Source: Aureispira sp. CCB-E (lineage in GTDB: Bacteria > Bacteroidota > Bacteroidia > Chitinophagales > Saprospiraceae). Taken from it: 64,000 nucleotides of DNA. The translations under genes were made by a program, and so were the position numbers. Of the stretch, positions 1 through 64,000 are shown piece after piece. Position 1 is the stretch's first letter. Each line of letters begins with the position of its first letter. The notes beneath the pieces were generated by a model. The model was given only the letters and a program-made list of their open reading frames with translations. It searched no databases and was not told the DNA's origin. Location: positions 2,170,001-2,234,000 of the forward strand of contig NZ_CP133671.1 in assembly GCF_031326345.1 (NCBI RefSeq). Direction: 5' to 3'.

Positions 1-715
1 GGGCTAGTTTTTGATTTTCTTCTGAAATAATTTCAGCATAATGCTGTATTTTTTCCTTTTTAGATAGCTTGCTGCTTTTTCCCAACATTTTACTGGCTAA
101 AGCGATATTCGTAATCGGTGTTTTGAATTCATGGGTCATATTATTGAGAAAGTCTGTTGTATGCTCTGATATTCTTTTCTCTTTGAGAAGCGATAAGGTT
201 GTGCGCCAAAATAATATCAATACAAGTAAAATTAGCAAGATAGAAGTAATGAACAAGGGACTCATTTCTGCCCAAATAAATTGTTTTTTATCCGCAAAAA
301 TGAGTTTTAACTCTAGTTGGTTTTTAGGGGTGAAGCCTTCTAAGTTTTTGTTATAAATGTAGTTCAGGTAGTCAGGAGCTTTGTTGGGCGGTTTGGAAAT
401 AACAAAGGAATAATCAATATTAAAATCATAAAATGCCATATAGTGCGCAAAAAGCGAGTCGATTACTTGGGACTCAACAACTCCTAATTGAGTGATTGTT
501 CCAGTAGTATTTTCGGCGGCGGAAGCTTCAATTTTTTGACAGGTTTCTTGGTCATTGTACAATGCGGCAACCGTTTTTGCAAGAACAATATCAGCTTTTT
601 CACTAAAAAGTTTTTCCTTGATAGTTGCCATTTGAAAAACCCAGTTGATTTGTATGATTAGAATGGTCAACAAGGCAAGGGAAGAAAAAGCAATAAAAGA
701 GTAGGTTCGTTTCAT
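1..715 (-). CDS. Sensor histidine kinase, N-terminal part (runs off left edge)
   Basis: The reading frame starts at the ATG at 715 and stays open to base 1, giving the first 238 residues. It has a membrane segment at about residues 7-27, a periplasmic sensor region of about 130 residues, a second membrane segment near 160-180, and then a HisKA H-box with the phospho-accepting His at residue 195 in NNMTHEFKTPITN. The ATP-binding domain would lie outside the window. The family autophosphorylates on this His and passes phosphate to a response regulator, probably encoded further left. The ligand cannot be told: I recognise no named sensor domain. The kinase assignment is firm because of the H-box with two flanking membrane segments. 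Confidence 0.88.
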   Translation of the reverse strand, partial: MKRTYSFIAFSSLALLTILIIQINWVFQMATIKEKLFSEKADIVLAKTVAALYNDQETCQKIEASAAENTTGTITQLGVVESQVIDSLFAHYMAFYDFNIDYSFVISKPPNKAPDYLNYIYNKNLEGFTPKNQLELKLIFADKKQFIWAEMSPLFITSILLILLVLILFWRTTLSLLKEKRISEHTTDFLNNMTHEFKTPITNIALASKMLGKSSKLSKKEKIQHYAEIISEENQKLA

Positions 716-747
716 AAATGGTTGTTTGTAGAATTTATGATAGAAAG

Positions 748-873
748 AGTAGTAGCATAGCTAACTAAAAGCGCAGCGCTCACGAAGTAATCAACGACCA
801 CGAAGTAGCAGCGAACCGAGCTATGCGAGCTCACGACCGTAGGGAGTAACAAAGCTAACTACCAATAATACTA
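748..873. repeat. Dispersed palindromic element, copy F (degenerate)
   Basis: This stretch fills the 313-base gap between the kinase start and the next gene. It contains AGTAGCATAGCTAACTA, the module CAGCGCTCACGAAGTAA, CCACGAAGTAGCAGCG and a terminal GCTAACTA. The same modules recur in the intergenic copies near 34.5, 37.6, 45.6 and 48.2 kb. No open frame runs through it. It is probably a degenerate, rearranged member of the repeat family. Confidence 0.6.
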
Positions 874-1028
874 ACAAAAAACTAAAAAATAATGAATGAT
901 ATACTGGATAGAGTGTTGCATTAACAACTCAATAACAAGTCAATAACGGCTGACTAACAGCTCTTTTGTGGATTCAAAACTATCTTTGAAAGGTAAACGT
1001 TATGCATTATTAAAAAAAAATAAATCAC

Positions 1029-1796
1029 ATGAAACGATATTATTTTATAGGAGGCTTTATTTTTATGGCAACCATTAGTTTGGGACAAAATTTTAGCGAT
1101 ACCTTTTTTAGGACGGATTATTTAGAAAACTCAAAAAAGCAAACAAAGTTGTTAAGGGATAATTATCGTTGCCAAATATATCCCTTACATACTCCCGCAC
1201 ATCCAATGTCTAAAATGTTATTGAGTCAAGCTCAAACTATGCTTGATCTTATAAAAGAATACCCTAATTCTTGGATTACAGATTATGTTTCTACCGAAAT
1301 TGAGGCGATTAACAAAGGAAAAAGACAGAAAACATATGGTGTAAATGCTCAACTGACAGACTCGCAAAGAAATCTATTAAAAATGGTCGATTTGAATACC
1401 TCCATATCGATTAAAGTCAAATACAAGCAAACCAATTCAGCTACTCAAAAAATTGAAGTCAAGACATTGAGTTTTTACATCGTCGTACAACCTGACGAAG
1501 AAGCGAACTATCCAGGAGGAGCAGTTGCCTTGCAAGAATATTTGATCGAAAATGTGTTGGATAACATTTCAGATACAGACTTAGTTCACTTAAAAGTAGG
1601 TAGGGTAGGGTTCACGGTCAACAACCACGGAAAGATAGAACTGGTACAGTTGAAAGAGAGCACTGGCAATTCAAAAGTTGATCAAATGTTATTAAACGTA
1701 ATTAAGAATATGCCACAATGGCAAGCCGCTAGAAATGCAGCAGGACTTTGGGTTAATCAAGGCTTTGAATTGGTTTTAGGCAATACGGGATGTTAA
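1029..1796 (+). CDS. Secreted protein with TonB C-terminal-like domain
   Basis: This 255-residue protein has an N-terminal signal peptide (MKRYYFIGGFIFMATISLGQ, cleavage probably after GQ). The middle region is not recognised. The last ~90 residues (VGFTVNNHGKIELVQLKEST, then VDQMLLNVIKNMPQWQAARN) follow the TonB C-terminal fold pattern: a strand, a helix with LDxxxLxVIKxMPxW, then a closing strand. It lacks the N-terminal membrane anchor and Pro-rich linker of a classical TonB, so it is unlikely to energise receptors by itself and may be a free periplasmic TonB-C domain protein. Such proteins are common in Bacteroidota, with mostly unknown roles. It converges on the next gene with a gap of only 23 bases. 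Confidence 0.65.
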   Translation: MKRYYFIGGFIFMATISLGQNFSDTFFRTDYLENSKKQTKLLRDNYRCQIYPLHTPAHPMSKMLLSQAQTMLDLIKEYPNSWITDYVSTEIEAINKGKRQKTYGVNAQLTDSQRNLLKMVDLNTSISIKVKYKQTNSATQKIEVKTLSFYIVVQPDEEANYPGGAVALQEYLIENVLDNISDTDLVHLKVGRVGFTVNNHGKIELVQLKESTGNSKVDQMLLNVIKNMPQWQAARNAAGLWVNQGFELVLGNTGC

Positions 1797-1819
1797 GATA
1801 CTACCTAATAATTGTCATT

Positions 1820-3355
1820 CTAAACCTTATAACCTGCTTTTGTTGCTTCATAAATACACTCTGCAATCGACTGGTTGGAAATTTTGCTATCAATCCAGCC
1901 AATAAATAAAATATAATCGGCCAATCGTCTTTTGCTTGTAATTGACAAAGCATCTAACTTTAGTTGCTGAAGAAGATCAACAATGTCACTTTCATTATGA
2001 TTGGGTTGCTGTTGGATGACGATACACTTTTTGATTGCTTCTAAAAATAATTTTCCCAACTTAAAGTGGCTGTGTTTGCGTTGCAACAAGCGAAGGGCAG
2101 AACGCACCATGCTTTCTAGAAGCAACCAGTTGCCTAGTTCATAGTGAGGAATTAAACCCAACAAACGCGTTTCCATTTGCAGATCTTCTCGATAGTTGCC
2201 TAGATTTAGTTGCAAAATATCATTATAAGATTCTAAAGCAGAAGAAAAATCTTCTGTAATGAGTGCAGAACGCATTAAATTGTCATGGACATAAATGTCT
2301 AAATCTGGGGTTTTATACCCCTTTTTGCTTGTGGTATCGTATTGATCTTTGAGTTCTTGGCGGACATCTTTTAAATCTTGAAGATTGCCTCTTAGGCTAT
2401 AGACCTTGCATTTGATAATATAAACTAGTAGCCGTTCTTTGGCAATAAATTCAGCATCAAAAGAATAAGAGTCTAAGACTTTGATTACTTTGAGCATATA
2501 TTCATCAAATACATCGTTGTACTTAATCTTATTGGCACAAGAATCCAAAAGGTTGGTTAATGAAATGATGTATTGTTTGGGAATGGCATTGATAAAATGT
2601 GGATTTTCTTCAAATATTTTAACATCGGCACTACTTGCTTCAAATATTTTTTCACCATCAAATTCTAAGTACCCTTCCATACTTTTTTGTAAGAAGGAAT
2701 AGCGTCTGGCTCTAAATGTCATTGGTCCATCAGCAGGCAATTCTATCTCTGAAGAGATTTCATGGTCAGGTCCTTTTTTGCGTAGGTGTAGTGTAAATTC
2801 AAGGCTTTTATTGAAGTAAACAGATTCGTTTTCAACACAAGCAATGTACTCTTTGTCTTTGGTCACTTCATTGTCTAAATAATTTTGAATTCCATTGACA
2901 TGATGACTAATTCGAAGCACATTGCGTTTCCATTCGTTCAGTAATAGTAGCAGACTAAATTTCTCATGTTTCGTCGCAATTTTTTTTGCTTTTTTGATAA
3001 TGCGACTACATTCTACATACAATTCTTTACTATACAACACACTGATATCGCTTAGATAATTGTATAAAATAATATCTATAGAGCTTTGTGAGTGGTAGTT
3101 ACGGAGTGCCTTTTGAATTTGATTAAAAAGATATTTTTTGATCTCCGAAAAGTTGTTGATAAAGTCGTAGCCTTTAAATTGTTTGAGCAATGCTTGTTCA
3201 TCGTACTCAACTTGTTCGTTAATGGCATCAAATAGTAAAATATATTTATTGGAGTCTTTTTTTTGTTGTAACAAGCCAAACCGTTTAAAGTAACGTTTTT
3301 CACTAGGTGTCATTTTTCGGATTAGCTTGAATAGTGCGTTTGATGGAGTCTTCAT
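1820..3355 (-). CDS. Large helical hypothetical protein, no signal peptide
   Basis: This 511-residue protein opens with NALFKLIRKMTPSEKRYFKR and has no signal peptide or membrane segment. The whole chain is rich in Leu, Lys, Glu and Tyr with repeated helix pairs, consistent with a TPR- or HEAT-like alpha solenoid in the cytoplasm. I recall proteins with a similar TxSEKRYFK opening in Bacteroidota but know no function. It is monocistronic; the long upstream gap holds a palindromic element. Start and length are well supported by the uninterrupted frame. The function is unknown. Confidence 0.7.
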   Translation of the reverse strand: MKTPSNALFKLIRKMTPSEKRYFKRFGLLQQKKDSNKYILLFDAINEQVEYDEQALLKQFKGYDFINNFSEIKKYLFNQIQKALRNYHSQSSIDIILYNYLSDISVLYSKELYVECSRIIKKAKKIATKHEKFSLLLLLNEWKRNVLRISHHVNGIQNYLDNEVTKDKEYIACVENESVYFNKSLEFTLHLRKKGPDHEISSEIELPADGPMTFRARRYSFLQKSMEGYLEFDGEKIFEASSADVKIFEENPHFINAIPKQYIISLTNLLDSCANKIKYNDVFDEYMLKVIKVLDSYSFDAEFIAKERLLVYIIKCKVYSLRGNLQDLKDVRQELKDQYDTTSKKGYKTPDLDIYVHDNLMRSALITEDFSSALESYNDILQLNLGNYREDLQMETRLLGLIPHYELGNWLLLESMVRSALRLLQRKHSHFKLGKLFLEAIKKCIVIQQQPNHNESDIVDLLQQLKLDALSITSKRRLADYILFIGWIDSKISNQSIAECIYEATKAGYKV

Positions 3356-3483
3356 AATTCAGTATTAATTCAAAAAGCTGTCAAAAAATAGGACAACAAC
3401 TTTTTAAATGTAGAATGAGTAACAGTGTATGATTCTTTTTGGGGGACGTATTTCAACGTTAGTATTATAACTTAATCTTATGG

Positions 3484-3680
3484 ATTAGTAGCTTGTTGCT
3501 TTTTTACTTTTTAGTTTGCTATACTCGTAAACAACATTTTTGTATTACTAATACAAGCTTACTGAGCAAAAAGATAAAAAAGTACATTTATATTAGTTTG
3601 ATAATCAGAAGTTTTTTGAAATTGAACGGGGTTTCAACTTGTTGATTATCAATTAAATATTTTTTTCAACAAACTATTGA
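3484..3680. repeat. Dispersed palindromic element, copy A
   Basis: The element sits in the 752-base gap between the helical protein and the small Cys-rich membrane protein. The outer arms are TAGTAGCTTGTTG (left) and TTTTTCAACAAACTATTG (right). The inner arms are TATTAGTTTGATAATCA (3591-3607) and TTGATTATCAATTAAAT (3640-3656). Positions 3567-3607 are identical over 41 bases to 33126-33166 in copy B, which is strong evidence for a mobile or duplicated unit. The outer arms pair less well than in copies B and C. No protein is encoded. Confidence 0.85.
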
Positions 3681-3975
3681 TTGATAAGATATGGGGCAAA
3701 TTTTTGTTTTTTTTTAACAATTTACTAGAAAAAGACTAAAGAGTTGAAAAAAAGGCTATGTTTTATGCTTTTGTGGTCTAAAATTTTACTTTGCATTCAG
3801 GTATTGGTATTTATACAAGGAAAAAATTAGGAATTGTTTTAAAAATGATAGTAGTCGATTTTTTGTAGAACAATTATAAACGAACAACAAATAAAATGCT
3901 TTTCAAAGAGCATTGTTATTGTAAGAAGTCTGTCAAGAAATTTCTAATAAAGGTCATTAATCAATAGACAATTAG

Positions 3976-3983
3976 TATCTTTG
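3976..3983 (+). promoter_or_regulatory. Putative Bacteroidota -7 box (TATCTTTG)
   Basis: TATCTTTG matches the TAnnTTTG -7 consensus known from Bacteroidota and lies about 125 bases before the small membrane protein at 4108. No good -33 TTG is visible at the usual distance, so this is tentative. The rest of 3692-4107 is A/T-rich with no other feature I can support. Confidence 0.35.
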
Positions 3984-4107
3984 AGCTAGTCATTGGATTC
4001 GAGCTAAAATAGGTTGTTTTAAACACAAACAACTTTAGAAGTGTTTATAATTTAAGAACACAAAAGAGCTGAACTAAAGGCTACTAATTCATTAAAAAGC
4101 AATATTT

Positions 4108-4320
4108 ATGACACATTTTTTAACCGTTTTCGGTTTGGTATTCGGCATTTTTTTCGTCTCTTTCTTGCTTATTAACATTCGCCAAATTGTGGTCGGAAAA
4201 GATTTTAGAGGAACTTGTGCGCAAAATAATCCTTTGTTAAAAACAAAGATTGGAGAGTGTTCTGTTTGTGGCAAAAAAGGAGATGAGGTGTGTAAAAATC
4301 CAGAATTACCAGCAGCGTAA
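4108..4320 (+). CDS. Small Cys-rich single-span membrane protein, NqrM-like
   Basis: This 70-residue protein has one N-terminal membrane helix (about residues 4-23, HFLTVFGLVFGIFFVSFLLI), followed by GTCAQN, then CSVCGKKGDEVC. A single helix followed by a GxC...CxxCG...C cluster is the pattern of NqrM (DUF539), which helps deliver iron to the Na+-translocating NADH:quinone reductase. Bacteroidota also have look-alike small proteins of this type without a proven role. No nqr genes are in the window, so the NqrM link rests on the Cys pattern alone. A hairpin terminator follows at 4332. Confidence 0.6.
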   Translation: MTHFLTVFGLVFGIFFVSFLLINIRQIVVGKDFRGTCAQNNPLLKTKIGECSVCGKKGDEVCKNPELPAA

Positions 4321-4331
4321 ATAAAGAGCAT

Positions 4332-4381
4332 ATCAATTCGTTCGTTTTGAGTTGTTAAAAATGAACGAATTGATGTTTTTT
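4332..4381 (+). terminator. Stem-loop terminator after the NqrM-like gene
   Basis: ATCAATTCGTTC (4332-4343) pairs perfectly with GAACGAATTGAT (4363-4374), followed by a T-run on the plus strand. Confidence 0.8.
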
Positions 4382-4406
4382 ATGGATTGTTTGGAGTTGA
4401 TCTTAC

Positions 4407-4859
4407 TTACAAAGGATAGGCAAATCCTTCTTTTATTTCCTCCATGACAAAAGAGCTCTGTATATTTGAAATGCCCTCTACTGTTGACAATTTTTCTACA
4501 ACAAAACGTTGGTATTCGTTCATATCACTAACGACAACTTCCAACAAAAAGTCATAATTGCCAGATACGTGGTGGCAGCGTATAATTTCAGGCAATTTAG
4601 CTACCTCTTTTCTGAAATTTAAAATCAACTCCTTGGAGTGTTTGAATAGAGATATTTGGCAATGTGCCATAAGCGATTTCCCTATTTTAGTTCTATCCAA
4701 AATAGCTACATAAGCCTTAATAACCCCTTGTTGTTCCAATTTTTTTATCCTCTCAAAGGTTGGAGAAATCGTTAATTTGATTTGTCCTGCAATCTCTTTC
4801 GTATTTTGTTTGGCATTAGCCTGTAATAAGTTTAGTATCTTTTTGTCTGTAGCATCCAT
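4407..4859 (-). CDS. Lrp/AsnC family transcriptional regulator
   Basis: The protein has an N-terminal winged helix-turn-helix (DATDKKILNLLQANAKQNTK, IAGQIKLTISPTFERIKKLE) and a C-terminal RAM ligand-binding domain (CHHVSGNYDFLLEVVVSDMN). I chose the ATG at 4859 because Lrp proteins normally start a few residues before the first helix; an ATG at 4901 would add 14 charged residues. It is divergent from the histidine decarboxylase gene with about 220 bases between the starts, the usual layout for an Lrp protein that controls its neighbour. These regulators usually sense amino acids, so histidine or another amino acid is a plausible effector. Confidence 0.88.
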   Translation of the reverse strand: MDATDKKILNLLQANAKQNTKEIAGQIKLTISPTFERIKKLEQQGVIKAYVAILDRTKIGKSLMAHCQISLFKHSKELILNFRKEVAKLPEIIRCHHVSGNYDFLLEVVVSDMNEYQRFVVEKLSTVEGISNIQSSFVMEEIKEGFAYPL

Positions 4860-5080
4860 AGCGGCAGTATTTTTTTCGTTTTTGTCTTCATCGAAGAACA
4901 AGATTTAGAAAGCATTACTTTTTATTTGAAAATAATAGAATTTTTTTCTGAGAAAAAGATATTGTAAGAAAAAAAAGAAGATATGCCGTATTTTTACAGA
5001 AAATAAATATTGATTATTTCCAAAACTTTGATCTTGATTGGAGATAATTTTTAGAGAACGATTGCAAAAAATACAAACAA

Positions 5081-6232
5081 ATGGATAACAACTTACGGAC
5101 TTGTGATAAAGAGCGGTTAACTCAGTTAAAAACAGAAGTAAAAAAAGCGAGGGATTCCTTTTTGGGGTATCCAGTGTCCAAAGATTTTGATTATTCTGAG
5201 TTATATGATTTCTTAAAGTTTCCAATCAACAACTTAGGAGATCCATTCGAAAATAGCACTTACAAAGTTCAAACGCACGAAATGGAGCGAGAGATTGTTG
5301 CTTTTTTTGCGAAAGTATTTAGAGCCAATCCTAACGATTATTGGGGATATGTTACCAATGGTGGTTCGGAAAGCAATTTGTATGGACTCTATTTGGCTAG
5401 AGAAATGTATCCTAAGGCCATGGTTTACTATTCTGAATCTACTCATTATAGTGTTCGAAAGAACATACACTTGCTGAACATACCAAGTATTGTCATCCGC
5501 TCTAAAGAGAATGGTGAAATTGATTATGAAGATTTTGAGAATACAGTGCAATTCAATCGTCATAAACCTGCGATTGTTTTGACCACTTTTGGAACGACCA
5601 TGAAAGAAGCCAAAGATGATGTTTCAAAAATAAAAGGGATTCTAAAAAAATTAGCCATTCAGAATCATTATATTCATTGCGATGCCGCTTTGTCGGGGGC
5701 TTATGGGCGGTTTGTGACACCGTATGTACCCTTTGATTTTGCAGATGGTGCGGATAGTATTTCGATTAGTGGACATAAGTTTATAGGCTCGCCAATGCCT
5801 TCAGGTGTGTTGATTACCAAGCGATCTTATCGAGACAAGATATCTAAAGGAATTTCTTATATAGGCTCTTTGGATACGACAATAACAGGATCTAGAAATG
5901 GACACAGTCCTTTGTTTTTGTGGTATGCAATAAAAAAACTAGGATTAGAAGGACTAAAGAGAAGGTATCTACATAGCTTAGAAGTGGCAGAATATTGCAA
6001 AGATAAATTAAATGAAATAGGAATAAAGGCTTGGACAAATCCAGGAGCAATTACAGTTGTTTTTTCTAAGACATCCGATCAAATTAAATCCAAATGGCAA
6101 TTGGCAACAGAAGAAGCCGTCACACATATTATTTGTATGCCGAATGTAACAAAGGAGCAAATCGACTTATTTGTAGAGGACGTAGCGAATAGTGTAGAAG
6201 AGGAAAAGCAGGAAATGGAGTTTAGTTTTTAA
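5081..6232 (+). CDS. hdc: PLP-dependent histidine decarboxylase
   Basis: This 383-residue protein is a group II PLP decarboxylase closely resembling the Gram-negative histidine decarboxylases such as that of Morganella morganii (about 378 residues). Shared blocks include GYVTNGGSESN (89-99), YYSESTHYSV with the cofactor-stacking His at 122, HCDAALSG around 199-206, the PLP Lys at 233 in ISGHKFIGSPMP, and GSRNGHSPL. The reaction is L-histidine to histamine plus CO2, in the cytoplasm. Substrate choice is inferred from overall similarity; another small amine product is possible. A divergent Lrp-type regulator lies upstream and an unusual long hairpin follows the stop. Confidence 0.82.
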   Translation: MDNNLRTCDKERLTQLKTEVKKARDSFLGYPVSKDFDYSELYDFLKFPINNLGDPFENSTYKVQTHEMEREIVAFFAKVFRANPNDYWGYVTNGGSESNLYGLYLAREMYPKAMVYYSESTHYSVRKNIHLLNIPSIVIRSKENGEIDYEDFENTVQFNRHKPAIVLTTFGTTMKEAKDDVSKIKGILKKLAIQNHYIHCDAALSGAYGRFVTPYVPFDFADGADSISISGHKFIGSPMPSGVLITKRSYRDKISKGISYIGSLDTTITGSRNGHSPLFLWYAIKKLGLEGLKRRYLHSLEVAEYCKDKLNEIGIKAWTNPGAITVVFSKTSDQIKSKWQLATEEAVTHIICMPNVTKEQIDLFVEDVANSVEEEKQEMEFSF

Positions 6233-6271
6233 GTTCGTATGGTTTCATTTATTACTATACAATAGAGGTAG

Positions 6272-6355
6272 GTTATACACTTAAAATCACAAGCTCGAAA
6301 ATCAACAGCTTTGATTGTAACAACACTTCGTGAATTTTAAGTGTATAACTTTTTA
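6272..6355 (+). terminator. Long stem-loop after hdc
   Basis: GTTATACACTTAAAATCAC (6272-6290) pairs with the complementary stretch at 6330-6349 with one bulge, then TTTTT follows. The loop is about 39 bases, far longer than in an ordinary terminator. It can end hdc transcription and also lies before the convergent DUF819 gene. Confidence 0.7.
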
Positions 6356-6378
6356 TGCAATTGTTGGAAAATGGTGTG

Positions 6379-7776
6379 TTAAGTACAAGCTTGCATTAAA
6401 ATAGCACAGATAATAGCTCCATATGTACCCAATGCATAGCCCAAAACAGCCATTAATACCCCAACAGGTGCCAAAGCAGGACTAAAAGCGGAAGCGACAA
6501 TAGGTGCAGAGGCGGCACCACCAATATTGGCTTGACTTCCTACTGCTACAAAGAAGAAAGGTGCTTTGATGAGTTTGGCGGTTATTAATAAAATAATCAC
6601 ATGTACTAACATCCAAGTGATACCAATCGCAAATAGCCCTATATTAGACCAGACTTCCCCTAAATTCATTTTCATTCCAATAGTTGCAACCAAAATGTAA
6701 ATAAACACAGAGCCTATTCTAGAGGCTCCAACACCTTCTAATTTTCGTGCCTTGGTAAAAGAAAGAAGCAGACCTACAGTAGTCGAAATGACAATTAGCC
6801 AAAAGAAGCCTGATAGAAGTGAGTTTAATCGAAGTTGTTTTAATGTAGTACTATATTGTTCCATGAATGGGACAATAACATCGGCTCCCCAGTGTGCCAA
6901 ACCAACACCACCAAAGGCAAGTCCGCCTAAGATAAAGTTAGAAGTGGTGGTAGGCATTTGCTCAACGCTTGCTCGATAGTCGCTAACGCTTTTTTTCAAT
7001 TCTTCGATTGAAGAGGCATCGGCATTGAGTTTGGCGTCAATTTTTTCAGAAATATTAGCTCCATACAGCAAGAAACCCATCCAAATATTAGCTACCACAA
7101 CATCAACGATGATCATTGTTGCAAACAAGTTATCACTCACTTCAAAGATTTCTTTCATTGCCGCCTGATTGGCTCCACCTCCAATCCAACTTCCTGCAAC
7201 CGTAGACAGACCACGCCAGAGCTCGTCAGGGGTAACACTAACCAGATTGGGAAAAATATATGAAGTCACCAAAAGCGCAATCGGACCACCCAGTATAATT
7301 CCAACCGTAGCCGCAAAGAACATGATTAAAGCTTTGGGACCTAATTTTTTGATGCCCTTAAAATCAATGCTTAAGCAGAGTAGAATCAAACTGGCAGGTA
7401 ATAGATAGCGGGAGGCAACAAAGTATAATTTTGATTTTTGAATAAAGGGCTTGTATTCATTGGATTCAATGCCTGCTTGCTCCAAAAATTCTTTAATGCC
7501 TTCAAAAGACAATGCTTGTAAATTAACTCCTGTCAAGTCAACACCTCGTTCATTCAAGAATGCCATCAAAGCATCTCCCTTAAAAAACTCTGGTGCAATA
7601 AGTCCCAAAGGATAATTAAGCAACGCAGGTAAAAAATAACAAAGTAATAAAGAAGGGACAATGGTATAGAATTTTTTCCAACCAGGGGCACTAGAACTGG
7701 CAGTGTGAAAAATACCAGCTAAAAGCAGCATTAGTAAGCCAAAAACAACAGCGTCGTTAGTGAAGAATGGTTCCAT
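6379..7776 (-). CDS. DUF819 family multi-spanning membrane protein
   Basis: This 465-residue protein has about ten hydrophobic helices in two halves separated by a charged loop (near residues 245-270). It carries the DUF819 hallmarks: GSWIGGGANQAAMKEIF in the first half and VGSQANIGGAASAPIVASAF in the second. These paired Gly/Ala-rich motifs resemble the inverted-repeat core of secondary carriers, and the family is thought to be transport related, but no substrate is known. It converges on hdc. Export or uptake of an amine is one idea, but nothing in the sequence proves it. Confidence 0.85.
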   Translation of the reverse strand: MEPFFTNDAVVFGLLMLLLAGIFHTASSSAPGWKKFYTIVPSLLLCYFLPALLNYPLGLIAPEFFKGDALMAFLNERGVDLTGVNLQALSFEGIKEFLEQAGIESNEYKPFIQKSKLYFVASRYLLPASLILLCLSIDFKGIKKLGPKALIMFFAATVGIILGGPIALLVTSYIFPNLVSVTPDELWRGLSTVAGSWIGGGANQAAMKEIFEVSDNLFATMIIVDVVVANIWMGFLLYGANISEKIDAKLNADASSIEELKKSVSDYRASVEQMPTTTSNFILGGLAFGGVGLAHWGADVIVPFMEQYSTTLKQLRLNSLLSGFFWLIVISTTVGLLLSFTKARKLEGVGASRIGSVFIYILVATIGMKMNLGEVWSNIGLFAIGITWMLVHVIILLITAKLIKAPFFFVAVGSQANIGGAASAPIVASAFSPALAPVGVLMAVLGYALGTYGAIICAILMQACT

Positions 7777-7806
7777 TGATATTATTTAATCAGTTTTTGA
7801 AAATAG

Positions 7807-7828
7807 TAGTTAGCAGCACAGCTAACTA
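7807..7828. repeat. Short palindrome, relic of the dispersed element
   Basis: TAGTTAGC, a 6-base loop and GCTAACTA form a perfect 8-bp stem just upstream of the DUF819 gene. The same GCTAACTA end occurs in copies F, E, H and K of the intergenic family. The rest of the 327-base gap 7777-8103 shows no other feature and would carry the two divergent promoters. Confidence 0.55.
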
Positions 7829-8103
7829 TTGAGAAAAGCTTTTTTAAGTCTTTAAAGGTTCTAAGATACATTTTATTCCGTAATCTTTTGGTACTTGTTC
7901 AGTAGTAAGCCCAAGAGAGACTTGGCAAGCTCTACCAAAAAGTAGACATTTCATCCTCTAAAATTTTAATATTCTGTATCTTGTTTTGTAAAAATTGAAC
8001 ATAGATTTTATTAATTTCTGTCGGCTTGTATATAAATGAACTACCTTGTAATTTCCCTTTTTTCAAAGTTGGTGACTTTGTAGGACGTAGCTACTAAAAA
8101 TGG

Positions 8104-9435
8104 ATGATTATGAAAATATTTTTTACCAGTTTTTTGGGGATGATAATAGCAACCATCAGCTTGGGGCAAGCTTGGGAAGTAACACCAATGGCAAATGCTC
8201 CCGAGCGAATAACCAATAATGCTGTTGCTGAAGGATTGGTAAACGGAGTGCCTTATATTTATACCTTTGGAGGATTGGATTCAACAAAGCTTTATTCTGG
8301 AATCCATTTGCGTTCGTATCGTTATAATACGAACACCAATGTGTGGGATACCATCGCAGTTTTACCTGATACGCTTGGCAAAATTGCAGCAGCTGCTAGC
8401 CGTGTAAAAGATAAAATATACATTATAGGTGGTTATCATGTTTATGCCAATGGGGGAGAAGCGTCGTCTAATAAAGTACATATATATGATATAAACAACA
8501 ACGTTTATTTGGCAGATGGAGCTAATATCCCTGTTGCTATAGATGATCAAGTACAAGCGGTTTGGAGGGATAGTTTGATTTATGTGATAACGGGATGGAG
8601 CAATACAGGAAATGTATCTTCCGTGCAAATTTACAACCCTACAACAGACACTTGGCAAGCAGGAACGGGGGTAGGTAATAATAATATTTTTCGTTCTTTT
8701 GGTGCCTCGGGGGCAATTATAGGAGATACGATTTATTACTTTGGAGGAGCTTCTATGGCAGGAAATTTTAATATTCAAGCTTATTTTCGAAGGGGAATTA
8801 TCAACCCAACCAACCCATCTCAAATCAGTTGGTCTAGCTTTAGTTGGATGGGAATGAATGGGTATCGAATGGCGGCAACAACAGCGTTGGGTAAGGTATT
8901 TTGGTTAGGAGGCTCTACTGTAACGTATAATTATGATGGAGTGGCTTATAATGGGTCTGGTGGTGTAGAACCTAATGGTAGGAGTCTCTATTATGATAAG
9001 TCAAATCATAGTTTTGATGTAGAGTATGGTTATAATTTGCCAATGGATTTAAGAGGCATAGGAAATGTAAGTGATACATTAAAATATTTGGTAGGAGGAA
9101 TGAAAACAGGGCAGATGGTTACGAATGAGACGCTTCGTCTAAGATTAAATGCAGATTCTATCACAATACCTACTTCTGTTGTTTCAATTCCAAAAGAAAG
9201 AATTGAATTTAGTTTATCTCCTAATCCAGCTACCCAACGTATACGAATTCAAACGACAACGGAAACTCTCAATTTGAGGTATCAGCTAATGACAACTTCT
9301 GGTGTTTGCCTAAAAAAAGGAACAATTTCATCCATAGATGCTTGGATAGATGTTTCTGATTTAATTGGTGGAGTTTATTTTTTACAATTGTTGGGAGATG
9401 AAAAAATTGGAGGGCAATTCGTTTTGATTCAATAG
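8104..9435 (+). CDS. Kelch-repeat secreted protein with T9SS type A signal
   Basis: This 443-residue protein has a signal peptide ending near ISLGQA, several kelch-type blades (for example IYTFGGLD, DKIYIIGGYH, DSLIYVITGW, DTIYYFGGAS, LKYLVGGMKT), and a C-terminal ~75-residue T9SS type A sorting domain (FSLSPNPATQRIRI ... GGVYFLQL). It should form a beta-propeller, cross the outer membrane through T9SS and be attached to the surface or released. The ligand is unknown. The start could be the ATG at 8104 or the second Met two codons later. The methyltransferase gene follows 17 bases after its stop, so the two may share a transcript. Confidence 0.85.
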   Translation: MIMKIFFTSFLGMIIATISLGQAWEVTPMANAPERITNNAVAEGLVNGVPYIYTFGGLDSTKLYSGIHLRSYRYNTNTNVWDTIAVLPDTLGKIAAAASRVKDKIYIIGGYHVYANGGEASSNKVHIYDINNNVYLADGANIPVAIDDQVQAVWRDSLIYVITGWSNTGNVSSVQIYNPTTDTWQAGTGVGNNNIFRSFGASGAIIGDTIYYFGGASMAGNFNIQAYFRRGIINPTNPSQISWSSFSWMGMNGYRMAATTALGKVFWLGGSTVTYNYDGVAYNGSGGVEPNGRSLYYDKSNHSFDVEYGYNLPMDLRGIGNVSDTLKYLVGGMKTGQMVTNETLRLRLNADSITIPTSVVSIPKERIEFSLSPNPATQRIRIQTTTETLNLRYQLMTTSGVCLKKGTISSIDAWIDVSDLIGGVYFLQLLGDEKIGGQFVLIQ

Positions 9436-9452
9436 ACACAAACTAAAAAGAT

Positions 9453-10025
9453 ATGAAATTAGAAATTGGTTGTGGAAAAAAGCCACGAGCAGGATATTTG
9501 ACTTGTGATATTCGCGATTTACCCAATGTAGATTATGTATGTTCGGCAGATCAATTGCCTTTTGAGAGCGGAACAGTAGATGAAGTTTATTCTAGGCACG
9601 TAGTAGAGCATTTTACGTTAAAAGAATTTTTGAAAGTATTAGCAGAATGGAATCGTGTTTTAAAGACAGGAGGAGTAGTGTATATTATTTGTCCCAATTT
9701 ACTATGGCACCTTCAGCAAATCATATCGGGAAGCCATGCTTCTTTTTATAGCAAAACTTCTGGTAGTAATGATCGATTTTGGGGAATGGGTAGTTTATTT
9801 GGTTGGCAACAAGATGAATACGATGTGCACAAGTTTGGGTACTACTTTGAGTTAATGAAAGATATCTTAATCGATTTTGGCTTTGCACAGGTGGAAGACC
9901 TAACCAATACAGGAAGAGGATTAGAAAATGAACCTTGGCACTTGGAAATACAAGCAGTTAAGCAAAAAGCAAGTCCTCAATATGAAGAGAGTAGGTTTTT
10001 TAAACACTTTGATGTAACCCATTAG
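9453..10025 (+). CDS. Class I SAM-dependent methyltransferase
   Basis: This 190-residue protein has the Rossmann signature at the N terminus (LEIGCGKKPRAGYLTCDIRD), then LPFESGTVDEVYSRHVVEHF and VLKTGGVVYIICPN, which are the SAM-binding motif I, the acidic loop and motifs III-IV of Methyltransf_11-type enzymes. The substrate is unknown; very similar small enzymes often sit in surface polysaccharide clusters, but none is seen here. It follows the kelch gene closely and is followed by a terminator shared with the convergent sigma gene. Confidence 0.85.
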   Translation: MKLEIGCGKKPRAGYLTCDIRDLPNVDYVCSADQLPFESGTVDEVYSRHVVEHFTLKEFLKVLAEWNRVLKTGGVVYIICPNLLWHLQQIISGSHASFYSKTSGSNDRFWGMGSLFGWQQDEYDVHKFGYYFELMKDILIDFGFAQVEDLTNTGRGLENEPWHLEIQAVKQKASPQYEESRFFKHFDVTH

Positions 10026-10038
10026 GATTTAAAATAAA

Positions 10039-10064
10039 GAAGCCATCTCCGTTTGAGATGGCTT
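10039..10064. terminator. Bidirectional stem-loop between convergent genes
   Basis: AGCCATCTC (10041-10049) pairs with GAGATGGCT (10055-10063) across a 5-base loop. Short T-runs occur on both strands, so it can end the methyltransferase on plus and the sigma gene on minus. Confidence 0.75.
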
Positions 10065-10100
10065 TAAAAAACTATTAGAGTATATTATATTTAATCTTGA

Positions 10101-10976
10101 TTAACCTAAGTAAGATCGTAGGTTATTCCTATTTGTTGACTTTCTTAATCTTCGAATTGCTCTTTCTTTAATTTGGCGAACACGCTCTCTGGTTAAATCA
10201 CAAAGGTACCCAATTTCTTCTAGGGTCATTGGTTGTTGACCATTCAAGCCGTAGTACGCACAAATAACATCCACTTCTTTTTTAGACAAGGTAGCTAAGC
10301 CGTTTTTGACCTCTTCTTTTAGCGATTCGTTCATTAAGTCACCTTCAGGTTCTTCGCCAGAGCCATCGTATGCTAAGGTATCTAACATGGTCATCGCATC
10401 GCTTCCAGATTCGCTTGTCATAGGAGCATCTACAGACACATGTTTGCCACTAATACGTAAAATATTACGTACCTCCTTAGGAGATAAATCAACTAAGTCT
10501 GCTAACTCTTCAACGCTAGGTTCTCTTTCAAATTGTTGCATGAAAGAATGATATGCTTCATTGATGCGATTGTTGCTACCAATTTTGTTTAGAGGTAAGC
10601 GAACTAGTCGAGCCTGCTCTACAATAGCTTGTAGAATAGATTGACGAATCCACCAAACGGCATAAGAAATAAATTTAAATCCTTTGGTTTCGTCAAAGCG
10701 TTTTGCAGCTTTAATCAAACCAACATTTCCTTCATTAATCAAGTCGATTAATGGCAATCCTTGATTTTGGTATTGTTTGGCAACAGAAATAACAAAACGC
10801 AAATTAGCTCTTGTAATTTTGTGCAATGCCTCCTGATCACCTTGGCGAATTCTTTTTGCCAAGATAGCCTCTTCTTCAGAATCAATCAAGCTGATTTTAC
10901 CAATCTCATTAAGATATTTGTCTAGAGATAAGCTATCTCTTTTAGTGATTTTTTGTGTGATTTTTAACTGTCTCAT
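10101..10976 (-). CDS. RpoD-like sigma-70 factor, paralogue
   Basis: This 291-residue sigma factor has region 1.2 (DSLSLDKYLNEIGKISL), region 2 ([35 protein letters not shown]), region 3 and region 4.2 with the -35 helix ([18 protein letters not shown]). It is clearly paralogous to the sigma gene at 20097: both begin MRQLKIT and share most of region 2. The 20097 copy fits the usual Bacteroidota RpoD better, so I take this one as a second, perhaps condition-specific factor (group 2). Its region 4 (DVICAYYGLNGQQPMTLEEI) differs from the other copy. Conserved region 2.4 suggests it can still read similar promoters. No anti-sigma gene adjoins it. Confidence 0.88.
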   Translation of the reverse strand: MRQLKITQKITKRDSLSLDKYLNEIGKISLIDSEEEAILAKRIRQGDQEALHKITRANLRFVISVAKQYQNQGLPLIDLINEGNVGLIKAAKRFDETKGFKFISYAVWWIRQSILQAIVEQARLVRLPLNKIGSNNRINEAYHSFMQQFEREPSVEELADLVDLSPKEVRNILRISGKHVSVDAPMTSESGSDAMTMLDTLAYDGSGEEPEGDLMNESLKEEVKNGLATLSKKEVDVICAYYGLNGQQPMTLEEIGYLCDLTRERVRQIKERAIRRLRKSTNRNNLRSYLG

Positions 10977-11210
10977 TTAGCTTTTTGTTTTGTGATGCTC
11001 CCTAAACTTTAAAACGAGATAAAACGAGAAAAAGTTTCATTTTTTTGCGCATAAATAAATATTTTAATAAGCAAAAAAATTAGACATTACAATGCCTATA
11101 CAATTCACTCTATTAATGTGAAAAGTACAGAATTGTTACCCATTTTTTGTTTAAAAGAAAGAAATTAGTATATGAAACACTAACTAGATTAGTTGTGGGA
11201 CGATTACTAT

Positions 11211-11870
11211 TTATAGTAGCAAATTTCTTACCGTTTTTGCATATTTAACAACTTCTTTTTTAGAAAAATTATCGAGCCATGGAATACAGCCCAAACAAGG
11301 TATTTTGGTATAGTTTAAAATGTATTTTTTTGACGATTCAGTAATAGGGCCATTAAAAATGATTCCAGCAATTGGGATGTTTCTTTTTTGAAGCGCATCA
11401 ATAGAACTAAGGGTATGATTAATAGAACCCAAGTAAAATTTTGCAACCAATACAACAGGCACATTAAATCGTTGGATAAGGTCAATAATTAAAAAATCAT
11501 CATTCAAAGGAACAAATAAACCTCCAGCTCCTTCTATAATCAAGTTATGCTTTGTATCAGGGATTTTAATAGAATGAAAGTCAATTGTGAGCTGATCTAC
11601 TTCAGCTGCATAATGTGGTGATGCAGGCGTATTTAAACGGTATGCTTCTTCAAAAAAATGACTCGTAGGATTACTTACCAGTTCTTGAACAGCATTGGTA
11701 TCTGTAAAATCTAATCCTCCTGCTTGTACGGGCTTCCAGTAGTCTGCTTGTAACGCTTCAACTAAAACAGCAGAAACGATCGTTTTTCCAACATCTGTAT
11801 CAATTCCTGTAACAAAATATTGCTTGCTTTGATTAGGTTTGATAGACGGTGTTTGCATATGTTTATTCAA
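11211..11870 (-). CDS. bioD: Dethiobiotin synthetase
   Basis: This 219-residue protein carries the BioD P-loop GIDTDVGKT (22-30), the catalytic Lys in WKPVQAG (Lys 46), and IEGAGGLFVP (111-120), which binds the diaminopelargonate carbamate and Mg. The reaction is ATP-dependent carboxylation and ring closure of 7,8-diaminopelargonate to dethiobiotin, the penultimate step of biotin synthesis. No other bio gene is in the window, so it is a lone copy here. Biotin is needed by the acetyl-CoA carboxylase subunit encoded at 49.5 kb. Confidence 0.92.
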   Translation of the reverse strand: MNKHMQTPSIKPNQSKQYFVTGIDTDVGKTIVSAVLVEALQADYWKPVQAGGLDFTDTNAVQELVSNPTSHFFEEAYRLNTPASPHYAAEVDQLTIDFHSIKIPDTKHNLIIEGAGGLFVPLNDDFLIIDLIQRFNVPVVLVAKFYLGSINHTLSSIDALQKRNIPIAGIIFNGPITESSKKYILNYTKIPCLGCIPWLDNFSKKEVVKYAKTVRNLLL

Positions 11871-11877
11871 TTAAGGA

Positions 11878-11920
11878 TAAAAAAAACAGTTAATACATGG
11901 TGAAGGTACTAACTGCTTTT
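11878..11920 (-). terminator. Stem-loop terminator after the barrel-fusion gene
   Basis: CAGTTAATA (11887-11895) and TACTAACTG (11907-11915) pair with one G-U. A run of A before the left arm gives a T-run on the minus strand, ending the operon that starts at 14161. Confidence 0.7.
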
Positions 11921-12001
11921 TAAAATAAATTGTTGTTCGCAAAATCAAAATGTTAATTTTTTGAACTTAATATATAAACTGCTATAAATCATTTTCTTTG
12001 T

Positions 12002-13561
12002 TTACAAAGCTGTTTTTATTCCGATATTAACACTAAAAGAACTAATGTAATCTTTGTTTGCTCCAGAAGGTGTCACAGCATGTCGATAAGACGGAAGAAT
12101 GTACAAACTAATTTTATCTCCTAATTGACGCTCCAAGCCCAAGCCACCTCCAACAGATAAAAAGGCATTTTGATTTATTAAACCACCTTCAAAGGCACCT
12201 CTATCAAAATTGTTAGAATTAAGATCTTCTTTTAAACTAATGCCATTAGCGTTTGAAGTTTGAGAACCTGTATAAGTTCTGCTACTAATAACATTCGCAA
12301 CGATACCTGCTGTCGCATAGATTTTCCATTTTTCACTTTGGAAGAAAGTATACTGGACATCTACTGGAACTTCTAAAATAACTAGGTGACTTGTTTTGGA
12401 CTGATCAATTTCATAAACACGACCATCAATAAGCTTGTTGTCGATTAATAATACTTCATTGACATCATACTTATTATAAGCAACCATAGCACCTGTTTTG
12501 AGAGCAAATTTACGAGAAAGTTCATTCGTAAATGTTAACCCAGCTCCATATCCAACACTCGTTCCACCCATGCTAGTGGCAAAATTAGAACCAATACGAG
12601 CAACAGCGCCGATATAGCTCTTACCTTTGAATGGCAACTCCAATTTTGCTTTCTTTAGTTCAAAAATAGGATCTGTTGTTTTGATACCACCCTTGACATC
12701 AAGGGTTGGAATTTGTAGGATAGAAAATCGACTACGATTAGTTTCTTTTTCTGTTTCATTTCTTTTAGTCGTATTTTCTATCCCTGTTAATTTATTAGTA
12801 ACATCATGATTAGTTGTTGCATTTAGCGTATTAGCTGTACCATCTTCACCAGTAGAACCGTTGTTGTTGGTCTGATTCGGTACCTCGTTGCTGTTAGATG
12901 CTGTTGTCACAACTGAAGATGTTTGATTGTCATCAGTAACTACATTGGTTGCACGAGATAGATTGGATTCTTTTGTTTTTGTGGCAGCCAATGAAGGTGT
13001 ATCAAAACTAGGATTGTTATTAGAACTATTATCACTAAAATTATCACTAGATGCTTTCCCCACCGTGGTAGTGGCAGACTCATGAAATGCCTGTGGGGCA
13101 TTAATATCGTTAGATAGAGTTGATGCATCTTTTTCTGGCATTTGGAACGTACTATTTTGGTCTTTGTTAGTAGTAGCGTTATCCAAATCAGCAGAAGGAG
13201 TTAGTGTAGTTGTTTGATCATAGTTTTGGTTTGAATGAGTATGTGGTGTTTGGTTTGAATTTAAATTGAACAGGGTAAAGAGTAACAAGGCCATAACGCC
13301 AACTTCTGTACTTTTTAGCCACCAAATATGTGGCAGCAAATCTCGTTCTTTATCCAGCTGTTTCTCTAGCCTTATCCAATCGTTTTTGTCAAAAGGAACC
13401 TCGTAATCTTCTAATGCGTCCTTAGCAACTTGGTCTATAGATGACTCTGTACGCAGTTTGTTTTGTAGATCTGCCCAGTCCATTGGGTCAAACTCTACCT
13501 CGAAGTTCTCGAAGGCTTCCTGAGCAAGTTTGTCTATGTTATCAAAATCTTTATTTTTCAT
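12002..13561 (-). CDS. Predicted trans-envelope protein: cytoplasmic repeats, TM, linker, outer-membrane barrel
   Basis: This 519-residue protein has an unusual layout. Residues 9-36 and 43-70 are two copies of a helical motif (AFENFEVEFDPMDWADLQNK and ALEDYEVPFDKNDWIRLEKQ). A single membrane helix lies at about 84-101. Residues 102 to about 310 are a Ser/Thr/Asn/Asp-rich linker of low complexity. From about 315 to the end, amphipathic strands fit an outer-membrane beta-barrel of the PorT/OMP_b-brl type, ending in a strand (SFSVNIGIKTAL). It follows the ECF sigma gene by 12 bases, so the N terminus may act as its anti-sigma or partner. There is no cleavable signal peptide; the helix would be the anchor. 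The anti-sigma role is inferred from context. Confidence 0.7.
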   Translation of the reverse strand: MKNKDFDNIDKLAQEAFENFEVEFDPMDWADLQNKLRTESSIDQVAKDALEDYEVPFDKNDWIRLEKQLDKERDLLPHIWWLKSTEVGVMALLLFTLFNLNSNQTPHTHSNQNYDQTTTLTPSADLDNATTNKDQNSTFQMPEKDASTLSNDINAPQAFHESATTTVGKASSDNFSDNSSNNNPSFDTPSLAATKTKESNLSRATNVVTDDNQTSSVVTTASNSNEVPNQTNNNGSTGEDGTANTLNATTNHDVTNKLTGIENTTKRNETEKETNRSRFSILQIPTLDVKGGIKTTDPIFELKKAKLELPFKGKSYIGAVARIGSNFATSMGGTSVGYGAGLTFTNELSRKFALKTGAMVAYNKYDVNEVLLIDNKLIDGRVYEIDQSKTSHLVILEVPVDVQYTFFQSEKWKIYATAGIVANVISSRTYTGSQTSNANGISLKEDLNSNNFDRGAFEGGLINQNAFLSVGGGLGLERQLGDKISLYILPSYRHAVTPSGANKDYISSFSVNIGIKTAL

Positions 13562-13573
13562 TCTATATCTTTG

Positions 13574-14161
13574 TTATTTGTAAAGTTCTGTTAGTAAAAC
13601 TTTCAATTTTGCGCGAGCTTTTACCAAATTGGACCTTGAAGTACTTTCAGAAATTCCCAATTGATTCGCTACTTCACGGTGAGAATAACCCTCTATGGCA
13701 TAAAGGTTAAACACAGCACGATAAGAAGGAGGCAATGTTTGAATAACGGAAAGAATTTCTTTAGCAGAGTATTTACTAATAGCATCTTCACCTGTTGCTG
13801 TTGTATTGGATGCGTATTCTATGTCTTCTGTTCTATGACGAATTGCTTTTCTATAAAAATCAATCGAGGTATTAATCATAATCCTTCGAATCCAACCTTC
13901 TAAGGATGTACCGATTTTGTAGCGTTGCAGATAACGAAAAACTTTAATAAAACCTTCGTTAAGAATGTCTTTAGCATCTTCGGAGTTATTAGAGTAGCGC
14001 AAACAAATTCCCATCATTTTTCCATAATGTTGTTCGTAAAGTTGTTTTTGCGCCCAACGTTCTTCTGCTAAACAACCTGCAATCAGTTTAGCTTCATTAG
14101 AGCTAGACTGAACGTCTTTTGCGGTATGTTCTGTCGTTGAAATATTCAAAGCAATTGCCAT
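13574..14161 (-). CDS. ECF-type RNA polymerase sigma factor
   Basis: This 195-residue protein has sigma region 2 (RWAQKQLYEQHYGKMMGICL, then DAKDILNEGFIKVFRYLQRY) and region 4 (LPPSYRAVFNLYAIEGYSHR, then LGISESTSRSNLVKARAKLK), joined by a short linker and lacking region 3, as in extracytoplasmic-function factors. It is the first gene of a two-gene operon with the membrane-barrel protein 12 bases downstream. Its regulon is unknown. In Bacteroidota such factors control envelope stress or T9SS genes, which would suit this envelope-rich region, but that is inference. Confidence 0.92.
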   Translation of the reverse strand: MAIALNISTTEHTAKDVQSSSNEAKLIAGCLAEERWAQKQLYEQHYGKMMGICLRYSNNSEDAKDILNEGFIKVFRYLQRYKIGTSLEGWIRRIMINTSIDFYRKAIRHRTEDIEYASNTTATGEDAISKYSAKEILSVIQTLPPSYRAVFNLYAIEGYSHREVANQLGISESTSRSNLVKARAKLKVLLTELYK

Positions 14162-14343
14162 ATTTGGATAATTTATTCTTAGGAGTTCAAATAATATTTT
14201 AGGTAGTGTAGAATGTTTAACGTATAGTACTATCTGTTTTAATTCAAAAAATATTTTTAAGTCTCCACATATAAATATAAGAATCTTTGTTTACAAAACG
14301 AACTTTGTGAATTGAATGCTGCTTCTCAAGAATATTTTTTTTC

Positions 14344-14387
14344 AAAAAAAATAAAAAGTCATTCTGTAAAATAATAACAGAATGACT
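14344..14387 (-). terminator. Stem-loop terminator after the first GldN-like gene
   Basis: AGTCATTCTGT (14357-14367) pairs perfectly with ACAGAATGACT (14377-14387). The A-rich left flank makes a T-run on the minus strand. The remaining gap to 14161 is A/T-rich promoter DNA for the ECF operon. Confidence 0.85.
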
Positions 14388-14427
14388 CTCACGCTTTTTT
14401 TATTAAAAATAAAAATCTATCAACTGT

Positions 14428-15516
14428 TTATTCATTAGGTTTTTTATAAAACATGGGACCAGAATGTAGGAAGTTTTTGTGGTTGTCGTAACGTTTTAAA
14501 AGAGGCGCAAAGGCAACGAGTCGAATGCTGATGTTTTGAGTGTCTTCATTCCAAATCCAATCTTGAACAATGCGAATTGTATGCATGGTTTCAGGAGTAG
14601 GAGTATTGTTAATAACCGATACCTTTTCTTCAAATGTGACGGGATCAAAAGTAATTAGTGTATCGAGGCCACTATTGAGTTTTTTTATTTCTTGCGGGCT
14701 CATAGGAGTCATTTTTCCATAAGTATGATAAAGCTTAGATGTATTAGGTGTTTGAGTATAACGATATAGAATTTTGTTTAATATAGTTGCAAAACTATGA
14801 TTCCCTTTTATGACCGTCACTTCATCGGTATCTATAGAGCGTGTTAATCGTTTTGCCCAATTGATTGTAGCGGCGTTTAAATCTAGTTGTTCTGCAATAG
14901 CCTGCACAGACATCCAAAATAGGGGAGTTGTACTAATCAGTTTGCCCTCTTTGTCGTAAGAACTCAAAATGGGAGCAATAGCAATTGGAGTGAGACCTAG
15001 TTCATTGGTTTTTTCGTTATAATGTAAAATTTGCTTTACTCTAAATAGTTGAATTTCATTAATGTTGATCTTATTAGCAATAATTTGCATTGTTTTTGTT
15101 CCTTCGGGCTGAGATACAAAGGTGGTATCGTAGGTTGTTTCTTGGGTGATTTTGAGATAATCAGCATAACTCAAAGTAGTACTTAAAGAGGCATCTTTAA
15201 ACAAAGAACTAGAATTCTTTGACATATTTAGTATTTTTCGAGCCAAGGTAAGGTCGTCTAAGTTGATGTGATCACTAGAGGCTTGCTGGATTTTTAATGT
15301 ACTAAAGGTGCTTCTAGAAATGCCGTATTGTTTTTGCATCTTTTTTCTGCCTAAGGCAAAGTAATTGACGTTGGGCGTATAATCTGTGTATACCTCTGCT
15401 GCCCATGTGATATCTGAGTTGTCTAGTATATTATTGGTAGGGTGAAGTGCGGAAGATGGGAAGCAGTAAAAAGTGCTTAGTACTAGGGCAAAAGTAAATT
15501 TAAGATAGGTTTTCAT
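14428..15516 (-). CDS. GldN-like secreted protein, tandem copy 1
   Basis: This 362-residue protein has a signal peptide (MKTYLKFTFALVLSTFYCFP and on to about residue 23). Two segments share one pattern: VKQILHYNEKTNELGLTPIA followed by an LFW motif, and VQDWIWNEDTQNISIRLVAF near the end. The pattern (W-rich start, DTLITFDPVTFEE, then a strand pair ending in IAP, then LFW) recalls GldN/PorN of the T9SS ring complex, apparently present one and a half to two times. Similarity to true GldN is remote and no gldKLM genes adjoin, so a direct role in secretion is unproven. It is paralogous to the next gene on the same strand; each has its own terminator. Confidence 0.55.
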   Translation of the reverse strand: MKTYLKFTFALVLSTFYCFPSSALHPTNNILDNSDITWAAEVYTDYTPNVNYFALGRKKMQKQYGISRSTFSTLKIQQASSDHINLDDLTLARKILNMSKNSSSLFKDASLSTTLSYADYLKITQETTYDTTFVSQPEGTKTMQIIANKININEIQLFRVKQILHYNEKTNELGLTPIAIAPILSSYDKEGKLISTTPLFWMSVQAIAEQLDLNAATINWAKRLTRSIDTDEVTVIKGNHSFATILNKILYRYTQTPNTSKLYHTYGKMTPMSPQEIKKLNSGLDTLITFDPVTFEEKVSVINNTPTPETMHTIRIVQDWIWNEDTQNISIRLVAFAPLLKRYDNHKNFLHSGPMFYKKPNE

Positions 15517-15552
15517 AACAGCGAATAATTAAGTGTTTTAAAATGAATGATT

Positions 15553-15605
15553 ATTATTAGTAGTAGTTAGCTGTATTGCTACTGTGCGGTGTTTAGTTCG
15601 TGGAT
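15553..15605. repeat. Dispersed element fragment, copy H
   Basis: ATTAGTAGTAGTTAGC followed by GCTACTGTGCGGTG is the reverse of the AGTAGCA...GCTAACTACTA module seen at 45.6 kb and parallels the fragment at 34364. It lies in the gap between the two GldN-like genes. Confidence 0.5.
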
Positions 15606-15708
15606 AGTTTCTTAGTACTATCAGCGAAAGTCTACTTGGTTGTTACCAAGAGCAATAAAGAGCGTGCGTACTCATAACGCACCATTCAAATTTAGTTACA
15701 CGAACGAC

Positions 15709-15743
15709 TAAAAAAGGTCTCTTGTATTAAGACAAGAGACCTT
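15709..15743 (-). terminator. Stem-loop terminator after the second GldN-like gene
   Basis: AAGGTCTCTTGT (15714-15725) pairs perfectly with ACAAGAGACCTT (15732-15743). The preceding A-run gives a T-run on the minus strand. Confidence 0.9.
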
Positions 15744-15800
15744 ACATAATAGACTACTTTTTGCTGTTGATTCTAGACGGTTACTGTTGCTAAAAAGTAC

Positions 15801-16898
15801 TTATTCTTTTGTTTTTATATAATACATGGGAGCATGTTTAGTTTTGGCATCAGTTTGAGATGATATGGGGGCAAAACCAAGCGTACGAATTTGCATCTCC
15901 TGTGTTTGGGCATTCCAGTACCAATCTTGAATAAGTCGTACTTTTGTGGCGAAGTTTTTGGGAAGATTTCGATGAACAACATCAATACGCTCTTCAAAAG
16001 TATTTGGATCAAAAGTGACAACAGTATCCACAGCATCTCCAAAATTTTTGACAGCATCAGGAGAAAGCAGAGTTAGTTGTTTTTCTTTGGCGGCGTACAT
16101 TTTAGTTGAAGAAGGTTGTGTTTTATAATGTGCGACCATCTTATCAAAAACATCAGCAATACTACCTGTTCCTTTAATGGTATTGATTGTTTCGGAAGGA
16201 ACATCTTTTTTCAATCGTTTTGCCCAAGTAATCGTTGTTGTTTCCAAGTTTAATGCTTTAAAGGCTTCTTTTACAGGCATCCAAAATAAAACATCTTTGC
16301 GGACGTTTCTACGAAGAGAGCTTTTATTATAAATTGTTGCCACAGGAGCAATAGCGATAGGGGTAATTTGTAGCTGATTTTGGCTTTCGTTATACGTTAA
16401 TAGTTGTTTTACTCGAAACGTTTGTACCTCTTGAGGACGCAACTCATTCGTGTCAATTTTGACCATTTCTACATATGTTTCGGGATCAAAGGCCAAAACA
16501 GTATCAACTACTTGATAAGCTGCTGCTTTTGAGTAGGCTTTAGGACTTAATTTTTGAGTTAAATTTGCATCAGCATATGCATTTAAATGCTTAGATGTAA
16601 GTTGCAGAAAATGATTTGAAAGTAAGTGGGAGGTAGGTTGTAGCCAGTCTTCAAGGGGAGAAGTTTGTATTTTTAGAATTTCAAAAACATTATACTCCGA
16701 TGTTCCATAGAGTTCTTTGATTTGTGCGTCTACAGGTTCTTGAATAGTAATATTGGGCAAATAATCAACATAGACTTCTCCAGCCCAAGTAATGTCGGGA
16801 TTGGCTAATAGTTTTTCTGTCGTTGTCTGAAAAGCAAATAATTGAGCAGAAGTGTAGAATGAGAGTAGTAATACGTTAAAAATAGAAAACAGATTCAT
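15801..16898 (-). CDS. GldN-like secreted protein, tandem copy 2
   Basis: This 365-residue paralogue of the preceding gene has a signal peptide (to about AFQ, residue 24) followed by NPDITWAGEVYVDYLPNI, matching DNSDITWAAEVYTDYTPNV in copy 1. It shows the same two repeated blocks: FRVKQLLTYNESQNQLQITP with IAIAPVA and a following LFWMPV, and RLIQDWYWNAQTQEMQIRTL with GFAPIS. VDTVLAFDPETYVEM and VDTVVTFDPNTFEER show that the two halves of one protein are themselves related. Remote likeness to GldN/PorN is based on these patterns. It is probably periplasmic. The function is unproven. Confidence 0.55.
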   Translation of the reverse strand: MNLFSIFNVLLLSFYTSAQLFAFQTTTEKLLANPDITWAGEVYVDYLPNITIQEPVDAQIKELYGTSEYNVFEILKIQTSPLEDWLQPTSHLLSNHFLQLTSKHLNAYADANLTQKLSPKAYSKAAAYQVVDTVLAFDPETYVEMVKIDTNELRPQEVQTFRVKQLLTYNESQNQLQITPIAIAPVATIYNKSSLRRNVRKDVLFWMPVKEAFKALNLETTTITWAKRLKKDVPSETINTIKGTGSIADVFDKMVAHYKTQPSSTKMYAAKEKQLTLLSPDAVKNFGDAVDTVVTFDPNTFEERIDVVHRNLPKNFATKVRLIQDWYWNAQTQEMQIRTLGFAPISSQTDAKTKHAPMYYIKTKE

Positions 16899-16996
16899 GT
16901 GTTAGGTTTTATAAGTAGGTGTTCGGTGCTACTTAGCATGCAAGATTACGATTGAATTTTGTTGCTATTATGTGTTGAACAATTACTTAGAGTTAA

Positions 16997-17041
16997 TAAA
17001 AAAAGTCTATTTTGAAAGTAAGATTCAAAATAGACTTTTTT
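16997..17041. terminator. Stem-loop terminator after the TPR gene
   Basis: AAAAGTCTATTTTGA (17001-17015) pairs with the complementary stretch at 17025-17039. A- and T-runs on the two flanks allow termination in either direction; it follows the TPR gene on minus. Confidence 0.85.
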
Positions 17042-17073
17042 AGAATTTATATCTATATTTTAGAAAAGGTTTC

Positions 17074-17673
17074 TTATCTAAAAGCAACTTTTGTTTTGGA
17101 TGGATTTAAGATTTTGGCAGCTTTAGAACCGTATTTTTCACTACTAGCCAACTCTTCTAGTTGCGCTTTTGCTTCTGCCGTCTTTCCAATTCTTGCATAG
17201 GCTAAGGATAAATACCATTTGGAATCCTCTTGGATTTCAGGTTCTGCTAACTGTGCCAACTCCTCAAACATTTTAGCACTTTTTTCTGTTTCGTTTTGTC
17301 CTAAAAAAGACACAGCAAGGTAAAACTTGATTTGATTATAGTCGCTAGCATCTTGATTTTTTTCAAGATATTCTTCAAAAATAGGGATTGCTTTGTCGTA
17401 TTCCTTATTGTTGTAATGCTCCATTCCTTCTCTAATCATACGCAAAGAAGCATGAGCTTCATCATCACCAGCACTACGAGTGGATAGCATTAAATCTAAT
17501 TCTGCACTAATATTATCTTCATAAGCCATGAAGTTATCATCAAAAACTTGTTCCCCGTTGGATGGATTTATAAAACACAACCCAGCAATTAAAGCAAAAA
17601 TTGCTCCTGCGGCTACCCAGCGAAAACGACCAAATTTGATCACTTTATTGCTTGTTTTGGTAATCTTTTTCAT
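17074..17673 (-). CDS. Membrane-anchored TPR protein
   Basis: This 199-residue protein has a short basic N terminus, one membrane helix (about residues 17-34, FRWVAAGAIFALIAGLCF), an acidic linker, and then three TPR-like helical repeats (EGMEHYNNKEYDKAIPIFEE, then IKFYLAVSFLGQNETEKSAK, then SKWYLSLAYARIGKTAEAKA). The layout is typical of periplasmic TPR adaptors in Bacteroidota that hold protein complexes together. The partner is unknown. It is monocistronic; 335 bases of divergent promoter DNA separate it from the next gene. Confidence 0.82.
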   Translation of the reverse strand: MKKITKTSNKVIKFGRFRWVAAGAIFALIAGLCFINPSNGEQVFDDNFMAYEDNISAELDLMLSTRSAGDDEAHASLRMIREGMEHYNNKEYDKAIPIFEEYLEKNQDASDYNQIKFYLAVSFLGQNETEKSAKMFEELAQLAEPEIQEDSKWYLSLAYARIGKTAEAKAQLEELASSEKYGSKAAKILNPSKTKVAFR

Positions 17674-18008
17674 AGTAATAATATAATTTAAGTTTGAATT
17701 GTTGAGGGAAATATACTTCCTTAATGATAGTATTTGTAATTTTGTTACTTTTATTAGACAGGTTTTTTATAGATGAGGTTCAATAACAGCAAGTTCTGAA
17801 AATTTATAATAAATTTGTCCACAAAAAACGTGCAAAATATATTTTTATAGCGTGTTTTATTCAAAATAAATGCTTGGTCTATAAAAGTTTCATTTTAATT
17901 TAACATGGACTACAGAACCATTTGGTAGAGATACCCTAGGATGGATGGCATTCAGATAGCTAATGTAATGAAGACAAATCATTATTATAGGATAATAAAA
18001 TAGTATAT
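17674..18008. other. Divergent intergenic region, nothing further seen
   Basis: This A/T-rich stretch lies between two divergent genes. No repeat module, hairpin or open frame worth reporting was found. It presumably holds two promoters that I cannot place with confidence. Confidence 0.5.
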
Positions 18009-18287
18009 ATGAGAATTATTGGTTATATAGACACAAAAGGTTACAAGACAACCGTATTTAAGAACAACGACCGATTTATCGTTAAATTCGAATCAGATTT
18101 ATTTGAACAAACGTTTAAGTTTAGAGAATCTGAAAAAGTAGGTAGCTTTAACGACATCAAGAACTTGATTGATGCTGAGTTTCAGAAACAAGTGGAAGAT
18201 AGGTTCAAAGAAATGTACGAGAGCAGTGGGCGTTTGTTAGATAAGTATTTAGACTGCCACGAAGACGAATGGGAAGAAATTATTTAA
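18009..18287 (+). CDS. Small acidic hypothetical protein
   Basis: This 92-residue cytoplasmic protein starts MRIIGYIDTKGYKTTVFKNN and ends in an acidic tail (DCHEDEWEEII). The first half looks like beta strands, the second like one long charged helix. It has no signal peptide or membrane segment. I think similar small proteins exist in Bacteroidota, but no function is known to me. Codon use and the clean start near a gap support a real gene. Confidence 0.65.
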   Translation: MRIIGYIDTKGYKTTVFKNNDRFIVKFESDLFEQTFKFRESEKVGSFNDIKNLIDAEFQKQVEDRFKEMYESSGRLLDKYLDCHEDEWEEII

Positions 18288-18496
18288 GAATATGGGGGGC
18301 GTAAGAGAAGCAGTGATTCGGTATAGAAAGTTTGAAAACTCGAAAAAAAAGTCGTAATTATGTGCCTAATTTAGACCGAAAAGATACAAAAGGCACTTAA
18401 TAGTCAATCATGTATCTTGTCTAATGACAACACTAAAAAAGATCAAAACAATGCCACTTATTTTTGCCAAACCCAACAGCATAGCGGCTTTATGTA

Positions 18497-19150
18497 TTGT
18501 TTGATCTGATTATAAATGAAAACCAACTGGATTTGAAAAAGACACCAACAGAAGAAAAAATTCTAATGTCTGCAAAAAAAGTATTCTACCAAAAAGGATT
18601 AAAAGGTGCTAGAATGCAAGAAATAGCAGATGATGCTGGCGTAAACAAGGCCATGCTGCATTACTACTTTAGGTCAAAAGAGAAACTTTTTGACAAGGTA
18701 TTCGAACAGAGTGTAAAGTCCGTCACACCTATGTTGATGAATGTATTTTTGGAAAAATCGGAGCTAAACACCAAAATTGCACATTTAGTTGAAATGTTGA
18801 TAGATTTCTTTTTGGAGGAACCGTATCTCTCAAACTTTATTGTGAATGAGTTAAGCCAAAATCCAGAAAAACTATTTATGAACGTATTGGATTATGAAGG
18901 AGGATTAATTGGAAAAATTATTCCTTTGATTAATGAGCAAATTCAAGCAGAGATTGAAAAAGGTACGGTCAAAACTGAGATTCGATCAGCAGAGTTAATT
19001 CTCAACATAATGTCTCTTTGTTTGTTGCCAATTATGTCTCAGACCGTTTTGCAAAAAACGTTAGGAATTGATGACGAACGTATGAGACGCTTTATGATTA
19101 AACGCAAACAAACAGTCACTCGATTTGTTTTGGATGCCATCAAACCTTAA
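18497..19150 (+). CDS. TetR/AcrR family transcriptional regulator, possible TTG start
   Basis: This protein has up to 217 residues with a classic TetR N-terminal HTH: EKILMSAKKVFYQKGLKGAR, IAEDA-type helix (EIADDAGVNKAMLHYYFRSK) and EKLFDKVFE. The rest is the variable ligand/dimer domain. An in-frame stop at 18482 and the lack of any in-frame ATG before residue 24 mean the gene starts either at TTG 18497 or at ATG 18566. The TTG start keeps the full first helix (PTEEKILMSA), which TetR proteins need, so I prefer it. The target is unknown; a neighbouring drug or fatty-acid gene set is not evident. Confidence 0.85.
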   Translation: MFDLIINENQLDLKKTPTEEKILMSAKKVFYQKGLKGARMQEIADDAGVNKAMLHYYFRSKEKLFDKVFEQSVKSVTPMLMNVFLEKSELNTKIAHLVEMLIDFFLEEPYLSNFIVNELSQNPEKLFMNVLDYEGGLIGKIIPLINEQIQAEIEKGTVKTEIRSAELILNIMSLCLLPIMSQTVLQKTLGIDDERMRRFMIKRKQTVTRFVLDAIKP

Positions 19151-19201
19151 TAATAGAATAAGACAGGCTACTAAATAGGCTTTAGAAGTATTAAGACATT
19201 A

Positions 19202-19234
19202 AGAAGCCCTCTCATTTTTGATGAGAGGGCTTCT
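19202..19234. terminator. Stem-loop between convergent genes
   Basis: AGAAGCCCTCTCAT (19202-19215) pairs perfectly with ATGAGAGGGCTTCT (19221-19234) around a 5-base loop. T-runs are weak on both sides, but the position between two convergent genes fits a shared terminator. Confidence 0.75.
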
Positions 19235-19264
19235 TGTATTTATCTATTATAATATTATAAAATA

Positions 19265-19777
19265 TTATCTAGCAAAAGTACCTAAAACAACATAAGTTGT
19301 AGGATCAGCTGTATTAATCGCTTGAGTAGGATCATGCACAACAAAGAACCCATCGTAAGTAGTGGTTAAATCCTCAAAAGACTTCGTTGAGATTTGAGAA
19401 CTTGTACCTGTTCCACCCGAGACCATGATTGGTGTTGCATATACGTTTCCATTGGGTGTTTCGAGATAAGGTGTATTGTTTGGAGTAGAAGAAGCCGTCG
19501 CCATGTCATGTGCATGTACCATATAGGTAGAGTCAAGTGCTCCTGTCAGTGTAACACTTACTTTAGTAGTGCCATCAGCCATTTCATCTAACTTTAATTC
19601 TGCTTTGATGGTGTTAGGATGCGATCCAGAGTAGGCATAAGCCGCAGCTGCCTGTCCTGTGTTAAAACTGTAGTTGTACGTTTTTGACTGCAACTCTGCT
19701 TCTTTTTCACAAGACATAAAGCCAATTACTAGGGCTAATAAAAATAACGATTTGATTACAAGGTTCTTGAAAATCAT
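19265..19777 (-). CDS. Lipoprotein with CHRD-like domain
   Basis: This 170-residue protein has a lipoprotein signal (LLALVIGFMSC, Cys 23) followed by one beta-rich domain. IKAELKLDEMADGTTKVSVT followed by TYMVHAHDMA and DGFFVVHDPTQAI resembles the CHRD domain pattern (strands with a conserved HxH) found in chordin and in many bacterial secreted proteins. It is expected to be anchored to a membrane facing the periplasm or surface. No partner is evident; it stands alone between convergent and rpoD genes. Confidence 0.65.
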   Translation of the reverse strand: MIFKNLVIKSLFLLALVIGFMSCEKEAELQSKTYNYSFNTGQAAAAYAYSGSHPNTIKAELKLDEMADGTTKVSVTLTGALDSTYMVHAHDMATASSTPNNTPYLETPNGNVYATPIMVSGGTGTSSQISTKSFEDLTTTYDGFFVVHDPTQAINTADPTTYVVLGTFAR

Positions 19778-20031
19778 AGTTCAATGTATTTAGTTGGTTA
19801 AAAAATGTTTAGGAAATTAAATTTGATGTTCCTATCGACATTATCTGCAAGGCAATATAGCGAGTGGAGAAAATGTTTGTTGAGAACTGTTATAATTGAG
19901 GGTATGTTGTATTCGTTTGTTTAGGAATAGGTGAAGTGTAATTTTCGACTTCTTAAGTTATTGTTTTTGATATTTTTATAATAACGTATGTGAATGCAAC
20001 AGGCTAAGAAGAAAAAGGTTTAGAGAAAAGC

Positions 20032-20073
20032 AAAAAAAAAACATTCTATGCATTTTTTGCATAGAATGTTTTT
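20032..20073 (-). terminator. Stem-loop terminator after rpoD
   Basis: AACATTCTATGCA (20040-20052) pairs perfectly with TGCATAGAATGTT (20058-20070). A run of nine A on the left gives a strong T-run on the minus strand. Confidence 0.9.
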
Positions 20074-20096
20074 AGGAGATTATGAACAAAATAGGT

Positions 20097-20969
20097 TTAT
20101 CTACCTAAATATGCTTTTAGTAATTTACTCTTAGAAGAAGACGTACGCAGTTTATTAATTGCTTTGTCTTTTATTTGACGAACACGCTCTCTTGTTAAGC
20201 CAAATTTTTCACCAATATCCTCTAACGACATTGGATGCTCAAAACCAATTCCAAAATAAAGCTTGATAACTTCTTTTTGACGATCTGTTAAAGAGCACAA
20301 AGAACGCTCAATTTCATTGCGCAAAGACTCTAAGTACTCTAGTTGAGAATCTGTTTTAGGAGTATTGGTATTTTCCAAAACATCCAACAAAGAATTATCC
20401 TCTCCTTCTACAAAAGGAGCATCCATTGAAACGTGGCGAGCAGCGACACCTAATGTTGTTTCTACTTCTGTTGATGGTATTTCTAATATATCAGCCAACT
20501 CATCTGAAGAAGGCTCACGTTCATATTCTTGTTCTAGTTTAGAAAAAGCTTTGTTGATTTTGTTCAAAGAACCTACCTTATTAAGTGGAAGACGAACAAT
20601 TCTAGATTGCTCTGCTAAAGCTTGAAGAATAGATTGACGAATCCACCAAACAGCATAAGATATAAATTTGAAACCTCTAGTTTCATCAAAACGTTGTGCT
20701 GCTTTAATCAAACCCAAATTTCCCTCGTTAATCAAATCACTTAGTGACAACCCTTGGTTTTGGTATTGTTTCGCTACAGAAACGACAAAACGCAAGTTGG
20801 CTTTAGTTAGTTTTTCTAGTGCTATTTGATCGCCTTGTTTAATACGTTTGGCTAAATCTACTTCCTCTTCTGGTGTTAACAAGTCAACTTTTCCGATCTC
20901 CTGAAGGTATTTTTCTAAAGATTGACTTTCCCGATTGGTTATAGACTTAGTTATTTTTAATTGTCTCAT
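20097..20969 (-). CDS. rpoD: Primary RNA polymerase sigma factor RpoD/SigA
   Basis: This 290-residue protein is of the short Bacteroidota RpoD type without the large region 1.1. It has region 1.2 ([20 protein letters not shown]), regions 2.1-2.4 ([40 protein letters not shown]), region 3 ([20 protein letters not shown]) and region 4.2 ([20 protein letters not shown]). The match to the usual housekeeping factor is close along its length. It reads promoters of the TTG / TAnnTTTG type. A good promoter of just this type precedes it at 21030-21058. A paralogue lies at 10101. Confidence 0.93.
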
Positions 20970-21029
20970 ACAGTTCTGTTCGTTTTTGGACTTTTTTTAA
21001 TATTAAACAGCTATTAACAAACTGACCCA

Positions 21030-21058
21030 CAAAAATACAAAGAATTATTGTACTTCAA
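21030..21058 (-). promoter_or_regulatory. Putative rpoD promoter (TTG-N18-TATTTTTG)
   Basis: Read on the minus strand, TTG (21058-21056) is followed after 18 bases by TATTTTTG (21037-21030), matching the Bacteroidota -33/-7 pattern, about 60 bases before the rpoD start. The rest of the 460-base divergent region 20970-21430 is very A/T-rich with no repeat found. Confidence 0.5.
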
Positions 21059-21430
21059 AAGGCTTTGTTGCTTTTATTATTGTTTAATTCCTACAAATGC
21101 TAACGTTTAAAAAAGAACTATGTTCCATTTCTCTCAATTCTATAACATTACTTTAAATGAATTTTACAGATTTCTCTACATTTTTTTCTTTTTTTTTGTA
21201 AAATTGGTTTTTTTATTATTAATTGTGGGAAAGAGATAGGAGGTATTGACGCATCAAATCAAAACCAAATAATGCCAACATCTGCCTTCTTTGAATGTAT
21301 TATTCTTTATTATAATGGTTGGAAAATTGCAATACTCAATACACAAATTTTCTTCTAGACTATTTTTGGCATACATTTTAATCTTTTAATCATTGTAAAA
21401 ATCAGATGAACCAACGTAAATACTATTTTT

Positions 21431-21811
21431 ATGGATAGAGTATCTTTCACTATGGAGTTCTTGTTTAGAGCCTCGCCAACTATTATATATAAATTTTTGA
21501 CAACACCAGACTGTTTGATTCGCTGGTTTTGTGATGACTGCAATGTAGTTGATGGTCGTTTTACATTTGAGTGGGATGGAGAAGAAGAAGTGGCCGTTGT
21601 TTTAGAAGATATTGAAAACGAACAATTGAAACTAGAATGGGAAGAATTTGAAGGAGAAGAGGAATTTTTGGACTTTCAAATGAGTCGTTCAGAAGTAACT
21701 GGTGAAACTATTTTGGAGATTACAGCGTTTTGTGATTCAGATGAGGTGGAACAAGAAAAACAATTCTGGGCAACCCAAATGGAAGGTCTTAGACGTGCAA
21801 CAGGGGGCTAG
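21431..21811 (+). CDS. START-like (SRPBCC) domain protein
   Basis: This 126-residue protein has the START/AHSA1-like pattern: FTMEFLFRASPTIIYKFLTT, CLIRWFCDDCNVVDGRFTFE with W in the second strand, an acidic middle, and a C-terminal helix (QFWATQMEGLRRATG). The fold forms a hydrophobic cavity. Small acidic START-like proteins are frequent in Bacteroidota with unknown ligands. It is very acidic and has no signal peptide, so it is cytoplasmic. The SPFH gene follows 69 bases later on the same strand and may share its promoter. Confidence 0.75.
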   Translation: MDRVSFTMEFLFRASPTIIYKFLTTPDCLIRWFCDDCNVVDGRFTFEWDGEEEVAVVLEDIENEQLKLEWEEFEGEEEFLDFQMSRSEVTGETILEITAFCDSDEVEQEKQFWATQMEGLRRATGG

Positions 21812-21880
21812 ATGCTTGTTTAACTCACATTTGTATTAATTAGAATATTTTAAATCCCTCAAAAAAAACACGCTCGTATT

Positions 21881-22912
21881 ATGTTTGGCTTTTTTAAGAA
21901 TGAATTATTAGAGGTTATAGAATGGAAAGAAGATAGCAAGGATGTCCTTGTTTGGAAATTTCCAGATAAAGATGCTGCCATTAAATATGGTGCTCAACTA
22001 ACTGTTCGAGAATCTCAAGCGGCAATCTTCCTCAACGAAGGACAAATTGCAGATGTGTATGGTCCAGGAAGGCACATTCTCAAAACAGAAAATATGCCAG
22101 TGCTTACCAAACTCAAGTCATGGAAGCATGGATTTAATTCTCCTTTCAAAGCTGATGTTTATTTCGTTAGCACTCGACAATTAACCAATTTTAAGTGGGG
22201 AACACCAAACCCTATTTTTGTAAAAGATCCAGAAGCTGGTCGTGTCGAAGTGCGCGCTTTTGGAACATATTTTATTCGTGTTGCTGATCCTAAAAAGTTT
22301 TATAGAGAATATGCAGGAACAAGCAGCATCTTGACAGTAGATGAACTCGAAGATGTCTTTCGTGGTCTAGTCGTACCTAAATTTGCAGAGGCATTGTCTG
22401 AAAGTGGCGCTACAGCGTTTGATATTTATTCTCAATATTCTGAATTAGGAGAAACCATTCGACCTCTTATTCAAGAAGATTTAAAGGATTTTGGACTAGA
22501 ACTGACGAAGTTTCAAATTACCTCTGTTTCATTGCCTCCAGAAATTACCGAGCATATGAAGCAGCTTGCTAAAATGAACTTGACTAGCAACGACAATTTG
22601 AACAAAATGAAGGCATTCAATCAAATGGATGTTGACAAAATTGCAGCGGAGCGAGGGAATTATGAGAATATGAAGGGAACACAAAATGAGTTGTTGATGC
22701 AGCAAATGATGATGCAGCAAATGATGCAAAATATGCAGAATCAGAACAACCAAAATAATACTGCTAACAACAACAATAGTGGAAACGAGGAAAAAATGTC
22801 ACGAGAAGAAATTATGAAAACATTAAAAGAGTTGGGAGAGCTGAAAGAAATGGGCATTTTGACAGATGATGAATTTAATGAAAAGAAAAAAGATTTATTG
22901 GCTAAATTATAA
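21881..22912 (+). CDS. SPFH-domain protein with C-terminal SHOCT
   Basis: This 343-residue protein has an N-terminal part (VLVWKFPDKDAAIKYGAQLT, AIFLNEGQIADVYGPGRHIL) typical of the YdjI-type SPFH/band-7 family. A Gln/Met/Asn-rich linker (from about residue 268) is followed by a SHOCT motif at the end (LKELGELKEMGILTDDEFNE). There is no N-terminal membrane helix. Family members assemble into membrane-associated oligomers; the SHOCT segment is a short oligomerisation module. The role is unclear. Positions near 22690-22800 encode the low-complexity linker. A terminator follows the stop. Confidence 0.88.
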   Translation: MFGFFKNELLEVIEWKEDSKDVLVWKFPDKDAAIKYGAQLTVRESQAAIFLNEGQIADVYGPGRHILKTENMPVLTKLKSWKHGFNSPFKADVYFVSTRQLTNFKWGTPNPIFVKDPEAGRVEVRAFGTYFIRVADPKKFYREYAGTSSILTVDELEDVFRGLVVPKFAEALSESGATAFDIYSQYSELGETIRPLIQEDLKDFGLELTKFQITSVSLPPEITEHMKQLAKMNLTSNDNLNKMKAFNQMDVDKIAAERGNYENMKGTQNELLMQQMMMQQMMQNMQNQNNQNNTANNNNSGNEEKMSREEIMKTLKELGELKEMGILTDDEFNEKKKDLLAKL

Positions 22913-22936
22913 GCTTCTTTTCCTTTTTTTAGAATA

Positions 22937-22978
22937 GAAATGGCATGAATGCATGGAGCGTTTGTGCCATTTTTTTGT
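22937..22978 (+). terminator. Stem-loop terminator after the SPFH gene
   Basis: AAATGGCA (22938-22945) pairs with TGCCATTT (22965-22972), followed by a T-run on plus. The loop is 19 bases. Confidence 0.65.
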
Positions 22979-23034
22979 CTATTGGAAAACTAATAATTTT
23001 TGAAATGTAATTCAGAACTTTTAATTTTGCATTG

Positions 23035-23060
23035 AAAAATATACATATATGTATATTTTT
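23035..23060. promoter_or_regulatory. Perfect 26-base A/T palindrome
   Basis: The 26 bases are exactly self-complementary, centred on CATATATG, about 125 bases before the barrel-protein gene. The length makes chance unlikely even in A/T-rich DNA. It could be an operator for a dimeric regulator. It lacks the G/C clamp of a terminator. Confidence 0.45.
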
Positions 23061-23183
23061 GAGAGAGAAGTTACCCTTATCTATACTATAATAGTTAGCT
23101 GACTGCTACTAATAATATTAACAATAAAATATAATTGGAATAGGCGTATTGTTGTATGTCTATAATTAATAAAACTAAAGTTC

Positions 23184-24401
23184 ATGAAAAACCTAATATT
23201 AGTAACCTTCTTCTTCTTCTTTGTTTCAAATACTATAATAGCCCAAAGCAAGATGCAACCTGCTATTATTATTGATAGTCTAGGAAATACGAAGGCAGGA
23301 TTTATAAAGTATAGCTCTACAGCAAGTTTATGTCAGAAAATATTATTTAGCTCTACATTAAAAGCACCACCTCAAGTTTACAAACCCCATTCTATAAAAG
23401 CATTTGAGTTAACAGAATTAAATCGAAAATTTATACAAGCAATAGTTGCCAAAGATACAGTTAAAAATGATACGGTATTTTTAGAGAATATTATTCAGAT
23501 AGAAGACAAGAAACTGTATTGTCATCAATCAAAATCAGGGGCAAAAAGATTTTTTTTAGAAACTCAAGTAATTGGTTTTAAAGAGCTCATTGAGAAAGTA
23601 TCTACTGTTAAACTCAATGGTACTACCTATACAACAAAGAAAAAAGAATTCGTCGGGCTATTAAAATTAGCTTTTAAGGAATGTGATGCTATAGATGATG
23701 CCTATTTTAAGAATGTTTCTTTGAATATTGTGCCTTTAGCAAAAGTATTTGAACGATATAGTGAATGCATTTCAAAAGAAACAACTTATAAATCTGCATA
23801 CAATTTAAAACCAGGAGATTTAAACCTTATTTTTGGTGTTGGTTTTAGTTATGCACTTACATCAAGTAACTTGCCTAAAAATTTGGGCTCACAAAATTAT
23901 TTACAAGATCCTGAAGGGGTGTTAGGCATACCTATAAGTTTTGGACTAAATTATTATCCCCCTCGATTGAGAAATACTTTTTTTATGGGCTTTGGATGTT
24001 CTTATCAGCATAAAGGAGCAATAGCCAACCTCAATAATACAAAGTTTGATTTGCATTATCTTAATGTTTACATGAATTTTGGTTATCAATATCCGTTTGG
24101 AAAGGTTAAGCCTTTTATAGGTGCTGATTTTTCTTCGGGTTTTTTAATGAACCCTAATAGTGCATTTACAAGAACACATCCTTATAGTGGTGATCTTCAA
24201 TATCTATTTTATAATTATGGTGATTATGATGGAGGAGGTACGGAATTTGGACTAGGAGCATTTTTGGGAGTTGATATTCCTATCTTTAAACATGGTTTAA
24301 GATTAGAGTTGAAGTATATTTATGGTCGATGGCCTTTCTTAAGTTCAGCTTATGGAACAAACTATATACAATTTCAAGTTCAATTCCGATTTAAGACTTA
24401 A
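23184..24401 (+). CDS. Secreted protein with C-terminal outer-membrane barrel-like region
   Basis: This 405-residue protein has a signal peptide (to about IIAQS, residue 22). Residues 25-200 are an unrecognised domain that begins with PAIIIDSLGNTKAGFIKYSS, a pattern like a small beta domain often found before barrels in Bacteroidota. From about 205 the chain alternates hydrophobic and polar residues with Gly and aromatics (NLIFGVGFSYAL, FGLNYYPPRL, FMGFGCSYQH, LRLELKYIYGRWPF, FQVQFRFKT), ending with an aromatic strand as in outer-membrane barrels. The substrate or partner is unknown. The start follows a short relic of the intergenic repeat (GTTAGCTGACTGCTACTAAT near 23095). Confidence 0.7.
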   Translation: MKNLILVTFFFFFVSNTIIAQSKMQPAIIIDSLGNTKAGFIKYSSTASLCQKILFSSTLKAPPQVYKPHSIKAFELTELNRKFIQAIVAKDTVKNDTVFLENIIQIEDKKLYCHQSKSGAKRFFLETQVIGFKELIEKVSTVKLNGTTYTTKKKEFVGLLKLAFKECDAIDDAYFKNVSLNIVPLAKVFERYSECISKETTYKSAYNLKPGDLNLIFGVGFSYALTSSNLPKNLGSQNYLQDPEGVLGIPISFGLNYYPPRLRNTFFMGFGCSYQHKGAIANLNNTKFDLHYLNVYMNFGYQYPFGKVKPFIGADFSSGFLMNPNSAFTRTHPYSGDLQYLFYNYGDYDGGGTEFGLGAFLGVDIPIFKHGLRLELKYIYGRWPFLSSAYGTNYIQFQVQFRFKT

Positions 24402-24461
24402 TAAAAATCGAGTACTTGAAGGCAAGTTGTTTAGATTAAAGGTTAGTAGCTCCTAATTCCC

Positions 24462-24647
24462 TCAAACCTTCCCTTCTGCCCAATCTTGCTCAAACTGATG
24501 CATTGCTTGTTCCAAATTGCCAACAGCACATTGATTGCCACAACCTTTGGAGCAACCACTAGCTTTGCTAGGTCTAAAAATGGAGACCAAATAAGCAATA
24601 GCAGCCAAAAAGACGATAAGAATAACCGTATGTTCTAAGTATTCCAT
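24462..24647 (-). CDS. FeoB-associated Cys-rich small membrane protein
   Basis: This 61-residue protein starts at the ATG at 24647, whose A is the last base of the feoB stop codon (TAATG), so translation is coupled. It has one membrane helix (residues about 7-25) followed by CSKGCGNQC. This matches the small FeoB-associated Cys-rich proteins that sit after feoB in many bacteria and may act like FeoC in Fe(II) uptake. A longer frame from 24725 exists but overlaps feoB and is not needed. Confidence 0.8.
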   Translation of the reverse strand: MEYLEHTVILIVFLAAIAYLVSIFRPSKASGCSKGCGNQCAVGNLEQAMHQFEQDWAEGKV

Positions 24648-26773
24648 TAGCTTAATAATTGATAGGTTAACAAGGCCCCAAAGTAAGCTAGAGCAGTCAT
24701 GTAAGTTAGTTGAATTAAAGGCCATTTCCAGCTTCTAGTTTCTCTTTGTACAATAGCTAAAGTAGCCATGCATTGCATCGCAAAAAGGTAAAAAATCAAG
24801 AGAGAAAAACTAGTAGCAGATGAGAAAATAGGCGCTCCTGTTTCAGGATTTTGCTCATTGCGCAATTTATCTAATAAAGTGCCTTCTGAGCCATCTGTAT
24901 CACCAACACTATAGATGGTTGCCATAGTCGAAACAAAGACTTCTCTAGCGGCAAAGGAGGTAATCAAAGCAATGCCTATTTTCCAATCGTAACCCAATGG
25001 ACGAATAACAGGCTCTATGAAATGCCCAATATGACCTATATAGGAAGCTTCTAGTTGTTTAGAAGCAATTAAAGCAGCTTCGCTTTCTGCTATTTCGGGT
25101 TGTATTTGATAGAGTTCTATTGCTTCTTGTTCTGCTTGTTGCATGGCACTTGGAGGACCGTATGTAGCCAAAACCCATAGAATAATAGAGATGGCAATTA
25201 TAATCTTACCAGCCTCAAAAACGAAATCACTGGTTTTTTGGTAAATAGTAATGCCAACACTTCTCCATTGTGGGAGCTTATAAGATGGCAATTCCATGAT
25301 AAAAAAGTTATCGTCTTGAATGTCATTAGAAAGCAGTTTGTTAAAAATAGCAGCAGAAATGAGCGCAGCCAGAAAGCCTCCTAAATAGAGTCCCGCCAAA
25401 ACGAGGGATTGCAGACCAAAAGGTCCGAAACCAGCTACAGGGGGAACAATGAGTGTGATGAATATAATATAGACTGGTAGACGAGCAGAGCAGCTCATTA
25501 GTGGCGTGACCATAATAGTCGTCAAACGTTCTTTCCAAGAAGTAATATTTCGAGTGGCCATAATTGCAGGAACAGCACAAGCAGCACCAGAAATCAACGG
25601 AACAATACTTTTTCCATTTAAGCCAAAACGACTCATTGTCTTGTCCGTCAAGAACATGACACGTGCCATATAACCCGTTTCATCCAAAATAGATATAATA
25701 GCAAAAAGAATGGCTATCTGCGGGATAAAAATAACAATACCACCGATGCCTGCAATAATACCATCTATTAGTAAATCAGTAATTAAACTTTCTGGTAACA
25801 AGCCAGCTAACCAGTCCGAAAAATCGGAAAAACTATTGTCAATCCAATCCATTGGAGGGGTTGCTAGATTGAAAATAGCTTGAAATATAAGTAGGAGAAT
25901 GGTAAAGAAAATAACATAACCTCCAATGTTGTGAAGCAATATTTTATCTAGTCGCTCGGTTATAGTAACAACATTTTTAGATTCCGTAACAATGCCTTCT
26001 AAGCTATGATTTAATCGGTTTAGCCGTTCTTGAGAGTCTGTTGTTTGAAGTTGTAATAAGTCAATATTATAGTTATTAATAATATTACTTAGTAGCGTTT
26101 GTTGCTGAGAACTTAAAAAAGATAAATGCGCCTGTTGACTAAGCAATAGCTTGGCATGAAAAGGGTTTTGCAAAGGAATATTTGCATGAATCTCTTTTTC
26201 CCACGCTGTTGTTAACTCAGGAGAAGCTGCGGTATCAAAGGAAGGTGGATTCACTTTTTGAATGGCATCTTCCAATTCTTTCAACCCTTGTTGCAAACGA
26301 GCATTGATACAAACAAGGGGTAGCCCGATTGCTTTTTCTAGTTGTTGAACATCAATCTCAACGCCTCGATTGTTGGCTACATCTAACATGTTCAATACAA
26401 CAACAATAGGAAAATTAAACGCCCTTATTTGGTCTAATAATAATAAGCTACGAGTTAAGTTACTAGCATCCAAGACCAATAAAATTAAATCTGGACGTTC
26501 TTTGTGATCAGGATTGAATAGCGGATCTAAAACGACTCGTTCGTCTGGTGATTTGGCAAACAAACTGTAGATCCCCGGAAGGTCAATCAAATCAACAGAC
26601 TGACCATTGGAGAGCGTCCAAATACCTGTGTTTTTGTCGATCGTAACACCAGAGTAGTTTCCTACTTTTTGGTTCAAGCCCGTTAAAGCATTAAATAAGG
26701 AAGATTTGCCCGCATTGGGATTTCCTAATAAAGCGATATTTTTTATGTCAAGTGCTGGAGTAGTTGTTGTCAT
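24647..26773 (-). CDS. feoB: Ferrous iron transport protein B
   Basis: This 708-residue protein has an N-terminal G domain with G1 GNPNAGKSS (17-25), G3 DLPGIYS and G4 NMLD, then the FeoB spacer and a membrane part with two Gate motifs (for example IISGAACAVPAIMATRNI and FAAREVFVST). The protein moves Fe(II) across the inner membrane using GTP-linked gating. It overlaps its neighbours by one base at each end (TAATG), forming feoA-feoB-Cys-rich as one translationally coupled operon. Fur control is common for feo, but I could not place a Fur box. Confidence 0.95.
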   Translation of the reverse strand: MTTTTPALDIKNIALLGNPNAGKSSLFNALTGLNQKVGNYSGVTIDKNTGIWTLSNGQSVDLIDLPGIYSLFAKSPDERVVLDPLFNPDHKERPDLILLVLDASNLTRSLLLLDQIRAFNFPIVVVLNMLDVANNRGVEIDVQQLEKAIGLPLVCINARLQQGLKELEDAIQKVNPPSFDTAASPELTTAWEKEIHANIPLQNPFHAKLLLSQQAHLSFLSSQQQTLLSNIINNYNIDLLQLQTTDSQERLNRLNHSLEGIVTESKNVVTITERLDKILLHNIGGYVIFFTILLLIFQAIFNLATPPMDWIDNSFSDFSDWLAGLLPESLITDLLIDGIIAGIGGIVIFIPQIAILFAIISILDETGYMARVMFLTDKTMSRFGLNGKSIVPLISGAACAVPAIMATRNITSWKERLTTIMVTPLMSCSARLPVYIIFITLIVPPVAGFGPFGLQSLVLAGLYLGGFLAALISAAIFNKLLSNDIQDDNFFIMELPSYKLPQWRSVGITIYQKTSDFVFEAGKIIIAISIILWVLATYGPPSAMQQAEQEAIELYQIQPEIAESEAALIASKQLEASYIGHIGHFIEPVIRPLGYDWKIGIALITSFAAREVFVSTMATIYSVGDTDGSEGTLLDKLRNEQNPETGAPIFSSATSFSLLIFYLFAMQCMATLAIVQRETRSWKWPLIQLTYMTALAYFGALLTYQLLS

Positions 26774-26997
26774 TATTGTTTGCGGATAATCAAATTTTTA
26801 GCCTCGTTTGAACGAATAGCTAGTAAATTACCAGATGCAGTTTTGATAGAAAGCGGTCCATTGAATGGTGTTTTACGATACAGTTCTATCGTTGTTCCCA
26901 ACGGGCAGCCCATGTCTGTCATGACCAATTCTACTTGGGGGTTGTTAAAATCTTCGATAACGGCTTTTTCACCCACATTTAAGTCTGTTAATACCAT
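26773..26997 (-). CDS. feoA: Ferrous iron transport protein A
   Basis: This 74-residue SH3-like protein has the FeoA pattern: DLNVGEKAVIEDF, LVMTDMGCPLGTTIELYRKT, GPLSIKTASGNLLAIRSNEA and a final ILIRK-like strand (LIIRKQ). It binds the cytoplasmic side of FeoB and is needed for Fe(II) uptake in other bacteria. Its stop overlaps the feoB start by one base. It is the first gene of the operon. Confidence 0.92.
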   Translation of the reverse strand: MVLTDLNVGEKAVIEDFNNPQVELVMTDMGCPLGTTIELYRKTPFNGPLSIKTASGNLLAIRSNEAKNLIIRKQ

Positions 26998-27132
26998 AAT
27001 GCATCAATTTTTTTGGTGGATAAAGGGATGGGGTAATGAATTTAACCACAAGGTTACGAAATTGTTTTTAAAATATTAAGTCTCTAATCAATTATATTTA
27101 TTTAGATTAAGTATAGATAATTTTTTGACAAA

Positions 27133-27276
27133 ATGCTTACAACGAACTTAAATATTGGTATTGATAAGATTAAATCTTACATTAGCAGTTTAACGGTAGA
27201 GAGAACAGCCTCTTATACTGTTAGAAGTAACGAGAAGGATATTAAAGAGAAATTATACAATCTGTCCAAAAAATAG
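27133..27276 (+). CDS. Possible 47-residue small protein before miaA
   Basis: The frame runs ATG to TAG in the gap between feoA and miaA and ends 12 bases before the miaA start. It begins MLTTNLNIGIDKIKSYISSL and ends in a Lys-rich helix (SNEKDIKEKLYNLSKK). It is basic and helical with no signal peptide. It could be a real leader gene in a miaA operon or chance; composition resembles coding DNA but no homologue is known to me. Confidence 0.4.
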   Translation: MLTTNLNIGIDKIKSYISSLTVERTASYTVRSNEKDIKEKLYNLSKK

Positions 27277-27288
27277 TTTTACCCACCA

Positions 27289-28206
27289 ATGCAAGAAAAT
27301 AACAAATACCTGATTGTAATCGCTGGTCCTACGGCTAGTGGTAAAACCGCTTTGGCTATACAATTGGCTCAACAATTCGATGCTGAGATTTTATCTTGCG
27401 ATTCTAGGCAATTTTTTAAAGAAACAACGATAGGGACTGCCAAGCCTGATGCTGAAGAGTTGGCAGCGGCAGTACATCATTTTATAGATTGCCTTTCTAT
27501 AGAAGAAGCATACAATATTGGAGATTATGAACGGGATGTTCTTGCTTTTTTAGAAGATTATTACCAAAAAAAGAATATTGCCATCATGGTGGGGGGATCG
27601 GGAATGTACATACGAGCAGTTTGTGAAGGATTGGATACTTATCCAAAGGTAGATAAAAAAATTCGATTAGAACTCAATCAGCTGCTAGAAATAGAAGGGG
27701 TGGAGGCGTTGCAAGAGGAATTAAAAAAGGCAGATCCTGTTTATTATGCCAAAGTAGATGTGTCCAATCCTCATCGCTTGATTCGTGCCTTGGAAATTTG
27801 TAGAGGAACGGGGCAGCCATTTTCATCGTTTCAAGGCAAAAATAAGGTGGAACGTCCTTTTACAGTCATCAAATTGGGAATTCATTGGGAACGAGCAGTC
27901 CTATACGATCGCATCAACAGAAGGGTCGATTTAATGCTAGAGGCAGGGTTGTTAGAAGAGGCGAAAACATTATATCCTCAACGAGCACTTAATGCGTTGC
28001 AAACGGTTGGTTATCGAGAATTCTTTGATTATTTTGATGGCAAAACAACTTTAGAAGAAGCAATAGAGTTGGTGAAGCGCAATACACGACGGTATGCCAA
28101 ACGCCAAATGACTTGGCTCCGAAAAGAAAAAGACTTGCACTGGATTGATGCTGAAACAGCAATTGATGAGGTGGTTGATTTTTTGAAGGATAAAATAAAG
28201 GAATAA
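27289..28206 (+). CDS. miaA: tRNA dimethylallyltransferase
   Basis: This 305-residue protein has the P-loop GPTASGKT (13-20), the substrate-positioning DSRQFF (DxRQ), IGTAKP and HHFIDCL, then VGGSGMYIRAVCEGLD and a C-terminal RRYAKRQMTWLRKE typical of MiaA. It adds a dimethylallyl group to A37 of tRNAs that read UNN codons, which improves reading-frame maintenance. Length and motifs are complete. It is probably co-transcribed with the small frame just upstream. Confidence 0.96.
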   Translation: MQENNKYLIVIAGPTASGKTALAIQLAQQFDAEILSCDSRQFFKETTIGTAKPDAEELAAAVHHFIDCLSIEEAYNIGDYERDVLAFLEDYYQKKNIAIMVGGSGMYIRAVCEGLDTYPKVDKKIRLELNQLLEIEGVEALQEELKKADPVYYAKVDVSNPHRLIRALEICRGTGQPFSSFQGKNKVERPFTVIKLGIHWERAVLYDRINRRVDLMLEAGLLEEAKTLYPQRALNALQTVGYREFFDYFDGKTTLEEAIELVKRNTRRYAKRQMTWLRKEKDLHWIDAETAIDEVVDFLKDKIKE

Positions 28207-28405
28207 AAGCATCGTTAGAAAAATGGTTTCTTTTTTATTGAGGTTTAAATTTTTAAGTACCGTTAAATCAATCCATTTTTTATAGAGCTGACTATTAGCC
28301 ACCAATCTCATTAACTAGCAAAAGAACAACAGCTCTGCTAACTTTTTTGTATCTTGCATCCTACAAACAAGACACCCCAAGTTTGTGATTCTAAATCAAT
28401 GATCA

Positions 28406-31111
28406 ATGTTATCAAAAAAGCTTATATTAAATCTTGTTATTCTAGGATTCTGTTTAATAACTCACGTCACTTGGGGACAAGAACATCCGTTGTTAGAAAA
28501 GACGCTTACAATTGAAATAAAAAATAGAACAATTGCTGCGGCTTTAAATTTATTGGAAGAAAAAAATTCAGATATTCATTTTGTTTTTGACCCTTCCAAA
28601 ATCTCCTTAGATAAGCGTGTTAATGTCTCTGCAAAAAACAAATCAACAAGCTGGATACTAAAGCAAGTATTGGCAGGAACGCCAATAGATTTTAAAGTAA
28701 TTGGAACACAAGTCACGTTGTTTAATAATCCAGATAAGGTACAACCTCCTGTACCACAGTTTACTATTAGTGGATACCTTATTGACCATCAAACTAATGA
28801 TCCATTAATTGGAGCTACTATATTTGAACCGATTACATCTAGAGGGACAACGACAAACATAGAAGGCTTTTATAGTTTAACCTTGCCCAAAGGAAAACAT
28901 CAAATTGTTTGCTCTTATATCGGTTATGAGTCTATTACAACAATATTAGATTTGGTAAAGCATACAAAGCTCGATGTGAATCTGAATTCAGGACAAGAAA
29001 TGGAGGAAATTGTTGTTGAATCGACAGAACATATGGAGTCTAGACATGAGTTAAATGTCATTAGTAGCAATACAATGGATATCAAGGTCGTCAAGGCATT
29101 GCCTAGTTTGTTAGGTGAGGCAGATGTCGTCAAGGCGATGCAGTTGCTACCCGGTGTACAATCAGGTAGTGAAGGAGCAAGTGGTTTGTTTGTAAGGGGA
29201 GGAGGTCCTGATCAAAATCTATTTTTGTTAGATGGTGTTCCTGTTTATAATGCCAATCATCTTTTTGGGTTTGTTTCTATCTTTGATAGCAAAATTATCA
29301 AAAAAGCAACCATTATCAAAGGTGGTTTCCCTGCTCGTTATGGAGGGCGTTTGTCTTCGGTACTAGATATTCACACTCGAACGGGGGATATGCAAAAATT
29401 TCATGGCGAACTTTCAATCGGGTTGCTTTCTGGAGGTTTTTCGATAGAAGGTCCCATTTGGAAAGGAAAAACGTCTTTTCTTGTGTCGGCAAGACGATCT
29501 TGGGTCGATATAATTGGGGTACCCATTCAAAGAGCTATTGTAGAAGGGAATAATGGGAATGGAAATGTTATTGATTATAGTTTTTACGATATTAATATCA
29601 AGCTTAAACATAAGTTCTCAGATAAAAACTACCTCATTTTAAATGGTTATTTCGGAGATGATATTTTTAACTACAATCAGACCAATCATCTCAATTTTGA
29701 TTTAGGACCAGAAACATTAAGCAAATCAATTCGCAACGATGATTATTTGCAATGGGGAAATAAAATTGTTGCTTTGCATTGGCATACTGAATTGAGCCAA
29801 AAGTTATTTATGCGTACTTCGGCTACATATAGTAATTATTTCTACGAATCGAAGACAGAGAGCTATTCAGAGTTAAAAGATAGTCATGGCTTTATAATTC
29901 AGAAGGAAGAGTTTGAGTCAGAAGGACAAACTCCGATTCATGATATTGGAGGACATATGGCATTTGATTATATTCCGCACAATAAACATTACATTCGTTT
30001 TGGTTTAGGGTATACCTATCACTTATTTCGTCCCGAAATAAGTAAATCTACATTTAGTTTTGGAGGAAAGGAATCAGAAGTGGAGAGCTTTAATCATATC
30101 CATGAATTTACAGCCTATATCGAAGATGATATTCGAATTGGCAAGATTCTAAAAATTAACCCAGGGATACACTTAGCTGATTTTTATTTAAAAGGAAAAA
30201 ATTATTTCTCTATTCAACCTCGTTTGTTGGTTAATTTATTGGTTGCCAAACGAACTTCTATCAAAGCATCTTATGCGAGAATGTCGCAGTTTGTCCATTT
30301 ATTGACCAATCCAGGGATTGGCTTGCCAACCGATCTTTGGTTGCCAACAACTAGAAATATTCCACCAGAGCATTCGCATCAGTGGTCGTTAGGAATTACA
30401 CAAGACTTGCCCTTGAATTTAGAATTTACAGTAGAAGGTTTTTACAAATTGATGGAAAATGTATTGGAATACAATCCTAGTACAAACTTTTTGCAAGATA
30501 GACGTTCTTGGGAATCTTTGGTAGAAATTGGACAAGGAGAAAGTTATGGCGCAGAGGTATTGTTTCAACGCCAAAAAGGAAAATTTACAGGATGGGTTAG
30601 CTATACCTTGTCTTGGTCTTGGCGAAAATTTGAACGACTGAACCGAGGTAAACCATTCCCATATCGTTATGACAGAAGGCATGATGTAAGTGTAGCATTG
30701 AATTATAAGTTTAATAAAAATTGGGATATTGGCTTAGTTTGGGTATATGGAACAGGGCATCCGGTTACGTTAGGTTTAGAGCGTTACACACCTATTCAAG
30801 CTCAAATAGGGCACTATAACAACAGCAATATCCCTATAGCAACAACAGGTTCTATTATTGCTGATATTACCAATGTTGTCAATCGAAATAATTTTAGAAT
30901 GCCGCCTTATCATAGGATGGACTTAACTGTCAACTGGCACAAACAGCTCAAACATGGGGCACAAACTTTAAGCATAGGAGTGTACAATGTTTATAACCAA
31001 CTGAACCCTTATATGGTTGTGCCGAAAGAGCAAGAAGACGGAACACTCAAATTATATCAAGTGAGTATTTTGCCAATCATGCCGTCAATTTCTTTTACAA
31101 GATCTTGGTAA
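28406..31111 (+). CDS. TonB-dependent receptor with STN and carboxypeptidase-like domains
   Basis: This 901-residue protein has a signal peptide (to about WGQ, residue 25) and then an STN/secretin-like domain (about 30-110: LTIEIKNRTIAAALNLLEEK). A CarboxypepD_reg-like beta domain follows (about 118-205: ISGYLIDHQTNDPLIGATIF), then the plug (about 230-325: GVQSGSEGASGLFVRGGGPD) and a 22-strand-type barrel ending in SISFTRSW. The STN domain suggests signalling to an anti-sigma factor, but none adjoins. It imports a large or chelated nutrient across the outer membrane; the ligand is unknown. The barrel continues to a C-terminal Trp, so it is intact. Confidence 0.92.
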   Translation: MLSKKLILNLVILGFCLITHVTWGQEHPLLEKTLTIEIKNRTIAAALNLLEEKNSDIHFVFDPSKISLDKRVNVSAKNKSTSWILKQVLAGTPIDFKVIGTQVTLFNNPDKVQPPVPQFTISGYLIDHQTNDPLIGATIFEPITSRGTTTNIEGFYSLTLPKGKHQIVCSYIGYESITTILDLVKHTKLDVNLNSGQEMEEIVVESTEHMESRHELNVISSNTMDIKVVKALPSLLGEADVVKAMQLLPGVQSGSEGASGLFVRGGGPDQNLFLLDGVPVYNANHLFGFVSIFDSKIIKKATIIKGGFPARYGGRLSSVLDIHTRTGDMQKFHGELSIGLLSGGFSIEGPIWKGKTSFLVSARRSWVDIIGVPIQRAIVEGNNGNGNVIDYSFYDINIKLKHKFSDKNYLILNGYFGDDIFNYNQTNHLNFDLGPETLSKSIRNDDYLQWGNKIVALHWHTELSQKLFMRTSATYSNYFYESKTESYSELKDSHGFIIQKEEFESEGQTPIHDIGGHMAFDYIPHNKHYIRFGLGYTYHLFRPEISKSTFSFGGKESEVESFNHIHEFTAYIEDDIRIGKILKINPGIHLADFYLKGKNYFSIQPRLLVNLLVAKRTSIKASYARMSQFVHLLTNPGIGLPTDLWLPTTRNIPPEHSHQWSLGITQDLPLNLEFTVEGFYKLMENVLEYNPSTNFLQDRRSWESLVEIGQGESYGAEVLFQRQKGKFTGWVSYTLSWSWRKFERLNRGKPFPYRYDRRHDVSVALNYKFNKNWDIGLVWVYGTGHPVTLGLERYTPIQAQIGHYNNSNIPIATTGSIIADITNVVNRNNFRMPPYHRMDLTVNWHKQLKHGAQTLSIGVYNVYNQLNPYMVVPKEQEDGTLKLYQVSILPIMPSISFTRSW

Positions 31112-31130
31112 ACGGATTGTTTTAATAACC

Positions 31131-31709
31131 TTAGTGAACCGTTTTGAAGAGTAGAGTAGCTTCAAAATTACCAACACGCAACGCTTGGTTGCAATGGCGT
31201 TGGTGGTGAGCGATCATAAAAAGAAATATATCTCCAAGACGTAATTTTAATAATTTAAAGACCTCTATACGGACTTTTGCTTTGTTCAGGTTAATATGTC
31301 TAGCCGCTTCAATGAGTTGCAAGAATTCTTTTTGCCCTTGAATGAATCGCTGCACGACATCTGGGCGAACGGTACTCAAAGAAGGATTTAATGTTTTGAC
31401 GGCTTGAGTGGGTTTGGTATTGTTAGGATGCACGGACTCAATAGATTTTTTGCCCAACCATGTTGAGTTAAATGTAGGAACTGCTCTCCATTGTTTTTTT
31501 TGGGCTTTTTCTATGGCTAATTGTGCCTCTTTATTATAATAATCCGAGTAATAATTGAGGTGTTCTAAACATTCAGCAATACTCCATTTTTGTGCATTGG
31601 GTTTGTAGTTTAAGACTTCTGAAGATAAGGGAGCAAAATGTTCTTCTGCTAATTTTAAAATAGCCCTACTAGTGGCTTCTACTTGTTGTAATAAATCACT
31701 CGATTTCAT
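31131..31709 (-). CDS. DinB-family four-helix protein
   Basis: This 192-residue protein matches the DinB/YfiT-like fold: WSIAECLEHLNYYSDYYNKE carries the first metal His, and MIAHHQRHCNQALRV the C-terminal pair. These His residues bind a divalent metal in the family. Roles include thiol transfer and detoxification, and many members are uncharacterised. It converges on the TonB receptor with 19 bases between the stops. Promoter DNA upstream contains a fragment of the dispersed repeat at 31731. Confidence 0.85.
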   Translation of the reverse strand: MKSSDLLQQVEATSRAILKLAEEHFAPLSSEVLNYKPNAQKWSIAECLEHLNYYSDYYNKEAQLAIEKAQKKQWRAVPTFNSTWLGKKSIESVHPNNTKPTQAVKTLNPSLSTVRPDVVQRFIQGQKEFLQLIEAARHINLNKAKVRIEVFKLLKLRLGDIFLFMIAHHQRHCNQALRVGNFEATLLFKTVH

Positions 31710-31730
31710 AGGTGTATTGTTATTATTAAT

Positions 31731-31795
31731 GTCAATCGTTAGTTCGCTTAAAATCGTATTTGGTTATTTCATAAACGTAGCGAACTATTAACAAT
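31731..31795. repeat. Dispersed element fragment, copy I
   Basis: GTTAGTTCGCT near 31739 pairs with AGCGAACTATTAAC near 31779-31792, with AAAATCGTATTT between. The arms are variants of the TAGTTCGTTGA arms of copy B. Confidence 0.5.
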
Positions 31796-31836
31796 ACAAA
31801 AGTCCACAAAAAAGAATTAAAAAATCTTGATTGAAA

Positions 31837-32412
31837 TCAACGTTTCCAAACTTTCTTTTTAATTCTGCTAAATGTTTCGGGACTCATTTGTAAGTAGGAG
31901 GCAATGTAACGTTGCGGAACCAACTGAAAAAGGTGCGGACTGTGGTTCCATAAGCGTATAAATCTTTCTTGGGGATTGGAGTTGTTTAAGTAGACTTCTC
32001 GTTCAATTCTGCCCAAGAGTGCTTGCTCCGTCAACTTACGCCAAGCCCGTTCTAATCGAATATTTTGTTCAATAACCTGATAAAAATCCTCCCGAGCAAT
32101 ACCTATCAATCGACAGGGAGTAATGGCTTGAATATAATAATCGGTAGGTTGATTAGAAATAAAAGAAGCATAAGCACAAATAGCCGTATTGGGATAACCA
32201 AAACCAATGCAGGTTTCTTCTCCTTGGTTGAGAACACAGATTTTTAGTGTTCCTTCCAAAACCCAATAAAGGTGTTTTCCAATACTTCCTATATCCGAAA
32301 GATATTCTTTGCGTTGAAGGTGTTTTTCTTGATTCCAATGCTGCATTAGGCTAGCCCAGTCTTGATCATTGATTGGAATTTGTTGATGTAGAGTTTGGCG
32401 AAGTAATTCCAT
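31837..32412 (-). CDS. Crp/Fnr family transcriptional regulator
   Basis: This 191-residue protein has an N-terminal cyclic-nucleotide-binding-like beta roll (YLSDIGSIGKHLYWVLEGTL, CVLNQGEETCIGFGYPNTAI), a dimer helix (FYQVIEQNIRLERAWRKLTE) and a C-terminal winged helix (LVPQRYIASYLQMSPETFSR). The last helix IASYLQMSPETFSRIKKK is the DNA-recognition helix usual for Bacteroidota Crp-like proteins. The cyclic-nucleotide phosphate cassette is not evident, so the ligand is uncertain. No operon partner. Confidence 0.9.
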   Translation of the reverse strand: MELLRQTLHQQIPINDQDWASLMQHWNQEKHLQRKEYLSDIGSIGKHLYWVLEGTLKICVLNQGEETCIGFGYPNTAICAYASFISNQPTDYYIQAITPCRLIGIAREDFYQVIEQNIRLERAWRKLTEQALLGRIEREVYLNNSNPQERFIRLWNHSPHLFQLVPQRYIASYLQMSPETFSRIKKKVWKR

Positions 32413-32498
32413 AATGGCAGATGTGTGTTGGTATCCTATCCTGCTAAATATGAATTTAGCAAAAGGCTGTTGGTAGGAAGGATAGCTATGGAATAGGT

Positions 32499-32556
32499 CT
32501 AAAAAAGAATTTGAGAATTAAAAAAGATTGGATAATTTCCTCTTTAATTCTCAAAA
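32499..32556 (-). terminator. Stem-loop terminator after gldC
   Basis: TTGAGAATTAAA (32511-32522) pairs perfectly with TTTAATTCTCAA (32543-32554), with a T-run on the minus strand from the A-run at 32501-32506. Confidence 0.75.
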
Positions 32557-32607
32557 TTAATAGAACATGTCTAGTAGTCAAAAATGTATCCGTAAAGCAG
32601 GAGACAA

Positions 32608-32973
32608 CTAATTTTCAGGAGCGGTAACCTCTGTTTTTTCTCCAAAATACTGTACAAATTTTCTCATATCATTGGCCATCTCCTTGTTGTTGGTAGCACG
32701 AAAGTACGTATCTGCTAGCCCACGGAGGGTTTGGTACATGAATTTATTCATTTCTGTTATTTGTAACTCATTTGTCCAAAGATCAATTTTATACGTATCT
32801 CTATAGTCCTTATCAAACAAAGCCAATAGCATTGCTTTTGACTCCTTAAATTCTGGTGTATCAGGAGAATCTTGTGCCAACCATTCAATTTTTACAGGAA
32901 CGTTTTGCTCATCCAAACCTATTCTACAAGTGATGTCACTTGTCTTAACCACTTTTTGGTTATTGTTTTCCAT
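32608..32973 (-). CDS. gldC: Gliding motility protein GldC
   Basis: This 121-residue protein follows the GldC pattern closely: TCRIGLDEQNVPVKIEWLAQ, SKAMLLALFDKDYRDTYKID, LWTNELQITEMNKFMYQTLR and DTYFRATNNKEMANDMRKFV, including the conserved KIEW and LWT blocks. In Flavobacterium GldC supports gliding, though its exact role is unclear; it is soluble and cytoplasmic. It stands alone here. Its presence supports a gliding, T9SS-bearing organism, in line with the secretion substrates in this window. Confidence 0.9.
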   Translation of the reverse strand: MENNNQKVVKTSDITCRIGLDEQNVPVKIEWLAQDSPDTPEFKESKAMLLALFDKDYRDTYKIDLWTNELQITEMNKFMYQTLRGLADTYFRATNNKEMANDMRKFVQYFGEKTEVTAPEN

Positions 32974-33091
32974 AATTAAGTATTAATTATAAGTAAGTCG
33001 GTACAGAGAATATAGACTGTATTTCTTAGTATTTAAGTATAAACGACTACTTACGGTTTTGTTTTTACATGATTAATCCAAAGATATTTTC

Positions 33092-33241
33092 TTAATAGTA
33101 GTTCGTTGATTTTTTACTTTTTTACCAAAAAGATAAAAAAGTACATTTATATTAGTTTGATAATCAAAATTTTAACACAAAACACAGCAAAGGTGTAACT
33201 TGTTGATTATCAAACTAATAAAGTTTTTCAACGAACTATTG
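33092..33241. repeat. Dispersed palindromic element, copy B (best-formed)
   Basis: The outer arms are TAGTTCGTTGA (left, near 33099-33109) and TCAACGAACTA (right, near 33228-33238). The inner arms are exact: ATTAGTTTGATAATCAA (33151-33167) and its complement at 33203-33219. It shares 41 identical bases with copy A. It sits between gldC and the glucosaminidase gene and fills most of the 378-base gap; the remaining DNA contains TAnnTTTG-like boxes on minus near 33079 and 33328. Confidence 0.9.
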
Positions 33242-33351
33242 TTCTTAAGTAAGTGGGCAGAAAAAAATATAGCTAAAAAATAGGTTGTTTTTTATATGTT
33301 TTTTCTGAACGATTACTTATCTAACTGCAAAGATAATAAAAGTTTGGCTTT

Positions 33352-33960
33352 CTAAGATTCGATCAAGACTTCCTTTTTGTCATAACGATATAATTGATAT
33401 CGTTGAATGATCGAAATCAACTTATTGGCATAATTAGGATCTGTAGCATACCCTGCTTTTTGCAATCCATGCGCCCAAGCTTCAAAATCATAAATATCTA
33501 AGGCAAAAAGAGGCATGTAATGAGCTCGTTGAACCAAGAAGTTAGAATGACCAATATAGGACGCTTGAATATTTTTGTAACGTCTAAAACAAGACAGCAT
33601 AGGATACATTCGTTGCTTTTTTTGATTCCATTCATAAGAATAAATACAATGGCGATCCGTACTATCCCATTTAGCCTCTGCTTTAATACCAAAGTGATTA
33701 TTGGCTTGCATCGCTAATTCACTTGTGCCATATTTTGACTCTAGGATTGCTTGTCCTAGTGTAATGCTAGCAGGAATTTTGGCTCGTTGCATTTCTTGTA
33801 CTGCCAAGGTGTAATTGAGCTCAATATATTGTAGGACAGTATCTATAGGCATGTCCTCTATGAGTTCTGCTACTGCCGCATCGACCGTAGGAACAGGTTG
33901 GTAAATGTACAAGGCAAAAATAAAGTAAAGTACTAAAGGAATTCCAATAACCTTCCACAT
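33352..33960 (-). CDS. Glucosaminidase-domain peptidoglycan hydrolase
   Basis: This 202-residue protein has an N-terminal membrane anchor (about residues 3-20) and a glucosaminidase domain of the FlgJ/LytG type: ITLGQAILESKYGTS with the catalytic Glu at 74, NNHFGIKAEAKWDSTDRHC, FRRYKNIQASYIGHSNFLVQ and GLQKAGYATDPNYANKLISI. It cleaves glycan strands of peptidoglycan in the periplasm. It lies 7 bases after the small lipoprotein gene, so the two form an operon. Confidence 0.92.
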   Translation of the reverse strand: MWKVIGIPLVLYFIFALYIYQPVPTVDAAVAELIEDMPIDTVLQYIELNYTLAVQEMQRAKIPASITLGQAILESKYGTSELAMQANNHFGIKAEAKWDSTDRHCIYSYEWNQKKQRMYPMLSCFRRYKNIQASYIGHSNFLVQRAHYMPLFALDIYDFEAWAHGLQKAGYATDPNYANKLISIIQRYQLYRYDKKEVLIES

Positions 33961-33967
33961 GATTTAT

Positions 33968-34354
33968 CTAAAGTATGTCCGCATCTGTAATTTTAAAGGT
34001 ACAATTTTGGCTGTTTTCAGCACCTTTTTCAAAGTCCCAATCGGCTTCGTTCGTTAAATCTTTGTTCAATGTTCCACCTCCAACAATTTCTACGCGAATA
34101 GAGTCGTCGTAAACGCTACAACCTTGTCGTATATCAACATTACTATTTTCCTCTTTGTAAAAATGAATTTCCTTAAATTCTCCTGCTGCTACGGTTACAG
34201 TGTCTCCATAAGTCATAGGATTAAAAGGACCATAAAAATAGAAATGAATGGTTTTAGAACTGGTGTTATCGATATTTTTAGTAAATAAGGTATCGTTTCT
34301 ATCGCAAGCCAATAAAGTTGCAAGAATTAAACTGAATGCTAGTATTTTTTTCAT
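33968..34354 (-). CDS. Small lipoprotein, hypothetical
   Basis: This 128-residue protein has a lipoprotein signal (MKKILAFSLILATLLAC, Cys 17). The mature part is a beta-rich domain (HFYFYGPFNPMTYGDTVTVA, RVEIVGGGTLN) with a pair of Cys (CSVYDD and CTFKI) that may form a disulphide. No known domain is recognised. It is the first gene of a pair with the glucosaminidase, so it may help that enzyme or share its membrane. Confidence 0.7.
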   Translation of the reverse strand: MKKILAFSLILATLLACDRNDTLFTKNIDNTSSKTIHFYFYGPFNPMTYGDTVTVAAGEFKEIHFYKEENSNVDIRQGCSVYDDSIRVEIVGGGTLNKDLTNEADWDFEKGAENSQNCTFKITDADIL

Positions 34355-34363
34355 GTTGTGTTT

Positions 34364-34470
34364 ATTAGTAGTTCGCTAGATTGTTACTGTGTGGTCGTTA
34401 TTTTTTGTTAACTAAGTTGGCATTCTCAAGAGCTTACGTAGCGTAGGAAGTAACTCAACTAAGCGAGCTG
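34364..34470. repeat. Dispersed element fragment, copy G
   Basis: TAGTAGTTCGCTAGATTGTT, then GAGCTTACGTAGCGTAGGAA and GTAACTCAACTAAGCGAGCT, parallel modules of copies F and H. The arrangement is degenerate. Confidence 0.5.
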
Positions 34471-34525
34471 AAAAAGTAAATCAAGGAATAAGAACAGGTT
34501 TATAGAATTAGTATTGATTGTATGA

Positions 34526-34698
34526 GTTAATACTCCGTTGATTTTTTAGTTTTTCTACGAACCCGCAGGCTCACGAAGTAAAAACGTAAAAAAGCATCTT
34601 GTATTAGTTTGATTACCAGTCTTTTAGTGTAAAGGTTGGTGAAAATGCATCTTTCTGATAATCAAACTAATACGATTTTTCAACGGAGTAATGATGAG
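34526..34698. repeat. Dispersed palindromic element, copy C
   Basis: The outer arms are TACTCCGTTGA (34530-34540) and TCAACGGAGTA (34680-34690). The inner arms are TATTAGTTTGATTA (34602-34615) and TAATCAAACTAATA near 34659-34672. The module GGCTCACGAAGTAA lies in the left half. Compared with copy B, both outer arms have changed together (GTTCG to CTCCG on one side, CGAAC to CGGAG on the other), so pairing is kept. The 512-base gap 34355-34866 holds this copy, copy G and the htrA terminator. Confidence 0.9.
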
Positions 34699-34710
34699 TT
34701 GTCTACCACA

Positions 34711-34764
34711 AAAATACAAAATCCATTACACCTACTCAAAAATAAAGCAGGAGTAATGGATTTT
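34711..34764 (-). terminator. Stem-loop terminator after the HtrA gene
   Basis: AAATCCATTACACCTACT (34718-34735) pairs with AGCAGGAGTAATGGATTT (34747-34764) with two mismatches. The A-run to the left gives T on the minus strand. Confidence 0.75.
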
Positions 34765-34866
34765 ATTGTTCTATTAAGACATTTTAATACATTAAGTAAG
34801 TGGACATAAAAAAATATTCAAAACCTTGGTATTAGAGTCGTTAGTAGACAATTATGGGGACATCAT

Positions 34867-36333
34867 TTAGTCCTTGTCAAAAACATAGCTGTACTCACCA
34901 GGATATTTTTTGTAAAATCCGTCTAAGACAATTTCACCTTCCGCATCAACAATCGCATCTTTAAATTCTTCTAAGGAGCTGATTTTTTGATTGTTAACGG
35001 AAGTTATAATAAATTCTCGTTCCATATTGGTGCCTTCGATGATCCCATCTTTATCAATTTTGGTAATAATAACCCCTTCTGTATCTTTGAATTCATCGTC
35101 ATCTAAGGTCTCGGCAGCAATTCCTAGATTTTCCAACAAGTTTTCTTTTGAATTTAGAAAACCACTTGTGCTTCTTTTCTCTCCAAGCGCAATGGTATTA
35201 GAGCCATTTTTTAAAATCACTTCAGTTGATTTTAATTTTCCTTCTCTCAAGAAAATAACAGCAATTTTTTCTCCTGGACGGAATAGCCCTACTTGTTCTT
35301 GCAATTCTGGCGAACTTTTGACATCAATACCATTGACTTTAACAATAATATCACCACGTTGCAAACCTGCTTCTTCGGCGGCACTTTCTTCACCAACTCC
35401 TTGGATATAAACACCATCCATAGATTCTAACTTGTTCTCATCTGCAATTTCGTCCGAAATATCTTTGATGGTCACTCCCAAAAAGCCACGTTGAACCTCA
35501 CCAAACTCAATCAAATCTTGCATTACTTTTCTTACCAAGTTGGCTGGAACAGCAAAAGAATACCCCTCATAGCGTCCTGAACGGGTAATAATGGCCGTAT
35601 TGATACCAATCAAATTACCATCCGTATCTACCAAAGCACCACCACTGTTACCCGGATTAACAACAGCATCGGTTTGAATAAACGATTCGATGTCATAAGC
35701 ACCATCTAAAATATCAATATTTCTCCCTTTGGCAGAAACAATCCCAGCGGTAACTGTAGAAGTTAAATTAAAAGGATTACCAACTGCCAAAACCCATTCA
35801 CCAACAGAAACATCATCCGAATTACCAAATTGCAACATCGGCAGTTTGACATCTTTTAGGTCTCGTTTTTTGATTTTGATGACAGCTAAATCAGTTGTTT
35901 TGTCCGTACCAATGATTTTAGCTTCGTAGGTTCTCTTATTATTTAAGGTAACGGTTACTTCCTTGGCACCACTAATAACATGATTGTTGGTAACAATATA
36001 GCCATCTTCAGAAACAATAACCCCAGAACCAGACGATTCTCCTCCAAACAAGCGGTCGTATCGATCGCCACTACTGCTATGAATATGGACTACCGTTGGG
36101 CGAACTAAGTCGGCAGCATCTTTAAAAGAACTGACATTGGTTATATCTGGATAGTAGTTGGGGTGATTTACTTGCTTGGCAAAAGAAGCTTCCTTGATGA
36201 TTACATCCCGAACAGGGGTAACAGGTTCTTCAATATAATATTTGTAAATTCCTAATGTTAATCCAGAACTTAAAATAGAAATGGCTAAGACCATCAAAAC
36301 ATTCTTCATAAGTTTCATATTTTCTTTTAACAA
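34867..36333 (-). CDS. DegP/HtrA-type periplasmic serine protease
   Basis: This protein has up to 488 residues with an N-terminal membrane anchor or uncleaved signal (about residues 9-29), a trypsin-like domain with the triad His 118 (VTNNHVIS), Asp 148 (KTTDLAVI) and Ser 230 (NPGNSGGAL), and two PDZ domains (about 265-355 and 400-480). It degrades or refolds damaged envelope proteins in the periplasm. The annotated start at 36333 gives MLKENMKLMKN; the Met six or nine codons in is equally possible. It is monocistronic. An ECF sigma system upstream in the window is a possible but unproven regulator. Confidence 0.93.
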   Translation of the reverse strand: MLKENMKLMKNVLMVLAISILSSGLTLGIYKYYIEEPVTPVRDVIIKEASFAKQVNHPNYYPDITNVSSFKDAADLVRPTVVHIHSSSGDRYDRLFGGESSGSGVIVSEDGYIVTNNHVISGAKEVTVTLNNKRTYEAKIIGTDKTTDLAVIKIKKRDLKDVKLPMLQFGNSDDVSVGEWVLAVGNPFNLTSTVTAGIVSAKGRNIDILDGAYDIESFIQTDAVVNPGNSGGALVDTDGNLIGINTAIITRSGRYEGYSFAVPANLVRKVMQDLIEFGEVQRGFLGVTIKDISDEIADENKLESMDGVYIQGVGEESAAEEAGLQRGDIIVKVNGIDVKSSPELQEQVGLFRPGEKIAVIFLREGKLKSTEVILKNGSNTIALGEKRSTSGFLNSKENLLENLGIAAETLDDDEFKDTEGVIITKIDKDGIIEGTNMEREFIITSVNNQKISSLEEFKDAIVDAEGEIVLDGFYKKYPGEYSYVFDKD

Positions 36334-36550
36334 GTACTATTTAGGTAGTTCATCTTCTCTTAAAGAAGAAAAACAGCGTTTCTTTATTTTTTGAATGATT
36401 ACTTAACTGTTGGGAGATATTTTAAAAGGAGACCAAAAGATACTTAATTATTTTCTTTTTATAATAAACGCTATTAGCAAACAATTGATTAATTTTATGC
36501 TTCAATAATTGTACTAAGTATTGTTTGAACTTTAATTATACGTAGATAAT

Positions 36551-36618
36551 AAATAATAGTTCGTTTAAAATTTTTGTTTTCTATGGAAAAAGGAAAAATT
36601 TCAACAAACGTTCTATAA
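36551..36618. repeat. Possible dispersed element fragment
   Basis: AATAGTTCGTTTAAAATTTT and AAAAATTTCAACAAACGTTC face each other with arms like those of copies A and B, just before the small membrane gene. The match is weaker than the main copies. Confidence 0.35.
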
Positions 36619-36635
36619 AGTAAGAAATGCAACTT

Positions 36636-36941
36636 ATGGAAAAGGAAGAAGATGAAAGACCATTTATTGAACTAAGCCGCAAAGAGCGCAGAGACAGGGC
36701 TAGAAAGATGATTTTCGGAGATTTTAAAGATGAATATCTTGGAAATATTTGGGGTTGGAAGTTCTCCACCTTCTCTTTTATTGGTTTGGCGTTGGTAGGA
36801 GCAGTTGCCTTTTATGGTATTTATACAGGCAAAATAGATCTTAACAAACTGGACAAAGAAGAACCTGCAAGTGTCCTCGAAAATCCGAATCCACATCTAA
36901 AAGAAGCTGCTGTTAAAGATACGTTAAAGTTGCAAAAATAG
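36636..36941 (+). CDS. Small single-span membrane protein, hypothetical
   Basis: This protein of about 101 residues starts at MEKEEDERPFIELSRKERRD; a Met three codons earlier (36627) is an alternative. It has a charged cytoplasmic segment, a membrane helix near residues 45-65 (FSFIGLALVGAVAFYGIYTG), and a polar tail. No known domain. It converges on the next gene with one base between stops. Confidence 0.65.
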   Translation: MEKEEDERPFIELSRKERRDRARKMIFGDFKDEYLGNIWGWKFSTFSFIGLALVGAVAFYGIYTGKIDLNKLDKEEPASVLENPNPHLKEAAVKDTLKLQK

Positions 36942-36942
36942 C

Positions 36943-37518
36943 TTATTTGTCTTGCTCTATCCATGCTTTTAAATCAAAATCAGTTGGGTGATACGTTATT
37001 CCTCGCAGTTCATAGCGATTGCCCATATCTAAGAGCAACTCTAGATAAATCTCTTGATTTTTTCTCTTTTCTTCATGATCTATTCGAACAATATTTTCTT
37101 TGGGAATAATATGAAACTCACGAGGATTGTTTTCAAAGTAATATTCTTTAGTGATAAGCGTGCCATAACGAGATTGACGAGGATTTTTTAGAGCGTCATT
37201 GATATATAAACCTATTTGAAAATACTGTCTAACTAAAAACAAGAAAGTAACAAGAAACAAGGCAATAATTGTGATTCCTGTAACAACTGGACCATCAATA
37301 TGCCAATAATAAACAGCATCTGTATACCAAGCGTGATATGCCAAGTAGCAAAACAAAACGCCTATAAGAACAGATGCGCCTAAATAGAACTGCTGTTTTT
37401 TATACAAATAGGCATATTGGTATGGTATAAATGTTCCTTCTAAGGTAGTGGCTTGATTATTGTCAAAAGCACTAGAAAATGCGGAAGCTGCTAATTGTAT
37501 TTCTTTTTCTGTTTTCAT
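36943..37518 (-). CDS. Two-span membrane protein, hypothetical
   Basis: This protein has about 191 residues from the Met at 37518 (MKTEKEIQLAASAF); a start at 37536 would add six residues. It has two membrane helices (about 50-70 and 85-108) followed by a cytoplasmic domain with YYFENNPREFHIIPKENIVR and a C-terminal FDLKAWIEQ. The layout resembles small PH-like or YcxB-like membrane proteins, but I cannot assign it firmly. Upstream lies the composite repeat copy E. Confidence 0.65.
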   Translation of the reverse strand: MKTEKEIQLAASAFSSAFDNNQATTLEGTFIPYQYAYLYKKQQFYLGASVLIGVLFCYLAYHAWYTDAVYYWHIDGPVVTGITIIALFLVTFLFLVRQYFQIGLYINDALKNPRQSRYGTLITKEYYFENNPREFHIIPKENIVRIDHEEKRKNQEIYLELLLDMGNRYELRGITYHPTDFDLKAWIEQDK

Positions 37519-37550
37519 GATTTTGTAATAAATCAATAGTGTTTTTTACT

Positions 37551-37698
37551 ATTACTCCGTTGAAACCACGCAGTAGCAGCGCAGCTAACTAAAAGCAAAG
37601 CGCTCACGCAGTAAATCGTATTATTTTATTAGTAGTTTGTTGAAACCACATACAAAGCTCAAGCAACGAGCAAGTAATTAGCAGCACTGCTAACCACT
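37551..37698. repeat. Dispersed element, composite copy E (two units)
   Basis: Unit 1 starts ATTACTCCGTTGAAACCACG and carries AGTAGCAGCGCAGCTAACTA and AGCGCTCACGCAGTAAATCG. Unit 2 starts AGTAGTTTGTTGAAACCACA and ends with TTAGCAGCACTGCTAA. Unit 1 uses the ACTCCGTTGA arm of copies C and D, unit 2 the AGTTTGTTGA arm of copy A. It lies in the 437-base gap before the DUF3298 lipoprotein; the rest of the gap shows nothing else. Confidence 0.75.
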
Positions 37699-37955
37699 AT
37701 ATTAAAATGCTTACTTTGGGCAAAACAATAAGAACGTAAATTTAGTAAATAATCAATTTATATAGCTTATAATCTGCAAAAAATATGGAGTGGTTGCCAC
37801 GGAAACAAATGTTTTTCGTATGATTTTTCTATTTATCTTCAAAATCACCTAAATTGTAGGATACCTGATTTTAACCGAACAAACAGAGTTGACGCTAATA
37901 GATATTCTTAGAACATCTTTGGTAATTTATTGACAACAATACAAGTGATTATACA

Positions 37956-38849
37956 ATGAATCAATGGGGTTCTATAGGAACTATACTTTTATGCATAACA
38001 CTGTTTGCTGCTTGTAGAGACACCACTACAGTACATACAGAAAGGACACCAAGAGCAGCTGAAACCTTGGTGACAAATGATTCTGTGCCACATCAAATTA
38101 TGGTAGGTCCAGATACATTACATTATTCCATTCAGTTGGCTTACAAACTAGAAGAAAAAGCGAAAGATTATACCCAAAATGACATTACAAAAATAGTATT
38201 CACTTATCCACAGGTAGATTCTTTTTCGGCAACAGTAATTATGGATTCTGTGAATACCCTTGTACAAGATTTGTTGTTACAAGATATGATGGGAGAGGTG
38301 CGTTATGAAAACTTAGAAGAGCGAATGACGCAGTTTTTACAAGAATACAAAGAACACAAGCAAGAAATGATTGAATTTCAACTCCCATCTAGTAATTGGG
38401 TATTTGAAATGAAAATTGATGTGTTGCTCAATAGACCATCTTTAGTTTCTCTAAGAATAAATAAATTAGAATTTACAGGAGGAGCACATGCCAATTCATG
38501 GACGAACTATTTAACGGTAGATCTGACAACAGGCAAGGTAGTTGACCTAAAAGAATTGTTTATTGATGATTTTGAATCTCAATTGTTAACCATTTCAGAA
38601 GCTGCATTTAAGCGAACTGTTAATTTGGATGCAGATACCAATTTGGTGGAAACCCATTATGAGTTTAGTACAGGAGAATTTATGTTGCCACCTAACTTTT
38701 CGGTGGGAACAGATGGGCTACATTTTTATTATAATCCATACGATTTAGGACCTTTTGCCTTGGGGGCAATCTCTTTTGAAATTCCTTATCAAGAGATTTT
38801 ATCAATTATAGATACAAGTATCTTGCCCTTAGAACCTATAGAAGGATAA
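37956..38849 (+). CDS. DUF3298/DUF4163 lipoprotein
   Basis: This 297-residue protein has a lipoprotein signal (ILLCITLFAAC, Cys 20). The C-terminal half contains FTGGAHANSWTNYLTVDLTT and DLKELFIDDF, then a closing YNPYDLGPFALGAISFEIPY, the pattern of the DUF3298 domain as in RsiV and PdaC-type proteins, preceded by a DUF4163-like region. It is likely exposed in the periplasm or on the surface and may bind a glycan or peptidoglycan fragment, as related domains do. No partner gene adjoins. Confidence 0.85.
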   Translation: MNQWGSIGTILLCITLFAACRDTTTVHTERTPRAAETLVTNDSVPHQIMVGPDTLHYSIQLAYKLEEKAKDYTQNDITKIVFTYPQVDSFSATVIMDSVNTLVQDLLLQDMMGEVRYENLEERMTQFLQEYKEHKQEMIEFQLPSSNWVFEMKIDVLLNRPSLVSLRINKLEFTGGAHANSWTNYLTVDLTTGKVVDLKELFIDDFESQLLTISEAAFKRTVNLDADTNLVETHYEFSTGEFMLPPNFSVGTDGLHFYYNPYDLGPFALGAISFEIPYQEILSIIDTSILPLEPIEG

Positions 38850-39042
38850 AACCAAGAATACAAGAATAAGTATAGAAGTAGATTCAAATACTAGGGAGGG
38901 TGATAATCAATAGTATGAACCTACTTCACGCAAAGCAAGCAGTTGTGTACCTTGAAAAACTGCCGTATTGCTTATACTTATTTAACTAAAAACTTAGTTG
39001 AAGTGTGCAAAAAAAATAGATTAAATAGTATAGACGCTATTT

Positions 39043-39450
39043 CTATTCAAAAATGTAAGCTTCTTTTTTAGGAGTTGCTGCTGTTTCCTTGTCTACTGTT
39101 CCAACAATATTCAATCGAATGGTAGGGTTTTGAGAATCGTTACTTGTAATAGTGACGTATTTTGTAAAAGAACCCAAACGATTGGTATCATACTTAACCT
39201 TTATCTTAGCCTTTTCTCCTGGCAAAATAGGCTCTTTGGGCCATGTAGGGACCGTACATCCACAGCTTTTTTGAGCATTATGAATAATTAAAGGAGCTGT
39301 ACCTGTATTGGTAAAAGAAAAGTATCGTTCGCCATTAGATCCTTGAGCAATCGTACCATAGTCAATTTTTTCGGTATCAAAACTGATTGTTTGAGCTGAT
39401 AATTGAGTGCCTAAAACAAAAAAAAGCACTGCGCTAACTAATCTTTTCAT
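39043..39450 (-). CDS. DUF1573 secreted protein, copy 1
   Basis: This 135-residue protein has a signal peptide (to about LSAQT, residue 21) and one Ig-like DUF1573 domain: ISFDTEKIDYGTIAQGSNGE, RYFSFTNTGTAPLIIHNAQK, SCGCTVPTWPKEPILPGEKA, KIKVKYDTNRLGSFTKYVTI. Bacteroidota have many such proteins of unknown function. It lacks the extra N-terminal segment of its two neighbours. The two Cys of SCGC are conserved and may bind a metal or form a disulphide. Confidence 0.9.
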   Translation of the reverse strand: MKRLVSAVLFFVLGTQLSAQTISFDTEKIDYGTIAQGSNGERYFSFTNTGTAPLIIHNAQKSCGCTVPTWPKEPILPGEKAKIKVKYDTNRLGSFTKYVTITSNDSQNPTIRLNIVGTVDKETAATPKKEAYIFE

Positions 39451-39513
39451 AAGTAGAAGTATTATTTAAACTAATTCGATAGTTGTAAAACTAAAAATTT
39501 AGTTATAAAGGGT

Positions 39514-39546
39514 GAAAAAATATCCCATTCCAATAAGAAATGGGAT
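39514..39546 (-). terminator. Stem-loop terminator after DUF1573 copy 2
   Basis: ATCCCATT (39522-39529) pairs with AATGGGAT (39539-39546); the A-run on the left gives a minus-strand T-run. Confidence 0.75.
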
Positions 39547-39565
39547 GATTGATTATAATTGATTA

Positions 39566-40060
39566 TTATCCTTGAGGTTGTTCTTTCAACGCAGGAGCAG
39601 GAGTATTTGCAGGAGCATCTACTGTTCCAAAAATTTTCAAACGAGTAGTTGTATTTGTTTGAGCATTGGTAGTCAAAGTAACATATTTAGTAAAAGCACC
39701 TGTACGTTTAGTATCATATTTTACTTTGATAAACTCACTTTCACCTGGCATGATTGGCTCTTTTGGATAAGAAGGAACGGTACATCCACAGCTTCCTTTT
39801 GCTGCCGAAATAACCAATGGGCCAGATCCTGTGTTGGTAAATTTGAAGTAACGATAACCAGTAGAAGCATTTTTAATGTTTCCATAGTTCCATTCTGTTG
39901 CAGTAGTACCTGGTTGATCCATTTGCGCACCTTCTTTTTCTGCTGCTGAAGAAGCTTTTGTACAGTCACCAGCTGCATAATTAGAGAATGTAATTTCTTG
40001 TGCAGAAGCAAAAGAAACGGCTACCAATAATACCGCAAATAGAGAGAATATCTTTTTCAT
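39566..40060 (-). CDS. DUF1573 secreted protein, copy 2
   Basis: This 164-residue paralogue has a signal peptide (to about SFASAQ), an extra ~35-residue segment (CTKASSAAEKEGAQMDQPGT), and the DUF1573 core with RYFKFTNTGSGPLVISAAKG, SCGCTVPSYPKEPIMPGESE and FIKVKYDTKRTGAFTKYVTL. It is about 70-80% identical by eye to copy 3 in the core. The tandem suggests duplication in this lineage. The role is unknown. It has its own terminator. Confidence 0.9.
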   Translation of the reverse strand: MKKIFSLFAVLLVAVSFASAQEITFSNYAAGDCTKASSAAEKEGAQMDQPGTTATEWNYGNIKNASTGYRYFKFTNTGSGPLVISAAKGSCGCTVPSYPKEPIMPGESEFIKVKYDTKRTGAFTKYVTLTTNAQTNTTTRLKIFGTVDAPANTPAPALKEQPQG

Positions 40061-40135
40061 TTTGATGTCAATTTTTATGTTGATAAGAATTTGGTGTAAT
40101 AATGTTGTAATACGAAGATATAATTAAAGAATTAA

Positions 40136-40200
40136 AAATCCTAGTACTTTAATAGTATGTTAACTAATTTTTTAGTTAAAGAGTTCTACTAGGATTTTTA
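40136..40200 (-). terminator. Nested stem-loop terminator after DUF1573 copy 3
   Basis: AAAAATCCTAGTA (40136-40148) pairs with TACTAGGATTTTT (40188-40200). Inside lies a second palindrome, TTAACTAATTTTTTAGTTAA (40161-40180). Confidence 0.75.
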
Positions 40201-40218
40201 TTTGTTTGATTACGAGGC

Positions 40219-40713
40219 TTAGTTAAACATGCTTTTTTCTTTGGCAGGAGTTGGAGCCGCTTCTGCTTCAACAGTACCTGTAATTTTTAGGCGAGTAGTT
40301 GTGTTAGAAGTTGCATTGGTAGTTAGGGTAACATATTTGGTAAATGCTCCCACACGTTTAGTATCGTATTTTACTTTGATATATCCCGCTTCACCTGGCA
40401 TGATTGGCTCTTTGGGATAAGAAGGAACGGTACACCCACAGCTTCCTTTTGCTGCCGAAATAACTAAAGGAGCCGATCCTGTATTGGTAAACTTAAAGAA
40501 ACGAACACCAGTCGATGCTTTTTCGATTTTTCCATAATTCCAATCTGTAGCTGTTCCTGTTTGTACTAATTTAGCTCCTTGTTGCTCATCAGCCGTTTTT
40601 AAGTCTTTTGCTTCTGCTTTTTCGCCTTGGTACAACTCAAGTTTGATGTCTTGAGCCATAGACGTAGATGCAAATAGTACTAGTATAGCGAATAGATTAA
40701 TTAGCTTTCTCAT
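40219..40713 (-). CDS. DUF1573 secreted protein, copy 3
   Basis: This 164-residue protein has a signal peptide (to about TSMAQD), the same linker (EAKDLKTADEQQGAKLVQTG) and the core FFKFTNTGSAPLVISAAKGS, CGCTVPSYPKEPIMPGEAGY. It is the closest relative of copy 2. Together the three form a tandem cluster, each with its own hairpin or spacing, so they may be expressed separately. DNA upstream contains a related stem (TGAGTCAAA ... TTTGACTCA near 40843-40898). Confidence 0.9.
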   Translation of the reverse strand: MRKLINLFAILVLFASTSMAQDIKLELYQGEKAEAKDLKTADEQQGAKLVQTGTATDWNYGKIEKASTGVRFFKFTNTGSAPLVISAAKGSCGCTVPSYPKEPIMPGEAGYIKVKYDTKRVGAFTKYVTLTTNATSNTTTRLKITGTVEAEAAPTPAKEKSMFN

Positions 40714-40946
40714 GTCAAATAGTTTATTTTAATAGTTTATACTTATACGAGTGAAATGATATAAAATATTGATTTTAATTCAATTGTTTCATAGACACAT
40801 ACATCAAGTATCTATGTAAGATGATTATAAAGGTATAAAATTTTGAGTCAAATCCTAGCGAATTAGTAGTATTTTAACTAAAGTTTTAGTTTGACTCATG
40901 CTTCTACACTTCCTATATCCAACAGCTATGCCAAAAAAACTGCAAT

Positions 40947-41011
40947 TGTTGATTTTTTTTGATTTATTTTTGGATTAGCTTCTATAGGTCCAACTTTTTG
41001 TTATATTTTTG
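40947..41011 (+). promoter_or_regulatory. Putative promoter region for the E1 gene
   Basis: Two TATTTTTG boxes (40966-40973 and 41004-41011) match the Bacteroidota -7 consensus; the first follows TTG (40947-40949) after 16 bases. The rest of the 430-base divergent gap 40714-41143 has only the TGAGTCAAA/TTTGACTCA stem noted above. Confidence 0.4.
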
Positions 41012-41143
41012 CACCCATATTCGGAAATCAAAAACAAATGATTTTAGAATATTGTTGTGTACAAGGTATTTTTATGAATAACAAGTTGTATTTATAAGAA
41101 AGAACTGTTGAGATAAGTTATTGTAACCAAAACGAAAAAAAGC

Positions 41144-43570
41144 ATGAGTCAAGCTAAAACAAAAAATACTTCTCCTAAGTATTCCAAAAAGTTTCAACAA
41201 GAAGCTTTAGAAGATTTCAGAACAGTATGTATTAGTCGCGAAGCAAGTTTGCTAGGACGCAAGGAAGTTTTGACAGGAAAGGCTAAGTTTGGCATATTTG
41301 GAGCAGGCAAAGAAGTTGCTCAAGTAGCAATGGCAAGGGTGTTTAAGAATGGTGATTTTCGTTCAGGATATTACAGAGGTCAGACATTTATGTTGGCTTC
41401 TGGTTTGGCAACAGTCGAAAATTTATATGCTCAGTTGTATGCACATGCAGATCCCAAACATGAGCCTTTTTCTGCTGGTCGCCAGATGAATTCTCACTTT
41501 GCAACGCCTTTAGTCGATGAACAAGGAGAGTGGCTGGATCATACTGCTACCAAAAATGTTAGTGCAGATATTTCTCCAACGGCAGGACAAATGGCGCGTG
41601 CCTTAGGTTTAGCATTAGCCTCCAAAAAATATAGAACTTCTCCTGATTTGTCAACAGGGACGAACTTTTCGAAAGAGGGAAATGAAGTTTCTTTTTGTTG
41701 TATTGGAGATGCAAGTACTTCGGAGGGCGTATTTTGGGAAACCTTAAATGCTGCGGGAGTGATGCAAGTACCTCTAGCCGTTTTTGTATGGGATGATGGA
41801 TATGGTATTTCTGTTCCCAAAGAATATCAAACAACCAAAGGAAGTATCTCTGAAGCTTTAGCTGGTTTTCAACCTACTCAAGAAGGTGAAAAAGGGGTTG
41901 ATATCTATACCACCAAAGGGTGGAACTATGCTGAAATGCGTACAGTTTTTGAAAAAGGAATCGACAAAACCAGAGAAAATCATATACCTTGTTTGTTTCA
42001 TGTAGAAGAAGTCACACAACCACAAGGACATTCGACTTCTGGGTCTCATGAGCGTTACAAGGATGCTGAGCGTTTGAAATTCGAGAAAGAAAAAGATGGC
42101 ATTGTTCAAATGAAGCAATGGTTGATTGATGAAGGAATTTCGACTCTTGAAGAGCTAGACGCTATCCAAAAAGAGGCTAAAAAAGAAGTTCGTGCTTCTA
42201 TCAAAAAAGCTTGGAATGCGTTTAATGCGTCTATTCAATTTAATTTAAACAAAGCACAAGAGTTGTTAGGGCAACTTGTTAACGAAAGTGCACAAGCAGA
42301 AGCAATTGCTGCCATCAAAGAAAAATTAGCTAAAAGCTTGGACCCAACCCATAAGGATGTGGTTAAAGCTGTGCGTCAAGCACTGTATTTAGTTAAAAAT
42401 GAACAAGGCGCTGCTGTTCAAGCATTGGGCAACTGGGCAAATGAATTGATTGCAGAGCATACAGATTCTTATACTTCTAATTTATACAGTGCTTCTAAGT
42501 ATGCTGCTTTAAATATTCCTGAAGTACCCGCTCAATATAGCGATGATGCTCCTTTAAAAAATGGCTTTGAAATTCTAAATGCGTGTTTTGATTATCACTT
42601 GACCAATAACCCGAGCTTATTTGCTTTTGGTGAAGATGTTGGAAACATTGGAGATGTGAACCAAGGATTTGCTGGAATGCAGGCAAAACACGGCGAGGCA
42701 CGTGTCTTTGATACGGGAATCCGAGAGTGGACAATTATGGGGCAAGCTATAGGAATGTCTATGCGTGGATTGAGACCAATTGCTGAAATTCAATATTTAG
42801 ATTATCTAATCTATAGTTTATCGGCTCTGTCGGATGATTTGGCAACCGTACGCTATCGCTCTAATGCAATTCAAAAAGCACCTGCCATTATTCGAACTAG
42901 AGGGCATCGTTTGGAAGGAATTTGGCATTCTGGGTCACCAATTGGTTTGTTGTTGAATAGCTTGAAAGGGATTTGTCTTTTGGTGCCTAGAAATATGACA
43001 CAGGCAGCTGGTTTTTATAATACCATGTTGCAATCAGATGATCCTGCTTTGATTATTGAGTGTTTGAATGGCTATCGTTTGAAAGAGCAATTGCCAGACA
43101 ATGTACACGAATTTACAGTACCTGTGGGTGTTCCTGAAGTATTAAAAGCAGGAACAGATGTCACCTTGGTGACTTATGGCTCTTGTGTGCGTATTGCAGA
43201 GGCGGCTGTGAAGAAATTGGAAGCAGAGGGCATTTCGGTAGAGTTGATCGATGTACAGTCTCTAATGCCATTTGATGTCAACCACTTAATTGCAGATTCT
43301 CTTAAAAAGACCAACCGTTTGGTTTTGTTTGATGAAGATTTTGCAGGCGGAGCAACGGCTTATATGATGCACAAAATCTTGGTAGAACAAAAAGGATATT
43401 ATGCCTTGGATTCTGAACCTGTTAATATCCATGCCGCTGATGTGCGTCCTCCTTATGGATCAGATGGAGATTACTTTACAAAACCTAGTGTGGAAGATGT
43501 ATTTGAAAAAGTGTATGCGTTGATGCATGAAGCGCAGCCCGATCGTTTTCCTCCATTATACTTTATGTAA
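41144..43570 (+). CDS. 2-oxoacid dehydrogenase E1, fused alpha-beta
   Basis: This 808-residue protein joins the E1-alpha (residues ~20-390) and E1-beta (~460-808) chains of a thiamine-diphosphate 2-oxoacid dehydrogenase. The alpha half has the cofactor motif around CCIGDASTSEGVFWETLNAA (186-205) and VWDDGYGISVP; the beta half has FAFGEDVG, RVFDTGIREWTIMGQAIGMS and the transketolase C-terminal domain. Fused forms occur in Bacteroidota and are assigned to branched-chain or pyruvate-type complexes; the substrate is not certain. The E2 and E3 genes are not adjacent. A hairpin terminator follows. Confidence 0.92.
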   Translation: MSQAKTKNTSPKYSKKFQQEALEDFRTVCISREASLLGRKEVLTGKAKFGIFGAGKEVAQVAMARVFKNGDFRSGYYRGQTFMLASGLATVENLYAQLYAHADPKHEPFSAGRQMNSHFATPLVDEQGEWLDHTATKNVSADISPTAGQMARALGLALASKKYRTSPDLSTGTNFSKEGNEVSFCCIGDASTSEGVFWETLNAAGVMQVPLAVFVWDDGYGISVPKEYQTTKGSISEALAGFQPTQEGEKGVDIYTTKGWNYAEMRTVFEKGIDKTRENHIPCLFHVEEVTQPQGHSTSGSHERYKDAERLKFEKEKDGIVQMKQWLIDEGISTLEELDAIQKEAKKEVRASIKKAWNAFNASIQFNLNKAQELLGQLVNESAQAEAIAAIKEKLAKSLDPTHKDVVKAVRQALYLVKNEQGAAVQALGNWANELIAEHTDSYTSNLYSASKYAALNIPEVPAQYSDDAPLKNGFEILNACFDYHLTNNPSLFAFGEDVGNIGDVNQGFAGMQAKHGEARVFDTGIREWTIMGQAIGMSMRGLRPIAEIQYLDYLIYSLSALSDDLATVRYRSNAIQKAPAIIRTRGHRLEGIWHSGSPIGLLLNSLKGICLLVPRNMTQAAGFYNTMLQSDDPALIIECLNGYRLKEQLPDNVHEFTVPVGVPEVLKAGTDVTLVTYGSCVRIAEAAVKKLEAEGISVELIDVQSLMPFDVNHLIADSLKKTNRLVLFDEDFAGGATAYMMHKILVEQKGYYALDSEPVNIHAADVRPPYGSDGDYFTKPSVEDVFEKVYALMHEAQPDRFPPLYFM

Positions 43571-43599
43571 AAAAACTGAGTAAGTTATACGATAAATTT

Positions 43600-43632
43600 A
43601 AAGACTGATGCAACAAGTATCGGTCTTTTTCT
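43600..43632 (+). terminator. Stem-loop terminator after the E1 gene
   Basis: AAAGACTGAT (43600-43609) pairs with ATCGGTCTTT (43619-43628) with one G-U, followed by T. Confidence 0.75.
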
Positions 43633-43733
43633 GTTTAAATAAGATGGTTCTTTATAGCGTTTTACCCCAAAAACGGAGAAGGTTTGCCAACGAACCTATT
43701 GATTTCTTAACCTCTTAATATTTATTGTATACT

Positions 43734-44099
43734 ATGGTACATAAATTTATTGCATATCGTTCTGTTGAGTCAGAAGTTATTACGGCTATTCGTAATAATA
43801 AACATGAAGTATATTACGCTACGGAGTTAGATGCAGATACTTCGGAAGAAAAACTTTGCCAAAAAGCAAACGGTGAAGGCTATATTTTTTTGACAGGAGA
43901 TAAGGAATTTGCGCAAGATTTATATCAAAACCAACGGGTTCAATCTGGAATTATGTTAGTTGATGTTAAAGAAGATAATGTACACGCTAGAGCTAAAGTA
44001 GTCTTGGATGCGATAGCTAATCATGATGTACAACTGATTGGCAATTTTGCAACTGTAACAAAACAAAACGTACGCTTAAAAGCAATTCAACAAGCATAG
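43734..44099 (+). CDS. DUF5615-type PIN-like protein
   Basis: This protein of about 121 residues starts at MVHKFIAYRSVESEVITAIR (a Met three codons earlier is also possible). The pattern fits the DUF5615/Mut7-C PIN-like fold: an early acidic or polar site, NNKHEVYYATELDADTSEEK, CQKANGEGYIFLTGDKEFAQ (the TxDxxF block) and SGIMLVDVK. Family members are often nuclease toxins paired with a small DUF433 antitoxin. No such partner gene is seen upstream (43571-43733 has no frame), so it may be an orphan or a housekeeping member. The first acidic residue seems replaced (AYRS instead of ADEN), so activity is uncertain. Confidence 0.75.
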   Translation: MVHKFIAYRSVESEVITAIRNNKHEVYYATELDADTSEEKLCQKANGEGYIFLTGDKEFAQDLYQNQRVQSGIMLVDVKEDNVHARAKVVLDAIANHDVQLIGNFATVTKQNVRLKAIQQA

Positions 44100-44112
44100 C
44101 TTATCAATCACT

Positions 44113-44151
44113 CAAAGACCACGAAGGTAGCAACGTAGCGAACTATTACTA
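44113..44151. repeat. Dispersed element fragment, copy L
   Basis: GACCACGAAGGTAGCAACGT followed by AGCGAACTATTACTA matches the CCACGAAGTAGCAGCGTAGC module of copy K with small changes. It lies between the PIN-like and DUF2141 genes. Confidence 0.55.
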
Positions 44152-44179
44152 GCATTAAAACATAATAATTTCTAAAACA

Positions 44180-44629
44180 ATGAAACCAATCTGCATTTTT
44201 TTACTATCTACTATTGCCTTATTTTTTTCTACGGCTTTTTCATGGTCTTACTTAGATAATACCCCCATCGTAGAAGTTGTGATTACCAATATCCGAAACA
44301 ATAAAGGAAACTTGGTGTTGGGATTTTATAAAGATGGCAAGTCTTTTTCGAAGCGAACACCATTTATGAGTAAAGTGGTAGAAAAAACAACCATGAAAAA
44401 CGGAATAGTCAAGTTTTCATTACCTTTACCTGCTGGAAAATATGGCATTGCTTTATTGGATGATGAAAATAAAAATGGTAAAGCGGATTATGGTTTTTTA
44501 TTACCAATAGAAGGGTTTGGTTTCTCAGACTATTATCACAGTGGGGTGTTGGCTCCAACGTTTAACGATTTTGATTTTGAGGTGGGCAATACAGATAAAT
44601 CCGTTACCGTGAAATTAAAATATATGTAA
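44180..44629 (+). CDS. DUF2141 secreted protein
   Basis: This 149-residue protein has a signal peptide (to about STAFS) and a DUF2141 domain: VEVVITNIRNNKGNLVLGFY, AGKYGIALLDDENKNGKADY and GFLLPIEGFGFSDYY, with the DxNxNGK loop seen in the family. It is a small beta-sandwich exported to the periplasm or outside. Function unknown. The CorA gene starts 20 bases after its stop, so the two are probably co-transcribed. Confidence 0.9.
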   Translation: MKPICIFLLSTIALFFSTAFSWSYLDNTPIVEVVITNIRNNKGNLVLGFYKDGKSFSKRTPFMSKVVEKTTMKNGIVKFSLPLPAGKYGIALLDDENKNGKADYGFLLPIEGFGFSDYYHSGVLAPTFNDFDFEVGNTDKSVTVKLKYM

Positions 44630-44648
44630 GTGTAAGTAGACAACTCCC

Positions 44649-45602
44649 ATGATAGAACTTTATTTTAAAGATAATCAGGTTAAGAAGGTCCAGTCTGTAG
44701 ATGAAATTACCTACCAATTAACAGATTTGTTCAACGTACGAATTATTGATTTTTCTCAAAATGAGTTAAATGCTTTGGCGCAAAAGTTTGGATTAAATCT
44801 AACGATATTCAATCAAAAAGAGGACATAGAAATCAGTTCGCACTTCTTAAATTTGTCCAACCAATTGGTATTTAATTTTTCAATCCCTAGCTATTCTTCC
44901 CAAGTGTTTTTTGAAGAAGAAGAAGTATTTATTATTATCAAAAGTAACGTTGTCTTTTATTTTTTGACCACAAAAATGGATCGAAATCTGACAAATTTGA
45001 CAAAGTCTCGTTATGATTTTGATAGTATTAATTTTAATTCTCACTTGGAGCATTTCGTTTTTCAGATAGGTGTCATCTCTGATTACTATGCTGATTTAAC
45101 AGAGCTAATTTCAAAAAGAATTAAGCAGCTTTTTTTAAAAACGTTAGAAGCCAAGCAATTTGTAGAGAATGATTTGGATTTGATTACAAGACTCAATTTT
45201 AACAATCTACTGGTAAAAGAATCGATTAATAACTTTCAGCGCATTTTAATACTATTAATTCGTAGTGGTGATCGAGAAAAAATCATTAATCAACGAATAG
45301 GAGTAGAACTAGATGATATTGCCGTTATAACAGAACATTTGCAATATAATTTTGAACGATTGGATGATCTGAAAGAAAATATTAATAGTAAGATTGATCT
45401 AGAGCAAAATAGAATTTTTAAGAGTCTGACCATTATAACGGTTTGTATTTCCTTGCCAACATTAATTGCAGCCATTTATGGGATGAATTTTCAACAAATG
45501 CCAGAATTACATTGGCAGTATGGTTACCCCTTGTCACTAGCATTAATGGGCAGCAGTTTCTTGGCAGCAATTGCCTTTTTTAAACTAAAAAAATGGCTAT
45601 AA
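44649..45602 (+). CDS. CorA-family divalent metal transporter
   Basis: This 317-residue protein has a long cytoplasmic region with helices (about 1-255) and two C-terminal membrane helices. The signature GMN motif of CorA is at residues 278-280 (IYGMNF), followed by MPELHWQYGYPLSLALMGSS. Mg2+ is the usual substrate; Co2+, Ni2+ or Zn2+ are possible. It forms a pentamer in the inner membrane. It is probably in one transcript with the DUF2141 gene just upstream. Confidence 0.93.
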   Translation: MIELYFKDNQVKKVQSVDEITYQLTDLFNVRIIDFSQNELNALAQKFGLNLTIFNQKEDIEISSHFLNLSNQLVFNFSIPSYSSQVFFEEEEVFIIIKSNVVFYFLTTKMDRNLTNLTKSRYDFDSINFNSHLEHFVFQIGVISDYYADLTELISKRIKQLFLKTLEAKQFVENDLDLITRLNFNNLLVKESINNFQRILILLIRSGDREKIINQRIGVELDDIAVITEHLQYNFERLDDLKENINSKIDLEQNRIFKSLTIITVCISLPTLIAAIYGMNFQQMPELHWQYGYPLSLALMGSSFLAAIAFFKLKKWL

Positions 45603-45610
45603 CTAACTTC

Positions 45611-45654
45611 AATAGCTCGTTAAAACCACGAAGTAGCAGCGTAGCTAACTACTA
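45611..45654. repeat. Dispersed element, copy K (short, clean)
   Basis: AATAGCTCGTTAAAACCACG followed by AAGTAGCAGCGTAGCTAACT and ACTA gives the clearest short form. It begins with the AATAGTTCGTT arm of copy B and ends in the GCTAACTACTA end shared by F, H and E. Confidence 0.65.
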
Positions 45655-45679
45655 AACTTGTAAGCATAATTAAATTAGA

Positions 45680-46405
45680 ATGGGGAAAATTTATCACTTA
45701 GCAAAACTAATCATACTTGTAGTTGTTGTGCTAACGAACAGTAGTTTTCAAGCTAAAAATAGTACAATGAAAAATATAAAAATAACTTATTATTACGATG
45801 CCTTATGTGGTTGGTGTTTTGGTTTTAGCCCTGTTTTTAAGGAAATTCATAAAACCTACCATGCCAAAATAGATTTTGAGGTAATTAGTGGCGGATTGTT
45901 TTTGGGAGATAGAGTAGGACCTATTAATGAAGTTGCTCCTTATATAAAAGCGGGAGCGTACAAAACGGTAGAGTCTACAACAGGAGTAATCTTTGGAAAG
46001 GGCTTTGTTGAGCGTGGTTTGGAACAGGGAAATATGATTATGAATTCCTTGTATCCTGCAATGGCATTGTGTGTGGTGAAATCTGATTCCCCTCAACAGG
46101 TAATTCCTTTTGTGGGGCTATTGCATCAAGCTTTCTATGTGGATGGGAAAAACCCTGAAGATATCGAGATGTATGGAGACTATGCTGCTCGGTTGGGTAT
46201 CAATAAAGCTGTGTTTAATGAGAAAATGCAACTAGAGGTTTTTCAAAAGCAAGCCTTAGAAGAGTTTAGCTTGTCAAGCCAACAGAATATTGGTGGATTT
46301 CCTGCGCTAGTATTGGAAGTAGGAGGCAAGAAAACAATATTGTCTAGTGGATATACTTCTTATGAAGTATTAGAGCGAAAAATAGAGGCAATTTTAATAG
46401 ATTAA
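45680..46405 (+). CDS. DsbA-family thiol oxidoreductase-like protein
   Basis: This 241-residue protein has an N-terminal hydrophobic signal (about 8-26) and the active site CGWC (43-46, in YYYDALCGWCFGFSPVFKEI), followed by the helical insert and a C-terminal GGFPALVLEVGGKKTILSSG with the cis-Pro of the thioredoxin fold. It resembles DsbA/FrnE-like proteins. A role in disulphide formation in the periplasm is likely if the signal is real; an alternative start at MKNIKITYYYDALCG (Met 30) would give a cytoplasmic FrnE-type enzyme. Copy K lies just upstream. Confidence 0.88.
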   Translation: MGKIYHLAKLIILVVVVLTNSSFQAKNSTMKNIKITYYYDALCGWCFGFSPVFKEIHKTYHAKIDFEVISGGLFLGDRVGPINEVAPYIKAGAYKTVESTTGVIFGKGFVERGLEQGNMIMNSLYPAMALCVVKSDSPQQVIPFVGLLHQAFYVDGKNPEDIEMYGDYAARLGINKAVFNEKMQLEVFQKQALEEFSLSSQQNIGGFPALVLEVGGKKTILSSGYTSYEVLERKIEAILID

Positions 46406-46443
46406 TCCTAGGGAATAAACTGCTCAATACGGTTGTCAAAAAA

Positions 46444-46486
46444 GAAAAATTGGAGTCTATTGTTATGTCATAGGCTCCAATTTTTT
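46444..46486. terminator. Bidirectional stem-loop terminator
   Basis: AAAAATTGGAGTCTA (46444-46458) pairs with TAGGCTCCAATTTTT (46470-46484) with one G-U, flanked by A- and T-runs, between convergent genes. Confidence 0.9.
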
Positions 46487-46493
46487 AGTGTCA

Positions 46494-47981
46494 TTAATTA
46501 TCTTGTAGAATTAATTTCCCTGTGTATTGTTTTTGTTGTTGCGTATTCGTAAGTTGATAAAAATAGACGCCAGAAAGTAACGTTCCTTTGTGCAATAGAT
46601 GTGTTGCTTTTTGGATAGGAGTAGAGCGGACAACTTTTCCTGTTACATCTAGCAACCGCAACGACCAATTGTCCATCGCATCAAAGTTTTTAATTTGGAG
46701 GGTCGCAGTTTCTGTCAATGGATTTGGAAAGATTTGAATGGTCTGTTCTTCATTCGCAATCGTAGGAATATTTAGAAACGTCGAGCAGTTAACAGGAATG
46801 CCCCATGTTTCATTGCCCTTTTTGTAATAAACAGGCATGTTTTTTCGAGCAGGACTATTCACAAAAGGACCGCCAATGCCCTCAATCCAAATTTGGGGCC
46901 AAACGTCAAAGTAGAATGTCCAGCAGTTATTGAACGTATCATAATAAAAATAATTGAAAGTAACTTTTTGTCTTCGGAGACTTGCAAAATTTCTGACAGA
47001 GGTCACACTAAAACCAGAAGAATCTGGTGCAAGCTCATGGGTAAGTTGCCCCAAATTATTCACATCAGTGGATACAATAACTCTTTGTACAACAGTATCT
47101 GTTAAAAATGTAGTATCCTGTTTTCCTTGCATTGCATCGTTGTCAATCCTTGCAATGCAATCTTCATACGTATAGGTAATGGTATCTTGATTGGTTGATA
47201 CTGTTTTGCTAAGTACGGTACGAATAGTTTTGTGCTTACCAAAAATCCAAGGAGTTGCTTGAGGACGATACTCACCAGTAGTATGAATTTCGTCACCAAC
47301 ATTAAAATTAAAAAAGTCGATGTGGGTTGGGTTGTTAATACCAATATTAGGCTGGGCGCTACTCCCTACCAACTGGTAAGGAATGGTATCATTAGGGAAG
47401 GTATGGAAATCAAAAAATTGCACCCAACCATTTTGCTTAGAAAATTGCAAAACTTTAGTATTCATCGGATGAACGATAATATTGTTGGCTGCATCTTTTG
47501 CTTGCAAATGAATTGTTTTGATACTATCTAAATGGTTTAATATCGTGGCGGTATCAATACTAACTAAAGTCCCTTCTATATAGTCTCCATTTCCAAATTT
47601 ATATATAGTCCAAGTATCGTTCAAAGGAGCTAAGCTTTTGATGACAATACTATCCAATTGCTTGTTAAAAAAAACATAATCCCCGTTATTAGAGGCAATT
47701 ATTTGATGACCTACCCAAGATGAGTCGTTATGATCTGCAAGGCAGAGTGAGCTGGTAGGAGTTTCTTCTAATATTTTATGATTATAATAATATGTTTCTG
47801 CCCCTTGAGTGACCGAAGTGTCAATTCGTATAGAGCGAATTTCTTGATGATAATTGGGACTGCCTGTAGTGTGAGCATATAAAAAGTGCTGCTCGTTGGT
47901 CGGTAGAATGAGTTGGTAGTTTTGTGCGTAGGATATGGTTGCAAGGAGCACAAAACAGACCGATAGAAATTGTTTTTTCAT
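46494..47981 (-). CDS. Secreted protein with T9SS type A signal
   Basis: This 495-residue protein has a signal peptide (to about ISYAQ) and a long beta-rich region without a recognised domain, with frequent DT and NDT turns. The last ~75 residues are a T9SS type A sorting domain (IFPNPLTETATLQIKNFDAM, LLDVTGKVVRS, LLSGVYFYQLT). It should be exported to the surface by T9SS. The substrate or partner is unknown. It converges on the DsbA-like gene with a shared terminator. Confidence 0.85.
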   Translation of the reverse strand: MKKQFLSVCFVLLATISYAQNYQLILPTNEQHFLYAHTTGSPNYHQEIRSIRIDTSVTQGAETYYYNHKILEETPTSSLCLADHNDSSWVGHQIIASNNGDYVFFNKQLDSIVIKSLAPLNDTWTIYKFGNGDYIEGTLVSIDTATILNHLDSIKTIHLQAKDAANNIIVHPMNTKVLQFSKQNGWVQFFDFHTFPNDTIPYQLVGSSAQPNIGINNPTHIDFFNFNVGDEIHTTGEYRPQATPWIFGKHKTIRTVLSKTVSTNQDTITYTYEDCIARIDNDAMQGKQDTTFLTDTVVQRVIVSTDVNNLGQLTHELAPDSSGFSVTSVRNFASLRRQKVTFNYFYYDTFNNCWTFYFDVWPQIWIEGIGGPFVNSPARKNMPVYYKKGNETWGIPVNCSTFLNIPTIANEEQTIQIFPNPLTETATLQIKNFDAMDNWSLRLLDVTGKVVRSTPIQKATHLLHKGTLLSGVYFYQLTNTQQQKQYTGKLILQDN

Positions 47982-48212
47982 TGTACTGTTTATTTAATTA
48001 TTTAAGAATAAAAATCTTTCCAACTTTTGTAGATTGACGGTTGAATAAGCAGCAGGTTACCAAATGACAGTGTGCTGTGTACTGCTTTTAATCATAACAA
48101 TATAGTAGATTAATAAATTAAATTAAAAGATTTAATAGGTTGGAAATTAATGTATAGTGGATGTAATGTGTAACTAAAATAGAGACATTAATTTAAAAAG
48201 CCAAGTATAGAA

Positions 48213-48299
48213 GTTAATACTCCGTTGATTTTTTAGTTTTCCTACGAACCCGTAGCGCTCACGAAGTAAACTAATACGATTTTTCAACGGAGTAATGAG
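48213..48299. repeat. Dispersed palindromic element, copy D (internal deletion of C)
   Basis: It has the same outer arms as copy C (TACTCCGTTGA and TCAACGGAGTA) and the same right flank (AAACTAATACGATTTTTCAA), but lacks the inner hairpin: the module AGCGCTCACGAAGTAA joins directly to the right arm. It lies in the 464-base gap before the AraC gene. The rest of the gap shows a TATATTTG box at 48433-48440 and nothing else. Confidence 0.9.
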
Positions 48300-48432
48300 A
48301 AGTAAGATTTATCTATGGATTTTAAGAGGTAATCGGTAGGCTATTTCCTCCTATTAATAAGCTAAAACTCTTTTGACAGAAAAAAGCAAGTATTTTGATA
48401 AGTAAAGGCAAATAAGTTGGTTGTAAATGAAT

Positions 48433-48440
48433 TATATTTG
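48433..48440 (+). promoter_or_regulatory. Putative -7 box (TATATTTG) at the AraC gene
   Basis: TATATTTG fits TAnnTTTG and lies only 6 bases before ATG 48446. A transcript starting about 7 bases after it would begin at or after that ATG, which favours the second ATG at 48461 as the true start. No good -33 TTG was found at the usual spacing. Confidence 0.35.
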
Positions 48441-48445
48441 AATCT

Positions 48446-49276
48446 ATGGAAAAAACAATAATGAAAACAATCGAGTGCGAACAGATGCAAATTGCAGCAT
48501 CAGTAGAAGCACTACTAGTAGAACCGCACACAATTTATTATCCTAGCAATGTCTTGATTTATTTGCAAGAAGGGCAAATGACCTTGGAACGGAATGAGGA
48601 AGTTTATATTATTGCCAAAGGCTCTTTTGCTTTAATTCGTAAGTATACTAATGGACAGTGTTTTAAGACTTGGGGCGAAGGGGAGTCCTGTGCTAGAATG
48701 ATTGCTTTCGTTTTGCAAGATGAATTTCTACAAAAAGTCATACAAAACTTACCTGTTCAAAGCAATACTTTGGAACGTGTAGAGTGTGTTGTCCATTTGC
48801 CCTACAATACGTTGCTAAAAGGATTAATGGATTCAATATGGGCATATGTAGAAGGCAATTTGACATTAGATCGTCAAATGGTTGAGCTAAAAACAATGGA
48901 AGCGTTGATGGCTATTGCTCAATCACGCCCTGATTTGTTGACTGTTTTAAAAGAATACACAAGACCTGAACGAGCGGATTTAGAAAGTTTTATGCAGCAC
49001 AATTTTATATACAACATACCACTCGAAAAACTTGCTAGAATGGCAGGGCGTAGTCTTTCTACGTTTAATAGAGAATTTAAGGCTATTTACCAACAATCTC
49101 CACACAAATGGATTAAGCAGCAACGTTTGGAAATGGCAAAGCGCTTGTTAATCCAAACCCAGAAGACTCCTTCAGATGTTTATTTGGAAGTGGGATTTGA
49201 AGATTTGGCACACTTTAGTCGTTCATTTAAGACGTATTTTGGAAAAAATCCTTCTGAGATAAAGAAAATGCTGTAA
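48446..49276 (+). CDS. AraC-family transcriptional regulator
   Basis: This protein has up to 276 residues. The N-terminal part (about 1-165) is a cupin-like or sensor region (IYLQEGQMTLERNEEVYIIA). The C-terminal HTH_18 domain has two helix-turn-helix units: LEKLARMAGRSLSTFNREFK and PSDVYLEVGFEDLAHFSRSF, ending in YFGKNPSEIKKML. The start is either 48446 or 48461. The inducer and target are unknown; the gene has no operon partner. Confidence 0.9.
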   Translation: MEKTIMKTIECEQMQIAASVEALLVEPHTIYYPSNVLIYLQEGQMTLERNEEVYIIAKGSFALIRKYTNGQCFKTWGEGESCARMIAFVLQDEFLQKVIQNLPVQSNTLERVECVVHLPYNTLLKGLMDSIWAYVEGNLTLDRQMVELKTMEALMAIAQSRPDLLTVLKEYTRPERADLESFMQHNFIYNIPLEKLARMAGRSLSTFNREFKAIYQQSPHKWIKQQRLEMAKRLLIQTQKTPSDVYLEVGFEDLAHFSRSFKTYFGKNPSEIKKML

Positions 49277-49337
49277 AGGTGCGTCGCAATGATTAGCCCA
49301 ATAAGTTGGTAGATGCCTTGTCGGAGCATTATTGATA

Positions 49338-49381
49338 ACTCCGTATATGTTTTGTTACAATAGCAAAAGCATATACGGAGT
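49338..49381. terminator. Long hairpin after the AraC gene
   Basis: ACTCCGTATATG (49338-49349) pairs perfectly with CATATACGGAGT (49370-49381), and an inner TTTTG/CAAAA extends the stem. No strong T-run follows, so it may be a terminator or a regulatory hairpin. Confidence 0.55.
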
Positions 49382-49465
49382 ATTGTAAAAGGGGATGTTA
49401 GTGACGTTCAAAAAATACGTTTTCAAAAAGATTAGGCAAATTGAAAGATTATTTTTTATCGTTAC

Positions 49466-50950
49466 TTAGCTCCATTTGCGAGCCGCCCACTTAGATTTTT
49501 GAGTGTTTTGTGTTGTTGTTGCCGTACTTTGTTGTTTATTAGAATTCATCAAGTACGCTGCTAATTTAGCTGCCAATTCTGCCTCTTTATCATCCTCTTG
49601 GACTAGTGCATTGGGATCAAAGTGTTTTTTGACAAAGTTAGTATCAAAATTACCAGAAACAAAAGCATCGTGTTGCAGTACATAGGTTCCAAATGGTAGT
49701 GTTGTTTCGCAGCCGTCAATATGATATTCTTCAATGGCGCGCAGCATTCTTTGGATAGCTTCTTGACGATCTTTGCCGTAGGTGATCAATTTGGAAATCA
49801 TCGGGTCGTAATAAATAGGAATATCCATTCCTTCTTCAAAACCATCATCGACACGTACGCCTGTTCCTTTAGGAATTTTGTAAGTGCTTAATTTTCCAAT
49901 ACTTGGCAAGAAGTTATTAACAGGATCTTCTGCATAAACACGAAGTTCGAGGGCATGACCTTGTATACTCAAATCTTCTTGTTGAATACTTAGCTTTTCG
50001 CCTCTTGCAATCAAAATTTGCTGTTTAACTAAATCAACACCCGAGATTAATTCCGTTACAGGATGTTCTACTTGCAAACGTGTATTCATTTCTAAGAAGT
50101 AGAACGTCTTATTATTTTCTAATAAAAATTCTACAGTTCCAGCACCAACATAATCACATAATTGAGCTACTCGTACGGCACAAGCACCCATCGCATCTCT
50201 TAATTCGGGTGTTAAAACGATAGAAGGAGCTTCTTCTACAACTTTTTGATGACGGCGTTGAATGGAGCACTCTCGCTCAAACAAATGAATGACATTGCCA
50301 TGTGTATCGGCCAATACTTGTATTTCGATATGTCGAGGAGAGGTCACGTATTTTTCAATAAAAACAGAACCATCGCCAAAAGCAGATTGCGCTTCAGAGA
50401 TCGCACGTTCCATTTGCTCGTCTAGTTCTTCAACCTTTTCAACGACGCGCATTCCTTTTCCACCACCACCAGCAGAAGCTTTGATTAGAATAGGAAAGCC
50501 AATTTCTAGGGCAATTTTTTTTGCTAGTTCAGGATCTTCGATGGCTTCTTCTGTACCAGGAACCAATGGAATGTCATTTGCCTTCGCAGCTTCTTTCGCA
50601 GCTAATTTACTTCCCATCATCTCAATAGCATGAGGTTTGGGACCAATAAAAGTAATACCAGCATCTGTAACTTGTTTGGCAAAAGTAGCATTTTCGCTCA
50701 AAAAGCCATACCCTGGATGAATGCCTTCAACCCCTAGCTCTTTGGCAACAGCAATAATTTTTTCTCCCAATAAATAAGACTGGTTGGAGGCAGGAGGACC
50801 CAAACAAACGGCTTCATCAGCATAGCGAACATGGGGAGCATTTCTATCAGCTTCGGAATAAACAGCTACCGTTTTGATGCCCATTTCACGGCAAGTACGC
50901 ATAACACGCATGGCAATTTCTCCTCTATTAGCAACCAGTATTTTTTTCAT
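49466..50950 (-). CDS. accC: Biotin carboxylase subunit of acetyl-CoA carboxylase
   Basis: This 494-residue protein starts KILVANRGEIAMRVMRTCRE, with the biotin carboxylase domain, the ATP-grasp Gly-rich loop ASAGGGGKGMRVV (158-170), the catalytic ERECSIQRRHQKVVEEAPS and MNTRLQVEHPVTE blocks, and a C-terminal biotin carboxylase domain. It ends in a short polar tail of low complexity. It carboxylates biotin on a carrier protein as the first step of fatty acid synthesis. The carrier gene accB is not adjacent. A propionyl- or other acyl-CoA carboxylase subunit is possible. Confidence 0.9.
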   Translation of the reverse strand: MKKILVANRGEIAMRVMRTCREMGIKTVAVYSEADRNAPHVRYADEAVCLGPPASNQSYLLGEKIIAVAKELGVEGIHPGYGFLSENATFAKQVTDAGITFIGPKPHAIEMMGSKLAAKEAAKANDIPLVPGTEEAIEDPELAKKIALEIGFPILIKASAGGGGKGMRVVEKVEELDEQMERAISEAQSAFGDGSVFIEKYVTSPRHIEIQVLADTHGNVIHLFERECSIQRRHQKVVEEAPSIVLTPELRDAMGACAVRVAQLCDYVGAGTVEFLLENNKTFYFLEMNTRLQVEHPVTELISGVDLVKQQILIARGEKLSIQQEDLSIQGHALELRVYAEDPVNNFLPSIGKLSTYKIPKGTGVRVDDGFEEGMDIPIYYDPMISKLITYGKDRQEAIQRMLRAIEEYHIDGCETTLPFGTYVLQHDAFVSGNFDTNFVKKHFDPNALVQEDDKEAELAAKLAAYLMNSNKQQSTATTTQNTQKSKWAARKWS

Positions 50951-51269
50951 AGTCTTAATTATATATTTATGTTAGTGGAGGGATTTCTATCGTTTAAAAT
51001 TAGCTTCAAAACAGAAGCTTTGCGAATTTACAAAAAAAATAGAAAAGGAAGTGTTTTTCTTGAAAAACAGGAATTACTTTTGTCTTGCTTGCAAGGTGTT
51101 TTTTCTATGGACTTATAAGGTGTTGACGCTTGTAAGTTAGAATGTTATGTTGTTTTAGATAGAACTGTGCAGATGTTTTTGTATTTTATCCAAATATTTT
51201 TGATTGAGAATTGTTGTATTAGTAGTATGATTGAATTATGATTAATGGCAGCTGCTTAATAAAATAACT
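50951..51269. other. Divergent intergenic region, nothing firm
   Basis: This region between accC and the CapA-like gene is A/T-rich. It has one small stem (AGCTTC / GAAGCT near 51002-51019) and no repeat module or convincing frame. It should hold two divergent promoters. Confidence 0.45.
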
Positions 51270-52583
51270 ATGAAAATTACCTCTTATCTAATTCTACTGG
51301 CAAGTTGTACACTATCGTGTACGAATGTGGATACTCCAACTACTATTACAAATTTAGCTAACCAACCAATCGACACTTCAACCAAAGAAGTATTGTTAGT
51401 AGATAGTTTGCATCGGATAAAGTTGACTTTTGTGGGAGATATCATGGGACACGACAACCAAATTCGTGCGGCAGTTGGCGAGCCTTCTAAGATGAAGAGT
51501 AGGGATATGAGTGATTTTGATTATGAAACTTGTTTTAGGTATGTTAAACCTATTTTTGAGGAAGCAGACTTGATGATTGGAAACTTGGAACTTACTTTGA
51601 GCAACAAAGGGCGTTATACGGGATATCCAATGTTTCGGTCGCCAGATATCTTAGCTGCGTACTTAAAAGATGCAGGTTTCGATTTGTTGACAACTTGTAA
51701 CAATCATTCCAACGATGGATTTAAATACGGTTTAACACATACCATAGATGTTTTAGATTCTCTAGGAATCAAACATACAGGAACCTTCAAAAACCAAGCA
51801 GAGCGAGACTCTCTTTATCCTTTAATTGTAGAGAAAAAAGTGGATGGAACAACTTTTCGCTTGGCTTTTATTAATTATACTTATGCAACGAATGGGCTTA
51901 AAACCAAAGAGCCTTGTATTGTCAATATGATCGAGCAAAATCAAATTTATAAGGATATTGTACAAGCCAAAGCGGCAAAACCTGATATGATTATTGCCAT
52001 TATGCATTGGGGAAAAGAATACAAATTAAACGAACATAGAAGTCAAGTTGAATATACGCAGTTTTTGTGGGAAAATGGGGTAGATGTTGTCATTGGGGCG
52101 CATCCTCATGTCATACAACCAATTAAGACAGATACTATTTGGCAAGAAGATTCTTCTACTTTTCGAGAAGTATTGGTCACCTACTCTTTAGGAAATTTTA
52201 TCTCTAATCAATACCGAACAAATACGGATATTGGTCTTATCTTTGAATTAGAATTAGTAAAAAATAGCCAAACAAACCAAACTACAATTGGAGCGCATGA
52301 TTATATTTTAGCTTGGCGCTATATACAAGGACGTTATAATATGGATTTAAGAGAAGGCTTTGACTGGACGTATGCAGTATTGCCTGTGACAGCATTTGAA
52401 GATAGTCCTCAAGTCTACTTTGATATAACAACAAGTCAAGTACAAGCGATGCGATCTGTAGCTAAGCGCATGCGTACCCACTTAGGCAAATGGCAGAGTA
52501 AAGAACGCAAGGTTGCTCTAAAAGATTTGGGCTCTATAAAGTCTTTGAAAAAAGTAGATGCAACGCCAAAAACAATTCAATAA
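51270..52583 (+). CDS. CapA-family (PgsA-like) lipoprotein
   Basis: This 437-residue protein has a lipoprotein signal (LASCTLSC, Cys 17) and a metallophosphatase-like CapA domain: FVGDIMGHD (Asp 57, His 61), ADLMIGNLELTLSNKGRYTG, TTCNNHSNDGF, IAIMHWGKEY and GAHPHVIQPI. The family takes part in poly-gamma-glutamate or polysaccharide metabolism and may hydrolyse phosphate esters. It lies in the envelope. The next gene starts directly after its stop codon, so they are one operon. Confidence 0.9.
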   Translation: MKITSYLILLASCTLSCTNVDTPTTITNLANQPIDTSTKEVLLVDSLHRIKLTFVGDIMGHDNQIRAAVGEPSKMKSRDMSDFDYETCFRYVKPIFEEADLMIGNLELTLSNKGRYTGYPMFRSPDILAAYLKDAGFDLLTTCNNHSNDGFKYGLTHTIDVLDSLGIKHTGTFKNQAERDSLYPLIVEKKVDGTTFRLAFINYTYATNGLKTKEPCIVNMIEQNQIYKDIVQAKAAKPDMIIAIMHWGKEYKLNEHRSQVEYTQFLWENGVDVVIGAHPHVIQPIKTDTIWQEDSSTFREVLVTYSLGNFISNQYRTNTDIGLIFELELVKNSQTNQTTIGAHDYILAWRYIQGRYNMDLREGFDWTYAVLPVTAFEDSPQVYFDITTSQVQAMRSVAKRMRTHLGKWQSKERKVALKDLGSIKSLKKVDATPKTIQ

Positions 52584-52584
52584 C

Positions 52585-53301
52585 ATGAATCGAATACTGA
52601 TATGGACAACAATCATTAGCATTACTATTTGTATTGCCATAAAGGAATATGTAGCTTATAAAAGTTTTGATATTGAAGCACATTTATTGGCTTATGGCAA
52701 TGCTAAACATACGATTCATAAGAGGCGGCTAGATTTTGAAAAAGAATGGAAATCTCACCCACAACGTCTACCAACGCTTCAAAAAATGGCTAAAAACTAT
52801 TTGTATACTACTTTAACAGATAGCGTTTTTTCTTATTGGTATGGTACAACTTGGGATTTTAACGGTACAACAGAGAAGCCCCGAAAAGGGAAAATTGCTT
52901 GCGGCTATTTTGTAACCACAACACTTGAGCATTGTGGTTTTACACTACCACGAGTAAAATTAGCTCAGCAAGCTGCTTCTATCATTATCAGAACCCTATG
53001 TCCGAAGAAAAGTATTCAAGCATTTAATCAATTAAACAAACTAAAGGCTTATTTGGATACACAACCTAGTGGTATTTATATCGTAGGATTAGACACACAT
53101 GTTGGCTATTTGTGGAATACTAAAAACAACCTTTACTTTGTACATGCTAGTTATTCTGGTAATAAACAAGTCCGTAAAGAACTTTGGAATGAATCCATTG
53201 TGTTAGGAAAATCAAAGTTATTCGTTGTTGGAAACTTATTGGATAACATTGAATTGATGAACCATTGGATTAAAGGAACTCCTATTGCAATGAAAGAATA
53301 G
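52585..53301 (+). CDS. Putative membrane-anchored papain-like hydrolase
   Basis: This protein of 238 residues starts at ATG 52585, one base after the CapA stop; a frame from 52558 is less likely. It has an N-terminal membrane anchor (about 5-20) and a domain with Cys 106 (IACGYFVTTTLEHCGF), His 172 (GLDTHVGYLWNTKNN) and His 187 (YFVHASY). The order Cys then His, with GxxTHVGY and HASY, resembles the NlpC/P60 and related papain-like folds. It could cut peptide bonds in the cell wall or a capsule-like poly-glutamate made by its neighbour. This is inferred from motifs and context. Confidence 0.6.
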   Translation: MNRILIWTTIISITICIAIKEYVAYKSFDIEAHLLAYGNAKHTIHKRRLDFEKEWKSHPQRLPTLQKMAKNYLYTTLTDSVFSYWYGTTWDFNGTTEKPRKGKIACGYFVTTTLEHCGFTLPRVKLAQQAASIIIRTLCPKKSIQAFNQLNKLKAYLDTQPSGIYIVGLDTHVGYLWNTKNNLYFVHASYSGNKQVRKELWNESIVLGKSKLFVVGNLLDNIELMNHWIKGTPIAMKE

Positions 53302-53332
53302 ATTAGAATAAGCATTTAAAAAAGAGAATGAA

Positions 53333-56300
53333 TTATCGGAATAACGTTAAGTCGCCAGAATATCGAATAACGGCGCCATCAATAAACTCTACCTCAACCA
53401 TATAAACATAAACTCCTGTTTGCAACTTTTGACCTCTAAAAGTGCCGTCCCATCCAAAGTTTTTCCAATGACTAGGGATATTTTCTTTGTTACAAACTAA
53501 ATCCCCCCATCGATCAAAAATCAAATAACGTTTGATCATTGCCACATCATTGCCACTGTAAACATCATGGATGTCGTTCTGCCCATCATTATTAGGAGAA
53601 AATGCATTGGGGATAAATAAATCTCGATCTTTTTCAACAACCACTAAAAAAGAATCCCTAGCAATACATCCCGCTTGTGTTGTTACTAAAACGCTATAGT
53701 ACTTACGATCATCGACTGGTTGTATGGTTGTTTTACGACAAGGAGGACAAGTTATGTCTCCTGTATTAACAGACCAATCATAGGTATAATAATCAAAAAA
53801 ACTAAGTTTTGCTTCTACGTCTAAGGTGGCACCCAATTCAATGGTAGTATCTCGTCCAGCATCAACAACTAATAAGTCGGGTTCTTGGACAACAACAGGA
53901 CTATATTCAGCTCTACAGCCAGCAGCATCTTGTAGGTATAATTTGTACGTAGTTCCAGCAGGAACCGCAAAGCTATCAACCGAACTAAAGTTGATGCCAT
54001 CCATAGAATAGGTATATCCAGGACGACCGCCCTGTCCAATAATCCGAATACGTCCGTCAGAGTATCCAAAGCAACTAACATCTTGAACATCGTAGTTGAC
54101 TCGAAGAATAGGAGGTTCCGTCAAACTAGTTTGGATGGTTTTAGTACAGCCATTAGCATCTGTTACAGTGAGTTGATAGTTGCCCGCTCTTAAATTGGTG
54201 GCAATAGAATCCGACTGGAAGGTTGACCATTGATACTGATAAGCATAGGTACCCCCTGATACAATAGGAATTAAAGCACCATTGGGATTTCCCGTACAAC
54301 TAACTTCTACACTATCGAGTACAATTTGAAGTGAATCAGGTGCGGTTAGCGTAAAATTGACAGGTGCCCATGTCCTACAGCGATTGGCATCCCATACGGT
54401 ATCTAAAGTATAGGTACCCTCAGGCAGGTTATTTAATTGTGCTCCTGTAGCATTATGATTCCAAATATAAGAATAAGGGGCTAAGCCGTTTTGTGCCACT
54501 ACTTGGATACTACCATCAGCATAACCAAAGCAACTTGGATGAACAATCCCTGACGCAACAGGATCTAATTGTAAAACCAATTCTTGAACTTGATAACTAA
54601 TTATGGTATCACAACCTTGATTATCTTGAAGTGTCAAGTTGTACGTTCCGTTTGATAGGTTATTATAAGATGTATTGGTGCTAAATCCTGTATTATCCCA
54701 ATTATAAAGATAGGGAGCACCATTTGACCCATTGCTATTAAGTACTAAAATGGCACCATCTGTTCCTCCATCACAGGTAGGACGAACGATGCTATCTGTC
54801 AATTCCCAAGGCGGTGGTCCTCCAATGGTCAGTGTTTCTTCTGCTGTACAAATACCATTCGAAATACTAACCATATAGTTTCCAACTAACAAATTATTGA
54901 TTGTATTTCCTGTATTACCAGTAGACCAACTGTAAGAATAAGGCGTTAGGTGGGTGGTAGTTGGAGTAATAGTTGCTACACCATCTGGATTATCTCGACA
55001 CAAAACATCTGTAGTGGCGGTGGTATATTGTAAAGCATTGACTGTTTGGCAGCATGAATCGACATTTAACAAAACAACATGTGTCACTAGACAGCCCTCT
55101 GTCGTTTCTACAGATAAAACAGCCGATTTTTGACCTGGAGTATTATAGGTCACGTTATGAGGACCTTGTGTATTGGCAGTTGCAGGGCTTGCACCAGTTC
55201 CAAATGTCCAAGACCAATTGGCAATATTTCCAAAGGCAAAACTAGAATTATCTGTAAAGGTCCATGTTTCACTAGCACAATTTGTACTAGGAGCAGAGAC
55301 ATTAAAATCAGCAGTAGGTCCCTGAAAGGTTGCTGTTCCACCAAAATCCATTTGAAAACCATTGCCTGTGGAGGTGAAATTATTAATCAGTAAGGCATAA
55401 CTCCTTCCTGCCACTAAATTGGCAGGAGATAGCCAATTGTCTTGTCCTTGCGAGCACCCAGGTTGTTCATTGGTATCGTTTGAGGTGGCTCTTAGCCCTG
55501 TAGGACCATGACAAGGGGTGGGGTAGTTGGCAACAGCCTCACCAGCAGCCATACAGCGAAGTACCGTTTTTCCTACACAGTTGTTAATTCCATTGGGCAG
55601 TTCGTAAAGAACAAAATCCAAATCATCAGAGGCATTATTAGGAGTCAACGTAAATGTCAGAGAGCCACTTTGGTCACAGGTCCACTTAAACCAAGTAGAA
55701 TTGGATTCAGAATTTCCTCCTAAACCTCCCAGGCAACTATTGGATGCTTCATCAGGATCTAAGCCAGCTCCTACAACGCTTTGAACAACAAAGGAAGATT
55801 TATCACAAAGAACAGATGCAGAATTACAATCAGAGCCTGGTAGGGCAGGACCATTATAGTTTTGAGCACAAATCTGGAATGTTCCAGTACTACCCAAGTT
55901 TCCTTTTATACGCAAAAAGTAAGTTTGCCCAATGACCAATGCCCCCTTGTACAAGTCGACAATGTTATTTCCAGCAGAAGCATTTTGACATTGCAAGTGT
56001 GATAAGGTGCCACCACTACTCGTACAAGTGCCTGTATAAAGAGCAATTTGAGGACGCAATAGTGTGCCTCCTGGTGTTGGTGCTTGACTCCCGTTTACGG
56101 TAATATTGATATCAGTTCCTACCGCTACAAAACTAAACCAAACATCTCCATTATTATTACTAAAACACGGGGAAGTAGGAAAATTGGATGCTGTTGCTCC
56201 TACATTGGTGTAAGCGGCAACTGGAGAACACCAATTGCTACTAATAGGTAAAGGAGTCGCATTGTGACAATCGTCATTGCTAGGCTGGGCAAAAGATACG

Positions 56301-56347
56301 AGACAAAGACAACTGCAAAATAAAAGGAAGATTAAACGAAGAAACAT
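53333..56347 (-). CDS. Multi-domain adhesin-like protein with SprB repeats and T9SS type B signal
   Basis: The start at 56347 gives 1004 residues with a signal peptide (MFLRLIFLLFCSCLCLVSFA); the longer frame to 56455 only adds an extra segment. The N-terminal ~330 residues carry two jellyroll-like blocks of secreted-protein type (NDDCHNATPLPIS, SDCNSASVLC), followed by a PKD-like domain (WTFTDNSSFAFGNIANWSWT). Five SprB-like repeats of ~75 residues follow, then an Ig-like segment and a CHU_C type B domain (FIPNAFSPNNDGQNDIHDVY ... GVYVYMVEVEF). It is likely exported by T9SS and exposed on the cell surface as an adhesin. Cys residues are frequent. Confidence 0.88.
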   Translation of the reverse strand: MFLRLIFLLFCSCLCLVSFAQPSNDDCHNATPLPISSNWCSPVAAYTNVGATASNFPTSPCFSNNNGDVWFSFVAVGTDINITVNGSQAPTPGGTLLRPQIALYTGTCTSSGGTLSHLQCQNASAGNNIVDLYKGALVIGQTYFLRIKGNLGSTGTFQICAQNYNGPALPGSDCNSASVLCDKSSFVVQSVVGAGLDPDEASNSCLGGLGGNSESNSTWFKWTCDQSGSLTFTLTPNNASDDLDFVLYELPNGINNCVGKTVLRCMAAGEAVANYPTPCHGPTGLRATSNDTNEQPGCSQGQDNWLSPANLVAGRSYALLINNFTSTGNGFQMDFGGTATFQGPTADFNVSAPSTNCASETWTFTDNSSFAFGNIANWSWTFGTGASPATANTQGPHNVTYNTPGQKSAVLSVETTEGCLVTHVVLLNVDSCCQTVNALQYTTATTDVLCRDNPDGVATITPTTTHLTPYSYSWSTGNTGNTINNLLVGNYMVSISNGICTAEETLTIGGPPPWELTDSIVRPTCDGGTDGAILVLNSNGSNGAPYLYNWDNTGFSTNTSYNNLSNGTYNLTLQDNQGCDTIISYQVQELVLQLDPVASGIVHPSCFGYADGSIQVVAQNGLAPYSYIWNHNATGAQLNNLPEGTYTLDTVWDANRCRTWAPVNFTLTAPDSLQIVLDSVEVSCTGNPNGALIPIVSGGTYAYQYQWSTFQSDSIATNLRAGNYQLTVTDANGCTKTIQTSLTEPPILRVNYDVQDVSCFGYSDGRIRIIGQGGRPGYTYSMDGINFSSVDSFAVPAGTTYKLYLQDAAGCRAEYSPVVVQEPDLLVVDAGRDTTIELGATLDVEAKLSFFDYYTYDWSVNTGDITCPPCRKTTIQPVDDRKYYSVLVTTQAGCIARDSFLVVVEKDRDLFIPNAFSPNNDGQNDIHDVYSGNDVAMIKRYLIFDRWGDLVCNKENIPSHWKNFGWDGTFRGQKLQTGVYVYMVEVEFIDGAVIRYSGDLTLFR

Positions 56348-57103
56348 ACCGAATAAACTATTGATATTTGGAAAATTGGATTGATGTTTTGGATAAATGC
56401 ACAAAATAAGTGCTAATACCAATGGAACGATTATAAAGCTCAAAAAGATTGCCACATTGCAATAATTTTATATTTACATATAAAACCGTTTTAATTTAGC
56501 CTTCCCCTACCTTTGTAAGTCATTAATTGACAAATAAAAACAACTTATAGTCTAAAAAACAATGGGTAGTAGATGATTTTTAGTTTTTAATGTGTTTTGT
56601 TTTGATAATTAAGTGGTTAGGGCTTGGCTTGTTAAATGAAAAAGAACACCACTTGATGTTTTTCTTTGAAAAACTAAAAAATTAGCAATTTACTATACCT
56701 TAAAACGATAATAAAACCTATTTTGGGGGAAATTTCTATCCAATGAAAGCAAATAAGAAAGGCAAAGAGCTGAAACATGATTTTTCTTAAATAAGTGGAA
56801 CCTGAAAAATAAGGGAGATAACTTTTCTCAACGATTACTTAAAATATAGGAATTATAACCAACTTAATTAATAGTTCTTTTACCTTTAAACCTTTAATAC
56901 AGAGTGAAAAGAATGGGTTTGTTCAAACTATTTAGCCTGTTTTTTACAACTTTTCTAATAAACAATAACCCACGGTGTCGTTTAATGCTAAGTCATATAA
57001 GTTTTACGCAGTATAGGGTGTAAAGCATTGTAAATGATAAAGTAGCCAACACAGTGGACTATTATAAATAAAATAACCATTAAAGATTAAAATTAGAAAC
57101 AAT
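56348..57103. other. Long intergenic region, little structure
   Basis: This 756-base stretch between divergent genes is A/T-rich. I found TACCTTTG at 56508-56515 (plus), which fits the -7 consensus, but no matching -33 box. There is no member of the dispersed repeat family and no frame of useful length. It may contain an unseen small RNA. Confidence 0.4.
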
Positions 57104-58165
57104 ATGGCAAATCGAATGTCTGCTATTGAAGCAAAGTATGAAGCGCAAAAAATAGCATTTGCACCTATCTTTTTTCACGCAACAGTATGTCTTAAGGAAC
57201 TAAATATTTTAGACGTTATAGCTAAAGCTAGAGTAGGACTTACTTTAGAAGAAATTGCAGAACAAACAGGATTGTCACATTATGGCGTAAAAGTTCTTTT
57301 AGAGGCTGGTTTGTGCATTAATATTGTTGAGCAAGACGAGGAAAAAAAATACAGATTGACAACTGTTGGACGCTTTATCCGTTCGGATCGAATGACAGAG
57401 GTTAATATGAATTTTGCTAAAGATGTTTGTTATGCAGGTTTGGAGCATTTAAAAGAGTCTATTGTAGAAGGAAAACCTGCTGGTCTAAAAGTCTTTGGTG
57501 ATTGGCCAACAGTATACGAAGGTTTGTCTCAATTGCCAGATCAAGTCAAAAAATCTTGGTTTGAGTTTGATCATTTTTATTCTGATGATGCTTTTCCTTA
57601 TGCTTTAGACCTTGTATTTAAAGAGCCTGTGCACAATTTATTTGATATTGGAGGCAATACAGGAAAATGGGCAAGAGCTTGTTGCGAATACAACGATCAA
57701 GTCAACATAAAAATGTTAGACTTACCTGGACAGCTAAATGTAGCGAAGGAAACAAATGCCAAAGAGCCTTATTCGGATCGAATCAGCTATTTTGAAATCA
57801 ATCTATTAGATGAAGAACAAGCGATTCCAAAAGGTGCAGATACGGTATGGATGAGTCAGTTTTTAGATTGTTTTAGTTCGGATGAAATTTTATCTATTTT
57901 AAAACGAGTACATGATGCTGTAGACGAAAATGCTTTTGTTTACATTTTAGAGCCATTTTGGAATAACCAACGATTCCCTGCAAGTGAATTCTGTTTGGTA
58001 GGAACATCTCTTTACTTTACTTGTATTGCTAATGGAAATAGCAAAATGTATCATTCAGAAGAGATGAAAAAAATGTCTGTAGATACAGGATTTGAAGTAG
58101 TGGATACATTTGAACTCATAGGAGATTCTTATCATACTTTGTTAAAACTTAAGAAAAGAAGTTAA
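57104..58165 (+). CDS. O-methyltransferase-like SAM-dependent enzyme
   Basis: This 353-residue protein has an N-terminal dimer/winged-helix domain (TLEEIAEQTGLSHYGVKVLL) and a C-terminal class I methyltransferase domain with NLFDIGGNTGKWARACCEYN as motif I, then MLDLPGQLNVAKETN and VWMSQFLDCFSSDEILSILK. This is the layout of the acetylserotonin/caffeate O-methyltransferase family. In Bacteroidota, relatives occur in pigment and polyene pathways, but no such cluster is here. The substrate is unknown. An acyl-CoA dehydrogenase gene follows about 200 bases later. Confidence 0.85.
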   Translation: MANRMSAIEAKYEAQKIAFAPIFFHATVCLKELNILDVIAKARVGLTLEEIAEQTGLSHYGVKVLLEAGLCINIVEQDEEKKYRLTTVGRFIRSDRMTEVNMNFAKDVCYAGLEHLKESIVEGKPAGLKVFGDWPTVYEGLSQLPDQVKKSWFEFDHFYSDDAFPYALDLVFKEPVHNLFDIGGNTGKWARACCEYNDQVNIKMLDLPGQLNVAKETNAKEPYSDRISYFEINLLDEEQAIPKGADTVWMSQFLDCFSSDEILSILKRVHDAVDENAFVYILEPFWNNQRFPASEFCLVGTSLYFTCIANGNSKMYHSEEMKKMSVDTGFEVVDTFELIGDSYHTLLKLKKRS

Positions 58166-58248
58166 GTAACTTGAGGGAAGGTTAAGAGTTATTTTCTATG
58201 GGCAATATAGAGCAAAGAAAATAATTCTTAATTTTTTAATTAAAATCT

Positions 58249-58256
58249 TATATTTG
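58249..58256 (+). promoter_or_regulatory. Putative -7 box before the acyl-CoA dehydrogenase
   Basis: TATATTTG fits TAnnTTTG about 118 bases before the start at 58374; there is no clear -33 TTG. Confidence 0.35.
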
Positions 58257-58373
58257 TCGAAAATTTAGTGCATACGGAGGACTAATTCTTAAAAGTACTA
58301 AATTTTATAATAAACAATCCTTTTTACTAACCAGTGATAGCCATAAGGCTATGCTATATAGAACACAAGGTTT

Positions 58374-59555
58374 ATGAATTTTGAATTAACCGAAGAGCAT
58401 TTAGCAGTAAAAGAGGCTGCTCGTGATTTTGCACAACAAGAACTATTACCTGGCGTTATTGAGCGCGATTCTAAAATGATTCACGCTACTGAGCAACTCA
58501 AAAAAATGGGGGAACTTGGCTTTTTGGGGATGATGGTTGACCCTAAGTATGGGGGAGGAGGAATGGATGCACTTTCTTATGTGTTGGCTATGGAAGAAAT
58601 TTCTAAAGTAGATAACTCCTGTTCTGTTTGTATGTCTGTTAACAACTCATTGGTTTGTTGGGGATTAGAGGAGTATGGAACGGAAGAACAAAAACAAAAG
58701 TATTTGACAAAATTAGCCACTGGTGAATGGATTGGTGCTTTTTGTTTATCTGAACCAGAAGCGGGCTCTGATGCTACCTCTCAACGTACAACAGCGATTG
58801 ATATGGGCGACCATTATGTTTTGAATGGTACCAAAAATTGGATTACAAATGGAGGAACATCTAGAGTACACTTAGTAATTGCACAAACGGATGTAGAGAA
58901 AGGACACAGAGGAATTAATGCTTTTATTGTTGAAACAGATTGGGATGGTGTTGTAATTGGAGCTAAAGAAGATAAGCTAGGAATCCGTTCTTCAGATACG
59001 CACACTATCATGTACAATGATGTTAAAGTTCCTAAAGAAAATCGTATTGGAGCAGATGGCTTTGGATTTAAATTTGCTATGAAAACGCTTTCTGGTGGTC
59101 GTATAGGGATTGCTGCACAAGCGTTAGGAATTGCAGGAGGTGCTTATGAATTAGCTTCTGCTTATGCCAAAGAGCGCAGTGCTTTTGGAAAGCCAATTAT
59201 TAAGCATCAAGGTGTTAGCTTTAAGTTGGCTACTATGGCAACTGAAATAGAAGCTGCTAAAATGTTGGTATATCGTGCTGCTTGGTTAAAAGACCAACAC
59301 ATGGAATATGATTTAGCAGGTTCTCAAGCTAAACTATATGCTTCTGAAGTAGCTATGCGCACAACAGTTGAGGCTGTACAGGTGCATGGAGGATATGGTT
59401 TTGTAAAAGAATATCACGTAGAGCGTTTGATGCGTGATGCGAAAATTACACAAATCTATGAAGGCACTTCGGAAGTTCAACGCATCGTTATTGGGCGATT
59501 CAACGAAAAAGGACAGTTATATGTGCCTGTTGTAAATTTGCATAAAGTTGAGTAG
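58374..59555 (+). CDS. Acyl-CoA dehydrogenase
   Basis: This 393-residue protein has the full acyl-CoA dehydrogenase fold: an N-terminal helical domain, FCLSEPEAGSDATSQRTTAI (FAD-binding), WITNGGTSRVHLVI, ERSAFGKPIIKHQGVSFKLA, and the C-terminal YEGTSEVQRIVIGRF with the catalytic Glu near residue 363. It oxidises an acyl-CoA to the 2,3-enoyl-CoA and passes electrons to ETF. The short length and motif set suit short- or medium-chain substrates. A weak terminator follows. Confidence 0.95.
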   Translation: MNFELTEEHLAVKEAARDFAQQELLPGVIERDSKMIHATEQLKKMGELGFLGMMVDPKYGGGGMDALSYVLAMEEISKVDNSCSVCMSVNNSLVCWGLEEYGTEEQKQKYLTKLATGEWIGAFCLSEPEAGSDATSQRTTAIDMGDHYVLNGTKNWITNGGTSRVHLVIAQTDVEKGHRGINAFIVETDWDGVVIGAKEDKLGIRSSDTHTIMYNDVKVPKENRIGADGFGFKFAMKTLSGGRIGIAAQALGIAGGAYELASAYAKERSAFGKPIIKHQGVSFKLATMATEIEAAKMLVYRAAWLKDQHMEYDLAGSQAKLYASEVAMRTTVEAVQVHGGYGFVKEYHVERLMRDAKITQIYEGTSEVQRIVIGRFNEKGQLYVPVVNLHKVE

Positions 59556-59589
59556 TTTGATAGAGTAATTTATTAACTTAGAATAAATC

Positions 59590-59629
59590 ATAAAATGTTA
59601 TGCTCATAGAGTGTAGCATTTTTTTTTGT
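59590..59629 (+). terminator. Stem-loop terminator after the acyl-CoA dehydrogenase gene
   Basis: AATGTTA (59594-59600) pairs with TAGCATT (with G-U) near 59614-59620, followed by nine T. Confidence 0.6.
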
Positions 59630-59691
59630 CCAATTGAAAATGGATTTATGGTATTTAACAAAATCAAAATATAGAGATTAAAGAACTAAGT

Positions 59692-59772
59692 AATAGTGAT
59701 CTTATGAGCGTAGCGAACGATCAGGTAATAGAATTGTAGGAGTCAACGAATTGTTATTATTGATCACTATGA
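59692..59772. repeat. Possible dispersed element, copy J
   Basis: Outer arms TAGTGATC (59694-59701) and GATCACTA (59762-59769) enclose GAGCGTAGCGAACGATCA and GTCAACGAATTG, fragments like the GTAGCGAAC and TCAACGAA arms of other copies. Confidence 0.45.
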
Positions 59773-59774
59773 GA

Positions 59775-59819
59775 TAAAAAAAGCCACTAGAGATTTTATT
59801 TTCTAGTGGCTAATTTTTT
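59775..59819. terminator. Stem-loop terminator after the giant SprB gene
   Basis: AGCCACTAGA (59782-59791) pairs with TCTAGTGGCT (59802-59811); A- and T-runs flank both sides, so it works on minus for the giant gene. Confidence 0.85.
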
Positions 59820-59838
59820 ATAATAATATTAATGATTA

Positions 59839-62800
59839 TTACCTGAGAAGGGTAATATTCCCTTTCACTTGTTCTGTATGTCCATCTTTAAACAAGACAT
59901 CAGCATACCAAGTATATGTTCCAGAAGGAGCTGGACGACCACGATAGATTCCATTCCATCCTTGTTCTGGTACATTAATCTCCGAGTTGTTGCCCTCAAA
60001 GACCAAAGTTCCCCATCTATCGTACACTCTAAAGATCGTTACGGTCTGAACTTTTGAACCACCTTGAATAAAGAAGTAATCATTCACCCCATCTCCATTT
60101 GGCGTAAAGCCTGTTGGAGCATTCGCTCTTCTTAATTTGGTTACTTCTATCATGACAATACTATCCACTGAACAGCCATTGCTATTTGTTGCTGTAAATT
60201 GATATTGTACCGCATCCTGTGGTCTAATTCCAAAGCTAAAGCTGCTGTCTGTTACCAAGCCCATTGCTCCAGAAATTTGTTGCCAACTGTAAGTCACTCC
60301 TACCGTATCGTTCAAACTAGCTGCTATCGTCAAGCTATCCAAGTATTCGATGGTTGTATCGCCTGTCATACTTGTGATAAAGAATGGATCTGCATCTTCT
60401 ACCACCAACATGGTATCCGCAACACAGCCATTTTCATCTCGAACCGACAAGGTATAAATTCCTGACGCCAAGCCAGAGAAGATATTACCATTTTGCCACG
60501 TACTGCCATCAATACTGTATTCTAACAAACCAACTGTCACTGTTCCTCCTGATCCAAATGCGGTCAAGGTTCCTGTTTGATCCCCTGCACACAATGTGCC
60601 TGTCGTATTGCCTGTAATAGTCAATTCTTCTGGCTCTACGATGGAGATGCTTGTTGTTTCAAAACAACCTCTACTATCGGTCACTGTTACATCATAAGTC
60701 CCTGGTGTCAAATTACTCGCTGTACGTGTTGTCGCACCATTGGACCAATTGTAGTTGTAAGGACTCGTTCCGCCAGTTGCTGTCACTTGTGCAGCTGCAT
60801 TGCCATCTCCATAACACAAGATGCTATTCGTTGAAGCTATGCTCAAGCTAATTGGAGCAGGCTCTGTTATCGTGTAGTTAAACGTTTCTTGACAACCATC
60901 GGCATCCGTTACCGTTACTGTATAATTACCAGCACCCAAGCCTGTCACAGGATTGCTCACCATTCCATTTGACCAGCTGTAATTCACCAATACTTTGTTC
61001 GAACCAGTAATGTTGATGGAACCATCGGTCAAACCATGGCAACTGATGTTGCTCACTGTTTCTGTTACCGTGATGGGCGTTCCTTCTGTTAAGGTTACCG
61101 TTGCCATTGCCGTACAAGCATTGGCATCTGTAACAATTACCGAAATAGCTCCTGCACTCAAATTCGACGCATTTAATCCTACTTGTCCACTTGGATCAGT
61201 CCAAACATAGGTGTAAGGTCCAACTCCACCAGAGGTAGCATTCACGGCAACAGCTCCATTACTTCCTCCAAAACAAGAAACATGTTGTAGAACGGTGGCA
61301 CTAACTGTCAATTCTGTGGGTTCTCCAATTGTACTGGTTAGTTCTAAAGAACAACCATTGGCATCCGTCACGCTTAGGTTGTAGGTGCCTGCGGGTAAAC
61401 TATCGGCAACAACAGTTGTTTGAACCGGTGTGCTATTCCATGCGTATTGATAAGGTCTTGTTCCTCCTGTGATAACCGCTCCCAATTCTCCAGTAGAAGA
61501 ACCGAAACAAAGCGCATTGGCAGCTGTAATATAACCACTCAAAGCATCGTTTGGCTCATTGATGGTAAAGGTATCAATATCAAAACAACCATTGGCATCA
61601 CTGACCGTAACAGTTTGTACACCCGCCGATAAGCCTGTGGCATTCGGGCTATTTTGTCCAGGAGCACCACTCCATTGGAAGGTGTACCCACTCGTTGGTG
61701 TTCCTCCTTGTACTGCCAAGGAGGCTGTTCCATCATTACCACCATGACAAGAAACATCGGTTGTATTAATAATGGTTGCTTGCACAGCGGTTGGTTGTGT
61801 TACTATTGCCGTAGCCATTCCAGTACAGCCATTCGCATCGCTTACCGTAACGACATAAGTACCGCCAGCTAAATTACTCGCTGTTGCCGTCGTTTGACTG
61901 CCTGCCGCAGCATCCCATTGATAGGTGTATGGTCCAACACCACCACTAACGGTGGCTGTCGCACTTCCTGTCCCTTGTCCATTACAAGTGGCAGGAGTTG
62001 TACTGCTGATGGTTGCCAAAACAACCGAAGGTTCACTAATCGTGACGGTTGTTTGTGCCGTACAGTTGTTCGTATCGCTCACCACGACTGTGTAAATGCC
62101 CGCACTCAAACCTGTTGCTGTTGCTGTGGTTTGGTTGCCTGCTGCGGCATCCCATTGATAAGTGTAAGGACTGGTTCCTCCAGTTCCTTGAGCCGTGGCT
62201 GTTCCTGTTGCCGTGCCATTACAACTAGCATCGGTTTGGGCACTAATACTAGCACTTACTGCCGTTGAGGGTTGAGTAATCGTCACACATTCTACATGCG
62301 TACAAGCATTGGCATCGGTGATCGTCACACAATGTACGCCTGCACTTAATCCTATGGTCGTGGCGGCACTGCTACCATTCGACCAACGATACACATAAGC
62401 GGTCAAGCCAATTGGTGTTCCGCCACTACCTTGTGCTGTAGCACTGGTGGTGCCACCAAAACAGTCGATAGGATCAGCACTAATGCTTCCTGTTAGAACG
62501 GTTGGTTCGTTGACATTAAACACCTCCACTCGATCACAACCATTGGCATCGGCTACCGTTACGGAGTAGACGCCTGCTGCTAAACCAGTCGCTGTAGCGG
62601 TTGTTTGAACAGGAGTCGTTGACCAAGTATAGGTATAGTTGCCAACACCACCACTTGGATAAGCTGTCGCACTTCCTGTTGCCGTCCCGTGACAAGAAAC
62701 ATCTGTCACGATAACTGAATCAATTAAAACAGAGTCGGGTTCTCCAATAGAGATGGGCAGTGCAATCTCACAGTTGTTTCCATCTCGTACAAAAACGGTG

Positions 62801-64000
62801 TAAGAACCTGCTCCTAAATTGTTGTAAGTATTGATATTGCTAAAGACATTGCCTGTTTGACCAGGTCCTGTAATTTTATATTCATAACCATTCACTCCTA
62901 AGGTTCCTGTTCCAGGAGTGGCATTGACTAAGATTTGTCCGTTGGCATCTCCATGACACAAGACATCAACAGCGGTGTAGGTGGCTGCTAATTGTACTGG
63001 GTCAGCAATGGTAATGCAAGTATCCATTTGACAACCGGCTACATCGGTGACGGTGACACAATAAGTCCCCGCTACTAAACCATTGATGTTGGCGGTATTT
63101 TGTCCTTGTGGGCTCCAAACATAGCTGTAACCACCACTGCCACCAGCCACAACCACACCAACCGATCCATCGGCAGCTCCGGTACAACTAATGGCAGCAC
63201 CATTGTAGTTGCTTAGAACTTGTGGATTTAATGTGATAGCTGTTGGTTCGGTTAAGACAGAACCTGTGCTCACACTACAACCATTGGCATCGGTTACCGT
63301 TACGGTATGTGCTCCAGCACAAACGTTGGTGGCGATGCTTGTATTTTGTCCGTTGCTCCATTGATAGGTGTAATTTGGTGTTGCTCCTTGTGCATCTACT
63401 TCTATGCTACCATCACAACTTCCATGACACGATGGATTTAGTTGATTGATGATGGCGGCAGTTAATACCGTTGATGGTTCAAAGACCGTAGCACTACCTA
63501 AAATGGTACAACCATTAAAGTCAGTTACAGTTACTGTATAAGTTCCTACTGTTAGATTACTTGCTGTAGCAGTTACCTGTCCACCACTTCCAGTTGATGG
63601 ATCCCATTGATAGCTATATGGGAAGGTTCCGCCAGTAACTAAGGCTGTTACCGAACCATCATTTCCGTTTTTACATTGTACCGAATCTACATCAAATCCT
63701 AGTTGTAAAGCCGTTGGCTCTGTAATAATTACGTTTGCTGTTACGGTACATCCATTGGCATCGGTTACGGTAACACTATGTGTATTGGCATCTAATCCTG
63801 TTGCCGTTGCGGTATTATCTCCATTACTCCAGTTATAAGTATATGCTCCGACACCACCAGTTAGACTAATGGTTGCTTGTCCATTTGAGCCACCAAAACA
63901 ACTCACGTTGATGGTAGAGAAATTGATATTACTAAAGCCTGCTGGTTCGTTCACCTGAATACAAGTATCAACCGTACAACCATTCCCATCGGTAACCGTT
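59839..64000 (-). CDS. Giant SprB-repeat surface protein, C-terminal part (runs off right edge)
   Basis: The frame is open from base 64000 (in-frame codons before 63954 read TVTDGNGCTVDTCIQ), so the visible ~1387 residues are only the C-terminal part. There are 15 complete SprB repeats of 72-85 residues (pattern SCHGxxxGS, GGxxPYTYxWS, ATGLSAGTYTVTVTDANGC, ITEP), an Ig-like segment (DTTIEYLDSLTIAASLNDTV), and a CHU_C T9SS type B domain (APTGFTPNGDGVNDYFFIQG ... GTYTWYADVLF). SprB of Flavobacterium is a mobile surface adhesin used in gliding; this protein probably has a similar surface role. The coding DNA looks richer in G/C than its neighbours, and repeats 8 and 9 are near-copies of each other. 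Confidence 0.93.
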   Translation of the reverse strand, partial: TVTDGNGCTVDTCIQVNEPAGFSNINFSTINVSCFGGSNGQATISLTGGVGAYTYNWSNGDNTATATGLDANTHSVTVTDANGCTVTANVIITEPTALQLGFDVDSVQCKNGNDGSVTALVTGGTFPYSYQWDPSTGSGGQVTATASNLTVGTYTVTVTDFNGCTILGSATVFEPSTVLTAAIINQLNPSCHGSCDGSIEVDAQGATPNYTYQWSNGQNTSIATNVCAGAHTVTVTDANGCSVSTGSVLTEPTAITLNPQVLSNYNGAAISCTGAADGSVGVVVAGGSGGYSYVWSPQGQNTANINGLVAGTYCVTVTDVAGCQMDTCITIADPVQLAATYTAVDVLCHGDANGQILVNATPGTGTLGVNGYEYKITGPGQTGNVFSNINTYNNLGAGSYTVFVRDGNNCEIALPISIGEPDSVLIDSVIVTDVSCHGTATGSATAYPSGGVGNYTYTWSTTPVQTTATATGLAAGVYSVTVADANGCDRVEVFNVNEPTVLTGSISADPIDCFGGTTSATAQGSGGTPIGLTAYVYRWSNGSSAATTIGLSAGVHCVTITDANACTHVECVTITQPSTAVSASISAQTDASCNGTATGTATAQGTGGTSPYTYQWDAAAGNQTTATATGLSAGIYTVVVSDTNNCTAQTTVTISEPSVVLATISSTTPATCNGQGTGSATATVSGGVGPYTYQWDAAAGSQTTATASNLAGGTYVVTVSDANGCTGMATAIVTQPTAVQATIINTTDVSCHGGNDGTASLAVQGGTPTSGYTFQWSGAPGQNSPNATGLSAGVQTVTVSDANGCFDIDTFTINEPNDALSGYITAANALCFGSSTGELGAVITGGTRPYQYAWNSTPVQTTVVADSLPAGTYNLSVTDANGCSLELTSTIGEPTELTVSATVLQHVSCFGGSNGAVAVNATSGGVGPYTYVWTDPSGQVGLNASNLSAGAISVIVTDANACTAMATVTLTEGTPITVTETVSNISCHGLTDGSINITGSNKVLVNYSWSNGMVSNPVTGLGAGNYTVTVTDADGCQETFNYTITEPAPISLSIASTNSILCYGDGNAAAQVTATGGTSPYNYNWSNGATTRTASNLTPGTYDVTVTDSRGCFETTSISIVEPEELTITGNTTGTLCAGDQTGTLTAFGSGGTVTVGLLEYSIDGSTWQNGNIFSGLASGIYTLSVRDENGCVADTMLVVEDADPFFITSMTGDTTIEYLDSLTIAASLNDTVGVTYSWQQISGAMGLVTDSSFSFGIRPQDAVQYQFTATNSNGCSVDSIVMIEVTKLRRANAPTGFTPNGDGVNDYFFIQGGSKVQTVTIFRVYDRWGTLVFEGNNSEINVPEQGWNGIYRGRPAPSGTYTWYADVLFKDGHTEQVKGNITLLR

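Follow-up and report, generated by a model that had tools for sequence, protein, structure and literature searches.

Bacterial MITEs, as portrayed in the main text of a review (PMC10969869), are small, AT-rich, intergenic and non-coding, with terminal inverted and direct repeats and strong folding; QMITE2 of Coxiella, for example, has 7-9-bp repeats and 23-29-bp ends. The Aureispira element described here shares the general properties of this class. It differs in being without an identified partner IS, and in its conserved hairpin, hypervariable loop and plug-in modules. Bacteroid- taxa are not mentioned in the main text of the same review. The pneumococcal BOX elements, as outlined in PMC3049150, resemble the Aureispira element in having outer parts around optional inner modules that vary by copy and strain. 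However, BOX mainly varies the number of one tandem module, boxB, whereas the Aureispira element, when compared by description, has several modules at different places, one of them common to another MITE. The GC clusters of yeast mitochondria, for which PMC4478555 presents the mechanism as unsettled, are organellar and have no known relation to the present repeats; the Aureispira modules, unlike them, ride in a MITE-type element with mostly 6-bp duplications. Finally, the REP/REPIN-RAYT systems, as described in PMC3733652 and PMC2817692, also comprise palindromes of 20-40 nt in high copy number, but the Y1 transposase was not found in four of the five Aureispira carriers. Of these systems, pneumococcal BOX and the mitochondrial GC clusters come closest to the Aureispira repeat in behaviour. 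In the open-licence literature, we found no paper on transposable elements in Aureispira, which may have been described elsewhere, and none on repetitive extragenic elements in Saprospira. The Aureispira repeat is a MITE of known kind, and is a variant in combining a conserved hairpin, a free loop and shared plug-in palindromes.

The window, a stretch of 64,000 nucleotides (G000:C1:2170001-2234000), comes from the genome of Aureispira sp. CCB-E (Saprospiraceae; G000, 7.39 Mb in two contigs). One protein encoded in it is 100% identical to a protein of Aureispira sp. CCB-QB1, with which 12.4 kb of DNA also agree at 99.67%. The seed of the analysis is a full-length 146-nt element of subfamily A on the forward strand at 33096-33241 (profile E 2e-37), with an ortholog (L120) in the same-species draft genome G062, which is in 180 contigs. 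The element is flanked by the 7-bp direct repeat TTCTTAA (33089-33095 and 33242-33248), which represents the target-site duplication. It begins and ends with 14-nt terminal inverted repeats, TAGTAGTTCGTTGA at 33096-33109 and TCAACGAACTATTG at 33228-33241, which are identical at 12 of 14 nt in subfamily A and in which pairs are kept by double changes. Inside, a weak hairpin 1 of a T-tract and an A-tract (CTTTTT-TACC-AAAAAG, 33117-33132, by eye) has a register that varies among subfamilies, and the folding program favours a longer alternative. Hairpin 2 is a strong 18-bp stem with a loop of about 35 nt, whose arms at 33150-33167 (5') and 33203-33220 (3') are indicated by the fold and by paired changes. 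The hypervariable region, element positions 74-110, occupies 33169-33205, so that its last positions overlap the 3' arm. No ORF of at least 80 aa crosses the seed, and the length of the element stays at 144-147 nt across species, mostly 146.

A sequence-only reading of the window had listed 14 intergenic places, two of them tentatively, as sharing modules of one dispersed family. The places are indeed intergenic, as all of them lie clear of the 78 ORFs of at least 80 aa, and the sharing of modules is real: for all five modules tried, the observed matches outnumbered those in every one of 100 dinucleotide shuffles. The window has three matches to the 26-nt module (up to 3 mismatches; 0.00 expected from the shuffles), four to CGCTCACGAAGTAA (up to 2; 0.22 expected), seven to TAGTTCGTTGA (up to 1; 0.97), six to ATTAGTTTGATAATCA (up to 2; 0.23) and four to GAGCGTAGCGAACTA (up to 2; 0.01). 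The 41 identical bases reported for places 3484 and 33092, 29.6 kb apart, lie within a 57-nt repeat (D11) of 89% identity at a spacing of 29,559. The notion of a single family did not hold, since the 146-nt profile matches just four of the 14 places (3484, 33092, 34526 and 48213). A target duplication of at least 5 bp is present at four of the 14.

Apart from the seed, the profile matches are to altered copies on the forward strand. Place 3484 is an old copy of subfamily A (3486-3676, profile match 3564-3679), with additional internal DNA and no exact duplication. Place 34526 is a subfamily B element of 166 nt (34528-34693), flanked on both sides by ATGAGT and lengthened by a 20-nt insert, the module CCCGCAGGCTCACGAAGTAA in hairpin 1 (34562-34581), which other B copies are without. 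Place 48213 is an 83-nt deletion copy of subfamily B (48215-48297) with the duplication AGAAGT, where the profile match, 48268-48297, is the end of the copy. Two places hold smaller units with element-like ends. One is a 45-nt mini-element on the reverse strand at 45610-45654 (place 45611), of a type also seen as a strain-specific insertion in G062, with a 22-nt module at 45626-45647 and a 5-bp duplication. The other is a forward-strand 28-nt micro-palindrome, TAGTAGTTAGC..GCTAACTATTG, at 7804-7831 (place 7807), without an exact duplication reaching 5 bp. Places 748 and 37551 are mosaics, both on the forward strand. The former (748-862) is built of GC-rich modules, with the 22-nt type at 798-823 (3 mismatches) and CGCTCACGAAGTAA at 777-790; the latter (37551-37696) has a B-type right end, the 22-nt module at 37566 and CGCTCACGCAGTAA at 37601. 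At place 44113, the module match is a forward-strand fragment, CAACGTAGCGAACTA (44131-44145), and place 31731 holds part of one GC-rich module. Places 15553 and 34364 hold fragments, judged by eye and by matches to TAGTTCGTTGA, and the single short matches at 36551 and 59692 are too weak to be claimed.

The element is abundant in its genome. A BLAST search with the seed returned 131 matching pieces in the best 40 of 459 candidate places. With up to 3 mismatches, the left end occurs 81 times and the right end 59 times, and the reversed-pattern controls do not occur. The profile, built from 75 distinct 146-nt copies, was run over 864 kb of G000, made up of the window and of two 400-kb stretches that had been chosen for facing large contigs with several copies. 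It found 57 loci, and none in the reversed sequence. Extrapolation gives about 490 copies per genome, which may be somewhat high given how the stretches were chosen, although the density in the window is similar (4 loci in 64 kb). We estimate the copy number at a few hundred per genome. A simple ORF model makes 83% of the sequence coding, yet only one of the 57 loci lies mostly within an ORF.

The carriers found are all Aureispira. Besides G000, they are G062, with nearly identical copies, G063 and G067, with their own versions of about 75% identity, and G061, with more distant versions. Among the other Aureispira genomes, G064 and G066 had no match to the element, and G021 and G065 had two weak ones each. 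At the family level, eight of 61 genomes matched, the own genome and seven with short stretches that we took as chance (best E 1.7e-5). A phage search with the element gave no match, and a 49-nt plasmid match in two Spiroplasma records (E 9e-3) was likewise taken as chance.

Several lines of evidence indicate that the element has moved. In the own genome, 70 of 88 copies have a duplication of 5-7 bp, compared with 2.0% when the right flanks are shuffled among copies; the other 18 are without. The duplications are 86% A+T. In a set of 60 copies drawn from the window and from own, G062, G061, G063 and G067 DNA, the direct repeats measure 6 bp in 36 copies, 7 bp in nine and 5 bp in six, and nine copies have none. 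Empty sites were sought in the sister strain, which differs from G000 by 0.47% (two syntenic stretches, about 740 kb aligned). G062 carries full insertions at G000 positions 3643426, 3800738 and 3831475, with 6-bp duplications, and at 6372994, with one of 5 bp. Three are of subfamily A, and the one at 3831475 is of subfamily B. A 45-nt mini-element is inserted in G062 at G000 3822524 with a 6-bp duplication. At these sites, in the two stretches compared, G000 holds the undivided target; at 3831475 the empty site is visible in the alignment, but the ungapped test failed because a 2-nt length difference adjoins the site. A 24-nt palindrome with the outer bases CAATAG..CTACTA is also inserted in G062, with a 4-bp duplication.

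The duplications, the empty sites within the species, and the copies across the genome and the genus bear out the proposal that the family is mobile and non-autonomous. Copies lie beyond the window and still resemble one another once aligned, and the searches found no IS that shares their ends. Together with subfamilies in which pairing is kept, the duplications, empty sites and genome-wide copies identify the element as a MITE-type non-autonomous transposon. We consider it very probable that it is a lineage-specific element of this type, with a transposase supplied in trans and with modules spread by recombination or conversion. The non-coding unit, 146 nt long and bounded by 14-nt terminal inverted repeats, would be moved by a transposase acting in trans, which would cut AT-rich, nearly always intergenic DNA with a stagger of 5-7 bp, usually 6, and leave a duplication. 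A transposase of the DDE type that moves any DNA with these ends is most likely; what the data show is its footprint. The conserved inner hairpin would be needed for transposition, and the loop would be free to drift. Mini-elements of 45 and 24 nt retain little beyond the ends. It counts against this reading that 18 of the 88 sampled copies are without a duplication, and that, in the two stretches compared, every strain-specific full copy belongs to the draft genome G062; no full copy in G000 was seen to face an empty site in G062.

The autonomous partner was looked for in four transposase families and in about 0.9 Mb of own DNA, and none with the same ends was found; an IS with matching ends, which the sequence-only reading had suggested to seek, is thus missing from the families searched. 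In the own genome, the Pfam family DDE_Tnp_1 has 42 matches in eight ORF-length groups, seven of which are multi-copy and have other ends, one of these, of 427 aa, matching a different MITE of 254 bp; the eighth is a single-copy ORF of 269 aa. DDE_Tnp_1_3 is without a match there, and rve has four, none with element-like ends. A search for ends similar to CAATAG..CTACTA, 700-6000 nt apart and with 6-7-bp duplications, gave 24 candidates over five sequence sets, partly the same loci in two strains, and none matched longer on both sides. When left and right ends were paired, many remained unpaired; the opposite end was present within about 320 nt at 18 of 20 such places fetched, and the ends had seemed unpaired mostly because modules lengthen the copy. 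Of the remaining two places, L309 showed no right end, and L294 (G000:C1:4987081 and 4988079) turned out to be a direct duplication of 998 bp that takes in the upstream region and the start of a gene beginning MKKSIGIIPARYASTRFPGKPL. Its product presumably resembles a sugar-nucleotide synthetase such as KdsB.

The fourth family, Y1_Tnp, bears on the suggestion that the repeats are REP-like and depend on a tyrosine transposase. It has no match in the own genome, although five of 14 control genomes matched, and none in three of the four other carriers; the one match is in G067. Movement of REP/REPIN-like palindromes in single-stranded form by a Y1 (RAYT) transposase would account for the hundreds of copies of short, GC-rich palindromic modules, and several module junctions, ambiguous by 1-3 bases when inspected by eye, would fit a fixed short target too. 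The tetranucleotide GTAG, which like CGTC tags the 20-40-nt palindromes of REP/REPIN systems, occurs within the 22-nt module. This explanation is strongly weakened by the absence of Y1_Tnp from four of five carriers, and the full elements make 5-7-bp duplications. Y1 transposition is not known to make target duplications. With its duplications, and with no Y1 transposase found in four of five carriers, the repeat is not a REP/RAYT system, and movement of its palindromes by such an enzyme seems highly improbable.

The MITE-type element comes in subfamilies, whose ends change in step on both sides: TAGTTCGTTGA/TCAACGAACTA, TACTCCGTTGA/TCAACGGAGTA and TACTTCGTGG/CCACGAAGTA. Among 18 diverse copies, 92.7% of cells are paired, compared with 23-55% in slid controls, and 11 of 32 pairs have changed on both sides, including seven in the inner hairpin. 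These counts exclude hairpin 1 on account of its shifting register. Shuffling gave a mean of 7.5 double-changed pairs and reached 11 in 9 of 500 cases; for the number of pair types, 88 of 500 shuffles did as well, which is not extreme. Covariation of the terminal repeats could arise because one transposase must read both ends. Template-switch correction, too, can bring about paired changes in an inverted repeat without selection. The covariation of the inner hairpin cannot be explained by end reading and needs another cause, either that this hairpin is a binding site too, or template-switch correction.

The paired changes could also point to a selected structured RNA, either a riboregulator or a bidirectional terminator, at many genes and with mobility as a secondary trait. 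The near-constant length of 146 nt over species and the intergenic location would suit such a role, as would the fold of the seed alone as RNA (-43.6 kcal/mol, z -8.0, none of 200 shuffles as good). However, the fold as DNA is also extreme (-30, z -6.9, again none of 200), and Rfam at gathering thresholds has no match in the window. The earlier suggestion of a set of RNA hairpins may hold only in the weak sense that the element folds well as RNA, which it also does as DNA. The contexts of 56 loci, 10 convergent, 19 divergent and 27 tandem, roughly track the shares of intergenic length (11%, 34% and 55%); the bias in gene context is not clear, and a terminator role was dropped. G.T versus A.C in the stems is weakly lopsided among 76 copies of exactly 146 nt, and was left unused as a strand test. 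Altogether, selection for an RNA appears unlikely to be the primary explanation.

In the MITE-type element, variation is concentrated in the loop. Among 48 copies of exactly 146 nt (out of 60; 25 of subfamily A, 11 of B and 12 of C), positions 74-110 are off the consensus in 15%, 14% and 16% of cases per copy, respectively, and the rest in 0.3-1.4%. In subfamily A, 118 of 142 loop changes are transitions, an ordinary bias (the genome background ratio is 3.69). A first set of seven orthologs differed at 5.4% of loop, 0.8% of stem and 0.6% of flank sites. In the larger comparison, with 16 of 30 pairs found, the differences amount to 19/571 in loops, 12/1740 in stems and 83/17968 in flanks; a single pair, L013, differs at 13 sites, and the loop total without it is 11/534. 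We do not claim loop hypermutation, as draft misassembly or conversion could explain the excess. One copy, L269, is a chimera of a subfamily C left half and a subfamily B right half.

Many copies are lengthened past 146 nt by modules, which are GC-rich palindromic units of 18-34 nt: CCACGnAGTAGCAGCGnAGCTA (first), CTGCGnAGCACTCACGnAGTAA (second), CCCGnAGGCTCACGAAGTAA (third), AAAGCGnAGCGCTCACGAAGTAA (fourth) and CTAAGCTTGCG..GAGCGTAGCGAACTAA (fifth). Lengthened copies cluster at 166-169, 179-182, 201-207, 223-224 and 246 nt. Modules are present in 48 of the 88 sampled copies, a set that mixes the 864 kb, not picked copy by copy, with loci chosen in three other ways, as best matches (module-poor), as IS neighbourhoods and as unpaired ends (module-rich). 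Because of this mixed sampling, module frequencies in the set do not equal those in the genome. Modules recur at a few positions: in or next to hairpin 1, within the 3' arm of hairpin 2, and in the gap that separates hairpin 2 from the right terminal repeat. In the same set, every pair of the three commonest modules is found in all four combinations of presence and absence. Copies of the 22-nt module with no more than 2 mismatches number 380 in G000, 392 in G062, 77 in G061, 196 in G063 and 130 in G067, and none occur in G021, G064, G065 or G066; the backward-pattern control had no match in any genome.

Modules also differ between the two strains. Within repeats, G000 and G062 show 18 module-sized differences (18-40 nt), not counting smaller ones, two doubtful cases (3697003 and 6586777) or the 24-nt insertion. 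In 14 of the 18 the module is in G000 only, and gain or loss could partly reflect assembly error of the draft inside repeats. In two elements, two modules differ together (3646275 and 3646401; 6459257 and 6459397). This and the L269 chimera make it very probable that conversion between copies, or draft misassembly, plays a part in module changes. It is conceivable, though we would not call it probable, that modules never move by themselves, and stem from an older, longer element from which they were lost and regained by deletion, conversion or draft misassembly. The fixed positions, the paired module differences, L013, the chimera and the excess of modules in G000 are all consistent with this. 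It is at odds with an unrelated MITE (AAGTAATCGTTC..GAACGATTACTT), two copies of which contain the 22-nt module, at 6224053 and, with one mismatch, at 3669885, while a third stretch of this MITE, in G062, reads through without it.

In the favoured model of a MITE with added modules, recombination or gene conversion between copies would most likely spread the combinations, and for a module to arrive in the first place the unit itself would have to insert. Conversion explains the combinations, but not arrival in an unrelated MITE. More tentatively, and with considerable doubt, the modules may themselves be mobile: each would be a C(GNA)G-type DNA mini-hairpin that enters other palindromes as a folded single strand. 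Insertion would take place at AA/TA steps in their loops and junctions, and the MITE would grow by nesting. If true, hairpins of about 20 nt would be mobile DNA, among the smallest known and a bacterial counterpart of mitochondrial GC clusters, whose movement could then be studied in a bacterium.

For the 22-nt module, 57 matches were compared (up to 3 mismatches outside two n positions). The two n positions deviate from the commonest base in 32 and 27 cases, and the other positions in at most 11. Both n positions are the middle of C-GNA-G. Unusually stable DNA mini-hairpins are described for GNA loops, whatever the N, that sit on two or more G-C pairs (PMC4686876, which cites Hirao and Yoshizawa for the original work). 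Among 65 matches (up to 4 mismatches), the loop is GNA in 51, and in 11 its G is replaced by A. Of these 65, 58 have a standard stem pair 14/20, which lies next but one to the second loop, compared with 0-11 for slid partners; the pair has undergone double changes in six, five from G-C to C-G and one from G-C to A-T. In G061, 10 of 23 rows with two mismatches are double changes of this pair (6 C-G and 4 A-T, by eye). Taken at the level of sequence, the standard pairing at 14/20 and the double changes argue that the small hairpin of the 22-nt module is real as pairing. A strict GNA loop is disfavoured by the A that replaces its G in 11 matches, by an N that is nearly constant in the second (6 copies) and fourth (7 copies) modules, by the single G-C pair of ACGNAGT, and by standard folding parameters, which do not favour the small hairpin. 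Of GCxyzGC sequences, GNA accounts for 16% in intergenic DNA and for 4% in coding DNA, which mostly restates the abundance of the modules. We put forward a special DNA stability of the modules only as a testable idea.

The repeats form a sizeable, recently active system, and the very close genome pair lets insertions, conversions and module changes be followed. They account for many intergenic indels between the two strains, which matters for annotation and assembly.

Several other elements were observed. A second MITE-like family, AAGTAAGTGGGCAG..CTGAACGATTACTT, directly adjoins the seed at 33247-33322 of the window and also occurs at G000:C1:6224008 and 6354278; a 176-bp relative is strain-specific, as an insertion in G062 at G000:C1:6462446. 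A 254-bp element (CAGCGGTTCTAACGATAAACGG..), inserted in G000 only (C1:6298993 and 6580096), is probably a MITE of a 427-aa IS (CAGCAATTCTAACGAT), since its ends resemble those of that IS. A 1.45-kb IS (458-468-aa DDE, ends CATGAGTCATCCCGAATTT) is present in G000 at C1:3718245, 6394985 and 6437593. In all three strain differences seen, it exactly replaces a terminator-like hairpin of 26-32 nt that G062 has kept. The replaced hairpins differ in sequence, two being perfect and one imperfect, and the IS seems to target and replace them. A 22-kb insertion at G000:C1:3578821-3601173, absent from G062, contains recombinase-, methyltransferase- and ATPase-like ORFs (by eye) and looks like an integrated phage or similar element. 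Finally, a 1371-aa ORF at 59839-63954 of the window, with repeats spaced about 230 nt apart (families D2-D8), probably encodes a repetitive surface protein.
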